From positions 6,358,900 through 6,422,899 of the forward strand of contig NC_089325.1 of the NCBI RefSeq assembly GCF_036669915.1: DNA of 64,000 nt. Direction: 5' to 3'. Shown in pieces: positions 1 to 64,000 of the stretch (its first letter is position 1; each line of letters starts with the position of its first letter). Origin of the DNA: Pocillopora verrucosa. Its lineage: Eukaryota > Cnidaria > Anthozoa > Scleractinia > Pocilloporidae. Made by a program: the position numbers and the translations under genes. The notes beneath the pieces are model-generated. The model was not told the DNA's origin and searched no databases. It was given only the letters and a program-made list of their open reading frames with translations.

Positions 1-592
1 CAATTTACACTAACATCGAAACTTTTCCAGATCATTAAGCGAATCAATCGGCAGCCGTTACATACGGAAAACTTTGTGATATCACTGTTTACCAAAGTAG
101 AGGATCATTTCTTATCTTAGGAACCAAAAGTATTTGGGAGAAGCGAATAAGGATGAAAGCTTTGGAGCAACAAGGACAACGCAAAAAATCATTTCTTAAT
201 TCTCACTTGACAGCCTCTATATTTCGGGCATCCGGTTCCGTTACCAGAAATAAACAAATGATTGCGTCACCAGTTTTATCTAGTTCGATTTTTTCAATGC
301 AGATCGCAAAAATGACCCAGAGAATAATGTTCCGATCAGTTGTGATTAGATGCTCTTTTTCGGGAGCGCTTTCCAAACTATCGTTTCTTTTCAACACAAA
401 GGCCTTACCCTCTCGACCCTTCCATGAATCAAATGGATGTCATTGATGGCGCCCGCGATATTATCAGTTACCTCATAGGATCGTGAAGAATCATGGGTAA
501 TTCCATTCCCTTGGAAACGTAAATATCTTTGCTTGCGCCCGAGAACAGACTAAAGCAGATATATTGCGAGTTTAAGGGGATTTTACACAATT
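1..592. other. Upstream flank of the SPATA4-like gene
   Basis: No gene is supported here. Short open frames exist on both strands at about 150-450, but they overlap each other, lack convincing splice context and match no family I recognise. The last part before 593 should hold the 5' UTR and promoter of the SPATA4-like gene; no TATA box or other motif stands out. Confidence 0.4.
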
Positions 593-3500
593 ATGAGCGG
601 GTTACCCCGTGAAATATTGAAATGGATACAAAGCTTGGACCTCTCACATCCCGTAAGAAATACTAGAAGGTAAAACTGAGTGTTTTTAACGTGAAAATAG
701 AGTTTTATTAAGGCGATCTTCAAATTGATCATTTGTTGTCCATTTGATTCGTTCTAATATCGAATCATTTATCTTTTTTAAATTAACAGAGATTTCTCAA
801 ATGGATATCTCGTAGCAGAGATTTTCTCTTGGTATTTTCCACAAGAAATTGAGATGCACTCCTACGATAATGGCACATCCCTGCCTTGTAGACAAGGGAA
901 TTGGTCTCAACTACAAAGGGTAAGCGTCTTTGGTTCGCTAGTTCATTTTCTCTTTCGTAAAATCACCGGTATGAAAGGGACTAGTCTCGATTAAGTTAAG
1001 CTTACTAAAACGATGTGGAATAACCACTTTGAATTCTTTGAATTAAGTCGGAACTAGTGGGTTTGTGGTTTAGAATTGGGAAAACATGGTGTTTTGCATG
1101 TTTTTAATGGAAAGCACCAGACCCACCCTCTAATATTTAATCCTTTACCTCCAAACTGTTGAACTGCGATGAATTTCCTTTTAAAGCAACCGGGTTTGGT
1201 ATTTTATCAGGATAACACACTGTAGCTCCAGCTGATCTGTTTGTGTGTTCTCCTAACCTGTTTATCTGCTAAATTTTGCAGTATTACTGTTCACCTCATA
1301 AGGAGAACTTACTGGTAAATCAGTTTTAAAGTTAAAATGTATACAGCAGGATGTTCATTTGTCTTCAGAGATCAGAGAATTATTTAGCCAGCAATATAAT
1401 GTTTACCTCATTAGTCCCATGAATAGGAAAAAGTTCTACAGAAGAAAACATTTAACATGAAATACATGTTTTCTTCGCTTTCACTGATTTCAAGATGTAC
1501 TCTGAGATCTTGATGATGATAGATACAAGTGTGTATGAGAAAATATTTTGTCTTAGAACAGATTTAACCAAAGGATAAAGTATAAACCTACTAAAATCAC
1601 TTGTAAGCCAGAATGCCCCAACACAGGGTCTTTCACTCAGGAATATGGTTTTTCATATAACAGGAGGGGTATAAATCTAGTCATTTTTTATAAATTTGTG
1701 GTATTTGGTAAGGACACAAGTTAAGAACTAGGGGCAATTATGGTTATTTGATACATAAGTTTTTGGAAGTTTAGAATATATCAGTAACTGATGGGAAAAA
1801 ATTGGTTATATCATTATTACACCACTCTCTGGCTGAGCTTTAAAACACTCTCTGCATCTGAATAAAAGATAAGCTCAGGCTGGGGAAATTTAGTCAGAAT
1901 TCTCTAATCTCCATGGGCTAATGAACACTGTTGTTATAGAGACTAAATAAATTGTTATTGATCTCCCTGTTTTCTTTTCTTTGTTTTTTTAGTTTTTTCA
2001 ACGTCATGAATTTGACATTCCTAAAGAGGTAATAGAGGGAACAATTCATTGCAAGCCTAATGCCGCAGCTTTGTTAATGGAGAAGATATACTTCCTGTTG
2101 ACAAACAGAAAGTAAGTCAGGTTCTTCTTTCTTTTGTCTTTTCATCAAAATTGTTTTGGTTTTTCCTAAAATTTTTTTGTCAAGACAGGTAGGTTTAAAA
2201 TCACAACAAAATTACATGTAATTGCAAAATATCCCATTCTACATTTAGTAGGAGTATTACAGTATATTAAATATTACTGTAGTAGAGCCTGTAAATGTAG
2301 AATGATAGAGGCTGTTATGGTAAATTTAAGTGTTAATAGAGAAGATAGACTTCCTGTTGACAAACAGAAAGTAAGTCAGGTTCTTCTTTTGTTTTGTTTT
2401 TCACCAAAATTGTTTTAATTTTTCTTAAAATTTTTTTTGTCAAGACAATTAGGTTTAAAATCACAATAAAATTACTTGTAATTGCAAAATATCCCATTCT
2501 ACATATAGCAGGTATATTGCAGTATATTAAATATACTGTGGTAGGGCCTGCAAATGCAGAATGATAGAGGATGATGTGGCAAATTTAAGTAAAAAGAAAG
2601 GCCAATTTAAATAGTAGTTTAACTCATAAGTTAAAATTGTTTTTAATTTTCTAATAAAGAATCAAGAGTGCACCAGTAGAAGATGAATATAACTTTACTG
2701 ATAGCAACTACCAAGAACAGCTTCCAGCTCATGCAAGATCTACAGCTTCAATGGTAAATAACAGAATTTTACCATCATTATAGGTCAAAATATTTTATAT
2801 TATTATACACTAGACTTATAATGAAAAATCTGATTGGTCAAGAGCATTTAATCGATATACAGTAGCGTGTGAAGTTGACATGATAATTTTGCCAAATATG
2901 TGGTGGATGTTGTATTTATCATGTCAACTTCAAAGTCTGCCTTGTTTCCAAGCCCCTTGTCTGTGTTAGAGAGAGGTGTCTTCTTGTGCAGATTGTTTAA
3001 AAAATGTATTAATAAAACAATTATTGAATTTGATTTTTACATGATATCATGAATTATCAAACCTCCACTCTGTCTGATAAGTCATACCTCAGTTTTAATA
3101 ATTCATGATATCATTCTCAACCTTCTCTAAAAATACATAGGCATGCATGTATGTAAGAGTTATTTTTTTGGCCAGGCAGGTTGAGGTGGGACAGTTTGTG
3201 TACTTAATGTTTTTATTTTTGTCAGTGAAAGGAGCATAAATTTAAAAAAAAAAACAAGAATGTTGCAAAAAGACAGAAAAAAACCTAGTTATTTATCTGA
3301 ACTCATACAGGTATTATGAGGTCTACTGTCTCTATTGTCTAGTAAATACTTCCAAGAAAAAATAAAATGCATCATGCCACACTTGTCACACAACTTGTCA
3401 CACAACACAACTGTGTGAGAACACCTAATAATGGTTGCAAAGGAGACTATGCTCACTGCCAATCCTCCAACAGAGAGGAAATCAAAATTATTCGACTACA

Positions 3501-5193
3501 GTTAGTTATCAAATTTTACTGTGAAAAGCTAACTGAAACACTGTTGTACCTCTAATAGACCCCAACCAAAGATATATTGCAATCTTGAATAAGTGAAGAT
3601 AAATTGAAAAATTGCTCAGTAACTGAGCAATTACTATAAGTTAGATAGATACTATTAGATAGTTTAATGGGAATAACTGAGTTGCAGCCAAAGGCTGAAT
3701 TGTATAATTCTTTACAATATAAATATAGTACAATTGCTATTTACAAAGGGTCTCTATATATTAACTAAAGTGCTCTGTACAAATTACTGGCTACGAGCAC
3801 TGCAGTTTATGAAACATTGCTATTTACTTGTTGGCACATGGTGGGGATGAATGAGTTTTTCAAACGGTTAGTGTGAAATCGTGGCAGATTGAAAGTTCTT
3901 TTGCTTCTCAAGCTATATCAGCCTTGATGACATGGGAGAAGTAGGTGGGCGAGACTACTGAGGAAAAAGTTTATGAATATATATCAATTTTTAATTATGA
4001 TTTTTAAGTTGAGCTTAAGCAGAAGTATCATAAATGTATTCTAATTTTGTGATTTTTATTTTATAGGCCATCAAAAATAATATTGCAAATACAGAGTTGT
4101 CAACTGATCCAGATCGTATTCTCTGTCAACAAAAGGTAAGAATGTTATATCTTCATGAGACACTTCTGAATGAAACACATGATATTTGTACCACTTACAC
4201 TCTCTGTCTTTACATAGTGTCATATATCTACATACTTGTGGGTCAAAAGAATTCTTGAAAGTTATACAAACTGTTTACCGCATTTCAAGTTTGCAGAACT
4301 GTCTCAAATTCTCTGTATAACCTTGTGTTTAAATCAGGTTAGGTAGACATGTAAAATTGATCTTTCTCAGTTTTATGGTTTTCTTGTGTTTGTTGATTAT
4401 AAAGAGATCTGATGTGATTTTCCGCCAATGCATATTTCACTCATCACTTAAGCTTTTAGATTTTACTTATGTTTGCGGAGTTATTAAAAGAAAGTTATTA
4501 CCAGTATGTGAAATTTGCAGCAAAAGTGTTTGAATATAAATAGATGTCATACACAGTTGCATTATTGAGGGCCATGTTTATTTATTTATTTGTATATCAT
4601 TATCATTTTTTGAAGGCCCAAGCTATAATTAATGATCACTTGGAGCATAGAAGACAGGAAAGAGTTGAAGATCCCCGTGAGTACAAAATCCAAAAGAAAA
4701 TCATTGAAAGGATTAATAATAATCATGATCCTGCTATACTTTGATGTGTTTTGAAAGCTGGACAAGCTAATGAATTGATATACTTTTATCTTTGATTCTG
4801 TAACTAGATATAAAATGTGAGTTATGATGGTTCATGCCATTCTTCATTTAGAAAAATTTTGCCTGAGGCCTCTTCATTATTTAAGATTTCTCAAGAAAAT
4901 GCTTTTCTGTAAAAGATTAAATTAATAAATTAATGAAAACAATGTAAATCCAAACACTGGTTATAAATGCTAATCCCCATCCTATGAATTGGGGATCTTT
5001 GCCTTTCAACACATATCAGTGCTTACCAGAGCTGCAATAAATAATTTTTTGTGAAAATTGAACCAGCAAATTCATTCGTAGGTCATGCCATTTTACTTAT
5101 TGCTTGTTTGTCTAAATTACAGGTCGTTTTGGTATTCGCCCAACACTTGGTCAGCGTTGTCCTAGGAAAGCTTCCCCCATCAAACTACAATGA
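593..5193 (+). CDS. SPATA4: SPATA4-like protein (N-terminal CH-like domain)
   Basis: Spermatogenesis-associated protein 4 homologue, about 206 residues from seven exons: 593-669, 790-919, 1993-2111, 2660-2753, 4067-4135, 4616-4676, 5123-5193. All junctions are GT-AG and the phases join without a stop. Seen: a calponin-homology-like N-terminal region with [48 protein letters not shown] and [12 protein letters not shown], then a tail with [11 protein letters not shown]. These match vertebrate SPATA4 in order. The ATG at 593 was chosen because the homology begins there; vertebrate proteins have a longer N-terminus and are about 100 residues longer overall. The family is testis-enriched and its CH-like domain suggests a cytoskeletal or axonemal role; that role is inferred. 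Exon 6 also stays open past its donor to a stop at 4744, so an alternative C-terminus is possible. A likely 3' UTR intron lies at 5238-5754. Confidence 0.88.
2080..2585 (+). repeat. Tandem duplication of SPATA4 exon 3 tail plus intron
   Basis: Two diverged copies of about 255 bp lie head to tail, roughly 2080-2330 and 2338-2585. Each begins with the last part of exon 3 (aagatatacttcctgttgac in the first copy, a single-base variant in the second), runs through the AAAGTAAGT splice donor and continues through the same intron sequence. The second copy keeps a usable donor. Confidence 0.85.
2815..3125. mobile_element. Palindromic MITE (copy 1)
   Basis: Contains the arm pair agttgacatgataa / ttatcatgtcaact and a second pair around atgatatcatgaattatcaa. 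Its interior (caagccccttgtctgtgtt, gcagattgtttaaa, aataaaacaattattgaat) recurs in inverted orientation at 27770-28140. It has no coding capacity. Confidence 0.65.
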
Positions 5194-8008
5194 ATCGCTA
5201 CAAAGACCCCAAATGCATACAAAGGACAACAAAATAGGTGAGGGGAGTGATCCATCTTGTTTGAAACAGTAATAGAAAGCTACAGGTCTTATTACAGTTT
5301 CAGGGTTGTGGTTGCTAGTCAAGCCAGAGGCAGTGAAAACCGAGGGATGTCAGACCAGTTTGCACCAGCCCACTAAGTGACTTGTGCTCTTGAGGACAGA
5401 AAAAAGTATTTTTGAAATTATTCTAAAACCACTGTCAGGTTTAAAAAAGTTGCTCAAAATTTATTTCCCAGAGTGCTTAAAATCATGTCACAATTTCAAA
5501 TTTCACAATTCTCCAGGGAAAAATGCCCTTGGGGCATACCCCCCTTCCCTCCTCTTCTCCCCCCCCCCTTTTATAAGGGCATGGTGGTTGACAATTGAAA
5601 AACTAACAGCACTGTTAATCACACAACAATGTGCTCTGCTGGAGTACTTAACTATCCAGTCAGTGATCAAAAAGTTTATATTTTGATTAGTGGAATTGTT
5701 TTCACCACAATAGTGTTTAATTTACCCTAAATCCTGTGGTCATTTCCCTTTCAGAGGGCAATCCTGATGAAAATCAACCAGCAAAATACACAGAAATACA
5801 AGTAAACCAGTGACAGACACAAGTGAAGGATTTCTCCCTCCAATACAAACTACTGGAATGTACTCAATGGTGCACTGAGGCTGATGCAATCATGAAAACA
5901 AAAAAAATTTATCAGAATCCCGGCCTATAAATATTCTTTGATGAGACAGTCCCATCATTAACAGCTTTCAATAGCCTATTCATTCAATTTTCAGTAACCC
6001 ACATGTTAAAAGTTGTTTCTCTTTAGGTTCTTCAACCCTTTCTCCGCTAAGATCTAAATATCTCCGACATACACTTCGTAATTCAGCTCTGAGGATTGTG
6101 AAAAACTAGTGTAATACTTTCCTTTCTCTTGTCACCTTTCTGCTTGACAACGTAGTGCTATGTAAGGGAGAAAGTAGTCATTCACAACATTGTTTTGGAG
6201 AAAAAGATTGGTTCTTGATGTCACAGATGAAGTCCTTTGATAACTCCAGCATTGCTTAGTAATTTTGATACCTGATTTACCTTTCAATCAAATGCATTCC
6301 AATACTCAATTTGTTCAAGAAAATATCAGATAAAGATTAAGAGTGGCATTCTTTTTTCTAATTTTCAATTTCATTGTGTCAAGGCAAATTTTTATGTAGA
6401 TATCTGATATGTTGTGTTGTAAATAAATAAACCTTGTTTATGTTTAAGTGTGTAAACTTGACTTATCCTTAGTGTGTGGACAAGCAGTCCTAATGTTTAC
6501 GTGTCAGTAATTGTCAGTTTGAAATTGTGTGCTACAGGATATTTGTCAGACAAAAATTAACAATCTCTTTACTCTCATTTTATTGATATTCAAAGGAATA
6601 TACACTGAAGCTGAGTTATACCAAAGATAAAATCCTTACATTTTTTTTGTACAAAAATAACCAAAAAACAAATATGGCTGACATATATCTATATTTCTGT
6701 CTTAAAAAAAAACAAATACTTACGAATAACTCATTATCAAGTTAAAGCTCTGTAAATCTGTATGCCATCTTGACTAGTGTTAACCAATCCTAATAATTAT
6801 ATTGAACTAACCATAGAGACTTTGGGATGCCTTCTCTTTGCGTAATTTTTCATGGCTGTTTTACTGTTGGTTATATCCCATACAAATCCTAAAGCTTTAA
6901 CATGACACTGAGGACCAGATTCATGATTTGCCGTCAGTTTTCATTGACTATAGTTACCAAATCACTAACATCCTTATTGACCACTTCAAAATTCAATTAT
7001 GTAAAAAATTAGTTGTCCTTTATGAGAAAAAAAAGAACAAACTAGAAAGTTGGTTAACGTTTACACGTAGAAAACATTGTTAATTGTAATCAAAGCGTAA
7101 TGGCAACATTTTCAAAACGATACAAAATACATTCTTTATCGCAATACAAAGTAAAATGATGACATGACTAAGAGGTCTTAACAGCAAACCCTGCTCTCAT
7201 GATCTGACTGTAAGTGCTACTTCTGTTAAATTTGGCAAGTCTACAAACAGGATGAAGAGTACGAAATTTTGAACAATGTTTACCACGAGTGAAGATTACT
7301 GTTACAAACGTTTATATCAGAAAGTTGGTTTACTAGGGAATGAAAGTTTCAAATGTTTTCAAACTTACCCGGTTATAACGTTTACGTGAAAAAAAAATGA
7401 ATGAAAAAACGAAATTCTTTATCAGATACAAGCACGAACAGTCAGATCTGCGTGGAACGCGTTTGACGCGACTTTAGCGTGGATCACTTTAAAACTTGCA
7501 AGGCTTAAGTTGCACGTGACCACGCGAAGCTTGCGTGGATCCTAACTACTGACACGGGTTTGCTTGGTTTCGCGTGATTAACGCTCCATTCCGCGTTCTC
7601 CTCGAGTTTCACGCTCCCCTAGGACAAGCATATTGCTTGTTCCCCAATTTCCTTCGAAACAATCTAGGAATGCAACGCGTACAAAATTTCAATTCTAATT
7701 TTTAACCTCTTACGAGTTTATCAAACTCGTTTTTTCTGATGCATCCTAACTAATGTATGAACAGGTAGAACCCATTTCTAATAAACTTTGATATTTACTT
7801 TCAATTATTTTCATTTTCTGATCACGAATGTATTACCGTTTATTTATCCTTACAAATTATTGTCACTAGCTTAAATTCTAATGGCCAATTTTTCGCTCTC
7901 TATTTTCACATGTGCACATTCGATTTTTAATTTCCATTGAAATAAAAATTGTGCATTTTATTTTCTTTCTAGGCTTCACACAAAAAAAAAGTTAATGGAT
8001 CCTACGGC
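5194..8008. other. Convergent 3' flanks of SPATA4-like and ARAP genes
   Basis: No coding gene is seen. The left part is probably SPATA4 3' UTR: a GT-AG intron (5238-5754) lies only 44 bases after the stop, and overlapping AATAAA signals occur near 6420. About 5420-5600 is a diverged dispersed repeat, related to 41400-41510, ending in a C/T-rich run. The stretch 7440-7680 is unusually rich in CG dinucleotides (cgcgtttgacgcgac and similar), unlike its surroundings, and has no assigned role. Confidence 0.5.
7957..7962 (-). terminator. Likely poly(A) signal of ARAP
   Basis: TTTATT on the + strand is AATAAA on the ARAP strand, about 47 bases after its stop codon. A further AATAAA lies near 7838. 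Confidence 0.55.
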
Positions 8009-11000
8009 TCATGTCTTAGGGCCTCTGTCTTTGGGACGTCTTAAGGACTTTTGCCGAATTCTGAGCTCGTCCACGATGTGCTTCGTGGAGCCTTGCCGTC
8101 GAAGATGTACTGACTGTTGACAGAAATTGCCAAATATCAATGATAAAAAATCATTTCAAAAAGTTAATTGACAAAGGGAGGACACCATACGATAAAGATA
8201 TCAAATGGCTTTGTAATAAATGAATAAAAGGGGTACGTTTCTAGGGAAACTGTGGTGCTGCGTCGTTAGGAGATATAACAAGATAATTTGACTCTATAAA
8301 TTCACCACCGTAAAGAGATAATAATTACAATAATAATATAATAATAACAGTCTTTACACAGGGGGCCCACGTCACTGGAAAGTGGTATTCTGTGAGGCCC
8401 TGTAGAGGGCCTCACATACTAAAGCTGACGTTTCGAGTGTTAGCCCTTCGACTTTTGCTGACAAAGGGATAACGCTCGAAACGTCAGCTTTAAAAACTCT
8501 TTACAATGGCCAATTTACATTATCAACTCAGTTGATAAAATCAAATCATTTGGTTAAGTAACAAACCTGTCTTCCAAGGAATAAAGGCGAATCGTCTCCC
8601 TGCGCGCCCTGTTTAAAGAAACAAACTTAGTAAGAATGTTTAGCGCTGGTAGAAGCAAAGAAAAGATTTCCATGTAACCCATATAATTCTCAAACAAAGC
8701 CTCTGTTCGAAACGTAATTTATTGCTGTCGCCGTTTAGACTAGTAGTTACCTTTATCAACAATCCCCCTGCAGAATTAAGTATGGAATTATGGGGAAATT
8801 ATATCGCTTATCAGCTTTTTTACCTCCGAATTTATTTGAGCTTGTTTAGTATTCTGTTATTTTGTATTCAAATTATAGTTTTTTCAAGCAATGTCCTTTG
8901 CTTTTAAAACAGCATAACGCACTTGAGAGGCCAACAAGCAGAGAGCTCGCTCAGGATAATTTCAACAACAATTCCGGAAGATCAAAAATATTTGTAGATC
9001 TCTTTTCATATCTTGTTGTACGAAGACTGTTTTTTACCTTTGGACCCACCAAGGAGTATAACACCTCTGAGTCCTGTGTGGGATCTGACCAAATGCCTTC
9101 AGGATGCTGAAAAAAATTCGAAAAAAGCTCGCGTGAGACAGACTGCTGATTTTCTTTAGGAAACACATTCCATGTGGTTATTGGAAACTTTCTCTTACTG
9201 CAGCTGTTGATTTATCACCTTTGGAGCATTTTTCAATTGAATGTCGAAAGTTATCCGAGACTTCTTTGGCTTTCCTCACCTTTGCACTGTGATTGGTCTA
9301 GTAAATACGCGCTAGTTATCGTTTAACCAATCAGGCACAAAACTATAGGCAATGGAGTCTTGGTCATTTCCGCGCTTCAAGCAGTTTCTTGTTTTCACCT
9401 TGAGTTCTCATTGGCTAATGATGATGTAACCTTGGTTCTGATTGGTTTCTGGGATTATTTTGGTATTGGTTGATTGACACTCAATTGAAAATTTCTTTCA
9501 TCTGCGTCAAGGTCTTCTGCTTGCCCCTGAATGCAGCTCAACAGGAGTTCTGGTTTTTAGTTGAACGTCTTCGCAATATTTCAAAGAACATGCAGCGAAG
9601 TATAAATTGATGTGGATCTCCCCTGAAACAAAGAACTATTCGCATATCTTAAAGAACTCGAACAAAAAAATTGAAACCTTGAACACGGCTCGACTCAATA
9701 TATTTTGTCATTCTTCTTTCTCGCGACTAGAAATATTTATATATTTATTAAGACCACGGTGTTAGAGTAAACCCAGAATTAGTTTCAACTGAATTCTTTT
9801 TGTACCTTCATGTTCAGTGTTGCAGCCAACCAACGGTTCCTATCATCCTTGTCTTTGGCACACATATACCTACAGCGAAAACATTAACAAAATCGTTTGA
9901 TTCGAATTAAGCGTCTAAAGCTGTAAATGTTTGTAAATCAAATCTAAATACATCTTGCCCGCGTCGCACACACTTGGCAATAATGTAGGAAACACGCACA
10001 AGAGAGCAGAAATTTCTCACTCCGACGTGCCTGACCTAATCCATATCTTTACCTCTGAGAGTGTCTTCTCTTTCCTCCGCCCCCCTAGTGTTCTCCTTGC
10101 TCTCTCCTCCCCTAAAGTAATCTGTTCGTTCTCTTTTCTTAACCCTCCCCTCCCCCGCTTTCTTTTCCTGCCTTCCTTTTCTCCCAAGTAACAACAGACG
10201 AAGCCATAAAGATGCTCTAGGTCTGATTAAATCTGCAACACTGGACGTTCTCGACTGTTTTCTACAAACCTGACAATGTCTTCCTGATCTGTTTTAACCA
10301 CAACAGTGAACCCGCAACTAAGAATAATAAAATAACCAAAAAATTCATGATAATCAGCCAACAGAATACAGAGCAATGCTTATGAATGCAGTTCAAGCTA
10401 ATGCACGCCAATACTTTTTTATACGCGCTATCTGAACGATTCAGCGCGAAGAAGATTTGCGCAAAGATTAAGCCAAAAATGACGCTCACACAAGGTTACT
10501 TTCTCATATCCTCTACTATTGAGTAGAAGAGCTCGGCAGTTGTTGACAACTAACGCAAAAAATTATGCATATGCCATTCTAATGATCATGTCAGTGTTCT
10601 CGAGTTCAATTTAGTTTGAAAATTACTTTATAAAAATCAGCCGTAAAAACAAATATGAAGGCAAGATTTTGTTTGCTACCCAAAACCTGATATATGGCCT
10701 GCTTCGCCAAACACATACCTCATTGTAACTCATTTGGTAGAGAATATCAACGCGAAAATCGGAAGATCTGGGTTTGAATTCTCCTAGGAAACTCTTTTTT
10801 ATTCTTATTTTTCCTTTTTTTGCTTTGCCTCAGGTTCGAGAAAAAGTTTTAATATTCTCTTTCAACAACTTTTGATAGGCAATGTACGCGACCTCACAAA
10901 TCCAGTTGCGACCGTCATGTGTCAGAATAATTGATTACCTAGTGTCCAGTGTTTTGTGGCTTTCTCGGCTGGAATACCCACATACAAAGTTAGTTTATGC

Positions 11001-14000
11001 AGTGGCCATTGTTCTGAGTCTGATTTGTCCGACTTGATGGCTCGTAAAATTGACTAAAGGTAAAGAAAAACCAAACAAAGTAAAACAGATAAAATCGCTT
11101 CAATTTTGGAAACAAAGCGTCAAATGCAAAAAGAACTTGTAACAAAGGGAATAGTTTGTACCCCACGTTCCTTGTTGACCGACATGTAGCCATTCTTCAG
11201 ACACACGAGACTCGGTTTCCAATTCTTTTTAGGATCCCGGATGTAGAGGGAGCCTTCGATCGAGAGGGTACCGACCTGACAACAGATGAACAACAAAAAA
11301 AAAACAATCAAACACAAAAATAAAACCAATATCACCGTTGAAAAAACAAACTTTTAAAAACAAGGACAGCTATATCAACAAGACATTCGAAACTTTTTCA
11401 GGGGACCTACGTCTCGGTCTGTACATCTTGAAAGAAAGATTTAACCAAAATTTAATCTTGTTATCCATCTATGTTTATCTTTGGCCTTCTTCCTTCCTCT
11501 TTGGTAGATTCGTCCCATGTTGTTTCTTTTCTTTCTGGTCAAACTACCTTTTTGTAGATTGTGTCGTGTTCAAGTAAGTTTTCATGTAATAAGAAGACTT
11601 TTAAACTCCTCCAAAATAAAACGACTCTAAGGAGAATACCAAATGCAGCCGGATTGACTGGATCACTGTTACTACTCCTGCTTGCGAGCGTGAAACTGAA
11701 AATCATGCAGCAGTTGAGGCATTTTTCCAGGTACATCACAATTAAGCAAAATCAAGCATCGCTGAAATCAAATCAATATTGCGGCAAATCTAAAATCACA
11801 TATGGACAGCGTAAAAAGACATTAATTTAATCGCTAAATACAGAAGCATTAATGATAAGGTCATCAGTTATAGCCTCAAATTTCAATCGGACTGAAGTCT
11901 CTTAAAATGTCACTTAATGAATCATGAGGACCTCCTCGAAACAGAAGTTTGTAGTAATTATTTCGTAGAGAATAAGTAAAATATTTACATATGGAGCGAT
12001 CTGTTCTGCGATGTAATTCTCTTTGACGATCAAGTAGTTCCCACTCCCCCAGTTTGCCGCGGTCATGACCTTCTCTCTGACTTGAAACGCTCGCTCTGAT
12101 AGAGAACACACAAAATAAGAAATAAATACTAATTTTGAACGGGCATGTTACTTAAAAAGGTTTGAAAATGTTAGAGGAGGAGCAAATTTTCAATTGAGAA
12201 TTAAAAGTAACCCAGAATTATTCTAAATTCGCTTCAGAGCCCACTTCAAGATTTCGAGAAAACTCGCTCCTCGCCCCACTCGCGTTTTGTTCTCGCGAGG
12301 TTTTCCACCTTCCACGCAGTTTTCTAGCTTCTCATTTGCTCATTTGCTTGTGATATGTTCCTTTGTTCTACACGGCCATTGTGATTACTTTGATTTGTGT
12401 TTCTAGATACAATGGAAGAGTACTATAGATGAGGTGACAGGAGACTGGAGACAACACTCACCCATGGCACCATTATCGATAACCTCAAACAGCACCCAGT
12501 CGATATCGGGCGATAGTGCCTTTTGAGAAACGATCTCTGCACGAAGTCTTCCTGCTGTCATCTCAGACGAAACCTGAGAGGGAAACATTTCCAATCAGTC
12601 CAAAACCTTAATTCTCCTTACGAACCAACACAGTGTTGTTATGGAGCTACGTTGCAGTTAAAGCATCTCACGAAAGATTTAAACTTCATCATTTGCAGCT
12701 TTGCTAGTTCCTACTTTACATAAATTGTGTTTATTCATTCTAAATAACTGTCAGCTCTTAAACAAACTGATACTGTCGAGAGAAGCTAATTATTGATCAG
12801 GAAAACACCACGGGGGATGTGTTACCTTCATTAAATGTGGATTGTCATTCTTCTCTTTTACGTAAATATCCAAAGTGAATTCTCCTCCGGAATTGTTTTG
12901 TTTGTCCTGTACATTGTGAGAAAAAAAAATTAGTTAAAAACATTATTCGCCGGAAAAGAAGAGAGGATTAATTTCTGTTTAAGAAATAAATCGGATTGAA
13001 ACGAAAAAAAAACAGGAAATGGCGTAGTTTTAAAACTAAGAAACTGCAAGAAAACAATTTTTAATTGAGTGTCAAAAGTAATCCAAGATTGTATGGGTTT
13101 TGATTTCAGACGCTCTGTGATTGGTCTAGAAAAGCCACTCCAACTGCTAGATCAATATGAGAAGCAAAATTGAAAACCACGTGACTTGGTGATCCGCGTT
13201 TTCCCGCGCTCGTGGTCTTGTGATATTTTCCTTCGTTATAATTGGTCGTTTTCGTTGCTCCATCGAGGCGCGCTCTAGGACCAAAAACTAAGACCAAAAG
13301 CTAAGAAAGCTTGCTTATGTTGCAAAAGTGTTACCTTCAATTCTATCAATTCTCGTATCTTCTGAGTGGCTTCTTCGATTACCTAATTAATAAATAAGAA
13401 AACAAAATTGAAAACACTGCAAAGATACCCGAGAACATAGCGAATCTAATGACAAGGTATTGGTTAAGTAAATGCTTCGTTCGAACCTGGGCTTTCTCTT
13501 CTTCTTCCTCACTCACCTTGAAAAAAAAAAAAAGAAAGAAAATTAATCATTATTGTAACTATCCCACTGGTGGGAGCCGAAGTTCCACTTGTTTACGAAA
13601 GGGCACAGTTTCGCTGATGCGCCAAATTTTCTTAAAGTCTTCCACAAAAGTGAGGCAATGAATTCTACCGCTTTATCTTTGAAGTAGAGTCTGCATACAA
13701 GACTGAAAAGAATGGCTTTCGGAATTGAATGCAGACTTTGCGTCTTAAACTAATGCTACCCCTCTGAGGTGGGATCCTAATCCATCGAAGGTTGACCACC
13801 TCCCTCCCCTCTCCCAGTGATTTTTCTGGTATCCCCGACACTTGCCTAGAACCCATTTTTAGCTCCTTTCTTATCCAATAGTAAGAGTAAGCAGGAAATT
13901 TTTTTTAAAATATGAACCAGGTCTATACCAGAAGGTACCTATCTCATACTTACGTCGAAGAGCCACTTATAATACGTGATCATGTCTCCAACAATGGAGA

Positions 14001-17000
14001 ATTCCTGATTAATTGAGGAATCGTCCATTCGCCCAGTCTAATTGAAAAAGATAAAAGATGAAGACAATTGCAACACGGTCAATCAATCAATGTGAAAAAG
14101 GAAGCCGTAAAAAGTAAAAAAGGAAGGCTAAATAAGAAGCTTTGAGAGTTCAATAGAATTTACAAATGTAAGCAACTGTAAGAAAAAAAGCTTTTCAAGT
14201 TGTGTTCACCAACTATTCACTGATTCTTCGATGACTTTCGTTACCGAATTATGTTCCAGCAACAATATGAACGATGCTTACGCTTTCATTGGACATCAAA
14301 GTAGGACCGAAGATCATGGCAATATTGGGCACTCCCATTTTGTTGACACTAACTAGCTCGGTCACTCTGAAAAGGAAGAAGAAAATTAATAACCAATATT
14401 GGGACATGGCAAAACAAAACCTGAATAAATCTCTCGTATATAATCCCTTGTAAAGCTGACTCGTTCTTCGCAAAAGTCACAAAAAAATTGATTTGGACTG
14501 TCCATGGAACAGGCGATAAATAAAACAACTCCCACGAGGTAATTAACAACTCCCAAGAAGTAATCAACAGAGCAGCTTATCGCCTTGAGCGTTAAGATCA
14601 GTTGACAAGTCATTGTTGTTTGATGTAGCTTTTCTGACTGAACTATGTCCCCAAACCCCAAGTAATGACACATAAAAGAAAGTGAGAGAATATGTATTTT
14701 TTTAGTTTAAGAAGCTTATCCATCGCAGTTTCCCCCTCGTCAGCAGTTCGTCAGGTTTCTCTGAGAGTTCGCCAGCTCCCAGTTATACCCCTGGGTGGAG
14801 AGTGGAGATCAGTACGAAAACAAGACGACCCGCTGGTCGGAGTTCCAACTGGACTTCCCAATCCTAAGTTCTGCCCTAGACCCCAGGCTGCTGGGTCTCC
14901 CAAGGCCGCGCGAAAGTAAAACTAGGAAATGTTACAGTGATTCTGGTTCGATTTTGATAGAGCGCAACCCCTATTGTCCCTACACTTACTTAGTCAGATG
15001 AGAGATAATCGCCTTAAGAGTTCCATGGTTCACTTTAGGAAGCTGGTTGATTAAAGATTTAATTGTCTGTAGTCTTGTATTATGGTCTTGAATCGCTAAG
15101 GGAAGAAGTAAATAAAAGGATAAATTAGCCAAGAAATGATACATTACCATAAACAACTACATTATCATTAATTACCACGCCCCGTTGCGAGTAGTATCTA
15201 ATGCACTACCTTCCGAAATAATCTCTTATTCGACAAATTGCATAGTGCTCGCGAAATACATGAACATGGCGGAGGGTAAAAAGTGCAGGGAAACCCAATG
15301 TACTTTTGACCGTGGTTTGGCAACTAATCAATGAGAAATGGGCCATATCTTTATCTTTATTAATTGCTTTAACAACGTTGCGCGAGCAATAGAAACTAAC
15401 AGAGCTATAGAATACGAAAGAACAAGAGAACTTGCCGAGGGCACTGAAGACGCGCAGGAAAAAACGTGAGAAATGTCAAGCGCGGGAAAATATGCGAGCA
15501 GTGAAAGGCGCAACAACCATAACAATCGTGCAAGGTGTGGCACAACCAAGACGTGATTAATACATCTGACGGGTCGTGAAAGAGCAGTGCGAGCTTTGTA
15601 GAGCCAACACAGAGTGCTGTTATTAAACGATCCAGAGAAATCTCGTTCAAAATACCCACGACGCTCAACACAATCTATTTATCCCCCTCTCCCCCCCCCC
15701 CCTAAAAAAAATTGATTCTTACAGCCAGCTGCAATGAAATGCTTGTACATGGTGCCAGGGATGACTGGGTCGGGAAGTTGTCGCAAGTATTGCTTCAGTA
15801 CTCCAGTGACGTCATGGACCCCGCATTCATCCAAAGTTAGTAACACGCTACCAGCGTCTAAGGAGAGATACCAATACCTCGGTATAAGACAACACGAAAA
15901 GTCCAACATAATGAACTACAGTTCTTTTTCAAATCACAAATCACTATGGATTTTTAGACAAATTTGATACCTTGATCAAAGGAAGTTCTCAGTTTTTTCA
16001 TTGTCAACTGCCCACCATTCACACGATAAACTCCTTCCATCTCGAGGCCACCTGGAGTGATCGAAAATATTTCATAGAATCGGTTATGACATCGTTAATC
16101 ATAACCATATCAAATTCCTCAAATTTAATTGGTGCATTAGCTGCTTTCTTAAATCGGACGCGTCTGTAGTCACACTAATCATTTGACATCAATTTTCCGC
16201 CTAAAAAAAATAATTACCATAAGTTTCGACAAACTGCAAACACTTTGCCACTAAGTGTGGGATTCCATCAGAACCAAGCCCTTGCTGACAAAGCAGAACA
16301 CCAAAAACCTGCGAAAATAAATAGTTTCAATTAGGCGGATGGGCTGGTCACACCATACCAATTAATAAAAGTCGAGTCATTTCTTTCAATAAAGGGAGTA
16401 AGTTTCTAAAGAAACTGTGGCTTTTATATGCAGAAAAACACGCATATAAACACACACACACCCCAAAATTTCTCCATTCGCTCTGAAAAGGGCTCACGCT
16501 CGAAATGTCAGTTTTGAAACTCTTCACGGTGGCCAATTTACGTTATCAACCCGGTCGATAATACTAAATTACTCAGTTCTTTCAGTCCCAGACTCTTACC
16601 TGTTTGCTTCTCAGAGCTGAATACCAGCCCTCCAATTCCTCTTCACTATCAGCCTTCAAACTATGCGTTCTATAAAAATCGAAAAATATATATGTATTTC
16701 CCGGACTCGCGACTCGTCGTTGTGTGGGCAAACTTGTAGAGAACGAACTTACAATAGAGAGGAACTTCTGGTCACCGTTTCTTTTGTACAGAAAAAAATC
16801 AATGTTTAGGTCCAGTTTCACATTTTCTTAGATAATTAGTACGCTTTTGCGAGTAAAACTCTCTCAAATAAGGACCTGAAGACAATTAACGAACACATTT
16901 AACACTTTAACCCCTAAGAGTGACTGGGATCTCCTCTGTCCTTACAATATCACCCCTGAATCATACATTAGAGTCACGAGAATAAGGGAAATGATCACCA

Positions 17001-20000
17001 ACTAAAGAACCTTTTGGTTGTTAAACAAATCCTTCTTGTTAGCACCTTTGGAAATGTATACAGAACAGTATAGAGAAAGTGACAACCGAAGTAAGTGCGC
17101 GTAAAGAATAATGCAAAAATCTTCTTACTTGTCAACCGTAACAATATCCAGTTGTAACTGCTCTCCCTTGGGACATCTCACTAGTGACGTCACTGTTCTA
17201 AGGTCAATCGTAACAAGATCGTCCTTGTCATGTGGCTGCGAACAAGTAAGCCAGCAGTTTTAGCAAAATCGGTTTATCATTCAAACAAAAGCAATTACAA
17301 AACTCGATTTTCTTTCCCTGAAGAAATGAACCAACGATAAAAAAAATTCCACTAACCCCTCTGGCATACTTTAAATGCCTGTCTTTCAACAAAAACCACC
17401 TTTTTCTCCAGCTCTACGATAAAATATGAAATCGCAGGTGTCAGCAAGTTGGTAACATTAGAACATTACGGGCCTCGGTGAGGAGATTTGATCTTAAACA
17501 AGCTCAGCAGGCTAAATTCAATAGAGATGAGAGAAAAATGGACGCGGAATATGGTGTTGGCAACTGTAGGTGGGAGCGCCGAGCAAAATGCAAAACAACA
17601 CAACAGTTTCCTTGACACGAACTGCGGATCAACATCAGTCTCTGGGCAACCGCCCACCTACCCCTCCCCTAACCCAACATTAACCTTAACTTGTTGTCAA
17701 TTGACTGTTGTTGAGTTAGGGGGGGAGGGGTAGGTGGGCAGTTGCCCAGATACTGATATTGATCCCGAACTGCAACCTCAGTTTTCGCTTTCCATTCTTG
17801 CGCGTCCGCTTTTCACCTCGTCTCTAAAATCAGAGCGTTTAAAACTTACTCCTTCTTTCTTTTGCAAGAATCCCTCTTTTTCATAAACTATTTCGATGGG
17901 AGCACTCTGAGAAGCCTGTCAAAGAAACAATCAACATCGTTTGATTTAAAAGGACTATTGGAATTATGGGATGACGAAATGAAATTAGCTATGTTTATCA
18001 GTACTTAAGGGTAAAATATGACGAAAACATCGATCCAATCCATTCCACAATTTTTGCAATTTAAAATTGAGTGTCGAAAGTAATCCATACTTGCATCAAT
18101 TTATTAAAATTTTATTCCACTTTGTGTCTTGAAATCTTGTGCCACCTTCTCAACCAATAAGATGCAAAAAATAATTCTGGCGTTTTCCCGCGCTAGAATC
18201 TGGTTGATTCAAGTTTTTATTGGCTCATTCAGGTATTCCTCTTCGTTCTGATTGGCCGCTGTGTGTACTTTGGGTTTGCTTTACGACAATTGATGAACAG
18301 CGCTGAATGTGTCCATCAATACCATATCGTGTATTACAGACATGACAGTCTACAATCTTACCTCAGTGTTAAGCGTCGCTGTTTGGTCATCACCTAAGTT
18401 CTGATCAGGTTTTCCTAAAGAAGAACGCAAGATTAGACCTCTTCCTTTGCAAAACTTGCAAACGATTCCAAAATGACAAAGACAAGGAAGAAAAGTAGAA
18501 AAAAATCAAGACAACACATACCTTCTCCACCATTCTGTCGGAGCAGTTCCTAAATTAAATAATGAATGAAAAACATCAGGAGATCTTGAAAACAAGTAAA
18601 CTTTAACGTCATTAAAACAAGCGGTTTTTCAGCCGGCGTTCAGCAAGTCGAGAAACAATACACAATTTACTCCTACACAAAGTACTCACTGCTTGAAGAG
18701 TTTGTCCAGCTTCTTCCGCCAATTCGAGCGCTGTCCAATTAAAAAGGAAAAAAAAATTTCAAAATTACAATCTCAGCGTAGCAAATCATTCACCATTTAC
18801 CTTAGGCCTTTCAACCGAGATACAGTCGAACCTGTATTAAGCGGCACTTAATTAAGCGGTCACTCTTTTCTAAGCAGTAGGTTGTCAAAGTCGCGAACTT
18901 TTTTCCCCGTAGTTACTATAATTTTCACCTCTACTAAACGATCACCTCTATTAGAGGGTCGTAGTCACCTTTGACTGAGTCCCAACAGCTTGTTTGTATT
19001 GTATTCTACCTGTATTGAACGATCACTTAAAGCGAAACCACTAAAATATTACTAAGAATAATCTCTCAAGTCGAATTTATTTCATGTTTATCTCCCGAAA
19101 TCATTGTCACTTCTTTGAGTTCAAATGTCTTCTCCACATTGCCGATTATCTTTCTTCATAAGACTGTTAAGAAAAACTGCGTTTTTTATTCTTTTTTGGC
19201 TCCTGTTATGTGGAGTTGTATTTAGCGGTCAACCTGCATCAAGCATTTTCCCCGCCATTCTCCGTGGTACAGGTTCGACTGTATCTGCTTTCAAAATTTT
19301 CTACTGAAATATACCCTACAGCCCATTACGTTCTCTTTAGTTGTTGGCGAAAGGGAAACCGGATTGAAAATTGAAAACTAAAAAAAAATTGTTTCTAGAC
19401 TTGGTTTGAAAGTAGGGAACTTATATGAAAGATTTTCACAACTTACGCGTTTTTTCGTCCTCAGCATCTGAGGCAACGTAACGAACCTGGCAAAGAAAGG
19501 AGAAAAAAATTAAAAGAGATTAAAAGTGGACATTTTTGAAAGCATCCATTATGAAAACTGAGAAAATAAAATATATATCTTCAGAGTAAAAATAACTCGA
19601 TTTTATCGCCACACCCCTACCAGTTCTGTTGCATGTCTCATCGATAATTTTCTTGTATAATGCTCGCAAAATTGTTTCGCCACTGGTAAGAAAAACTTTT
19701 AGCCGCGCTTATTTACGGAGGAGTAAATTAATTAAATTATACAGCAATAAATTATTATGGCGTTTCATCTTTCGATGTGGAAAATTAAATTTTCGAAAGG
19801 ATAACTTCCGAGGATAAAAATCTTTTCCAGCATAAATAAAGTCAAGGCTAATAAGTCTAGGATCATTGACTTACATCCACTTTGTTTAAAATTAGTTCCA
19901 TGGTGGATAAAATGTCCTTTGTGACCACAGTGTCCCGCAAGACCTACACCAAAACAAAGCGAAATTCGAAAATGACCATTGGTAATGTGCATAACAAACT

Positions 20001-23000
20001 GTGTCCGGTTCAAACAAAACAAGATGCAATTAATGCGGTTTCAAAATATATTTGACACGTGTAAGGTGAGAAACCACAAACGAGACGGTAGACCGGTCGG
20101 TAAAATTATTCTTTTTTAAAATTATTGTATTAACTCAAAGTTCGTTTAAAGATTTTACAAAACAAGATATAACAAATTTAGCAGCTGACGACATTTTCGG
20201 CGGGAGACTGATAAGGATCACACCGCAAGTCACAGAATCAGCTGTTAAAACCTGCCTGGCAGCCACAGATTTGGTGAAAAGTATGCATTAGTAGCGTGAC
20301 ACTTTTGGCGGGAGTCTGATACGGATCACACCTCAGGCCACAGAATCAGCTGTAACGCTGCCTGCTAGCCACAGAACTGGCGGGAAACACGCACGTGTCA
20401 CACAACTGCCCACTACAGTGACTATTCGCTGTCTAAAACTGCCTTCCGCCAAAGACTCGCCGAGAACTTATTCACATGACCGCTTAGCGACAGTTCAGGT
20501 GTTTCAAAAATTGCTTTCCTACCAAAGTTTTGGCGGACACTTCACACGCGTTAAGGAAGTAAACGGAGACGAAGTTTCCCCCGCCCAACTTCTGTCTTGA
20601 AATATTACAAAATGTACCTTTCCTAGCGCCTCAGGATCTCCAAAAGCTTGATGGTATTTGGCGTACTTCTTTTCCCAGTATTTGGAATAGATGAACTCTC
20701 GTCTCGCCGCACTAAAATAAATTTAAAAATTGGTATGTTTTTTTGCAATACTTAACACTTATTGCTCAGTTGGCTCGCTGTTACCGGGATTGAGGCTTTG
20801 AATGAAGTTTTCATTATTTGTTTTCCATGCCTATTTTCTTGTTTTAGCTTGTGCATATTTTTTGTTTAAATCTCGTAAATGGCTGGACGAAATTTCCCTT
20901 TTCCCATGTCAACGAACTGAAACATATGATAACAAGCTGGGAACGCATAAATCATACTTCTAAATTAACGAAACTAGTAGATAACAGTACAGACAGAAGA
21001 TTGCTAATCTAACAATTAAATACATTTGGAGACATGTTTATTGCAAACGGTGACGAGAAATATTTATGCTTGATTTCCCTCACATGGTTCGAACAGAGAT
21101 ACAACAAAAAACAACCTATCAAAAACATAAATCAGTTCACATCAATGCAAAAATGGGGAAATGAAGGACAGCGAGAATCAAAGTTTCACTCTGGTTGTAA
21201 GAAGTTACGGCTCCCGAATATACGAAAGCCGCATTACTTCATGGACAAAATTTAGTAATAAGACACAATCCTGATCTGTGTCGATACCACATAAACATCC
21301 GATAAAGGGAAGGTTGGTTACACGATTTCAAGGGGCGCTTACGGGCTCTGGGCATCACTCTCCGCTACCCACCCATGCATGCTGTATTTTCTGGCTCTTA
21401 ACCCTTTAACTCCCATGAGTGACCGAGAGAGAATTTCTCCTTACAATATCAACACAATGTCAAGCAGACAAGAGATGAGAATAAAGAAAAATATCAATTA
21501 GGGGGTAAGTTGATCTAATACCAAATTCTCCGAACTTACAACACAAGAACTGTATGACAGACAGTAAGGAGAATTCAAAAGGTTTTTTTTAAGGGTTACT
21601 TACACATTGGCATCTGGTGTTATTTTGTCGTCTTCGGGTAACTTGTGTTCAAGAAGTTGATTGGCGTTGTCATTTCCAATTTTTATCATCAGCTGTGTTG
21701 AGATAAAAGTTGAAACAGTGCAAGATTATGAGGAGAATTGTCAAATGAAAAAAGTCATTGACTGGTAGTGATGGTACATATCATCACTCGGCGAGAGACA
21801 AACTCGTGCGAGTGTACAGAGAGAAGGCAGAATCAAAGGTGTTTCGTCGCACTGTATTTGAAAATTTTTTAGTTGAAATTTCTCTATAAATTGAAAAAAT
21901 TTCCAAACCCTACTGAGATAAACATTCGCCCCTGATCTTGTGAGTACATGCCGATCAAATTGAGCATTGAACTTCTAACGTCAAAATATCAATATGAATA
22001 AGACAACGAGTGGAGGAAATGAACTTTCTGTTCAACCTGTTTTCAAATCCCCTCCGCTAGATTCTCGCAGGATTCTGGCAAATACGAGAATATTCCGCCA
22101 TTCACTTATGTAAATCCATGACAAGGCGTATACAAAACAGGCATACAATTTAACGACCTCAGTACAATACTATTCGTTCAACGATTCTTTAGGGCACCGT
22201 GACCATATATGTAAGTCTGATCCTATAATCAAAATGCTTCAAATGAGAAAAGCTCCTTGCGGAAATAGACTTACCTCTATAAGAGCTGGGTTCCAGATCT
22301 TCTCGTCCATGAGAAGAGAACGTGCACGAGAACAGTGAACCCCCAGGTTGCGATGAACACCTTTTAAAATAAAAGTAATGCGTAACATGAAAATTTATTC
22401 AATATTTTCCGTCATGCGCGATTGGTCTCCCGCCGCCGGAATATCCTTTAACTAAAACTTTGGAGTACTAGCGGGTAATCCCTAAATGACATGCCCTATT
22501 TTGAAGCTTTAAGTACGGTGTGATCAAAGTCGTGGAAATAATTACATAAATGAAAGCGTTCTGCTCTTCTTTCAGAAAAAGACTCTAACACGTTTGCTCA
22601 TAAACCTTGCCGCAGATCACAGGAAAGTCAACATTCCATGTAGAAAGGAAATGTTTTTGATCAGAAACGTCCCGCGCGGTGCAGAAAATATTGGGATGGA
22701 TATATATATATATACAATAGTCTCTAGTTGGCTCAAAATTATGCTTGTATATTTGTCCTTGGCCATAACATGTTCCTTAACGAGCCTCTCTGAACAGATC
22801 ATATCCGTGGACAAATATCTGAGGTTATTCTCCCGCTAAATGAAAGCTATTGTTTCATTTTTTTCCCTTCTCACAGCTCTGTAGCACCACAATGAGGTGT
22901 AACCCAACAGCACTTTCCTGTAAAACTTGTGTAGCTTGCAATAAACCTTTAGGCTGTGAAATGAACTTACCAATACATTTTGCACAAACACAAACACAGA

Positions 23001-26000
23001 AGTTGACCGATGCCCACACTGGATCTGAAATTAAAAATAAAAGTCATAATAGATAAAGTGTGCTCTAATGAAGTGAAGCATCAATTAATTCTTCAGCCAG
23101 TGTAGCAGTGAAGTGCTTGCAAGAGTCGAACCGCTGACCTCCCCTATAGTGCTTCGGATGCTTCGACACCGAGTTCTGTAACAGCTGATTAAAGTTAAAC
23201 GCATTTCAACAAAACAGGCCACCGAAAGGTAACTGATCATTGAAATAAATACAAAATTTAACCTTTCATTCCACAGTCTGCACAAAATCGGTTACTCGGA
23301 TTCTCCCAAACTTTTTCACGAATCTACAGTAGGAAATACAAAAGACACGAGGGGTCAGTAACACACCCACAATAGTAATTAATTAAAAAATCCTTGTTGG
23401 CATCATCAGACCACACTAGATTTTTTTTCGAGCATGCGGGGAAGCAGGTTGCAGGCGCCAGATTGCAACTGATTGTTCTTCTTTCCTCTTTTTTTTAGTG
23501 GAAGAAGGATCTCTAATCAAAAGAAACTCTCAATTCAGTTACTTTGATGTAAAAGAGAAAAAATTTTCCCATTTATCGCTTCATCTATCGCTCATATAGA
23601 GTGCCCCCTCCAGCTATGACTGGCTGCACCTCCAACTTCGTCTGTCTCTGACGTGTGTTCTCAGAATAACTCGATAGTGGTGTAGCACTTCTACCTGGGA
23701 GTTCCGTCCGGTGAAAGGTACGTTTGAGCACCCGGTCAACATGGCTAGAGTTTTGAGGCTTATTGGAGGACCCAAGATCCTAGTTTACTGCCAAAAGTTC
23801 TCTAAGAGAAAGTTCTCTCACCGTTGTATCACCAAGTCCGATCTGAATGGCTGTTTCTATGGCAACAATCCACGAGGAAGCATCAAATTCACTATCTCCT
23901 TGGAAACTACGAACAATCAAAATTCGTGGCCATCAATTAGTCATTTCCAATTCTCCAAGCCCTACCTTAATTCGTATTAATATTATTAATTACACATTAT
24001 TTTAAGGCCTTAATACAGTATCCTCACTCTGTTTTCATTTGGCCTTAAAACACTCAAACAAAATACATTTGAGAATCATACAAGCCTCCTCATGAACATT
24101 TCATTCACAATCTACAAGACCTTCTCAGCAAACATTTTTACACTAAAAGTGACCAGCAAATGGTTGACTGAAGGTAACTTAAACAAGTGTAAAGAAAAAT
24201 CCATAACAATAAATAAATAAAACTAACCTATAAGACTTGTGGAACGTAATTATTACAAATCTGTTCTTGTGTCCGTCTACAGTTTTCACTTTGGCCAAAG
24301 CAGCATTGATGCAATTTATTGGTGTTGCATAAATAAAGTCCTAAATTAAAAGAACATACATGACCATGTGCTTCTCTACAGTGAGTCACAGCAACAATGG
24401 GAAAATGAGAATAATAATGTGCCCTGAAATACTCCAAAACACTTCAAGTAAAATCCCTAAATAAATCTGTAGAAACAATAAAACCTAAATATTGTAATAT
24501 TTTGAGGTTCTAGTAAACCCCTGGAAGTGATCAATATGTAACTTCTCCTTATAACATCCATACATTATCAAGCAAACAGGTGATCAGAATACACAAACTT
24601 ATCAGGTAGAAGTTGTTATCTTGATCTACCACCAAATTCTCGTAAATTATTTACAGGGAAATGTGTAGCAATTAAAAGGGAGAACATCAAGGAGGTCAAT
24701 CAATTGTTGTCTGCACTGAAAACAATTCTTATGGTAACAACTTTTTATCAGTTAACCCTTTAACTCCCATGAGTGACCAAGACAGACTTTCTCCTTACAA
24801 TATCAACACAATATCAACCAGATAAGTGATGAGAATAAAGAAAAATATCAATTTGAGGATAATTACTCCAAACTAGCATCATAAGAATTGTATGGTTGAC
24901 AGTAAGGAGAATGAAGCATTTGATCTGGGAATTAAAGGGTTAACATGTACAAATCACGACTAGAATTTTGTTTAAAATTGTCTCCCAACAAACCATTCCT
25001 GTCAAAGAGAACCATAACTACCAAAAATGAACTAACTACTAAAAATCAACCCTCAAAAAATAAAAAAATAAAAAATGAAAATGAAACACACCTCATAAGT
25101 GTCATAGTAACAGATCTTGTCCCCCTTGATAGCTACATATCTGCAAGGAACACAAAAATTGAGAATTGGATGTCACTGTTTGAAGGTTGAATTAACTTAC
25201 TGCTTAAAGAAACATTTCAATATTCATATTCCTGTTACCTTTTCTTCCAGTCTGCCACAACATTGTGTCCCTGTTTCTTCAGCCATCCCTGAGAACAGAA
25301 AAATATGAACATCATTCACTGGCTGCTACTCTAAATTTGGTGGGAAAAAGAATTTTGGGGAGATTTAAACATTCCACCCTCAAATTATGATTTGCCCTTG
25401 TGGACATCAAGGCACAAAAAGTTGGAAAAACATGCTACGTAATGTACTGTGATTTTCCTTATTTTCTATTTTCAGTTAACTAAGCATACATTGAGTGCTA
25501 CCATATTTCACAGATGGGAGCCTTTTTGCAGATGGCTAATTTGAGTGATTTACAGAGAGACAATGTGAATAAACCCATCAGTTGCCTGTGAAAGCTTTCT
25601 TTCTTTTGATAAAATAAATATTTTGAACCAATTTTTTTTTTTTTCAGATAGAGCTTTTACTGCAGATCAAGGAGACCAAAAGCTCATCTTTTCTACCTCC
25701 TTGTCTGGGTCACTCATTTCTCCACCACTCCTCCAATTCTTGCCATCTCCCTGCAAAACATAAGAGAAGAAATAAAACCACGAAAAATTAATCCTGTACT
25801 TCCTGTGATATAGTAATCTTTACGTAACATTTTCACTTTTGTAGCAAGCAGCCGCAGAAAGTTATTTTCCACCACTTCATTGTTTATTGGTGACCAATAT
25901 GGCTGCCATGACATCATAAGAGAATTATCGGATCAATATCAGTATCTGGGCAACTGCCCACCTACCCCTCCCCAAACTCAACAACAGTCAATTGATAACA

Positions 26001-29000
26001 AGTTAGGGTTAATGTTGGGTTAGGGGAGGGGTAGGTGAGCAGTTGCCCAGATACTGATATTGACCTGAATTATCTTTACTTACGGTAAACAATTAGCTCC
26101 AGCCTTCTTTCCAGTTTTTCTTTTCTGGAATTAATCAGCAGTTCTTTACTGCTCTTGTTAATCTCCTATTTCCTTTCTCCTCCAGGAATTTCAGACTCAG
26201 ACTCAGTACTTACCTCTGTAATTTTCATCCTTTTGAAAATCAAGAAGGAATCTGTCTTACATTTTCAGCTGTTTATCAGCATCAATTTAATTTTCCACTC
26301 TTAGTTCACCCTCACCTTGCAGCCAATGATTGCCTCCATAAGAGTTTGAGACCAGAGATTCATTTCCGCTAGAGAAAAAAGCAAAAACATTACAAGAATG
26401 AATACCAATAATCACCCACTTAAAGTAGTTTATACATGGTATCAAAAAGTTTAATTAAAAAAAATCAATATTTAAGTGAAAATTTATTTTTTTCTAAGAT
26501 CATTTAATTATTATAAGCAATTGAGGTGAAAAAAAGGAACTACAGAAGTAACTTACTGATGTTTTCTGATGCAAAAATGAAAGTCCTGTTTGGAGTTATC
26601 ACTTTGAATGTTGAACGTTTTTCCTAAAAATATGAAAGTTAGAATGAGTGATTGTTTTTACTAAAAACAGTGTATTTGTTACAAATAGAATGCATTTGAA
26701 TATTTAGGCTCAGCACAGCTACTTCATGGCCACAAAGTGAGAAAACAAAAGAAACATGTGTTTCTGTCATAGTCATTGTGCTTGTTAAACTTTCAGAACC
26801 AAGAGCTATTCAACCAATTGCAATGTCACCTTTGTGATTACAGTATGTTCACTTCTAATGGTGAATGAAATTGACTAGTCATAATATCAGAAACAAATGA
26901 TTTCAACTTAATCCAAATTGTGCCAATCATCACCACAGACCACAGTAAGCAGAGATGTTGAAGAATTCAAAAAAAGTCATTGCTTGTTTCCAGTAATCAG
27001 ATTGGTCAGTTTTGTGTTAGTAACACTGGCTTGTAACAACAGTTGTATGGCAAAATACTTACATCTTTCACATTTTCAATGTCCTTTATCTGGTTTACAG
27101 GAATTATATGAAGAGATTCAGTCAGGGAATCCTGAAATGTAACAAACACTGAAGTTATTCCAAGTAGTTCCAACAAAAAATCACCTAGTTCGCAAAACAG
27201 GACACTTGCAAGTCATTTACAAGTAGTTCCACCAAAAAAATACCTAGTTGGCAAAACAGGATACTTGCTAGTCATTTCACAAATAAAGTTAGTCTGGGTA
27301 GTTCCACCAAAAAAAACCTAATTGGCATAACAGGACACTTGCAAGTCATTTCATAAATAAATGCTAGCAAGAGAGAATTGGTAGAAGTCTACCAGCATTT
27401 TATAACAAATAAAGCAATATGACTGGCTAGATGGTTGCCAGAAAACTGATAGGGAAACTTTGAGAATTACCAAATGAATGGGGTAATCTGTAATGGAGTA
27501 GGATCCTATCTACGAGGGGGGGGCAAATAATACTTGTAAGTCGCTTCATGCTACAGAAACTTTCAAAACGAAACAGCCTCATCTTTTAGGACAATTTTTT
27601 TGGTGAACAAAACTTACCTTATCCTTGTAGTATCTTAGGTCCTTGCCATCAAAAACAAACCACCGTTTTCTCCATCCCTTATTGTTCTTTTGCCTAAAAT
27701 AGAAGAGAAATTCTCATTGAGAGTACTGAACTCTGCATGACTTTACAAGTAACTTCTGTGGTAAATTTTTGTTGTGTATCTGATTTTGCAACTTTCATAT
27801 CTAGTTATTAATAAGCAATTATTGGATGAGGCTGAGCATGACATCATGAATTATCAAAGTGCAGGTCTGAGTTACCTGCCAAAGCACAAACACAAGGCTT
27901 GATTACATTCAATAATTGTTTTATTAAATATCTTTCAGACAATCTGCAAAAGAAGATGCTTCTCTATGAGTATGCAAAAGTTTGCGAACGCTACACAGAT
28001 AAGGGGCTTGGAAACTTGGCAGACTTTGAATTTGACATGATAACCCAATATCTGCTGCAGATATTGGGTTATCATGTCAACTTCACCTGCCACTGTTTAT
28101 TGACTGTATGCTTTTGACCATCAGAGTTTCCATAGTAATTCTAATGTACAATAAAATAATATATCATATTAGATGTTCGGGTGTATTGTATCGCTGAGTA
28201 TTTTTATGAGTAGTTTGTATTGCAACTTGCCCTACAGGCTCATCAAAATACAGCATATCTCATAAAAATACTCAGCAATACTTTCTGTAATTACCCTCCT
28301 TGCTTCCAAAGGTATCCTTCACTTTTACGAACCTACAAGAAGCAAGAACAAGGAATGTTTACTGATGAGATGTTGAGTTTTACCAAAATCCCTTAGCTTC
28401 TCAAAAATTTCACCCTTGACTGTAAATATCCCTTAAAATCCCAGAAGTGATTACCATGCATTAACTTTTCCCTATAATATCCATTATTTATTATCAGTCA
28501 GAAGATGTCATCATGATCTGTGACACCAAATTCTCATCACTTATTCAAAAGGAAATGTGTAGCAGCTGAAGGGGAGAAGTAACAATCAAATCTTCAAAGT
28601 TGAATGGTTAAACTTCCATTTCAGCTTTACTGTAAAAAAAAGTACCCCATCATCAAATCAGATGAAAGTCTGTGAGTATAGTGGTCCATTGTTTTACCAA
28701 ATACATATGATGAAAATCAAGAACTACAAATGAATGAAAAATGTCTCTTCTAGACCAGGACACTTACCCTTGGGCTTAGGCTGTTTGGTATTGCCTTACT
28801 GTAGTCCACATTCTCTGTGCTGTCACCTCTCTAAAATATTGAGAAGTAATACTAGTTGGAGACTTCAATAAGAATGGCATCAAAGCCTTCAGTTTAAGAA
28901 CAAAACATAGATGTAGTTGAGAGTCATTTACTGTCATGTAGTTCGGAGTCATTTACTGTCATGTAGTTCAGAGTCATTTACTGTCATGTAGTTCAGAGTC

Positions 29001-32000
29001 ATTTATTGTCGTGTAGTTCAGAGTCATTTATTGTTGTGTAGTTCAGAGTCATTTATTGTTGTGTAGTTCAGAGTCATTTACTGTCATGTAGTTCAGAGTC
29101 ATTTACTGTCACAAACCACAAGTTAGACTGCCCAGCCAGGTTGGTCAGTTCACTTATGGTGCACCTTTAACCCTTTGACCTCTAAGAGTGACTAGCATCT
29201 AATTTCTCCTTACAGAAAGTCTCCTAAATCAAACATTAAGGTCATGAGAATTAAGGAAATGATCGCTGAACAAAAAAGCTCTTGATTGTTGAACAAATTA
29301 TCATTGTCAGTATGATAGGAAATGGAGAACATGCACACTGATATTAGGGTGAAAAGAGTCACAGGAAATGCACACTTTAACTATGAACAGGTTAACGAAG
29401 CTATCGACTTCTGACTAAGAATAGACACCCCAACTATTATAATGAGAGGAGTTCATAGTCTGTTCTACTTAACCCTTTAACTCCTGTGAGTGACCAAGAC
29501 AGAATTTCTCCTTACTATATCTTTACAATACTATGCAGACAAGTGATGAGAATAAAGAAAAATATCAATTATAGGAAAACTAATTGATCCAATACCAAAT
29601 TCTCCAAACTAACATGATGAGAATTGTTTGGGAGACAGTAAGGAGAATTGCTAATGAGATCTTGGTAGTTAAGGGTTAAAGTAAAAGGGATCAAATTGAA
29701 AATAAATTCTGTGCTCTAAAGTACCTTCTTGGTGCCTGGAGGCCCTGAAAAAATCTGTGAAAAAACACAGCCCTAAAAATCTTTTTTAAAAGTCAGCTTA
29801 AGACAAAGGTTAGTCCCAGGCTACAATAAAGCACAGCCCCAATGTAAGAGAGATTTCATGTTTTGACTTGCCTTTTTCATTTCTGGCAAATCTGCACACC
29901 ATGGATCCAGAGAATCATCACTTTCATATTCAATTTCAGCTGTATCATTATTTCTCTGATACTCTCTTGGATCTCCTTTCCAAACTTCTTCATATAGTGA
30001 AGACTCCACTTGTGATGTCTTCTGTGGTGATGGTTGAACCATTGAATATTCATATGTTGACTCTGGTTGAGATTTCACTGTTGATGTCTTCTGTGGTAAC
30101 AGTTGAACCTCTGTATATTCATATGTTGACTCTGGTTGAGATTTCACTGTTGATGTCTTCTGTGGTAATGGTTGAACCAGTGAATATTCATCTGTTGACT
30201 CTGGTTGAGATTTCACTTGTGATGTCTTCCGTGGTAATGGTTGAACCAGTGAATATTCATCTGTTGACTCTGATTGAGATTTCACTTGTGATGTCTTCCG
30301 TGGTAATGGTTGAACCAGTGAATATTCATCTGTTGACTCTGGTTGAGACTTCACTTGTGATGTCTTCCGTGGTAATGGTTGAACCAGTGAATATTCATCT
30401 GTTGACTCTGATTGAGCTTTCACTGGCTCTGATGCTCCTGTTTAAATGTATCAAAGCAATAAATTTAAAGATTATCCTAACTCTTTCCAAAAAACAGGTG
30501 ACTCTTCATGGATAAAAATTTTATCCAACCCTAACCCAAACCCTAAGTAAGATTAAAATCAGCTATACCTACTAACTTCCTATAATATAATTAACCCTTT
30601 AACTCCCAGACCAAATTTGTAATTCTCCTTACTGTCAACCATACAATTCTTATAATGTTAGTTCAGAGGATTCAGTATTGGATCAACTAATTATCCCCAA
30701 ATTGATAGTTTTCTTTATTCTCATCACTTACATGGTTGATATTGTATTAATAATGTAGAGAGAAATTCTGTCTTGGTCACTCAAGGGAGTTAAAGGGTTA
30801 AATTATATGCAATATTCTGTGAAACCTGAAAACAATAATTTCTCTTCATCTGATTTCTCTCTTAACCCTTGGAAATGTCACCAGCATCTAATTTCTCCTG
30901 CTGAATCATTCTTTGAGATCACGAGAACAAAATAAATGATCACCAACCTAAGAAGTTTTGATTGTTAATTCAATTCTCCTTGTCAGTACCAAAGGAAATG
31001 TTTCAAAAAGAGTATGGAGAATATGGATACTGAAATTAACCCTTTAATCCCTAAGAGTGATTAGTATCTAATTTCTCCTGTCAGTATCACTCCTAAAACA
31101 AACATTAAGGTCATGAGAATAAAGGAAATGATCACCAACTAAGGAAGCTCTTGATTGTTAAACAAATTCTCTTTGTCAGCACTATAGGAAATGTATAGAG
31201 AACAGTGTGGAGATGATGTATGCTGATGTTAGGGTGTAAAGGGATGTAACAAACTAATTACATTAACAGACATGACTTGTCTGTGGCTGAGGTATATAAT
31301 ATAGACCAAATAGAAAATAGAATCTGCTGTTGTTGTTATCCTACAAAATGAGCAATGACAATGGAAAAACATTTCAACTAAGGAGAGTTCTCTTGCCAAA
31401 ACACCAAATTATGAAGCAACACATTTCTTAAGATAGGTAAAGAACTTAAAAGAAGAAGGGATCTGCTTCATACAAAGATCCATGTGTGTGATAGCTCAGT
31501 TGAGTTCAGTTCTCAAAAAATTACCAAAGAAGCAAGCTAACCTTGGTGAGGAGCACTGATCAATTTATTTTGCCGATGGTTTGTACTTCCTGGGACAGGA
31601 ACAGGTGGTAGTGGTAGATCACATATCTGCCTTTTAGGGAGATCTTTCAGTGAACCTGTTTGACGTGTGGGAGGGGGTGGAGGGGCAGGCCTTTGTTTAG
31701 CTGATGCAGCTCTTGGTAGCGTTGATGGTTTTCCCACAGAGGAATTTGCAAGATCACTTCCTCTTCCAGATAGAGATAATGATTGTGTTCTCTTTTCCGA
31801 AGCATCATTTAACACTGCCGAACACACATTCTTGATGCCTCCTTCTGATTCACCATCTGTAACTAGATCTGACACTAATACATTGTCTTCTGATTGTCTT
31901 CTTTTTCGTGGTCGTGGTGCAGGTGTTGGTCTTTTTGCTGATAGCCTCTCGGGTGCTTTTGGCACTACCCTTGGCTCAGTTGTTGCTACAGCTGTTTCTT

Positions 32001-32859
32001 CATTACTCTGCAGAGTGGAGCTTGCTTCATCACTTCCATTGTCTGTGTTAGGCAATACAGGACAGCTTGAAGTTGAATTCATTTGCACCTGAGGTTCTTT
32101 CTCATCAGAGGAACTAATATTTGCAACACTATCAGCATTAGAATTACAAGAAATCATATCTTGTTCTTGCATACCATTCTGTACACTACCCTGTGGGGTC
32201 CTAATCACTCTCCTGGGAGGTTTTAAGGGGGCCCTTTTTGCTGGAACATCAGGTTGTTTTGATTGAACTTGGAGTTGATCCACTTCCACATGCTTAGCAT
32301 CTTGTAGAGGAGTATCTGAAACTTTTGAAGTCTCTTTAGAGGGTATCTCTCTTTCTTCTAAATCTGCTCTTGGCGGAATAGGAGGAGGTGCTTTCAAAGA
32401 GCTGGATTTTTTCTTCGGTGGAAGTAAAGGAACGTCAGGAACTTTAGTATCAAGGCCTTCACCTGTGGTAATTTCACAACTGTCTTCCTTCGGAAGCTGA
32501 TCATTACAAGCACTTACACTTTCGTCTTCGCTAACAAAATTTATGAGCGAGTCCTGCTGCTCAGTTCCAGTTTCAGACCTGTCTGTTGTTACGTCCGTGT
32601 TCGGGCTGACACTGCCATCTTCCTCGTTCGTGAAATCCATACCAAGTTTTTCCCTGAGTTTCTCCGTAAACATAAGAAATCTTTTTCGATGATATGGCAT
32701 GACGATTCCCATCTTATCAAGGGCATCTTCATTTATTGAGCAACAGGTCTCCAGTGATGTAAAGCCGTTTGACTCAAGTTTCTCAGCATACCTATCGAGT
32801 TTGACTTCGGCCAACAACCATTCTCTGACCGCGTCAAAGTCTTCCTTTGCGGTAGCCAT
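8009..32859 (-). CDS. ARAP: ARAP-family dual Arf-GAP/Rho-GAP
   Basis: Homologue of vertebrate ARAP1/2/3, which inactivate Arf and Rho GTPases at phosphoinositide-rich membranes. Coding exons, 5' to 3' on the - strand (high-low): 32859-31542, 30437-29872, 29744-29725, 28828-28768, 28332-28295, 27693-27618, 27131-27063, 26623-26557, 26368-26316, 25750-25697, 25288-25239, 25140-25092, 24340-24228, 23906-23822, 23323-23263, 23024-22971, 22360-22275, 21692-21604, 20711-20618, 19943-19875, 19486-19447, 18730-18690, 18549-18522, 18414-18362, 17915-17850, 17413-17357, 17235-17129, 16669-16600, 16308-16218, 16051-15971, 15857-15723, 15095-14990, 14366-14282, 14037-13954, 13516-13487, 13382-13335, 12906-12826, 12573-12462, 12095-11989, 11275-11162, 11053-10939, 10317-10270, 9869-9806, 9106-9038, 8608-8567, 8113-8009. 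Order: SAM, Pro-rich, Tyr repeats, PH, PH, ArfGAP, ankyrin, PH, RhoGAP, RA, PH, basic tail; about 1,683 residues against 1,450-1,700 in human. Every junction keeps phase except 10939/10317. Only one PH lies between ankyrin and RhoGAP, where vertebrates have two. Confidence 0.93.
8224..8545. mobile_element. MITE with CGAAACGTCAG hairpin
   Basis: Contains the inverted pair gctgacgtttcgag / ctcgaaacgtcagc, then ctctttacaatggccaattt and atcaactcagttgata. A relative at 16345-16570 shares tcgaaatgtcagttttgaaa, ggtggccaatttac and the left segment gtttctaaagaaactgtggc. It sits between the last two ARAP coding exons. Confidence 0.7.
9228..9492. mobile_element. CCAAT-rich MITE, copy with both ends
   Basis: The left end attttcaattga pairs with the right end tcaattgaaaat. 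The 265-bp element carries at least five ATTGG/CCAAT motifs on alternating strands and no open reading frame. Relatives lie at 12185, 13056, 18058 and 42543. Confidence 0.8.
10722..10788 (+). repeat. tRNA-like fragment (degenerate SINE head)
   Basis: catttggtagagaatatcaa followed by gggtttgaattc resembles the D-loop and B-box of a tRNA. The acceptor stem does not pair well, so a working tRNA gene is not supported. Confidence 0.4.
12185..12410. mobile_element. CCAAT-rich MITE family, diverged copy
   Basis: Starts with ttttcaattgag and ends near gccattgtgattactttg. It is diverged from the copy at 9228-9492 and lies in an ARAP intron. Confidence 0.55.
13056..13262. mobile_element. CCAAT-rich MITE family copy
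   Basis: Starts tttttaattgagtgtcaaaa, includes ctctgtgattggtctagaaa and ataattggtcg, and has lost its right end. It lies in an ARAP intron. Confidence 0.65.
13954..16308 (-). other. ARAP: ARAP exons 29-34: RhoGAP domain
   Basis: About residues 1179-1372. It opens VFGVLLCQQ, has the arginine finger in EGVYRVNGG and the conserved LKQYLRQLPDPVIP, then NHGTLKAIISHLT and NIAMIFGPTLM. All hallmark residues of an active RhoGAP are present. Confidence 0.92.
16345..16570. mobile_element. MITE related to 8224-8545
   Basis: Shares gtttctaaagaaactgtggc, cgctcgaaatgtcagttttg and ggtggccaatttacgttatc with the element at 8224-8545. It lies in the ARAP intron just before the RhoGAP exons. Confidence 0.65.
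16899..17090. mobile_element. TTAACCCTTTA element, type B
   Basis: Begins tttaacccctaagagtgact, with the internal marks tcacgagaataagggaaatg and cctttggaaatgtatacaga that recur in the other type B copies. The right end has decayed. Confidence 0.65.
17625..17766. mobile_element. Palindromic MITE with CCCACCTACCCC arms (copy 1)
   Basis: The left arm tctgggcaaccgcccaccta is mirrored by taggtgggcagttgcccaga on the right, around a core rich in taacccaacattaacc. A second copy lies at 25930-26068. Confidence 0.8.
18058..18294. mobile_element. CCAAT-rich MITE family copy
   Basis: Starts aatttaaaattgagtgtcga and ends near tttacgacaattg. It includes aaccaataaga, tattggctc and gattggccg, and lies in an ARAP intron. 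Confidence 0.65.
18823..19281. mobile_element. pogo-like MITE with CAGTCGAACCTGT ends
   Basis: The 459-bp element has the inverted ends cagtcgaacctgt and acaggttcgactg and is flanked on both sides by TA, the target duplicated by Tc1/mariner/pogo elements. Sub-repeats such as aagcggtcac and aacgatcac fill the interior. No transposase frame remains. It lies in the ARAP intron between exons 21 and 22. Confidence 0.85.
20165..20400. repeat. Two tandem copies of a ~115-bp unit
   Basis: The marks ggatcacacc, cacagaatcagctgt and agccacagaa occur twice in the same order about 115 bp apart. The function is unknown; it lies in an ARAP intron. Confidence 0.7.
21398..21578 (+). mobile_element. TTAACCCTTTA element, type A, right end lost
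   Basis: Begins ttaaccctttaactcccatg and includes gatgagaataaagaaaaata and cagtaaggagaatt. It lies in an ARAP intron. Confidence 0.75.
24513..24690 (+). mobile_element. TTAACCCTTTA element, type C, partial
   Basis: Includes ggaagtgatcaatatgtaac, atcaggtagaagttgtta and ggaaatgtgtagcaatta. It matches, in opposite orientation, the full type C copy at 53438-53650. Confidence 0.6.
24752..24943 (+). mobile_element. TTAACCCTTTA element, type A, complete
   Basis: Both ends are present (ttaaccctttaactcccatg and attaaagggttaa), 192 bp apart. It lies in an ARAP intron between exons 12 and 13. Confidence 0.85.
25930..26068. mobile_element. Palindromic MITE with CCCACCTACCCC arms (copy 2)
   Basis: The arms atcaatatcagtatctgggc and gcccagatactgatattgac flank the same core as at 17625-17766, but in inverted orientation. 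Confidence 0.8.
27155..27365. repeat. Three tandem copies of a 60-75-bp unit
   Basis: The phrase aagtagttccaccaaaaaaa ... ggcaaaacaggacacttgc recurs three times with small changes, immediately upstream of ARAP exon 7 on its strand. Confidence 0.85.
27770..28140. mobile_element. Palindromic MITE (copy 2) with 24-bp perfect arms
   Basis: An inverted relative of 2815-3125. At 28032-28080 it holds a near-perfect palindrome: two 24-base arms (ttgacatgataacccaatat...) around one unpaired base. It lies in an ARAP intron. Confidence 0.75.
28178..28282. repeat. Inverted repeat, possible small MITE
   Basis: gctgagtatttttatgag is mirrored by ctcataaaaatactcagc, with about 55 bp between the arms. It lies in an ARAP intron next to the PH1 exon. 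Confidence 0.7.
28405..28605 (+). mobile_element. TTAACCCTTTA element, type C, partial
   Basis: Includes ccagaagtgattaccatgca, accaaattctcatcactta and ggaaatgtgtagcagctga, as in the type C copy at 24513-24690. Confidence 0.55.
28915..29111. repeat. 25-bp minisatellite, about 8 units
   Basis: Unit agttcagagtcatttactgtc + atgt, starting at 28915, 28940, 28965, 28990, 29015, 29040, 29065 and 29090 (last unit partial). Variants are C/T at tact/tatt and a/g at catg/cgtg. It lies in an ARAP intron. Confidence 0.93.
29166..29358 (+). mobile_element. TTAACCCTTTA element, type B
   Basis: Begins ttaaccctttgacctctaag, has aaggtcatgagaattaagga and ends near gatattagggtgaaaag. It lies just beside the minisatellite. 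Confidence 0.75.
29469..29678 (+). mobile_element. TTAACCCTTTA element, type A, complete
   Basis: The left end ttaaccctttaactcctgtg and right end tagttaagggttaa enclose the usual type A interior. It lies in an ARAP intron just after the 20-nt exon 29725-29744. Confidence 0.85.
29872..30437 (-). other. ARAP: ARAP exon 2: six 23-residue tyrosine repeats
   Basis: About residues 440-628. Six tandem 69-bp units each encode a 23-residue block of the form STDEYSLVQPLPRKTSQVKS with small changes. Tyrosines sit at about 455, 478, 501, 524, 547 and 570, in the contexts EYSLV (four times), EYTEV and EYSMV, followed by a diverged YEEV at about 588. An acidic segment (EIEYESDDSLDPW) follows. The exon ends AAAAAG|GCAAGT, a GC donor. 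The four upstream units are nearly identical at DNA level, so the array is recent or homogenised. Confidence 0.9.
30591..30801 (-). mobile_element. TTAACCCTTTA element, type A, complete, inverted
   Basis: ttaaccctttaactcccaga at the left and ggagttaaagggttaa at the right; the interior reads as the reverse complement of 24752-24943. It lies in ARAP intron 1. Confidence 0.85.
30862..31245 (+). mobile_element. Two adjacent TTAACCCTTTA type B elements
   Basis: One copy begins at 30862 (ttaacccttggaaatgtcac) and runs to about 31035. The next begins at 31036 (ttaaccctttaatccctaag) and ends near ttagggtgtaaaggga. They lie in tandem in ARAP intron 1. Confidence 0.75.
31542..32859 (-). other. ARAP: ARAP exon 1: SAM domain and proline-rich region
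   Basis: The start ATG is at 32857-32859. Residues about 7-72 form a SAM domain (REWLLAEVKLDRYAEKLES, then DALDKMGIVMPYHRKRF); in vertebrate ARAPs the SAM binds SHIP2 or similar partners. The remainder is low-complexity and holds several SH3-ligand-like stretches, such as APPPIPPR, APLKPPRR and RPAPPPPPTR. The exon ends in phase 1 at CAAG|GTTAGC. Confidence 0.92.
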
Positions 32860-35800
32860 AAGAAATCAAACGCTCACACTCTTGCAAGGATCCATGTGGC
32901 TATAGATCAAAGACTAATAAATGATTCATCAGTAGGACTTTAAGTATGCACATTACCACCTTAAGATCGTTCAAAGCCTAGACTTAATTTACAAACGAGA
33001 CTATGTTTTTGATATAAGACTTAAGCTTCCGGGACCTGTGGAATGCGCACAATCGGAATAAGGTGTTTTGCTGACCACTGTTCAGCAATCACGGGACTAT
33101 GGCATACCTCGAGGGATAGTTACCCCGGAAGAGTGATCCTTTTAAGAGATTTTTACGAATTGATTTTAAGAAAACAGTGTCAAGATTATGAATTTGGGTA
33201 TCTGAGTGGATTTAGAAGCGAGTGTAGCCAGACGGGGTAGAGCATCCCAGAACAAAAAATATTTTATGCACCCCTGCGTGTTCCCCCCCCCACCCCACCC
33301 TATCTTAACAAAATTCCAAATATAACGCACTATTGATCCGTTTCGATCCAGAAGTCAAAAGACTATCACTTTGGTTGCTTTGCAAGGTGGAAGTGAGTAT
33401 TTCAACGAAGAAATGTACGAATTTCGCAAATTTTCACTAATGGTATCTGTGGTTGTGAAAGTACCATAACAGCTTGGGCACGGGTGTTCATTTTTGCTTT
33501 AAGACGAGGTACATGGTTTTCTCTGAAATGTTTGCAATTTCTCTCACGATTCTTAGATGAATTTTACATAAATTTTTTAATGATAATTGATCTTTAAAAT
33601 GTAAGAAGACTCTAACATGAATGCAAACAAACACTAAACGCTTAGGTGAGTACAAAAGCCTTCAACAGAAAAATTCCGAAAAAAGCAGCTCTCCCCATCC
33701 ACTCTCCTCACAAGGTCATCTAGCATTCCATACTGCATCTCATTGCGCAAAGGTTTGGAATTTCACACCCTTAAGTTAAAAAAAGCCCGAAAATGCAAGA
33801 GGAAAAAACGAAGTAAAAATAATGATATGACATCTGATAAGCAAAATTCTGGAAAAGGCCCAGATGACGTCATTGTGGCAGCGGGACGAAGTGACGCAGT
33901 ATGAACGACTTCTACTTTCGTCGAGTTCGAAGCACGTTTTCGTTGCTAATATCAGCCTTTGTCACTTTCTAACTCCATAGTTAACAATTTTAGGGCAGCT
34001 TAAATTTGCATGACAACAGTGCAGTTTGTGTGATAGCTTCTACACCTCACGGAGGTTAAAATATTCTCAATTTTTTTTCTCCCATCAGTTTTCCTTCTCT
34101 ATTCATAGTTCTCAGTCATTTTAGTCTTCCTATCCTGGAAAGTGAAGAGGAATATCCGTTGACAATACTTTGGCGAACGCAAGAACAGTAAAGAAATTTC
34201 CGTACTGGATGGCCGTGTATTGGCGCAGGTAGGGACAAACTAGGAATAAGGAAATACTAGGATCATAACCTTGTCTAATCTGAGTGCGATGTTGCAGCTT
34301 TTTGATCAAGGAAAGCAAGCAGGATTTTTCAGCGAGGCGAGAAAAAGAGTCTTAGATAACTTCTTTCAGACTGATCATGGCCATGCCAGACTGTTTTATC
34401 GTAACTTATTGTCGGCTTTATCATCATTTTTTTTTTCTTTTTTTTTCAGATAAAGGGGGTCGTACGTACCCTAAAGCATCTACGCATAGGTTTCGCCATT
34501 TTAAGGGTTTGATCTAATTCCAATCTCTCTCAATTTTCCGCCTGGGCTATTACTTCGATATAACTATAAGGATCCATCGAGATTATTGAAAATTTGCCTA
34601 TTAAAGAATTTCTGAATAGCTCAAGAACATCGCTGAACCCGAATTCGCAGAGAAAAGTTACGTGTGAGCAGACATAGCACGAGTAATACTTTTCTGTTTT
34701 TGAACGACATTCCCAATATTTTTTTGTTTACTCCACCGAAAAGTAATAATTCTACAACCGATAATAGAAAGAAAATTTTTTTTGATTTACAAGGAATCTG
34801 AAGGTTGGTTTCAGTCTCAGTTACGACTTATGTCATTAACAGATATCAAGTCTTGCTTTAACAACGGGAAGTCTTATAAAATGGCCACGAAAATATATCA
34901 CTTTTAATTTCATTGCTTTCACTCATTTTTCATTTCGTTCTTTTTGTTTTTGCTTACGATACTACCATGCCGGCTGAAAGTATGAAAACCAATGGTTTGT
35001 TTCGAAGCTTGTCTCCACACTTAAAACAGTTTTATAATTAGACAAAGTTTGAACTTTAAAAGATCAAAGTACGACCATTAAAGTTTCCATTTAGATAAAA
35101 CATAGGTTTTCCGTTGAAAGATAGGGAAGGTTTCTTTAAACTTCTATTTTCTTTCTTTATTTCTCTTAAGAGCACGATATTCTTCCAAGAGTTCAAGATT
35201 TCCCTATAGACAGTACATTGTTATTGTGGCTCAAAATTCAGTTTAAAAAAAAGCATTCACTGAAACATTTGCCCATTCATTAGACTTTTCGGAGCCGCTT
35301 ACGTAATCTTGGGAAAAGACAAAACAAAAGACCTCATTCCTTAAACTTCGTCGATAATTTGTCTAAATAAAGCGCAAAACCTTTTTCAGCTGTTCCATTC
35401 TTTTGTCTTTTTCTTATAACACATGTGCTGCTCTAAAGCAAAGATGACAAGGCAGTATTTGGAAGCCGACGTTATGCATCATGTGACATAAGCTGAAACC
35501 CGCCTGTTGACTGGCACTGAGTACCTTTTGTCAGGAGAGATTAAAGGGCCTCAGCTACCCAAAATAGGCCTTTTCTTACGATAATATAGTCTTTAAAAAG
35601 AATTTTATATTTGGAAATATCTAAACAGTGGAAATATCTTCATACAGAGTTGTAAACAAACAAGAATAATTACTTAGAATAATCTCGATCAACTGACCCC
35701 TGTCGAATCGCTTCACACTTCTGACGTCAACAGTATTTCCCAGACTCCTTTTCCGCACGAGTATATTTTTTTTTCGTGCTTTAGTGCCCACTAACAGAAT

Positions 35801-35953
35801 AGTGAGTTGTCGAGTCTGTAAGCGATGTAAATCACAACGAAAGTCCCTATTTTGTTTTCCTTTTCTTGGGAAAGTCACAGAGATCAGTTCCTTGGGATTT
35901 TCGCCCCATTCAGGTTCAGCTTTGGTGAATAATACCGCCACTCGTTGCCCAGG
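32860..35953. promoter_or_regulatory. Divergent spacer between ARAP and UBL3
   Basis: The two genes start at 32859 (-) and 35954 (+), so this 3.1-kb spacer must hold both 5' UTRs and promoters. No TATA box, conserved motif or coding exon is convincing. There is a C-run near 33285 and T-runs near 34430. An open frame on the - strand at 35621-35980 overlaps the UBL3 start and resembles nothing I know. Confidence 0.4.
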
Positions 35954-38900
35954 ATGGGTGACAGTGTTACTGCACGACATAGAGCAATACCGGATGATAA
36001 AGTAAGTGTTTTTCGAATTTTTCGTCCCTGATCGTGGTTTAACTTACTTAGATGTAATTATTCGTCCATTTTTTTAGTTGAAAAGATCATATTTGGCTTA
36101 TATGGGTAAATCTAGCAACTTTCCTGAACTGTAATCTTGCTGAAGGATCATTAGCGCAGGAACAATAAACCCCGAGTGTTTACTTCAAGAAGATCGATCA
36201 ATAGAATTATTTATTGAAATCCTGGGTTAGGAACGACTTTTATCGAGACTGTCTCGACCACAAAATGAGACCTTTATTGCAAAGGTTTGTCTCCAAGTAA
36301 GCGATACAGTTTTCATCTCCCACACATAATACACACACGTGTAAACGATGACTTCAGTATAATGAAAATGTTGGCAATTTTTGATACAAAAGTATTTTGA
36401 GATTCTATAAGAGTTGTCACTACGCAAAGATTGTCTCTTTAACAATTCACTGACAAAGAAAAATCGGTTAGTTGGTGACCTTCAATCTTAATTTGTTTAG
36501 GGGAGTTCTTTAAAGCAATTTTATGGGACGCAGTCCCTGGTGTTTGTCAAATTGTTCAGTCATATAGATGAGCTTATGATTCGTGGCAAATTGCTTCATT
36601 TGTTCGACTACGTTCACAAGGACAAATAATAACTATATGTTAAAGAAACTGGAATTTTTCGTACGTGTTCATGATCATGTTCGAGACAGGAAAATCTTAG
36701 CGACCCTGTTAAGTGCGCGCCAATTCTTCCGTCGAAATAAAAGACAGAGACAAATGTCAAAACAGAGTTTGACTATTAGTATTTTGTGGTGCGTGTTTTT
36801 ATATTTTTGACAGCTCTCAGATCAAAATTACACGACATGTAGTAGCTAGATGTCGCCCTTTTTATTAAATTTGAATATACACCGTTTCTGTTCTAATGAC
36901 AATGAAATATAGCATCAACGACTGCATAATTTTAGGCATGAAGGTCGAGAAGTCTTCAATTGGATTGAAAACTTATGTAATGTTTGCCATTAGTATTCGA
37001 TCAGTTTATCCTTGTGATGCTCGTGTTGAAGCCTTAAAAAGGAAGTATTCTATGATTGGGAGCTAAATTCTAGATCTTTTATATATTGTTTACAAACAAA
37101 ATTATAAGCAGTAAAGTAGGTTATACTTCAAATGCTCGCTGTTTTGTGATGGTTTCTAATTTTTATCAAAACCAACGAGTATATCTTCTATAATTTTTCT
37201 TGCTTCCGTTTCTTAGTAGGTTTTTTATATTTCCATGTCACAAATTTAGAAGCAAATTCACCTAACAAGTCTGATTTTTTAAAATTATAAAGACCATCTG
37301 AATTTTAAATTAATTCATTTACCCCCTAAGCAATTATTTTTTGTAGTTAAATTTGTGTATTGTTTTGGTAATGTTGAATGCATTGGGTAGCTAATGAGCC
37401 CTATTTTATTGAATCCATGATCACGTATTACAGCACCAAGTGATTTTCAAATTTGTTCATTCTTAATAATAAAAATTTTCTTGAATGAGCAGTTTTTTTT
37501 TTGATGTTAAGGCAGTTAGGTTTTCTCATAATGAAGATTATCCTCTTCTGACTTTGTTTAAACTTGCCAAATAGTCTAGAAATACAGGTCTCTGCATGGT
37601 GTAGGCAAATTTTTTAATATACTTTTGTTTTTCCCTCAATGACCTTTGCACCCAATTTTTTCTGTTCTTTAACATTTTGTTTTATTGACATGACTGTTTC
37701 TCTGATGAAGAAAAAGAACAAAGAAAACTGTGTCTCTCTGTGCTCTTGGTAATACTGAGCTGACAGATGCACTACTGTAGAAAGACTGGTTGTGACAAAA
37801 TTGGATCTGTGTTATGTCTGTGATCAGGTTTCATGAGGGAATACATCTGTGGCAGTTAAATATGTTACACAATAAGATGTGACTTTTATTTGAATTTTGA
37901 TTATGGATAGAGTCTTTTATTCTCAGTATTTAATAAACCACAAGCTCAAGAGGGCTTTTAGAGCAAACTGAGATTCAACTTTTGCAGTTTAAGATATGCC
38001 AAATTTGTGAAAACATATTCTTGAATGGAGCTCCAGATCTTGGCATTGCTGGTATGCTTCCAGTCAAGTCTCAAGTGCTTCTCTGGAGACAAATAAATTG
38101 ATAAGATATGAAAAATCCTTGGAAGAACCACTTTTAGCGAGGCAGAGTTTACTCAGTGCATTACATTTTATATATAGAGATTGCAGGGAAACTCTTTTCA
38201 GGTACTTATATTCATTTAGGCTGAATTGCACATTTGGATAGCCATTATTTTTTCTCAGTTTAAAGATCATTTTAAAAGAAATATGTATATGAAATTATAA
38301 ATGCAGAAAACCAAACGGCTCAAAGTTATGTCCTTGGAAAGTTGTGTTTCTGGAACAGTTTTTGCAGAAAAAATGCAAACATGATACATTTACTATTCTG
38401 CAGTAGTCTTCCAAAGGACAATCTTGTTGACAGGTGGATCAAATAAAACCTTGTAATCTGCAATGTGATATCCTCTTTGATCATGACAGCAGAGAGGGCT
38501 TTAGACACTGGTGTCTTCAACAGGTTTCGAAAATTAACTGGTGCATAAGCTAACAATAATGTGCCAACACTCAACACTATGCGAGTCCACTCTTGCAATT
38601 GTTTTTGTCACACTCACACTTAAAAAACTGACAGAAAGTTGCTGTTATGGGCTCCATAGCTATGCAGAGGTGCAATTGTTGTGAACTGCATCTTCTGCTT
38701 GATTTTATTAGAATCTTTCTCAATTAATGTACATTCAGTCAATTGTTAGATGTGAAAATGTGATCAAGATTTGAGTAATATTTTGTCTGTTGTGATAGAT
38801 GTGAATTTGCAGGAAAATTTACAATCAAGCCTTCAGAATTATACCAAAATAGCACAGGGCACGTAACCCTTTACACCCTAACATGGGTATTCATATTCTC

Positions 38901-41900
38901 CACACTGTTCTCTGTACATTTAGAAGGTGCCGACAATCACAAGTTTCTTTAATTGGTGATCATTTCCTTTTTTCTCATAACATTTATAGGTGATTCAGTG
39001 GTGATATTGTAAAGAGAAATTAGATGTTAGTCACTCTTGGGGTTTAAAGGGTTAACACAAGTGCACTGGACCCTGGTCAAGAATTCTGGGTTTGAGACCT
39101 GGCTTGGTCATTGCATTTTGTTCTTGGGTAAAACTTTACTCTCCTAGTGCTTCTCTCCACCTAGGAGTATAAACTCATACCATCAAACTGTGAGGGAAAG
39201 TTTGGGAAAATGTTGGGAAATGTTAGGAGGTAACCTGCACCATCTTTACCTTAACACGGATCACCCATATTTGCACTATCATTTTATGGTTTAAAGAACA
39301 AATCGATTTTAAACTAATCCAACTTGGATTTTTTAATCCTGAAGGGCAAACATACTTCTCAAACTCTGCTCACAGATTTTGTGATTCCTGTCATATTTTT
39401 AGATTTAAGACACAGAAAACCCTCCTGATTCAATAGTCTTCTTATTCTAAGCAACTTCTTTTCTGTTTTACTTTTCCATCAGATATGTTTGCGGTTGATC
39501 CTGGTATCTGGCAAGACACATGAATTTTTATTTTCACCCAGTGATACAGCATATTACATAACACAACACGTCTATGAAAACTGGCCTGAAGGTTTGTTGT
39601 TGTTTGTAGGTCCTAATACTTCATTTGAATTCTGTCAAAGGAAAAAGCCTCCAGCCATAGCTTCTTTAAATTTTTGCTACCAGTGGGGCTTTTTTTTTAA
39701 TTGTCAGAGCCTTTTCTCTATCAGGATGCAGAAACCCTAACTGAAAAAGAGCACTAGGTTGTTTAGAGGCATCTTTTTGCACAAACTATTTATTTACATG
39801 TTTGTAAACTTTTCGAGTCATGCAACAAGTGTAGATTCAAGTAGAAACTACAACAAATAGTATTTATGGTGATGACTGCTTGATAGATATATTAGAATTC
39901 TAATAATTTACTTGTGCTTGTCTGATTTCAATTTTTCTATTAGTTGAAAATTCAGACTGTTCCCATACCAGTATTTGTTCTTAATATGTATTAAGTTTGT
40001 GTACAGAAAATATTAGTGAAATCCAATGTACCTTATATGACTGATTTAAGGTACAAGATGAAAAAAGAACACCATGAATATTAAGAAAAATGATCAGAGT
40101 TTGTATATCAAGTAGAGACAAGAACCGATGTTCATAATTTCTTTGATTTTGTAAGGTTGGAAAGACGAAGCGGTCAGTTCCCATAATATTCTTAAACTTA
40201 TTTATCATGGACGGTTTTTACACGGAAATGTGTCTTTAGGAGGTAGGTTTTTGGACTCTTTCAATGGTTACAGTACTGCAGATAGGAAATAATCTGAAGA
40301 AGTAAGGAAAAGAGATGTTGCTATCTATATTACATAAGAGTTGAAGAGCATGGATTGAAGCTATGCTAAATACAAAGTTTGTGCAACTCATTCCCCTCTT
40401 TAGAGTACCTACTTAGGTAGATTGTTGCATATGGCCACTTTAGTGATAAGAAAACTATGACTTTGTACCTATTTTGTACCTTATTTGGAGGAAAATTGAT
40501 AAATTTATGAGGGTTTTTTTATCAATGATAAATTCAGTAAAGCAGAACAAAAGTTAAACCAAACAAAAGGACATTTAAAATATGCGTCAAAAACATCTCT
40601 CTATTCATTGAAACTTTGTTTTGCATCACTGCTTTAGAATCATTGTTGGTACCAACCACTTTTTCATTTAAAAGTTATTTTTCTCCAAAATGAAGCATGA
40701 AACGACAAAACAAACCATAGGATATCTTTGTTTTAAATTGACGGCCACTTGCAGAGATTTCCATCATTTATTTTATGTAAAAAGATGAGAAGTTATGTAA
40801 CTTTCTGCACAAAAGTATCTCAGTGTTATGGTTTGAGATTTGTTAAGTGGATTAAAAATATGAGTTGATGAAGCTCACAAAAAATTGAATTCAAAGTAAT
40901 TGGGCCATACACATTTCTCCCACTGATTTTATTTCATGACAGCACTTAGCCTTGAGCCCGGAAAGCGCAGCGTGATGCACCTTGTTGCAAGAGAAAACTT
41001 ACCTGAACCTGCCACACAAGGTAACTCCATCCTCAATGAAGTGGTAATTTAAGTAACATCAGTCACGAGAAGTTTGGGGGAAAGAAAACATTTTCAGAGT
41101 CCTTTGTGTTGAAGACAAAATTTATTAACAGAACTCCAAAGTCATTCTACCAGAATATTAATGTTGTGCAGTCTTTCTGTCAAAAGGATACCTGGAGTCT
41201 ATAGTACAACATGTGGGCAATGGAACAAACATAAATTTAAGTCAAACAGCGTTATCATTAGAAGGCCAGTAGGCGGTGGAAACCAGCCAGCCCTCATACC
41301 ATTTTGTGCTGTCTACTTTGTGAATTGTGATCAAAGACAGGAAAAAATTTAGTTTTGAACTGATTCTAACATGAATGTCTGGCTAAAAAATTTACTCAAA
41401 TATGTCCCAGAATGCGGGAAATCACATCTGAAGTGTTTCAATTTCAAATTTTTCAAGGGGAGCATGCCCTTGGTCTCTCTCTGCAACATGTCATGCTTGT
41501 TAGCGCGAGCATAATTCAATTCAGCCACCCACCTCAGTTCAGATCATACATGTGTTACATTTTCAAATGACAACCCTGAGTCAAAGATAAGAAGAGTGGA
41601 ATCGTGTTTTAAAGAAGAAAATTGCTTTCAATAGGAAATATTCAAATAGCAGTTGATTAGTATTAAAAATAAGTTCAAAGAGGTAACAGTTGGTCAAAAA
41701 TAAGAATGGTGAAAGTGGAAGAAGAGGAACATGCTTTTCAATGATGAACTGAAAAAATTAGACTAAATAAATATCTTACTTTCCTTTACACTTTCACTCC
41801 CAAGATCTAACAATTAATCATCCCCGATGTTTTCCAAACATTTCCTACTATTTTCACTCTAAGAGTTTGGTTTTTAAATCAAATAACATCTAGTAATTTT

Positions 41901-42366
41901 TGTGAGTGTGTGTGCATGACCTTTTTGTCAAAAAATTAATATTTTCAGTCACTCCTGGAAATAACAGAGTGGTCACTCACTATAAGCACAGGAGTTTTTT
42001 CATGTATTTACATAGGCAAACATATCAATAGAGTTTCAATTGATGCATAGGTGGGGTAGCAATAGTTTATAGTTAGTTTTTTAGTTACTCCTCTGGGTGC
42101 ATCTTTGTCCAGAGAACACCATTGATATCTGTCAGATGCCATTTGGACAAGATGCCCCCATGTCCACCTGGTGTCTCTCTTTTCCCTTCCTCCAGTTCTC
42201 CTCCAGGTTTCCTCTCTTTTGTAAGCTTTTGGAGAATGATTTATATGCCAGTACTTTTATTGTTTCATTTCCTTTACTAGACTTTGACACAACTTTTATC
42301 TCTTCAACAGGTCAAAGAAATCGTGAGAAAACAAGTGAACAAAGCTGTTGTTGTACAATTGTTTGA
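35954..42366 (+). CDS. UBL3: Ubiquitin-like protein 3 (UBL3/MUB)
   Basis: Membrane-anchored ubiquitin-like protein that, in mammals, sorts proteins into small extracellular vesicles. Five exons: 35954-36001, 39483-39591, 40156-40242, 40943-41020, 42311-42366. Phases join exactly to give 125 residues, against 117 in human. Seen: LRLILVSGKTHEFLFSPSDT, HVYENWPEGWKDEAVSS, ILKLIYHGRFLHGNVSLGAL, KRSVMHLVARENLPEP, then QRNREKTSEQ and CCCTIV. The last four residues, CTIV, form a CAAX prenylation box and the preceding cysteines could be palmitoylated. There is no C-terminal diglycine, as in the family, so it is not conjugated like ubiquitin. The start was chosen by its in-phase GTAAGT donor after PDDK and the family's short non-conserved N-terminus. 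The 3' UTR appears long. Confidence 0.95.
38863..39054 (-). mobile_element. TTAACCCTTTA element, type B, complete, inverted
   Basis: gtaaccctttacaccctaac at the left and ggggtttaaagggttaac at the right. It lies in UBL3 intron 1. Confidence 0.8.
39056..39255 (+). repeat. tRNA-derived SINE-like sequence
   Basis: A B-box-like ggtttgagacc (39089-39099) is followed by attttgttcttgggtaaaac and ttctctccacctaggagtat, a body I associate with marine invertebrate SINEs. A piece of the same body is at 53650-53715. It directly abuts a type B element. Confidence 0.6.
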
Positions 42367-42542
42367 CTTTTAGTTTTACTGTTTAGATGCTGAAGAGGTG
42401 ATCTACTCCATATGTTCACTTCAATAGACTTGCCATTAAAATTTTTTAGAGTGTAACTCGACCATAATTTAGATAATCAGTGTGTACATGCATGTAATTA
42501 TATTTGTGATTTAAGAAAAAAACTCAAAACACTTTTATGAGC

Positions 42543-42715
42543 AATTTTCAATATAATGTCAAAAGTCATCTTGGATTGTATTAGGTCTGCCTCACTTTAC
42601 TCTGTGACCAGCCTAAAAACTCTTGTTACTCTTTTAAAAATCCTAATTCAAAATTATAAATAATAGCCCCTTGATTGCCTAAGTTTTCCTGTATTTCTGG
42701 CTCAGTTGTTCAAAG
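42543..42715. mobile_element. CCAAT-rich MITE family, truncated copy
   Basis: Begins attttcaatataatgtcaaa and continues tcatcttggattgtattagg; the right half is lost. It lies in the presumed UBL3 3' UTR. Confidence 0.5.
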
Positions 42716-43453
42716 GGCAGATAACGTTATTCAACAGATAAATTTCTTTCCAGTGATTGAATATGTGTTGACAAAACACACCGCACAATACACCAGGTAC
42801 AGATATATCCAGTGGATAGGGTTATCCACCTTTCCAACAATGAAGGCCTGGTAGTCTGCTTCAAGTTCTCATTGGCCACTTATGATTTTCTTATTTGTCC
42901 CCATCAGCCATTGCAATTTTGTAGCTTTGGCTTTTGGGACACTGGATCAAAAAGTGCTCAATTAGTTAATTTAAATAGGTCAAATGAGAGAAGTCATCAA
43001 AGACATGAGTAATAGTTGTGTTAGTAATGGAAGATATTTTCTTCCTTTTTTACCATAATTTATTATGATCAATGATCACTCATAAGCTAAGAAATAATGT
43101 TTTTTTTAGTAAATATTTTTTTTAATTTCATGTTCTGGTCAATACATTGCTCTAATTGTCATTTAAAGTAAACTCTTTAGATTTTCACTTGTTATAATCT
43201 GTTTTTCAATTGTAAGTCACTACTATATTGGCTTATACATCTTTTGCTGCTGTGACATGTCTCAGTCCCTTGTGACAAGTCATGTTTTTCTCGGCAAGAG
43301 TCTCAATTAGGCCTCATCTATGTTATGTTGGAAAATGGAATAGTGATTCTATTTCCAAGGTCAGGCCAGCTGTCATCTGCTCACCAAAAGCAGAACACTC
43401 TTCAAAGCAAATAAATTTGGAAACAGGAGACAACATTTTCCAAGCTCTTCAAG

Positions 43454-43500
43454 AAGAAACACTTGCCTGCAAAACCAAGAATGTAGGCAAGTGTTTCTTT
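43454..43500 (+). other. Strong RNA hairpin in UBL3 3' UTR
   Basis: The arms aagaaacacttgcctgc (43454-43470) and gtaggcaagtgtttcttt (43483-43500) pair over about 16 bases with one mismatch at the loop base and a 12-base loop. Outer complementary segments, ctcttcaag (43445-43453) and cttgaagag (near 43545), could extend the structure. Confidence 0.7.
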
Positions 43501-44919
43501 TGGTAGTTTTTATTGCATTTTCAATAAAGCAAACTTGCTTCTCCTTGAAGAGGTATAGTGTTGCTTTCAAATTTACCCAGGGCTGAGCAAACATCACTCA
43601 TATTAATATAATTTCAAAGCTTTCTTCATTGCAGCAAAAGTACTGCATAAGAAATCAATTTTTATGCATATAGATCAAGAAATTCTCAAAGGTTAAAAAA
43701 ATGTGCTCTACAAATGTACTGGTTTTTCTAACTCCTGCCGGAGACAAGATGCATTCAACAATGTTAAAAGGGTGTGCCCAAAATTTATAGTGAGAGGTGA
43801 TGGTTGGGTACTTGTAGGCAACACCATGTTAACCATTTTTGTTGTTGTGATTCTTGTCACATATAGCAATTTTTAAGCTCAACAAACCCACTATACTCTG
43901 CCATTAGGCATCTTTTACCTAATAACTTTACAAGGAGTTGTAGTTGCCATGTGGCACTTAGAGACAGGAGAAGTTTTAGGAGCAATGCAAATGTGTAAAT
44001 CACACTCGGGAGATATAGCATGACTTTTTACTCATCAAAATGTTGTTAAGATCAAATTTCTCTTTCAAGAGTATTCCATGTCATTTAATAGCTTACACTA
44101 TGCCTTATTTTTTACATTGGTGTCACTGAAAAAGGCAATCCAATGAGTTGACTTATTATTTTGATCAATTTACAGTACTTCCATTATTTTATGTTAAAGA
44201 GGGACACTGTTAGAAATTTTTATGTTAAGTTTGCCATCTTTTGAATTTAAAGAGATGTTAATTCAAATTGTTCCTTGGTATAGCAGAAGCTAAAGTATGC
44301 TTTAGATACCATGTTGGGATTTTGGTGCTGTTCAGTGTCATGCTCTTTCTTTGTTTTAAATCATATTACAATCACAACCATTTCTACCACTAAGAGACTC
44401 CTACATTTTTTCATTATTATTTCTTAGTTGCTTTACCACTGCAGTTTCAGTGAAGGTTTAATTTTTATTAGCTATGTGCAAGGAATTTCAGAACCCTCTG
44501 TATTATTCCCCTTTTCAGATTTTCTTGTCACCTTTGAACTCCCAGAGGTAATTACTAAGTTGAAATATACTTAAGATATGTTTTCAAACAAAATGGAGCT
44601 TGGTAATATTCTATTCAAGGTCTCAGAACTAGCTAACAAAAAAAAAGTGTTATTTTCGGTTGGGATAATCTGTAGGGTATATCAGGTAAAAGTGTGCTTT
44701 CATTCTTGGTGACTGTTTTTGCCTATTGAGCATAAATAACTTAAATTTTTTTATAAAAAAAAATAGATTTTATTTTCTCACATGTTTACCTCACCTTATG
44801 TAAATATATTAAATAAACTGCTGAATAAAAGGTCTTACTGCGTGTACACAGCCTTGTGCTTTTAATTGGAAGATGTACAAATTAAACAACATTTATTCTG
44901 GAAATCTACCTATTTATCT

Positions 44920-45121
44920 GAACCCTTGACCCCAAGATCTGATTTATTTAGTAACTCTTACTATTGCCTGCCATACAATTTTAAAGATGCTAGCTCAAAG
45001 AATTTGGGATTGGATCAACTACTAATCCTCTAATTGATAATTTTCTTTACTCTCACCTCTTGTCAGCTTGATATTGTTAGGAGAAATTCAGTCTTGGTCA
45101 CTCATGTAAGTTAATGGCTAA
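44920..45121 (-). mobile_element. TTAACCCTTTA element, type A, inverted, diverged
   Basis: Begins tgaacccttgaccccaagat and includes ggattggatcaactac, tctcacctcttgtcagctt and ttcagtcttggtcactcat. It lies in the spacer after UBL3. Confidence 0.7.
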
Positions 45122-45429
45122 CCAGTAACTTGTTCTTGGAGCCTATGTTACAGATCTCTAGCAAAAGGGGTGTGTGAGACCCTCTCTCAAATGGCTGATG
45201 ATGGAAACGGACTTTGTAAACAAGATTGTCTTTGAATAAGAACATGGTCCAGTTTGTAAGAAGCTAAAATTCTCATGGAAAGTAACCAGTCTTTATTTGC
45301 TCACCTGCCCACTTCATTCAATCATACTGAAATTCCATGGCAAACTGGACAAGTTCTCCTGGTTCCCATCTCCTTGCCCACTGAAATACTGATAAAGATT
45401 TCCCAGATCTATTGATTCATCATCACTTG

Positions 45430-46510
45430 TTGCACCAGTAGGTGCATAAGGCTCTCGCATTGTCCACCCAGCCCCCCATGTCACCTGCCACCACCTTGGC
45501 CATATTGCAGCTCCTTCACCCCGCCTTGCCTCTCTCTCTTCTGACAGTCCTTCTCCCTCTTGCCCTTGGACCTGCCAGTGTCCACCCCAATGCTGTAGAA
45601 CAGTCATTCACACCCTCTCCTGAGTATGTGTCCTAAACAGTTCCACCTTCTTTGCACCTTGTCGCTAATTTCATCGATCCCTGCCCTTTCATCAACTCTA
45701 TTCTCTTGTTAGTCATTCTATGCTGCCATCTAATCCTCAGTATTCACCATAGGTATTGGCATCGGAAACTGTTCAGTTTTTTTTCATCAGTCTTTGTGAT
45801 CTTCCATGTTTCACAACCATATAGCAGGACTGGTCGGACTGAAGTCTTGAATAGTCGTATCTTGGTTCCCCTTCCTATTCCTCTGGCTGCCCACACCTTC
45901 CATAGCCTCTGGAATGCACCTTGTGCCCTCTGCAGTCTGTTCCTGATATCTTTACTGCCTCCACCTTCCTTGTCTACAATAGCTCTAAGATACACAAACT
46001 CCTTGACATCTTCCACTTCTTCACCAGTCACCACAGTGTTCTCCCTGTTCTGAGCAAACTCAGTCCTCATTTAGTTTAAGGCCTACTCCGGCTTCTTCCT
46101 CCATCAAACTCCCACTCTTCTCACCCAAGTCCTAAACTTAAATGGAAGTAGTGTGATGTCGTCTGCAAAATCGATATCCAACATTGTTGTTAAATTCCAT
46201 TGCATCCCTCTTCTCTTGTCTGCTGTTGTCTTCCTCATGATCCAATCCATGGCCAGTAAGAATAAGAATCCTGACATTACACATTCCTGCTTCTTTACTC
46301 CCCACTTAATCTTGAACCGGTCTGATGTCTGGCATCCGTCAATCATTGCCCATTCAAACCCTTCATAAATGCCTACTATCACTCTCACCATCTTGTGCAG
46401 AATTCCATAGCTACCCATGATGTTCCACAAGCTTTCTCTTTCTCTTTTTTTCTCTGTGTACCAAATCAAAGGCTTTTCCAGAGTCCACAAAGTGCATGTA
46501 AATCTATTGA
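45430..46510 (-). pseudogene. Decayed LINE reverse transcriptase fragment
   Basis: Fragments of a non-LTR retrotransposon RT run 5' to 3' on the - strand. From about 46510: HFVDSGKAFD, IVGIYEGFEWAMIDG, CVMSGFLFLLAMDWIMRKTT and the RT signature FADDITLL; then, after a frame break, VKEFVYLRAIVDKEGGGSKD, RLWKVWAARGIGR and RPVLLYGCETWKITKT. Further breaks follow to about 45430. A purine-rich insertion interrupts the start. No endonuclease and no element ends are seen, so it is a dead 5'-truncated copy. The clade cannot be assigned from this alone. Confidence 0.9.
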
Positions 46511-48224
46511 TTACTGTTTATAATCACCAAGATGGTTTCTGATAGTTATTCAAAAGAGAGCCTCAGAAAAACAGGTGAAAATCAGAAAACAACAAAAATT
46601 GGATATTCAGAATCCTCCAAACCTTTTGTAACAACAGAGAAAAACTTAACATTCACTCACCGTTACTTTCACTGCCATGCACACTAAAAGGGAATTAGAC
46701 ACATAATAAACTTCTGTTCTCCAGCCAAGTAGCCCTCTGAAGGGAAGCTTACCCTGGTTTACAAGGCATGAAGTGACAGAGGATTACTACTACCACTACT
46801 ACCCTTACAAAACATGCCAATCCATCCAAAGGTTACCCGCAGCATTTCATTGCCCTACCCTGGCAATTTGGTGGTATCCAATTATTTTATACTACTGAGA
46901 GAGAGAGAGAGGTACTGAAAGTGAAGTGTTTAGTTCAAGATAAGCCAGCTATTGAACACAAAGATCGCATCCAGGAGTCCTGTGCACTTGCTAGGAGGGC
47001 ATCATGTCCCACACAAACACAATGAAATTTCAAAATTTGTTGTTGCTTTTATTTTCTTGTCATCTGCGTGCATCCTCATTAACATACATATCTGATTTAC
47101 ACTTCTACTTTAACATGTAACTAAGACTATCTGATGATGAAGTAACAGTTACCATCTACCATTATTTCTAAAATAGAACTTACTTTATTTAAACCACTTT
47201 TATTTGAATATATTAATCACTAATTACTGTTTTATGAGATTTTTGAGATGACATGACAACACAGATAATTACAATTTATTTGAAGCACTATCATTAAATT
47301 CATTAGCTTGCTTCAAAGACATAACCTGGGAAAGCAGACACCTTTCTTTTCCAGACAATTAAATAACTACCTGAGTGCAAAATATTCTTGATAACTTGAA
47401 ACTTGCCTATATTTGAGATAATTTCTTGAAGGAACAAAAAAATACAAACCATCCGCTTTGTGTGATTGATAACTTACTAAAATATTGTTTTCAATGTATT
47501 CAGTCTTTTGGGACAAAAGCATCACTGTGACAACCAAGTCAGAGACATATCAGAGAAATATAGTTTTAGCAAATGTATGCATACCATTTAACTTTCAAGA
47601 CATTTTTGTGTTGTTTTACAAAAAAAGTTGATTTAAACAGGAATACGTCTCTTTCATAGACAGACTTGACATGATTTTTTATTCTCTCTTAAACCCTGAG
47701 AAGAGATCCATATGCAGTGAACTACATTTTTAAGCAAACAGTTCTTGCTGATAAAATGAGGATGTAATCTTGATATGCAAAATACTTCTCTTTACCAATT
47801 TACAAGGAAATTTATAGCAGCTAGAAATGAGAATTTATCAATCAAATCTAAGGCAGTTCAAGGTCAACCAATCTTTATGGGTGAGTTTTTCAACATTCTT
47901 TTCAAACTCCAGATTTCCTTGCTCACTGAATCTTTTTAATTTCCTGTCATTGTTAAAACATGATCTTTTTTTTACCTTGACAACTGAGTCTATATTAATA
48001 TCTAGCAAGTTTAACAAAATTCAGATTGCACCAGTGATATATTTTTTTCCCTTCACAAAACCTAATCTCAATCATCCTACTGCCTGTAACCAGGCCCTTC
48101 ATCTAAGAATTGTGTGAGAGACAAAGGCTTTTATCACTTACTTTTCATTTCTTGTCCATCTCTAAGTCTCCGGTAATATTTCTAATTGAAGAGCATGTTT
48201 GCTAGCTAATCATAACCTTCCTTC
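46511..48224. other. Spacer without a recognised gene
   Basis: AT-rich, with a short GA run near 46900. No exon, RNA gene or clear repeat is supported. Confidence 0.4.
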
Positions 48225-48440
48225 TTAACCCTTCAACTCCCATAAGTGATCAAGAGAAAAAAATTCTCCAAACAAAATCAATACAAAATCAAACAGACAA
48301 GTGACGAGAACAAAGTGAAAAAAATACGATCAGGAAAATTATTAGTAAATCCTCTACCAAATTCTCCTTACTAACTTCATAGGAACTGTATGGCAGGAAG
48401 CAAGGAGGATTTTCATTAAGATCTTGGGAATGAAAGGCTA
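48225..48440 (+). mobile_element. TTAACCCTTTA element, type A
   Basis: The left end is ttaacccttcaactcccata and the right end has decayed to gggaatgaaaggctaa. It lies about 250 bp past the RAB9 stop. Confidence 0.75.
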
Positions 48441-48689
48441 AATTTTACCACCTCAATGAATTTCCCAGAGCCTTTCCCCAAGTTCACCCTTACATCTGCT
48501 ATTGAAAAGGTCGAAAAGGAAGGAAATATATGCGAACATGAATTGGACATTTTGTATGCATCAGTATCGTCAAAATGAAAATCGAGATAAGGAAATGTTC
48601 ATCAACCATTCGACGCCTCCATATATTCAACATCCGATTTTAATTTTAAGTAAAATAGAAATAAATGTTAAAAATTAAACATCACCAGA

Positions 48690-49307
48690 CTATTCACAGC
48701 AACCTGAACTTTCTCTCTGAGTAACTCTAGATAAATTCACTCCCTCAGTGGCAGAGAAATCACTTTTTGCTTTGGTTTGTTCCAATTCGTTCAGTCTGTT
48801 GACGGCTGCATGGAAGGCATTGTCCACATTCGTCGAGTCTTTTGCGCTTGTTTCGTAGTAGGGAATTCCACCGATCTCCTGACAAAAGTTATGCGCTTCT
48901 TCTTGCGTCACAACCCTCTCGTCAACGTCAATTTTATTTCCCAAAAGAATAAACGGAAAGGTGTCCTTGTCTTTCACATCAGCGTAATACAGAAATTCCT
49001 TCCGCCACATTGCCAAATTTTTGAAGCTTTGAACATCGTCAACGGCGTAAACAAGCAAACACAAGTCTGATCCCCGATAAAAAGGCGTCCTTAAGCTTTT
49101 AAACCTTTCTTGGCCAGCTGTATCCCAGATCTGTAAGGTGTAGGACTGTCCTTCGACATTCACATCTTTATTCAAGAACTCCACTCCAATTGTGTGGAAG
49201 GATTGCGTGTCGAACTTGCCGCTTACAAATCGGTTCATCAGCGAAGACTTTCCAACACCGCCATCCCCGAGCAGAACAACTTTTAGAAACGTTGACTTGC
49301 TAGACAT
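48690..49307 (-). CDS. RAB9: Rab9 GTPase
   Basis: Late-endosomal Rab GTPase; its mammalian homologues drive late endosome to trans-Golgi recycling. A single uninterrupted exon encodes 205 residues, and human RAB9A also has an intronless coding region. Seen: P-loop GDGGVGKSS, switch I with FHTIGVEF, switch II WDTAGQERFKSLRTPFYRG, guanine motifs GNKIDV and ETSAKD, and a C-terminal CC for geranylgeranylation followed by one residue. The segments NKFDTQ-like GKFDTQ, EFLNKD and KEFLYYADVK identify Rab9 rather than Rab7. Start: MSSKSTFLKVV at 49307 aligns with the family start; an in-frame ATG ten codons upstream (49337) is less likely. The catalytic glutamine (AGQE) is present. Confidence 0.95.
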   Translation of the reverse strand: MSSKSTFLKVVLLGDGGVGKSSLMNRFVSGKFDTQSFHTIGVEFLNKDVNVEGQSYTLQIWDTAGQERFKSLRTPFYRGSDLCLLVYAVDDVQSFKNLAMWRKEFLYYADVKDKDTFPFILLGNKIDVDERVVTQEEAHNFCQEIGGIPYYETSAKDSTNVDNAFHAAVNRLNELEQTKAKSDFSATEGVNLSRVTQRESSGCCE

Positions 49308-50426
49308 TCTGATTCGCCGTAGCGTACAAATTAACAAATCATACCGGGAGAAGAGACAAGAACAACTTATGTACCTCTGATTACCTTCGTTCCTTCAAAT
49401 TAGCTGAGCATCACGTGATAGAGCAGAGAGTGAGACACTTCGGTTCGAAGTGAGTGATGGGTAACTCTGTTTCAGGTTCAAAATAACAAGTTACTTTTGA
49501 GGAACATGAGGTACACGCCTAACAATTTTTGTTTTCGCAAGGTGAAAAGTCAAAGTTTGAGTGGAAAGTAAAGGAATTCTTGTCTTAACAGTAATATCAT
49601 CAGAATAGCTTTCTAAAAATTGCTAGTAAGTCAGAAAAACAAGTTAGCCTGATATCCAAACAATATCCAGGCAAATTTGGCTGCCTCCTCAATGCCTAGC
49701 ATGATAAAACTTCCATTTACAAAGTTTGAGATAATTTAAAATTCAATGTAAATTCAGATTTTTTATCTTTATATTGGATCTGAAACTATATTCCACAAAA
49801 CAACAAAATGAAATATCTGAAACGTTATTTCAATAATTATTTTTGGGAGGATAATGTTGTATTTGAAAGATAGAGTGATTTCTGGAGTGCTCCAGTGGTG
49901 CTTGGTTATGCAAAAGACTTCTCTCACACTGGAATTAAGTGTAACTATTGTACAAAAATGCCAAACACAAATTAAATGACTCATTTCAGGCTTAATACTC
50001 AAATAAGCAAGGAAACAGAGAGAATTTCTTTAAGGGAAAATGGAGCTGCATTTATTAAATTATTTTTGGCAAATTTTACACTTGATTTAAGCTATAAAAC
50101 ACAAAGTAATATAAACATTGCAGTTACTACATGACCACCAAATGAAGTGTGCCAAGTGGGAAACTTTTATTGTAAATTAAGTTACCAAATAACTAGCCTA
50201 CAGGACAGATGTAATTTTTTTGCATCTTTCAGGTGAACAGAGGCAGGCAAAAAGCTAGGAGTGCAAAAAAATAACACATGTATGCATACTATTGTTCAAG
50301 CTCTTCCCCTTGAGCATAACCTGCATTTTATGTTCACTTCACAATTACCTCCAATCTCCTGAAAAGCACAAAAAAAAATCACACTTGTTCTCCAAGCTAC
50401 CAAATCACTGATCAACAGTACAATGT
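49308..50426. other. RAB9 promoter side and THEM6-like 3' flank
   Basis: Spacer between two genes on the same strand. The part nearest 49308 should contain the RAB9 5' UTR, possibly with a non-coding exon. No motif or repeat is clear. Confidence 0.4.
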
Positions 50427-52209
50427 TCACAAAGCATTCTTCAACATAGCACTTGATGCACTGTTGTACTGAATCCAAAGATGTAAGTCATGAGGTATGG
50501 GTGGACTAGGTGCATTCCATCCAGTCAGTTGGTGAACTAGTTCCTCAGGTGAAATAAATTTTTCTCTCTTATTTCCTTGAACTACTGTATTCTTTGTTAG
50601 TGCAACTGCATAAACAAAGCCATCCTCTCCTGTGAATTGCTGCTCTAAATAGAAAGCACTCTCATCCCATGCTATGACTCTTGTTTTCAGAAATACTTTT
50701 TGAAAAAGTTCAAGCGATCGCCGATAACGCACACTAGCAGTAGCGATTGTCACACCACACCTACTCTTTCTCATTACACGCATCATTCCACTTGAAATCC
50801 ACAAATTAATTCTTCCAAAGTCACATTCACGGAGATACCTGAAGTAGACAAAGGCATTAATTTTTTCAAGCAAGAGCTAAATTTTACACCATAGCTAATC
50901 AAGAGTTGGTAACAATTCTTTACGACACTTTGCTGGTAATCATGTTCCTGTTACTCTCTTTTGATTACCTTACACTGCAAGGAAATTATGTTGGAGGAAG
51001 GCTAGCCTATGTTTATCAAAAATAGTGGTCATTCACAATTTAAGAACAAAATCCTAACTGTTCCCAAATGCCAATAAAATGCTGGCGTATGACCACCCAA
51101 GCAGCAGAAGTACCCTTAGTCCCCATAATTCTGTGTTTAAAAGTAAATGATTTCTCTTACAGCTTTCACTTGAAAAAAAAACTTAATGCAGAACACAGAA
51201 GAGCATTTACATGAAATCTTTCCTGCTTCTGCACTACCATGTTACTTCAACATCCCTTGTCATTTCATTTTCATGTTGAAATACAAAGTACAATTTTGCA
51301 AGCTACAGGCAGTATTTTAGAAAATCACCAACAAATTTTTTTATAAGAAATAACATCCCAGCCAGCATTCTCACTAATTCTTAGAATTTTCAGTCACATA
51401 AATTTCATTTCCAGTGCTGCCATTTTGAGGATTTGTCGAACACTCCTGATAATTTATTGAAGTAAGAGAAAGTTAGGTTGTGTCAAGGACATCAGTGCAA
51501 TACAAACGATAGGAATACATGTACCTAGAAAGTCATATTTTTTTAACACACAAAGAAAGTGAAAGAAAAGACAGCTAACATGAATAAAAAGCGAAAGGAT
51601 CGTCAGTGTTCCAGAAGAAGAAAAAAATGGTAACTGGTTTCGGAAAGATATGTTAGAAAAGGAATGAGGCCTTAATGTAATTCTAAAGAGCGCAGAACCT
51701 CGAAAAAATACTAAAATCGTTAATTTAAGATAAAGCGTGCTGCTTCCCCGTCAGAGAACTAAAAAATATAGTTTGAATCAAGTTCCTGTTTCAAGAAAAT
51801 ACGTTTTTGAATAAATACAATGATATATTATTTATTCATGATCAGAGACATGATATTTCCTTTTGGAAACACAATTCCAAATATTCCCCTGGAAACTGTT
51901 CATTCATCATGGTTACATATCTCACCTAGCATTGTTCATGTGAAGATTCAGATCAATATCCGACGGAAGGACGATGAAAGTCGTCTCAAATACTTCCAAG
52001 AAATCAGGGGACAAAGCTCTACTAAAAATAATCCTTCTCAAGACAATCCACGTCACGCGTAGACTCCAATTCACGTCAAAAAACATATAAAGAAGGGGAA
52101 CTATGAAGGCATATACTCCTAGCAGTCTCCTTAGAAGCACTGCTGTCACAATAATAGCCAGAAAAACCAAAATTAGATTCTTCACTCGCCCCATAACTGC
52201 CCACTCCAC
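50427..52209 (-). CDS. THEM6: THEM6-like hotdog-fold protein
   Basis: Homologue of thioesterase superfamily member 6, an ER-linked acyl-CoA thioesterase-like protein. Two exons, 52209-51926 and 50838-50427, join in phase (R split across the junction) to give 231 residues, against about 208 in human. The N-terminus is hydrophobic: LILVFLAIIVTAVLLRRLLG and AFIVPLLYMFF form one or two membrane segments. The hotdog domain follows, with the family signature LPSDIDLNLHMNNARYLREC, then RYRRSLELFQKV, WDESAFYLEQQF, GFVYAVAL and the ending HLWIQYNSASSAML. All match THEM6 in order. Catalysis is not established for the family, so thioesterase activity is inferred. An alternative start is the second Met, five codons in. 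Confidence 0.92.
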
Positions 52210-53143
52210 AGACTGAGCAGTTCTCAGATCGCTTTCAGTGGAGAGGACATTAGCCTCGTTTTCAATAAAACAAACTTCTCCTCCCTCTCCCTCGTCCCTG
52301 CTCTTCCTTAGTGAAACGCAGCAGCCAAAGGTCGGGCATGTGCGAAGGTATCAATTCTAATTGGCTGCAGGCAAATATTTCCCAGCGCAAAATTTCAATT
52401 TTTCCAGAACTGTCTTTTTTTGTACAAGAGATGGTCTTTTGCTCTTGAACAAGCACAATGACATTTTTTTTTTCATAATTTGAGTGTACAGATTATCCTT
52501 TTAGATAACAAAAGTTTAAAAAAAAATAACCTGAAGAAATATGGGTATGGTCAAAAGTAAAAGTATGCGAGTAAAATGTTTCTCAAGATTGCAAATTAAT
52601 ACCTAAATCATTTATTACTTTGTTCCATACACTCAAGACTTTCTACCAATCAAGCATTGTTTCAGGTGTTACTTCAAAAACCTATGCTTCCAGCTACCAC
52701 AAAATGTTCTGTGAAATCATGGGTAAATAATACCAGTACAGGCATAAATGGGTAAGATTGGCCCATCATATCTCCTTCTCAAATGCATTAACTTTTTTAT
52801 TGCAGTTCTCTAGAGACAGATTGATAGGTTTCAATCAAAAGATTAACAAAAAGTGTTTGACAAACTTTATCTCTGAAGATTCGTCTTAAGCCATTAACAA
52901 ATCAGTTTTTGTTGAAAAATATTGACAACAAAGAAAATGACAGGAGCAACGTAAGTGCTTGGCAAGTCTTGTTTATGCCTCAGCTTCCACTTCAAGGCTG
53001 AGCCAGTAATAAACTAGCTTGAAACATCTCTCGTTGTCCAAATACAGCACATCCAACCTTGATTTTCTTCTTGATGCTGATTCTTATCCTGGATGATTTC
53101 AAACTTTCTGTTTTTTCTTTCCAACGGCAAAAAACATCCAATC
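52210..53143. other. Spacer between THEM6-like and the 65-residue gene
   Basis: The left end should hold the THEM6-like promoter. The right part is probably the 3' UTR of the small gene. No coding exon or clear repeat was found. Confidence 0.4.
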
Positions 53144-54919
53144 CTATGGTGACACTTCTAAATTTTGAGTATCCTTGTGTTCTTCAACTGCAGTCTGTAA
53201 ACAAATAAATCAAATGAACCCTTTCACTCTTTAAATCTCATTAGTAATTCTCCTTACTGTCTACCATACAATTCTTATGATGTTAGTTTGGAGAATTTGC
53301 TTTTGGATCAACTAATTATCCCCTATTTGATGTTTTTTTTTAAATTCTGATCACTTGTCTGCTTAACATTGACAGGAGAAATTTGGTATTGGTCACCCAT
53401 GGTAGTTAACAGGTGTACAACATAGTGTAAATGCAAGTTAACCCTTTAACTCCCAAGATCTGATTGTTAATTCTCCCCTGTACCTGCCACAAATTTCCTT
53501 GTAAATTAGTTATGAGAACTTGGTGCTAGATCATGAAAGCAGCTTCTACCTGATAAGTTTGAATAATTCCATCACCTGTTTGCTGAAGAATGTATGGATA
53601 TTGTCCAGGGAAAAATTTTATGCTGATCACTTCTGGGAGTGAAAGGATTACTGTGTTGTGTTCTTGGGTATAACTCTACTTTCACAGTGCTTTTCTCCAC
53701 CTTGGAGACTTCTTATTTTTTGCTTGGTAAGAATAAGTACTATCAATGTTTCAAAAAACTTAATGTAGAGTTGCTTTCACTAATGAGAGTAGAACAAGCC
53801 CCAGTATTAAGGGAACCTTGGAAAAGGCTTGCCTTACAACTTTAACACACAACACATGGTAAATGATCAAGTTACCGCACTGATAACCTTACCTCAAATG
53901 TAGCAAGCATGTGTTCACACATTGCAGTGAGTTCTGATAGACCTCTTCTCAAAACATCTACAGCAGGAATACCTAAAACCATAGCAAATGTGGTAATGAC
54001 AGATCAGGAATAATGAGGCTGATCATCTTACCAATGTAATGACATTGTGACAGTGTGGTTTAGGACTCAATGTGAAGGCTGGAGGTCAAAGATTCAAATG
54101 CCCCTGTCTGTCAGTACACAACTGGATTTGTTGTCAGGATTCCTGCTTGGGATTCTCAGAGATAAAATTTGTACTCACACTCTGCCATGTAAATCCATGA
54201 TCATATCCTACATTACACTTTGTAAATTTTTTATAAATTAGGTTAACTGTCTCAAAAAAAAAAACAGAGGTTCTAAATGTAGTAACACGCAAAAAAGTTC
54301 TATTTTCAATTTTTGTCTTTACAACACCCACTAACCATTTGTTTGGATTCGGAGATTGATCCTGTTCTCTGATGGATGTGGAATGCTGTACCCACAGAAC
54401 ACTACATCAGGGCTTCACATAAAGGAAAAAGCGAAACATCAATCTTCAAAAACTTCTTTCATTTAAATCTTCAGTAATGATTGTAAAGTATAAGTATAGG
54501 CAGACGAGAGTACCGTAGTGAAACTTTTAAGAAAACGAAAATAAATAAAAACCAAACGCAACTTCTGAGACAAGACTTCTGAGCAGCAACAATAACTGGT
54601 TTTGTACCTTTTTTTGTACCAAAATCATCTGTAGCTTAAATAAGATTAAAAGTCGCCCTACTTTTTCGCGATGATGTATCTCAAAGAATTTCCCAGCGTA
54701 TGGTCTTCTCCGTGCAAAACAAATGTGACACATGTTTCATCCTCTCCACTGTCTAGGGGCATCTAAAACAGGACCAACGCACCAGCTAACTACGATTTTA
54801 CATATATGTGATCACAAGTATTTCCATGCTTTATTTTCCTTAGAATCAATACCTACCACTTCTAATCGGCGTAACTGTCCGCCTATTTCAGGATCGGCTC
54901 CTTTATCGTCGGCCGCCAT
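53144..54919 (-). CDS. Unrecognised 65-residue protein
   Basis: Three exons, 54919-54853, 53972-53893 and 53194-53144, join in phase with GT-AG introns to give 65 residues. It begins [20 protein letters not shown], continues [20 protein letters not shown] and CEHMLATFE, and ends [13 protein letters not shown]. There is no signal peptide or membrane segment. The middle is predicted as an amphipathic helix with regular Leu/Ile/Met spacing, suggesting a small coiled-coil or complex subunit. The ATG lies in a CpG-containing GCCGCC context and the gene starts head to head with VAMP7. I do not recognise the family. The evidence that it is real is three phased exons and a well-placed start, not homology. 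Confidence 0.65.
53216..53410 (-). mobile_element. TTAACCCTTTA element, type A, inverted, diverged
   Basis: Contains attctccttactgtctacca, ttttggatcaactaattatc and attggtcacccatggtagtt. It lies in intron 2 of the 65-residue gene. Confidence 0.7.
53438..53715. mobile_element. TTAACCCTTTA element, type C, plus SINE fragment
   Basis: 53438-53650 runs from ttaaccctttaactcccaag to gggagtgaaaggatta. It is followed at 53650-53715 by gtgttcttgggtataactct and cttttctccacc, the SINE body also found at 39056-39255. Confidence 0.65.
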
Positions 54920-55104
54920 GTTGAAATATTTCATAACCCGAGTAGAACAATAGAGTAGGACAGCGGGAAAACAAGGGTGCTTTGAATACTTCGTGTATTT
55001 GACACCATATACCTATCAATGACGTCATTCAATAGGTAAATGGCGTAGATTCTATTTGAAGCATTTCAACGAAAGGAACCTTCAATTTTCACCCAAAACG
55101 AAAG
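54920..55104. promoter_or_regulatory. Probable shared promoter of the 65-residue gene and VAMP7
   Basis: The small gene starts at 54919 on the - strand. A likely non-coding first exon of VAMP7 ends at the donor AAAG|GTAAGC at 55104 on the + strand. The interval is compact, contains tgacgtcat (a CREB-type palindrome near 55020) and has no TATA box. Confidence 0.5.
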
Positions 55105-56047
55105 GTAAGCTGGGCAATGAAAGATTGAAGTTATTAATAGTTTCTTCAGCTTTATTTTGTGATTTTTTTAAATCGTTTTACCTTTTTCTCTCTCACATTT
55201 CTCAATGTGTAGGGAGTAACTTTTGGGTCTTGAAGCAGTTTTTACAGACATTGTCTGTGCTGCACTGCATTCAGTTTAGAATTGCGGTTTAAGTAGAGGT
55301 TTATGAACTGCTAATTCTCTGTTTCTGTAGTTATCAGCAATCATTAAACAGTGCAGAACTATAATTGGTATTAAGACCTTTATAAGAATCTGGATAAAGG
55401 ATAAGAATCTGCAACAACATGCCATCCCAATTATATTTCTAGTTCCGTCTACGGTCAGGGCTTGTTAATGCTTCAAGCTTTTTAATTAATTATGATATAA
55501 ATTCGCATGGAAAAAGTAGATATTCCTCAGTGTATACCATTACAAACCTTCCAAAACAGTCAATTACAAGCTAACTGTATCACTTCCAAAAATATCTGTT
55601 TCCTCACCCAGGTTTGGTTTGAACTTAGACTTGGAAAGATCTTAAAATGATACTCCCAAGATTTCGATACCGATTCTCCCCAATTTCTATTTGTCATTTC
55701 TCAGAATTTAAGTTATAGGAAAGTAAGAATATGGTGGTAATGGATCAATTTTCTTGGGATGATATTTTTATTTATTCTTGTCACCTTTCTGGTGGACAAG
55801 GCATTGATCTGGTAAGGACAAATTACTTGTTTGTCATATCCAGGTAGGAAAAGGATTATATGTTGGCATATAAGATATATATATAAGACTCTCCTACCCC
55901 TCCCCCAGAATTAAGAATGGTGCCTCAGGGGGTGGGTACACTTATATAAAAATAAGTTTATCTTAATTTGATATTGGTTTTTATTGTTAAGATACACACA
56001 GTCTGACTGGTCTTAGGTTATATTATGGCTATCCATAGAAATTGAAT

Positions 56048-56262
56048 AGGGCCATTTTACAGTTGTGTACTTAGTTGCCAAGCCTTTGATTTGGAGTGAG
56101 GCTGAAGGTGACCTTGTTGTGATAGAGACCAGTATCTAGTTAGCATCATAACAAAGTAATTTGCATTTGAAAAGCAGCAAGGTTTGTATCATAACAAGGT
56201 CACCCTTAGCCTCATTCCTGTTCAAAGGCCTGGCAACCAAGCACACAACTGTAAAATGGACT
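56048..56262. mobile_element. Long palindromic MITE
   Basis: The arms of about 75 bp are imperfect inverted copies: ccattttacagttgtgt with acacaactgtaaaatgg, and gaaggtgaccttgttgtgat with atcataacaaggtcaccc. It lies in VAMP7 intron 1. Confidence 0.85.
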
Positions 56263-56275
56263 ATTAAAGAACTGG

Positions 56276-56508
56276 GCTGGGTTGTTCAAAGCTGGGTTTA
56301 GTTAACCCAGGGTTAGTGTGAAATCGGATTTCAGTTCTGGAAGCTTTAAAAGAAAATTCTTTTTGTCAACAATTTGATGATTGGATGCTCCATATAGAGT
56401 AGAGAAAATGATCCCAAAAAGGCTATCAAACAAAGAAGTATAGAAACCCAGATTAAAATTTAACCCTGGGTTAGCGCTAATCAGCTTTCAAAAAACTGGG
56501 CTCTGTAC
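56276..56508. mobile_element. MITE with CTGGGTTA ends
   Basis: The left end ctgggctgggttgttcaaag with aacccagggttagtgtgaaa is mirrored at the right by taaccctgggttagcgctaa and aaaaaactgggct. It lies in VAMP7 intron 1, next to the element at 56048-56262. Confidence 0.7.
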
Positions 56509-57195
56509 TTCAGTGAAAAGTAACCACATTTAGTGTAATTTGGAATGAACAAGCTTGCATACAGTTTTCAAAGACTACACATCGCACTTACTTAGACTGG
56601 TACATTTTGTAGCCTTTGAAAACCTTACTTGTGCTTTTTTATCAAAATTGCTCTAGAAGTCATTTGATTACCTACACAAATTATTGAAATTAAGTATAGA
56701 TCTCCTATGATCTGTTTGGTTCTATAGCACTGGTATTCCCCCAACATGTCACATGTCATGTGAAAGTCTCATGTTTGATGGGCAAAAGCATTGAAACACA
56801 CAAAAAGTTTCTCACCACATGATAAGCATTCTCTGTTTGATAAAAAAGTAGCTTATGTGTAAATAATAATATATGTTTATTTCAAGTTCGATAAATACTT
56901 TTTTGGAGTTATCTGTTGAAGTACTGTTTTTATACTTATAATGGTACAATCACCTTTGTTTACAACTAGTCAAATCAACAATAGATGAGTTAAGATATAT
57001 TGTCTTTGGAAAATCTCGGTGGTTTAATTTCAAAAATTTCTTTTCCAAAATGTTTCCAAAGTCAGGTATGCAATGTATTTAATAGATGATTTATCTAACT
57101 TAAGGTACATTTAATGAAAAAATTGTACTCTTACATCCAGAATATTCTGATTTTTGAAGCTTAATTTTAATTGCTTTTTAGATTATAGAAGAGCC

Positions 57196-60100
57196 ATGCC
57201 AATCTTGTACAGTGTTGTAGCAAGAGGCACAACAGTGTTAGCCAAGTTTGCCTCTTGTGCTGGAAACTTTGCAGAGGTTACAGAACAAATTTTGAGTCGA
57301 ATTCCACCAGAGAATTCAAAACTTACTTACACCCAGGGAAAGTAAGTGTCAACAGGACATCAGTAGTTGTATCAAAGCAATATTGCAAGCTTCATGATAT
57401 AAATCAAATTAGAACTAAACACTTGACCTCTCCTAGAAATTGCAAGCCAATTTGCTATTCTTTTATGTTTTAATTAGCCTTTTAAGCCAGCCTTGACATC
57501 ATGTTTAAAAAAAAACAAGGGAATTTCCATGCAAAAGCGAGGCCAAAAGGGCTAATTTGTCTGCACTTAAAATAATGAAAATTTTTTTTTACAATTACTA
57601 AAGAGATCCTTAACCTGACATTGGGTCCACTCATATTATTTCTTTATTTAATTGTTTTTTGTTATGAATTTGTGTGCAAGAATTTGGTAATTTTATCAAG
57701 CAATATTCCCAAATTGGTGTGTTTGTTTCTTCTGAAAACTTGAATAATTGACAACATGGAAATGATTTTAAGGAATATCACCATAATTAAACAACTGGGC
57801 AGGGACCTTCAAACGTTTTACTCCCAAGATCTCATTAGCAATTCTCCTTACTCTCTGCCATAAAATACACATGATATCAATTTGGAGGATTTAGTGGTGG
57901 ATCAACTTTTGGTTCCCTAATTGAGTTTTGTTCTTTATTCTCATCACTTGTACTCTTGATATTGTATTGGTAATGTAAGGAGAAATTCTCTCTTGGTCAC
58001 TCATGGGAATCAAAGGGTCAATGAGGACCACTAGGCTTAAGAGCATGTTTTGCCTAAATTGAGTTTTCATAGTATTTGATTTTTAAATTTTGTTATATCA
58101 TCCTCTTAAATCATTGTGAATTCATTTGATATTTCAATCTTACAGCTACCTGTTTCACTACATATCAGAGGACAGAGTGGTCTATTTGTGCATTACAGAT
58201 GATGTAAGTTAACAAAAATAATTTTTGTAAAATTTAACAATCTTTGAATTTCTACATTGCTTCAACTTTAGCCCAAGTTAGCATCTGAGAGGTCCACTAA
58301 ATGGTTTGTTTATTCTGTCTTTGAATTCAGGATTTTGAAAGGTCCAAAGCATTTCTTTACCTGACAGAGATTAAGAAACGGTGAGCAAGTACTGCCTCTC
58401 ATGCTTCATTTACCGTAGCTTCCAGTATTACTGTATTATTGTTATGGATTAGCGATTTCTCTAGTTTGTCATCACCGTAGTTATGGTGAACTTGTTTGTT
58501 TTGTTACAGTTTTCAAACTGCATATCATGGCCGTGCACAAACAGCACTGCCTTATGCTATGAACAGTGAATTTTCAAGAGTCCTTTCAGCTGAAATGGTA
58601 AGTATATTGTTCAATCCATCTATTTTCAGCCTTAAAGATACACACATTTTTTCCATTAAGATATTTTTATTCCAATTGATGCTTCCCACTGCCTCTCTGT
58701 GAAATCACCCCTTATTAAATATATTTCTTATCTGAGCATCTTCTTTTACAGAAAAGGTTTTCTGATACTGAACATCAGGCAGATAACCTGTCAAAAGTGC
58801 AAGGAGAACTTGATGAACTTAGAGGAATCATGGTGAAAAATATTGGTAAGGGCTGCATGAAAGAGAAGAAAAAACATTTTTTACTCTGTAGATTTTGACG
58901 AAATACCAAAATTTCTCCTGGTAAGTTTATGGTGCACACAGTGAACAAACCATTTGTGTCAGCCTACAGTTGTGAAGAAAACCTTGTCCTTATGGTAACC
59001 AAGTTTCTCAACATGGCAGTTTTACTTTTCGCAAAGGAAGTTTTTCAATTAACAAATTTAACGAGGGTTGATTCAAACTTTCTTTAAGAGAAAAAGATTT
59101 TAGGTTATGAGGACATGTGGACGTGTTTTATTTTTATGTCAGCAATTGTAGTTGCTTTTCTTACAAATGATCTCTGCATTCTTTTGTTTTCTAAAATGTG
59201 TGTTAAGGTCATCTTTGATTTAAATAAACAAGAGAACAATGTCCAAGGATATAGTGCTTATCCATGGGTAGTCACTCATCTTAATACTGATAATATTTTC
59301 TTGATTTTGGAAACAGACACCATCGCACAAAGAGGAGAACGTTTGGAACTCTTGATTGATAAGGCAGAAGACCTTAATACCTCAGTGAGTTCTCAATAAT
59401 TATTTAGTTAATTGTGCTGTAACATTGTTGCTTGAATAAGTGTCCCATTTACTGATCTTCCTCTTTCCTAGTCCCTCACTTTCAAGAAATCAAGCAAAGG
59501 CCTGGCCAGAGCCATGTGGTGGAAGAATGTCAAAATTACTATAATACTTGTGGTTGTTATTATTGTAAGTATATGGAAGTTGGTTCAGTATCAAAATTCT
59601 CCATACTTTTCTCTATATATTTCCTTTGGTACTGACAAGGAGAATTTCTTAAACAATGAAAGCTTCTTAGTTTGGTGATCATTTTCTTTAGTCTCATGAT
59701 CTTAATGAATGATTCAGCAGCATTACTCTTTAACTCCCAGATCAAATTAGTAGTTCTCCTTACTATCAACCATGCAATTCTTATAATGTTAGTTCAGAGA
59801 ATTTAGTATTGGATCAACTAATCTTCCCCAAATTGATAGTATTCTTATATTCTCATCACTGATATGGTTGATATTGTATTGATACTTTAAGGAGAAATTT
59901 TGTCTTGGTCACTCATGTGAGTTAAAGGGTTAAGCTGTCTCCACTTTTTACTCTCTGTGCCAATCTCCCTCTACTTAAAAGACTCTCACATTTTACTGGT
60001 TTTTTTTTGGTTTTTTTTTTTTTTTACCCCTTCCTCTCCCTACCCTAGTATGTCAAATAGAGTAGATGGAGATGTATGTATACTGAATGTATATTTTTGA

Positions 60101-60234
60101 AACAACAAATTTTAAAAATTGTTACCATTTTTTCTTTTTTTTTTTTTGCACAGTTGGTTCTCTACTTTATCATATCAGCAGCCTGTGGAGGACTTGACTG
60201 GGGTGACTGTGTTCACAAAAACAAGGACAATTAA
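57196..60234 (+). CDS. VAMP7: VAMP7, longin-type R-SNARE
   Basis: Vesicle SNARE for late endosome, lysosome and exocytic fusion. Eight coding exons: 57196-57341, 58146-58203, 58331-58380, 58510-58597, 58752-58845, 59317-59384, 59472-59564, 60154-60234. All are GT-AG and in phase, giving 225 residues, against 220 in human. Seen: the longin domain from MPILYSVVARGTTVLAKFAS to about residue 120 (YLFHYISEDRVVYLCITDDD, RAQTALPYAMNSEF); an R-SNARE helix from about 125 with the zero-layer arginine in IAQRGERLELLIDK; basic WWKNVK; then the anchor ITIILVVVIILVLYFIISAA and a short lumenal tail. Start: this ATG aligns with the family start; an upstream non-coding exon is likely near 55104. Nothing is missing from the family pattern. 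Confidence 0.96.
57808..58020 (-). mobile_element. TTAACCCTTTA element, type A, inverted
   Basis: Begins ttcaaacgttttactcccaa and ends tcatgggaatcaaagggtca. It lies in VAMP7 intron 2. Confidence 0.75.
59570..59934 (-). mobile_element. TTAACCCTTTA elements: partial type B then complete type A
   Basis: 59570-59720 is a truncated inverted type B (ctccatacttttctctatat, ttggtgatcattttctttag). 59724-59934 is a complete inverted type A, from actctttaactcccagatca to gtgagttaaagggttaa. Both lie in the last VAMP7 intron. Confidence 0.75.
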
Positions 60235-62086
60235 TGATAATGGTAGTCACTTAGCTCCAAACACATCATGATTTTACCAAACTCAGATATAGGTAGGAAT
60301 CTGAAGCAACTATGAAGTAATCTCAAATTGCTTTGTTACCAAGATTTTGTTAAGATATGTACATGAAAGTTAACATACAAATCCCAAGTCTCTGGAAATT
60401 CCACCAGAGAAGTCACTGACTTTGTCAGGTAGGTTCTTGTCACTTCACTTCACCATCTGTTGATTAAAAATGACCAGCCCCATTTTTGGGTTTGAAAATT
60501 TTGTAGCTAGAAAATTGTCATTGAGCAATTTTACAGATATGAAGCTTGTTTGTTTTGTTGCCTTAATTCAGATTATGTGATGTTGTAGAAAGAGGGGCTC
60601 TTTCATCCCTGTTAAAAAATTCAATCGCATTCTCCCAAACAATGATAATTTGTGAACAGATCATTATGTAAATGTGGTCTGCTTGGGGTAACAAAACAAT
60701 CAAAGCAACAAAAACCTTTCTTGGCTTCTCAACTATTTAAGTGAATAAGTCTGTTCCTATGGTTGAGAAATGCTATGAGTACTTTCATGATCTAGCTTCC
60801 CCTCCCCCACCTGATGAAAATGAGATAAAATTGGCCCTTGACCAAAAATGTAGACTTCCAATGCAAATTATAATGAATTACTTCAATAATTATTCTTTCC
60901 AGGGCAGTTTTAGTCAGCTACTAGATAGGATCAAAGACTGAGTTGATGTAAAACAAAAGTTTTGGTTACTTTTAATTTAGCAGTACAAAGTAGTTACTAG
61001 AAATGTTATTAATAATATCATAACTATAGTTACAACATTTGTAAACAAGTTTGATCAAAAGAAAAGAAAGGGAAAGGTTTTTTTACTCAACCGTCTGTTA
61101 TCTTTTTTTCTTATGTCTGAAGCTGTTCTCAATACATTTAGTTTTCGGATCACTTACAAGAGTACATTTTCAAGTTTTCCATTCTGTTAGTTATGTTTGC
61201 TTTTGTGTAGAACCACTACATAAAAGGACAATAATCATTTCTCTCTGCTTTTTCATTCTCCAATAATCAATAAGTTGTCAAGACCTTGATATAAATGCTT
61301 TTGTGTTCGAGTAACTTGTCTTATGGGGTGGAAAAAGGCCGCTGTAAATTAAGGCTGCTACTGTGCGTTGTATTTTGTATTTAGTTGGTCAGAGAAAGTT
61401 CAAGGACATTGTGTTCTTTCCATCCAATTTTTACCCTTTGACTCCTAAGTGTGACCAGCACCTAATTTTTCCTTAAAATAACACAAATCACGCATTAAGG
61501 TCACGAGGATGGAGGAAATGATCACTAACTAAAAAAGCATTTGATTTGTCAACAATTTCTCCTTGTCAGAACCTCAGGGAAATGTAAAGAGAACAGTATG
61601 GAGAATATGCACACTGATGTTTGGGTATAAAGAGTTAAGAATTTTGTGGGAAAAATATCCTCCTACCCTGGTAAAATAACTTGAATTTTTGCCCGATTAT
61701 AGTTACCCTTTGTTGGTTTTTTTGTTGGTTTTTTTTTTGTTTTTTTTTTTTTTGTTTCTCTTGTTGGCTACAAATTCATAAATTGCTTAAATACTCTCTC
61801 TCTTTTCCTAACGAGAAAACTAACTGTAATTAGTTTTCCAATTAGCTATCAATGAGGCAAGTGCCATGTTAAGCGAGACCTGAACATATTTAAAGACTTT
61901 TTTAATAAAACGTGCAGTCTGGTATGTGGTATAGGAAAAGCGTTTACAAAGGTGCAGTATGAACTAATTTTCCAAAAAGTTATGAACTTATGATTTTCCG
62001 CACTGTTGTCGTGCTTTTCTTCCGGACTGAGTCTAGAGCGATTCGTGGTCTTAAAAAGCCGAACATTACAATTTACTTTCACTAAC
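60235..62086. other. Convergent 3' flanks of VAMP7 and the cGAS-like gene
   Basis: Mostly AT-rich, probably VAMP7 3' UTR on the left. An AATAAA at 61904-61909 could end either VAMP7 or nothing. A T/G-rich run lies near 61710-61760. No coding exon was found. Confidence 0.4.
61430..61638 (+). mobile_element. TTAACCCTTTA element, type B
   Basis: Begins tttaccctttgactcctaag, includes aaggtcacgaggatggagga and ends tgtttgggtataaagagtta. Confidence 0.75.
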
Positions 62087-64000
62087 TTAGGGATTTAAAC
62101 TTGGTAGAAAGCAATTTGGTCTTTTTACCAGATGGACGAGATAGTTCTCTAGTCTTCGGGCAATTTTCAGTCGGTCATCTTGTGAAATCGTTGCCAAAAG
62201 ATTCACACGCGAAACAAAGAAGTGAGGTAGTAGACCTTTTCTCATTCGTTGAATCAGATTCTGAATAAACTCTAACACGCTTCGTGCCAAATTGGACTTG
62301 TCGGGTTTTTCACACCGATGAAGGAGGAACGCGTTCTTTAGGTGAAAAGAAGTAAGTGGTCTCAATTCCTCTTTTTTAGCCTGAAAAATAGCTTTCACAA
62401 TCTTGTAATATTTCTTGTCCGAATCGCTAGGCAATAAAAGCTTTTTCTCAGCCTCTGAAAAGGAGATTCGCCAGAACACACGAGAATCTAGAGACCTTTC
62501 TGCATCGCAAGGTTTCGCCACCAGATAACATTTGGGTTGAGAAATTCTGATTTCCTCAACTTGATGTTTCGTTGGCCAGCTACCTTTCGAGGAAAAATTA
62601 CCCCAGCCACTCGCACACCTCGGCCACTCCAAAATCTCGATGCTCAGAACTAAATCAAACTCGATTTTCCCATCGATTTTCAGCGTGACTGCTGGGCCAT
62701 TCTGACGAACATTTGAAACCCGATGTCGCTGATCCCTCGCAAGAAGTTTCACTGCTTTGCATACCAAGGAGAAGAAATGTCTCAATAATTTTGTGGGCGA
62801 GAGGTATTTTCCATCCGCCGTTAGGAAAGCTCCCCATAGTTCTCTTCCTTTAAGAACATGATCTTTAAACAAGAGTTTCGCGAACAACATAGTTGAAGGA
62901 TCCCGAAAGTTGTATTCTATGTTAAAGAACTTTGTGATTCGGTGTGAATCGAACACCAACATGGTGTCGAATTCATTTGGCTGAGAAACCCTTAATTTCT
63001 CATAATAGCTACCTGTTAAAAAAAAAGAGGCATAAAAGTAAATACGTTTTTAGAACATTCCTCTCCATTTCCTCTCCATTTTTCTCTTGAAACCAACGCA
63101 CTTCCCTAAGAACGATCGGAATTCATGAAAATCCCATATTCAATGAAATCTCCTCCATTCCCCCAACACCACGTTGGAAATCTGTCAAAATATATTTTAA
63201 TCTTATTTAACCTCACTTTTTAATAACACTCGATTTGAGAATGGCGGCTTACCCGTGTTAAGCTTTTTCAGCCCAAAAAGTTCATCTTGTTGTTGTATCA
63301 AAGGTAACAAACTCTCAAGAAAACCATTGACAGTACTTGAATTCTTGTTTATTTCTCCTTGAGTTAAAGATACTTTATCATCGAAAAATTTCAGCAAAGC
63401 AGTGTGAAGTATGTAATGGCCTCTTGGTGATACAGGTTTGGTTCCACTCAATGGTCTGAGAAGAAACAAGTTCCGTTAGAAGTAAGAATAACATTTGTCT
63501 CATCAAGTTGGATATATATTTTTATACCCTGGATCGAGCATTCACTTAGATAGTAGCTTATTATTAGTGAAAAAAAGATGGTTCGTGGCAAACACTTGTA
63601 TACAAGATTTTAATTCGAGCCCTAGTGTTTGGTAATAAGATATTTACCTAACTCCACTAAGGGGTGAGAAGGATTCGTAATTATTTATCGCCTGGATAGG
63701 GGGGGAAGGTGGGGCGGAAGATTTTGGTTGTGTCACAATAAAAGTTACCTGATTCCCCCCCCCCCCCTTTCTGTAGTATTCTAATGATTTCCCCCCCTCA
63801 TTGGCAATCAACTTTTCTATAGTCTCGTTTGAGACTGTTTTTTTTTTGGTTTTTTTCTTTATCTGTTTCCTCGAACTGGCCTACCTTGAGTTCCTTACAA
63901 GTCCCTCTGTTGGTACAGGTTGCGAAGGCCGCGATTGGGGAGCTTTTGACACAGTACGAACAAATTTTCCTCGGTCATTGTTATGATAATTTACAGTCTT
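62087..64000 (-). CDS. cGAS-like receptor (Mab-21 nucleotidyltransferase), partial
   Basis: Member of the cGAS-like receptor family, enzymes that sense foreign nucleic acid and make cyclic dinucleotides for STING. Three exons are visible: 64000-63885 (continues past the window), 63455-63253 and 63012-62087, all joining in phase, for at least 413 residues. Seen: a low-complexity N-terminus; a spine helix (RGHYILHTALLKFFDD); the nucleotidyltransferase signature GSYYEKLRVSQPNEFDTML with the GS loop and the first two acids in EFD; the third acid in GKIEFDLVLSIEILEWP; then the Mab-21 core SWPTKHQVEE, PKCYLVAKPC and RVFWRISFSEAEKKLLL; and the C-terminal SFHLKNAFLLHRCEKPDKS. All catalytic residues are present, so it looks active. 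The His/Cys-Cys zinc thumb of vertebrate cGAS is absent, as in many invertebrate members, so the ligand cannot be read from the sequence. The N-terminus is missing only because the window ends. Confidence 0.92.

Follow-up and report, generated by a model that had tools for sequence, protein, structure and literature searches.

In its final 1.9 kb the window, by which we mean the whole 64-kb stretch of Pocillopora verrucosa DNA that was analysed (64,000 nucleotides), holds on the minus strand the 3' part of a 5'-truncated gene for a cGAS-like receptor (cGLR), and the encoded protein is, judging from its sequence, in all likelihood an active cGLR of some kind. The fuller proposal that we favour is that a long double-stranded nucleic acid would bind along a basic surface of this receptor, that such binding would switch on the nucleotidyltransferase, and that the enzyme would then join ATP and GTP into 2'3'-cGAMP, a product predicted from the residues of the pocket. 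The 2'3'-cGAMP would in turn signal via STING, as the family suggests. Taken whole, with active enzyme, nucleic-acid ligand and 2'3'-cGAMP made for STING, the proposal seems to us moderately probable.

Joining positions 64000-63885, 63455-63253 and 63012-62087 of the minus strand gives an open frame of 414 residues, with GT/AG ends and compatible phase at both introns. Exon 3 (62087..63012, minus strand) covers the protein from the GS motif onward, ends the C-terminus with a TAA stop, and encodes the Mab-21 and Mab-21_C domains with the three metal-binding acids. Exon 2 (63253..63455, minus strand) encodes the part leading up to the GS motif and, by analogy with cGAS, would be the spine-helix part. 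The intron between them (63013..63252) reads GTAAGC...CAG. Together these two exons code for 376 residues free of stops, and we regard both as firm because the match to the PDB sequence 8gjy, which we take to be Sp-cGLR1 of Stylophora pistillata, a receptor that answers dsRNA with 3'3'-cUA, covers query residues 55-396 and so spans their junction.

Exon 1 (63885..64000, minus strand), which would supply a basic, proline-containing tail, we infer from its donor score and open frame, homology giving it no support. The donor, AAG/GTAGGC, ranks in the top 1.1% among 3509 minus-strand GT sites when scored with a rough textbook matrix, and the frame stays open as far as the window edge at position 64000, no start codon falling within the window. 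If exon 1 is right, the intron that separates it from exon 2 (63456..63884) reads GTAGGC...CAG. Against this assignment, of 20000 frames of 38 codons drawn at random from the window 10.9% are likewise open, and a rival phase-compatible donor with its last exon base at 63749 scores slightly higher, with only 10 open codons preceding it. An alternative donor at 63648 is preceded by 77 open codons, among them a glycine run that comes from a poly-G tract.

The homology covers both the NTase core and the C-terminal helix bundle. In exon 3, Pfam finds Mab-21 (PF03281) at 2.5e-27 (96.7 bits against a cut-off of 24.1; profile positions 1-195 of 197) and Mab-21_C (PF20266) at 2.2e-12 (47.4 bits against 24.1; profile positions 3-101 of 102), scores so far over the cut-offs that chance matches are not a reasonable explanation; the exon 2 frame by itself has no Pfam match. 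At E<=0.01, 45 distinct PDB sequences match the window protein. The top match, at 108 bits, is 8gjy ('cGAS-like receptor 1'), followed by many cGAS chains at about 69 to 83 bits (the best at 79-83) and two sequences labelled 'uncharacterized protein' (65.5 and 61.8 bits), with MAB21L1 at 59.5 bits, below 8gjy and the cGAS chains. Other matches are 8gjw, also 'cGAS-like receptor 1' (50.7 bits), MB21D2 (40.1), 7lt2, a 'Mab-21 domain-containing protein' (35.8), and MID51 (about 18). A structure model of exon 3 alone, computed from the single sequence, reached a mean pLDDT of 35.3 and is not usable.

The set of catalytic residues is complete. The window protein contains the motif LNTGSYYE, EFD at residues 120-122 and FDLV with D226, and with these the [QT]GS motif and three acids by which Li et al. 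(2023) recognize a cGLR (T106-G107-S108, E120, D122 and D226). We mapped 15 mouse cGAS positions onto a four-way alignment of the window protein with 8gjy, 7buj (cGAS) and MAB21L1 (5eog). Since the letters of 7buj agree with the residue numbering used in the mouse paper, we treat this chain as mouse cGAS. The GS motif and acids of the window protein fall on mouse T197-G198-S199, E211, D213 and D307, in agreement with the preliminary description, which had called the GS loop and all three metal-binding acids intact. Identity extends to 12 of the 15 positions (T197, G198, S199, E211, D213, D307, K350, R364, S366, K402, S420 and H467); of the remainder, I309 is replaced by V228 and Y421 by F329, and C419 is opposite a gap. 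Two controls come from the same alignment: 8gjy, which matches mouse cGAS at 11 of the 15 (T197 is K, I309 is T, R364 is C, and C419 is again a gap), and MAB21L1, which matches at 5 and has M, D and N in columns 197-199, E in column 213 and Q in column 307. T197 and R364 thus set the window protein apart from 8gjy, while Y421, absent from the window protein, is kept there. The contrast drawn earlier with Mab-21 proteins that lack these residues holds for MAB21L1 as aligned here, but the survey of the family counts Mab21L1 among the proteins with complete putative sites (PMC9980059).

The literal pattern of Li et al. (2023), which asks for X50-90 spacing and for acids flanked by hydrophobic residues, was unmatched as a regular expression in the four forms tried. 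In the window protein a T follows EFD, and the second and third acids lie 103 residues apart, versus 93 in the cGAS letters and 104 in 8gjy. Because cGAS and 8gjy themselves have these values, the spacing read literally does not tell members of the family from other proteins, and we rejected it as a ground for excluding the protein.

What such an enzyme would make is suggested by work on mouse cGAS, in which R364 and I309 are reported to hold GTP in site 2 so that the 2'-5' bond can form, the R364A enzyme makes mainly 3'-5' pppApA from ATP, Y421 is the base-stacking residue, H467 disfavours GTP at site 1, and the contact of T197 to the GTP amino group is judged not critical (PMC11091121). In the window protein, R288 (mouse R364), S290, T106 and H370 all match mouse cGAS. 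If the enzyme is active, it is in our judgement likely to make 2'3'-cGAMP, which the survey gives as the most frequent product found among cGLRs (PMC9980059); this call depends chiefly on R288, an arginine that 8gjy does not have. The candidate sensor of the preliminary description survives as a candidate cGLR, but to call its product unknown was an overstatement, the pocket favouring 2'3'-cGAMP chiefly through that one arginine.

The same pocket also provides arguments for the alternative that we take most seriously, an active cGLR with some other ligand or product, for example a ligand that is not a nucleic acid, or a dinucleotide that contains a pyrimidine or is 3'3'-linked. F329 stands where cGAS has the base-stacking Y421, V228 stands for I309, the pocket differs in 8gjy, the nearest solved relative by score, and published coral cGLRs include ones with an unknown ligand and with a 3'3'-cUA product (PMC9980059). 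Set against this are the four residues shared with mouse cGAS. Since 11 of the 15 positions are shared by 8gjy too, and the product hangs chiefly on one arginine, we consider this alternative unlikely though by no means negligible, and put no more than moderate confidence in the favoured proposal.

The zinc-thumb H-C-C-C pattern finds no match in the window protein, which does not qualify as a vertebrate-type cGAS. At the columns of H378, C384, C385 and C392, which we take to be the zinc ligands of mouse cGAS, the window protein has S302 in the first and gaps in the other three, just as the preliminary description's report of a missing thumb would lead one to expect; in the same four-way alignment, 8gjy and MAB21L1 also lack these ligands. 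The Zn-ribbon is described as conserved in vertebrate cGLRs in one review (PMC10854198) and as missing in those homologues, of fly and shrimp, that the shrimp paper aligned (PMC12928593); the main text of the survey preprint does not contain the word 'zinc' (PMC9980059). We considered and rejected the step from a missing thumb by itself to a dsRNA ligand, dsDNA-activated oyster cGLRs, whether thumbless or not, having been published (PMC9980059).

Charge gives some indication of the ligand. The joined protein has a pI of 9.91 and its core from residue 56 one of 9.69, and the comparison letters give 9.10 for mouse cGAS, 8.94 for MAB21L1 and 8.03 for 8gjy. In the survey, cGLRs that sense dsDNA or dsRNA have pI >8.5; among acidic cGLRs, some seem to answer something else (PMC9980059). 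Because of its high core pI, the window protein probably has a double-stranded nucleic acid as its ligand, although pI, with MAB21L1 at 8.94 and 8gjy at 8.03, is a weak guide and dsDNA cannot be told apart from dsRNA. The same high pI speaks against a receptor of the acidic type, and counts against the alternative of another ligand or product. In the survey panel (n=15), dsDNA elicited a response from two oyster cGLRs and dsRNA from seven receptors, and six showed ligand-free activity (PMC9980059). Something of a long shot would be a cGAS-side member of the family that has the cGAS base pocket but no thumb and answers a ligand other than plain dsDNA or dsRNA; if it were true, 2'3'-cGAMP chemistry would be separable from the DNA grip of the zinc thumb.

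The basic, proline-containing N-terminus had been thought unusual, a view that the comparison with cGAS does not sustain. The N-terminal 55 residues, which come partly from the inferred exon 1, hold 10 K/R, 2 D/E and 7 P, and the 21 residues ahead of the core in the cGAS letters hold 8 K/R, 2 D/E and 3 P. With a similar share of prolines, and with cGAS even more basic at the same place, such a tail is a feature common to the two; in human cGAS, the N-terminus is described as unstructured (PMC10855445).

Identity and phylogeny both place the window protein, weakly, on the cGAS side and apart from MAB21L1. Our tree holds only the window protein, cGAS, 8gjy and MAB21L1 (295 gap-free columns, LG+G4), and all four branches are long. 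The best topology is ((window, cGAS), (8gjy, MAB21L1)), with an AU value of 0.972; the two others are rejected at 5% by AU (0.0398 and 0.0185), the second still lying within the c-ELW confidence set. The pairing of the window protein with MAB21L1 is the one at 0.0185, so that the placement among inactive Mab21L proteins, which had been named beforehand as the result that would count against an active receptor, is not the one that this small and weak four-sequence tree returns. The ranking by identity agrees with the tree, the window protein being 31.8% identical to cGAS (321 columns), 29.8% to 8gjy and 25.6% to MAB21L1 (344 columns). Bit scores and tree are not in full accord, because 8gjy, not cGAS, is nearest by bit score; 8gjy is also the best non-self match of MAB21L1, at 119 bits.

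A non-enzymatic, Mab21-type scaffold protein has a precedent in three shrimp Mab21 proteins that activate a kinase, with cGAMP synthesis undetected, despite falling into a clade with human cGAS in the tree of that paper (PMC12928593). The shrimp proteins, however, reportedly lack essential nucleotidyltransferase residues (PMC12928593), whereas the window protein has the GS motif and three acids, and the four-sequence tree disfavours its pairing with MAB21L1; a scaffold is therefore very improbable here. Just as improbable is a decaying copy within an expanded family, for although many cGLR copies are possible in cnidarians and bivalves (PMC9980059) and the 5' end is not in view, exons 2 and 3 give an open frame of 376 residues, the catalytic residues are still in place, and both donors score among the best 1.2% of GT sites.

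From its sequence, the gene looks like an intact animal gene and an ordinary addition to the large published cGLR family. Apart from the three exons themselves, a tblastn search of the window with the 414-residue protein (E<=10) returned only seven weak matches, the strongest of them at E 0.066, and so no second copy within the window. Scanning viral contigs with exon 3 gave 26 pattern matches, 0 of which tblastn confirmed as relatives.

Elsewhere in the window, ten other open frames were scanned with Pfam, and four reach the cut-off of a family: a synaptobrevin domain on the plus strand, and a Ras-family GTPase, a thioesterase-like domain and a SAM domain on the minus strand. Together with the introns, these domains point to an animal genome. 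The synaptobrevin domain exon (59472-59678), VAMP7-like by eye, lies near the receptor gene on the opposite strand. The Ras-family GTPase (48690-49394, minus strand) is a single uninterrupted open frame and appears by eye to be Rab9-like; the SAM domain is N-terminal in a 442-residue open frame (31537-32865, minus strand) with what looks by eye like a long proline-rich tail. A 206-residue open frame at 29821-30441 (minus strand) is built for the most part from a 69-base tandem repeat (6.1 copies, 93% match; array 30007-30426), the units of which carry a YSLV-type motif that by eye suggests a tyrosine signalling tail; its sole Pfam signal, UBX, falls just below the cut-off (20.7 versus 21 bits). 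An open frame at 46104-46517 (minus strand) with a FADD motif resembles by eye a reverse-transcriptase fragment and has no Pfam match.

A complete cGLR is to be expected in a cnidarian genome, given the cnidarian cGLRs already published. The survey preprint lists 3,020 cGLRs in 583 species, with high numbers in cnidarians and bivalves and 42 counted in one coral (PMC9980059), and a review tabulates cGLRs of Pocillopora, Stylophora, Exaiptasia, Nematostella and Hydra with their ligands and products (PMC10855445). These two sources conflict on the Nematostella product, which is 2'3'-cGAMP in the survey (PMC9980059) and 3'3'-cGAMP in the review table (PMC10855445). Responses of Nematostella and Stylophora to cGAMP treatment have been described (PMC13319465), and work on choanoflagellate cGLR-STING has been published (PMC12424679). 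Catalytically complete cGLRs are thus already a published kind, and with thousands on record, and assays reported for several coral, anemone and hydra members (PMC9980059, PMC10855445), the present gene changes little on its own; it adds one more candidate sensor, with a cGAS-like pocket, no thumb and a testable product prediction.

Among the three proteins compared, MAB21L1 shares the Pfam-level family but has M-D-N in place of T-G-S, E as the second acid and Q as the third. Sequence 8gjy is alike in its GS motif, its three acids, its thumblessness and its nearly equal acid spacing, and unlike in the K and C of its base pocket, where the window protein has the cGAS-type T and R, and in pairing with MAB21L1 in the four-sequence tree. 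With cGAS the window protein shares most of the pocket and catalytic residues and a basic, proline-containing N-terminus, whereas cGAS has a zinc thumb and the shorter acid spacing.
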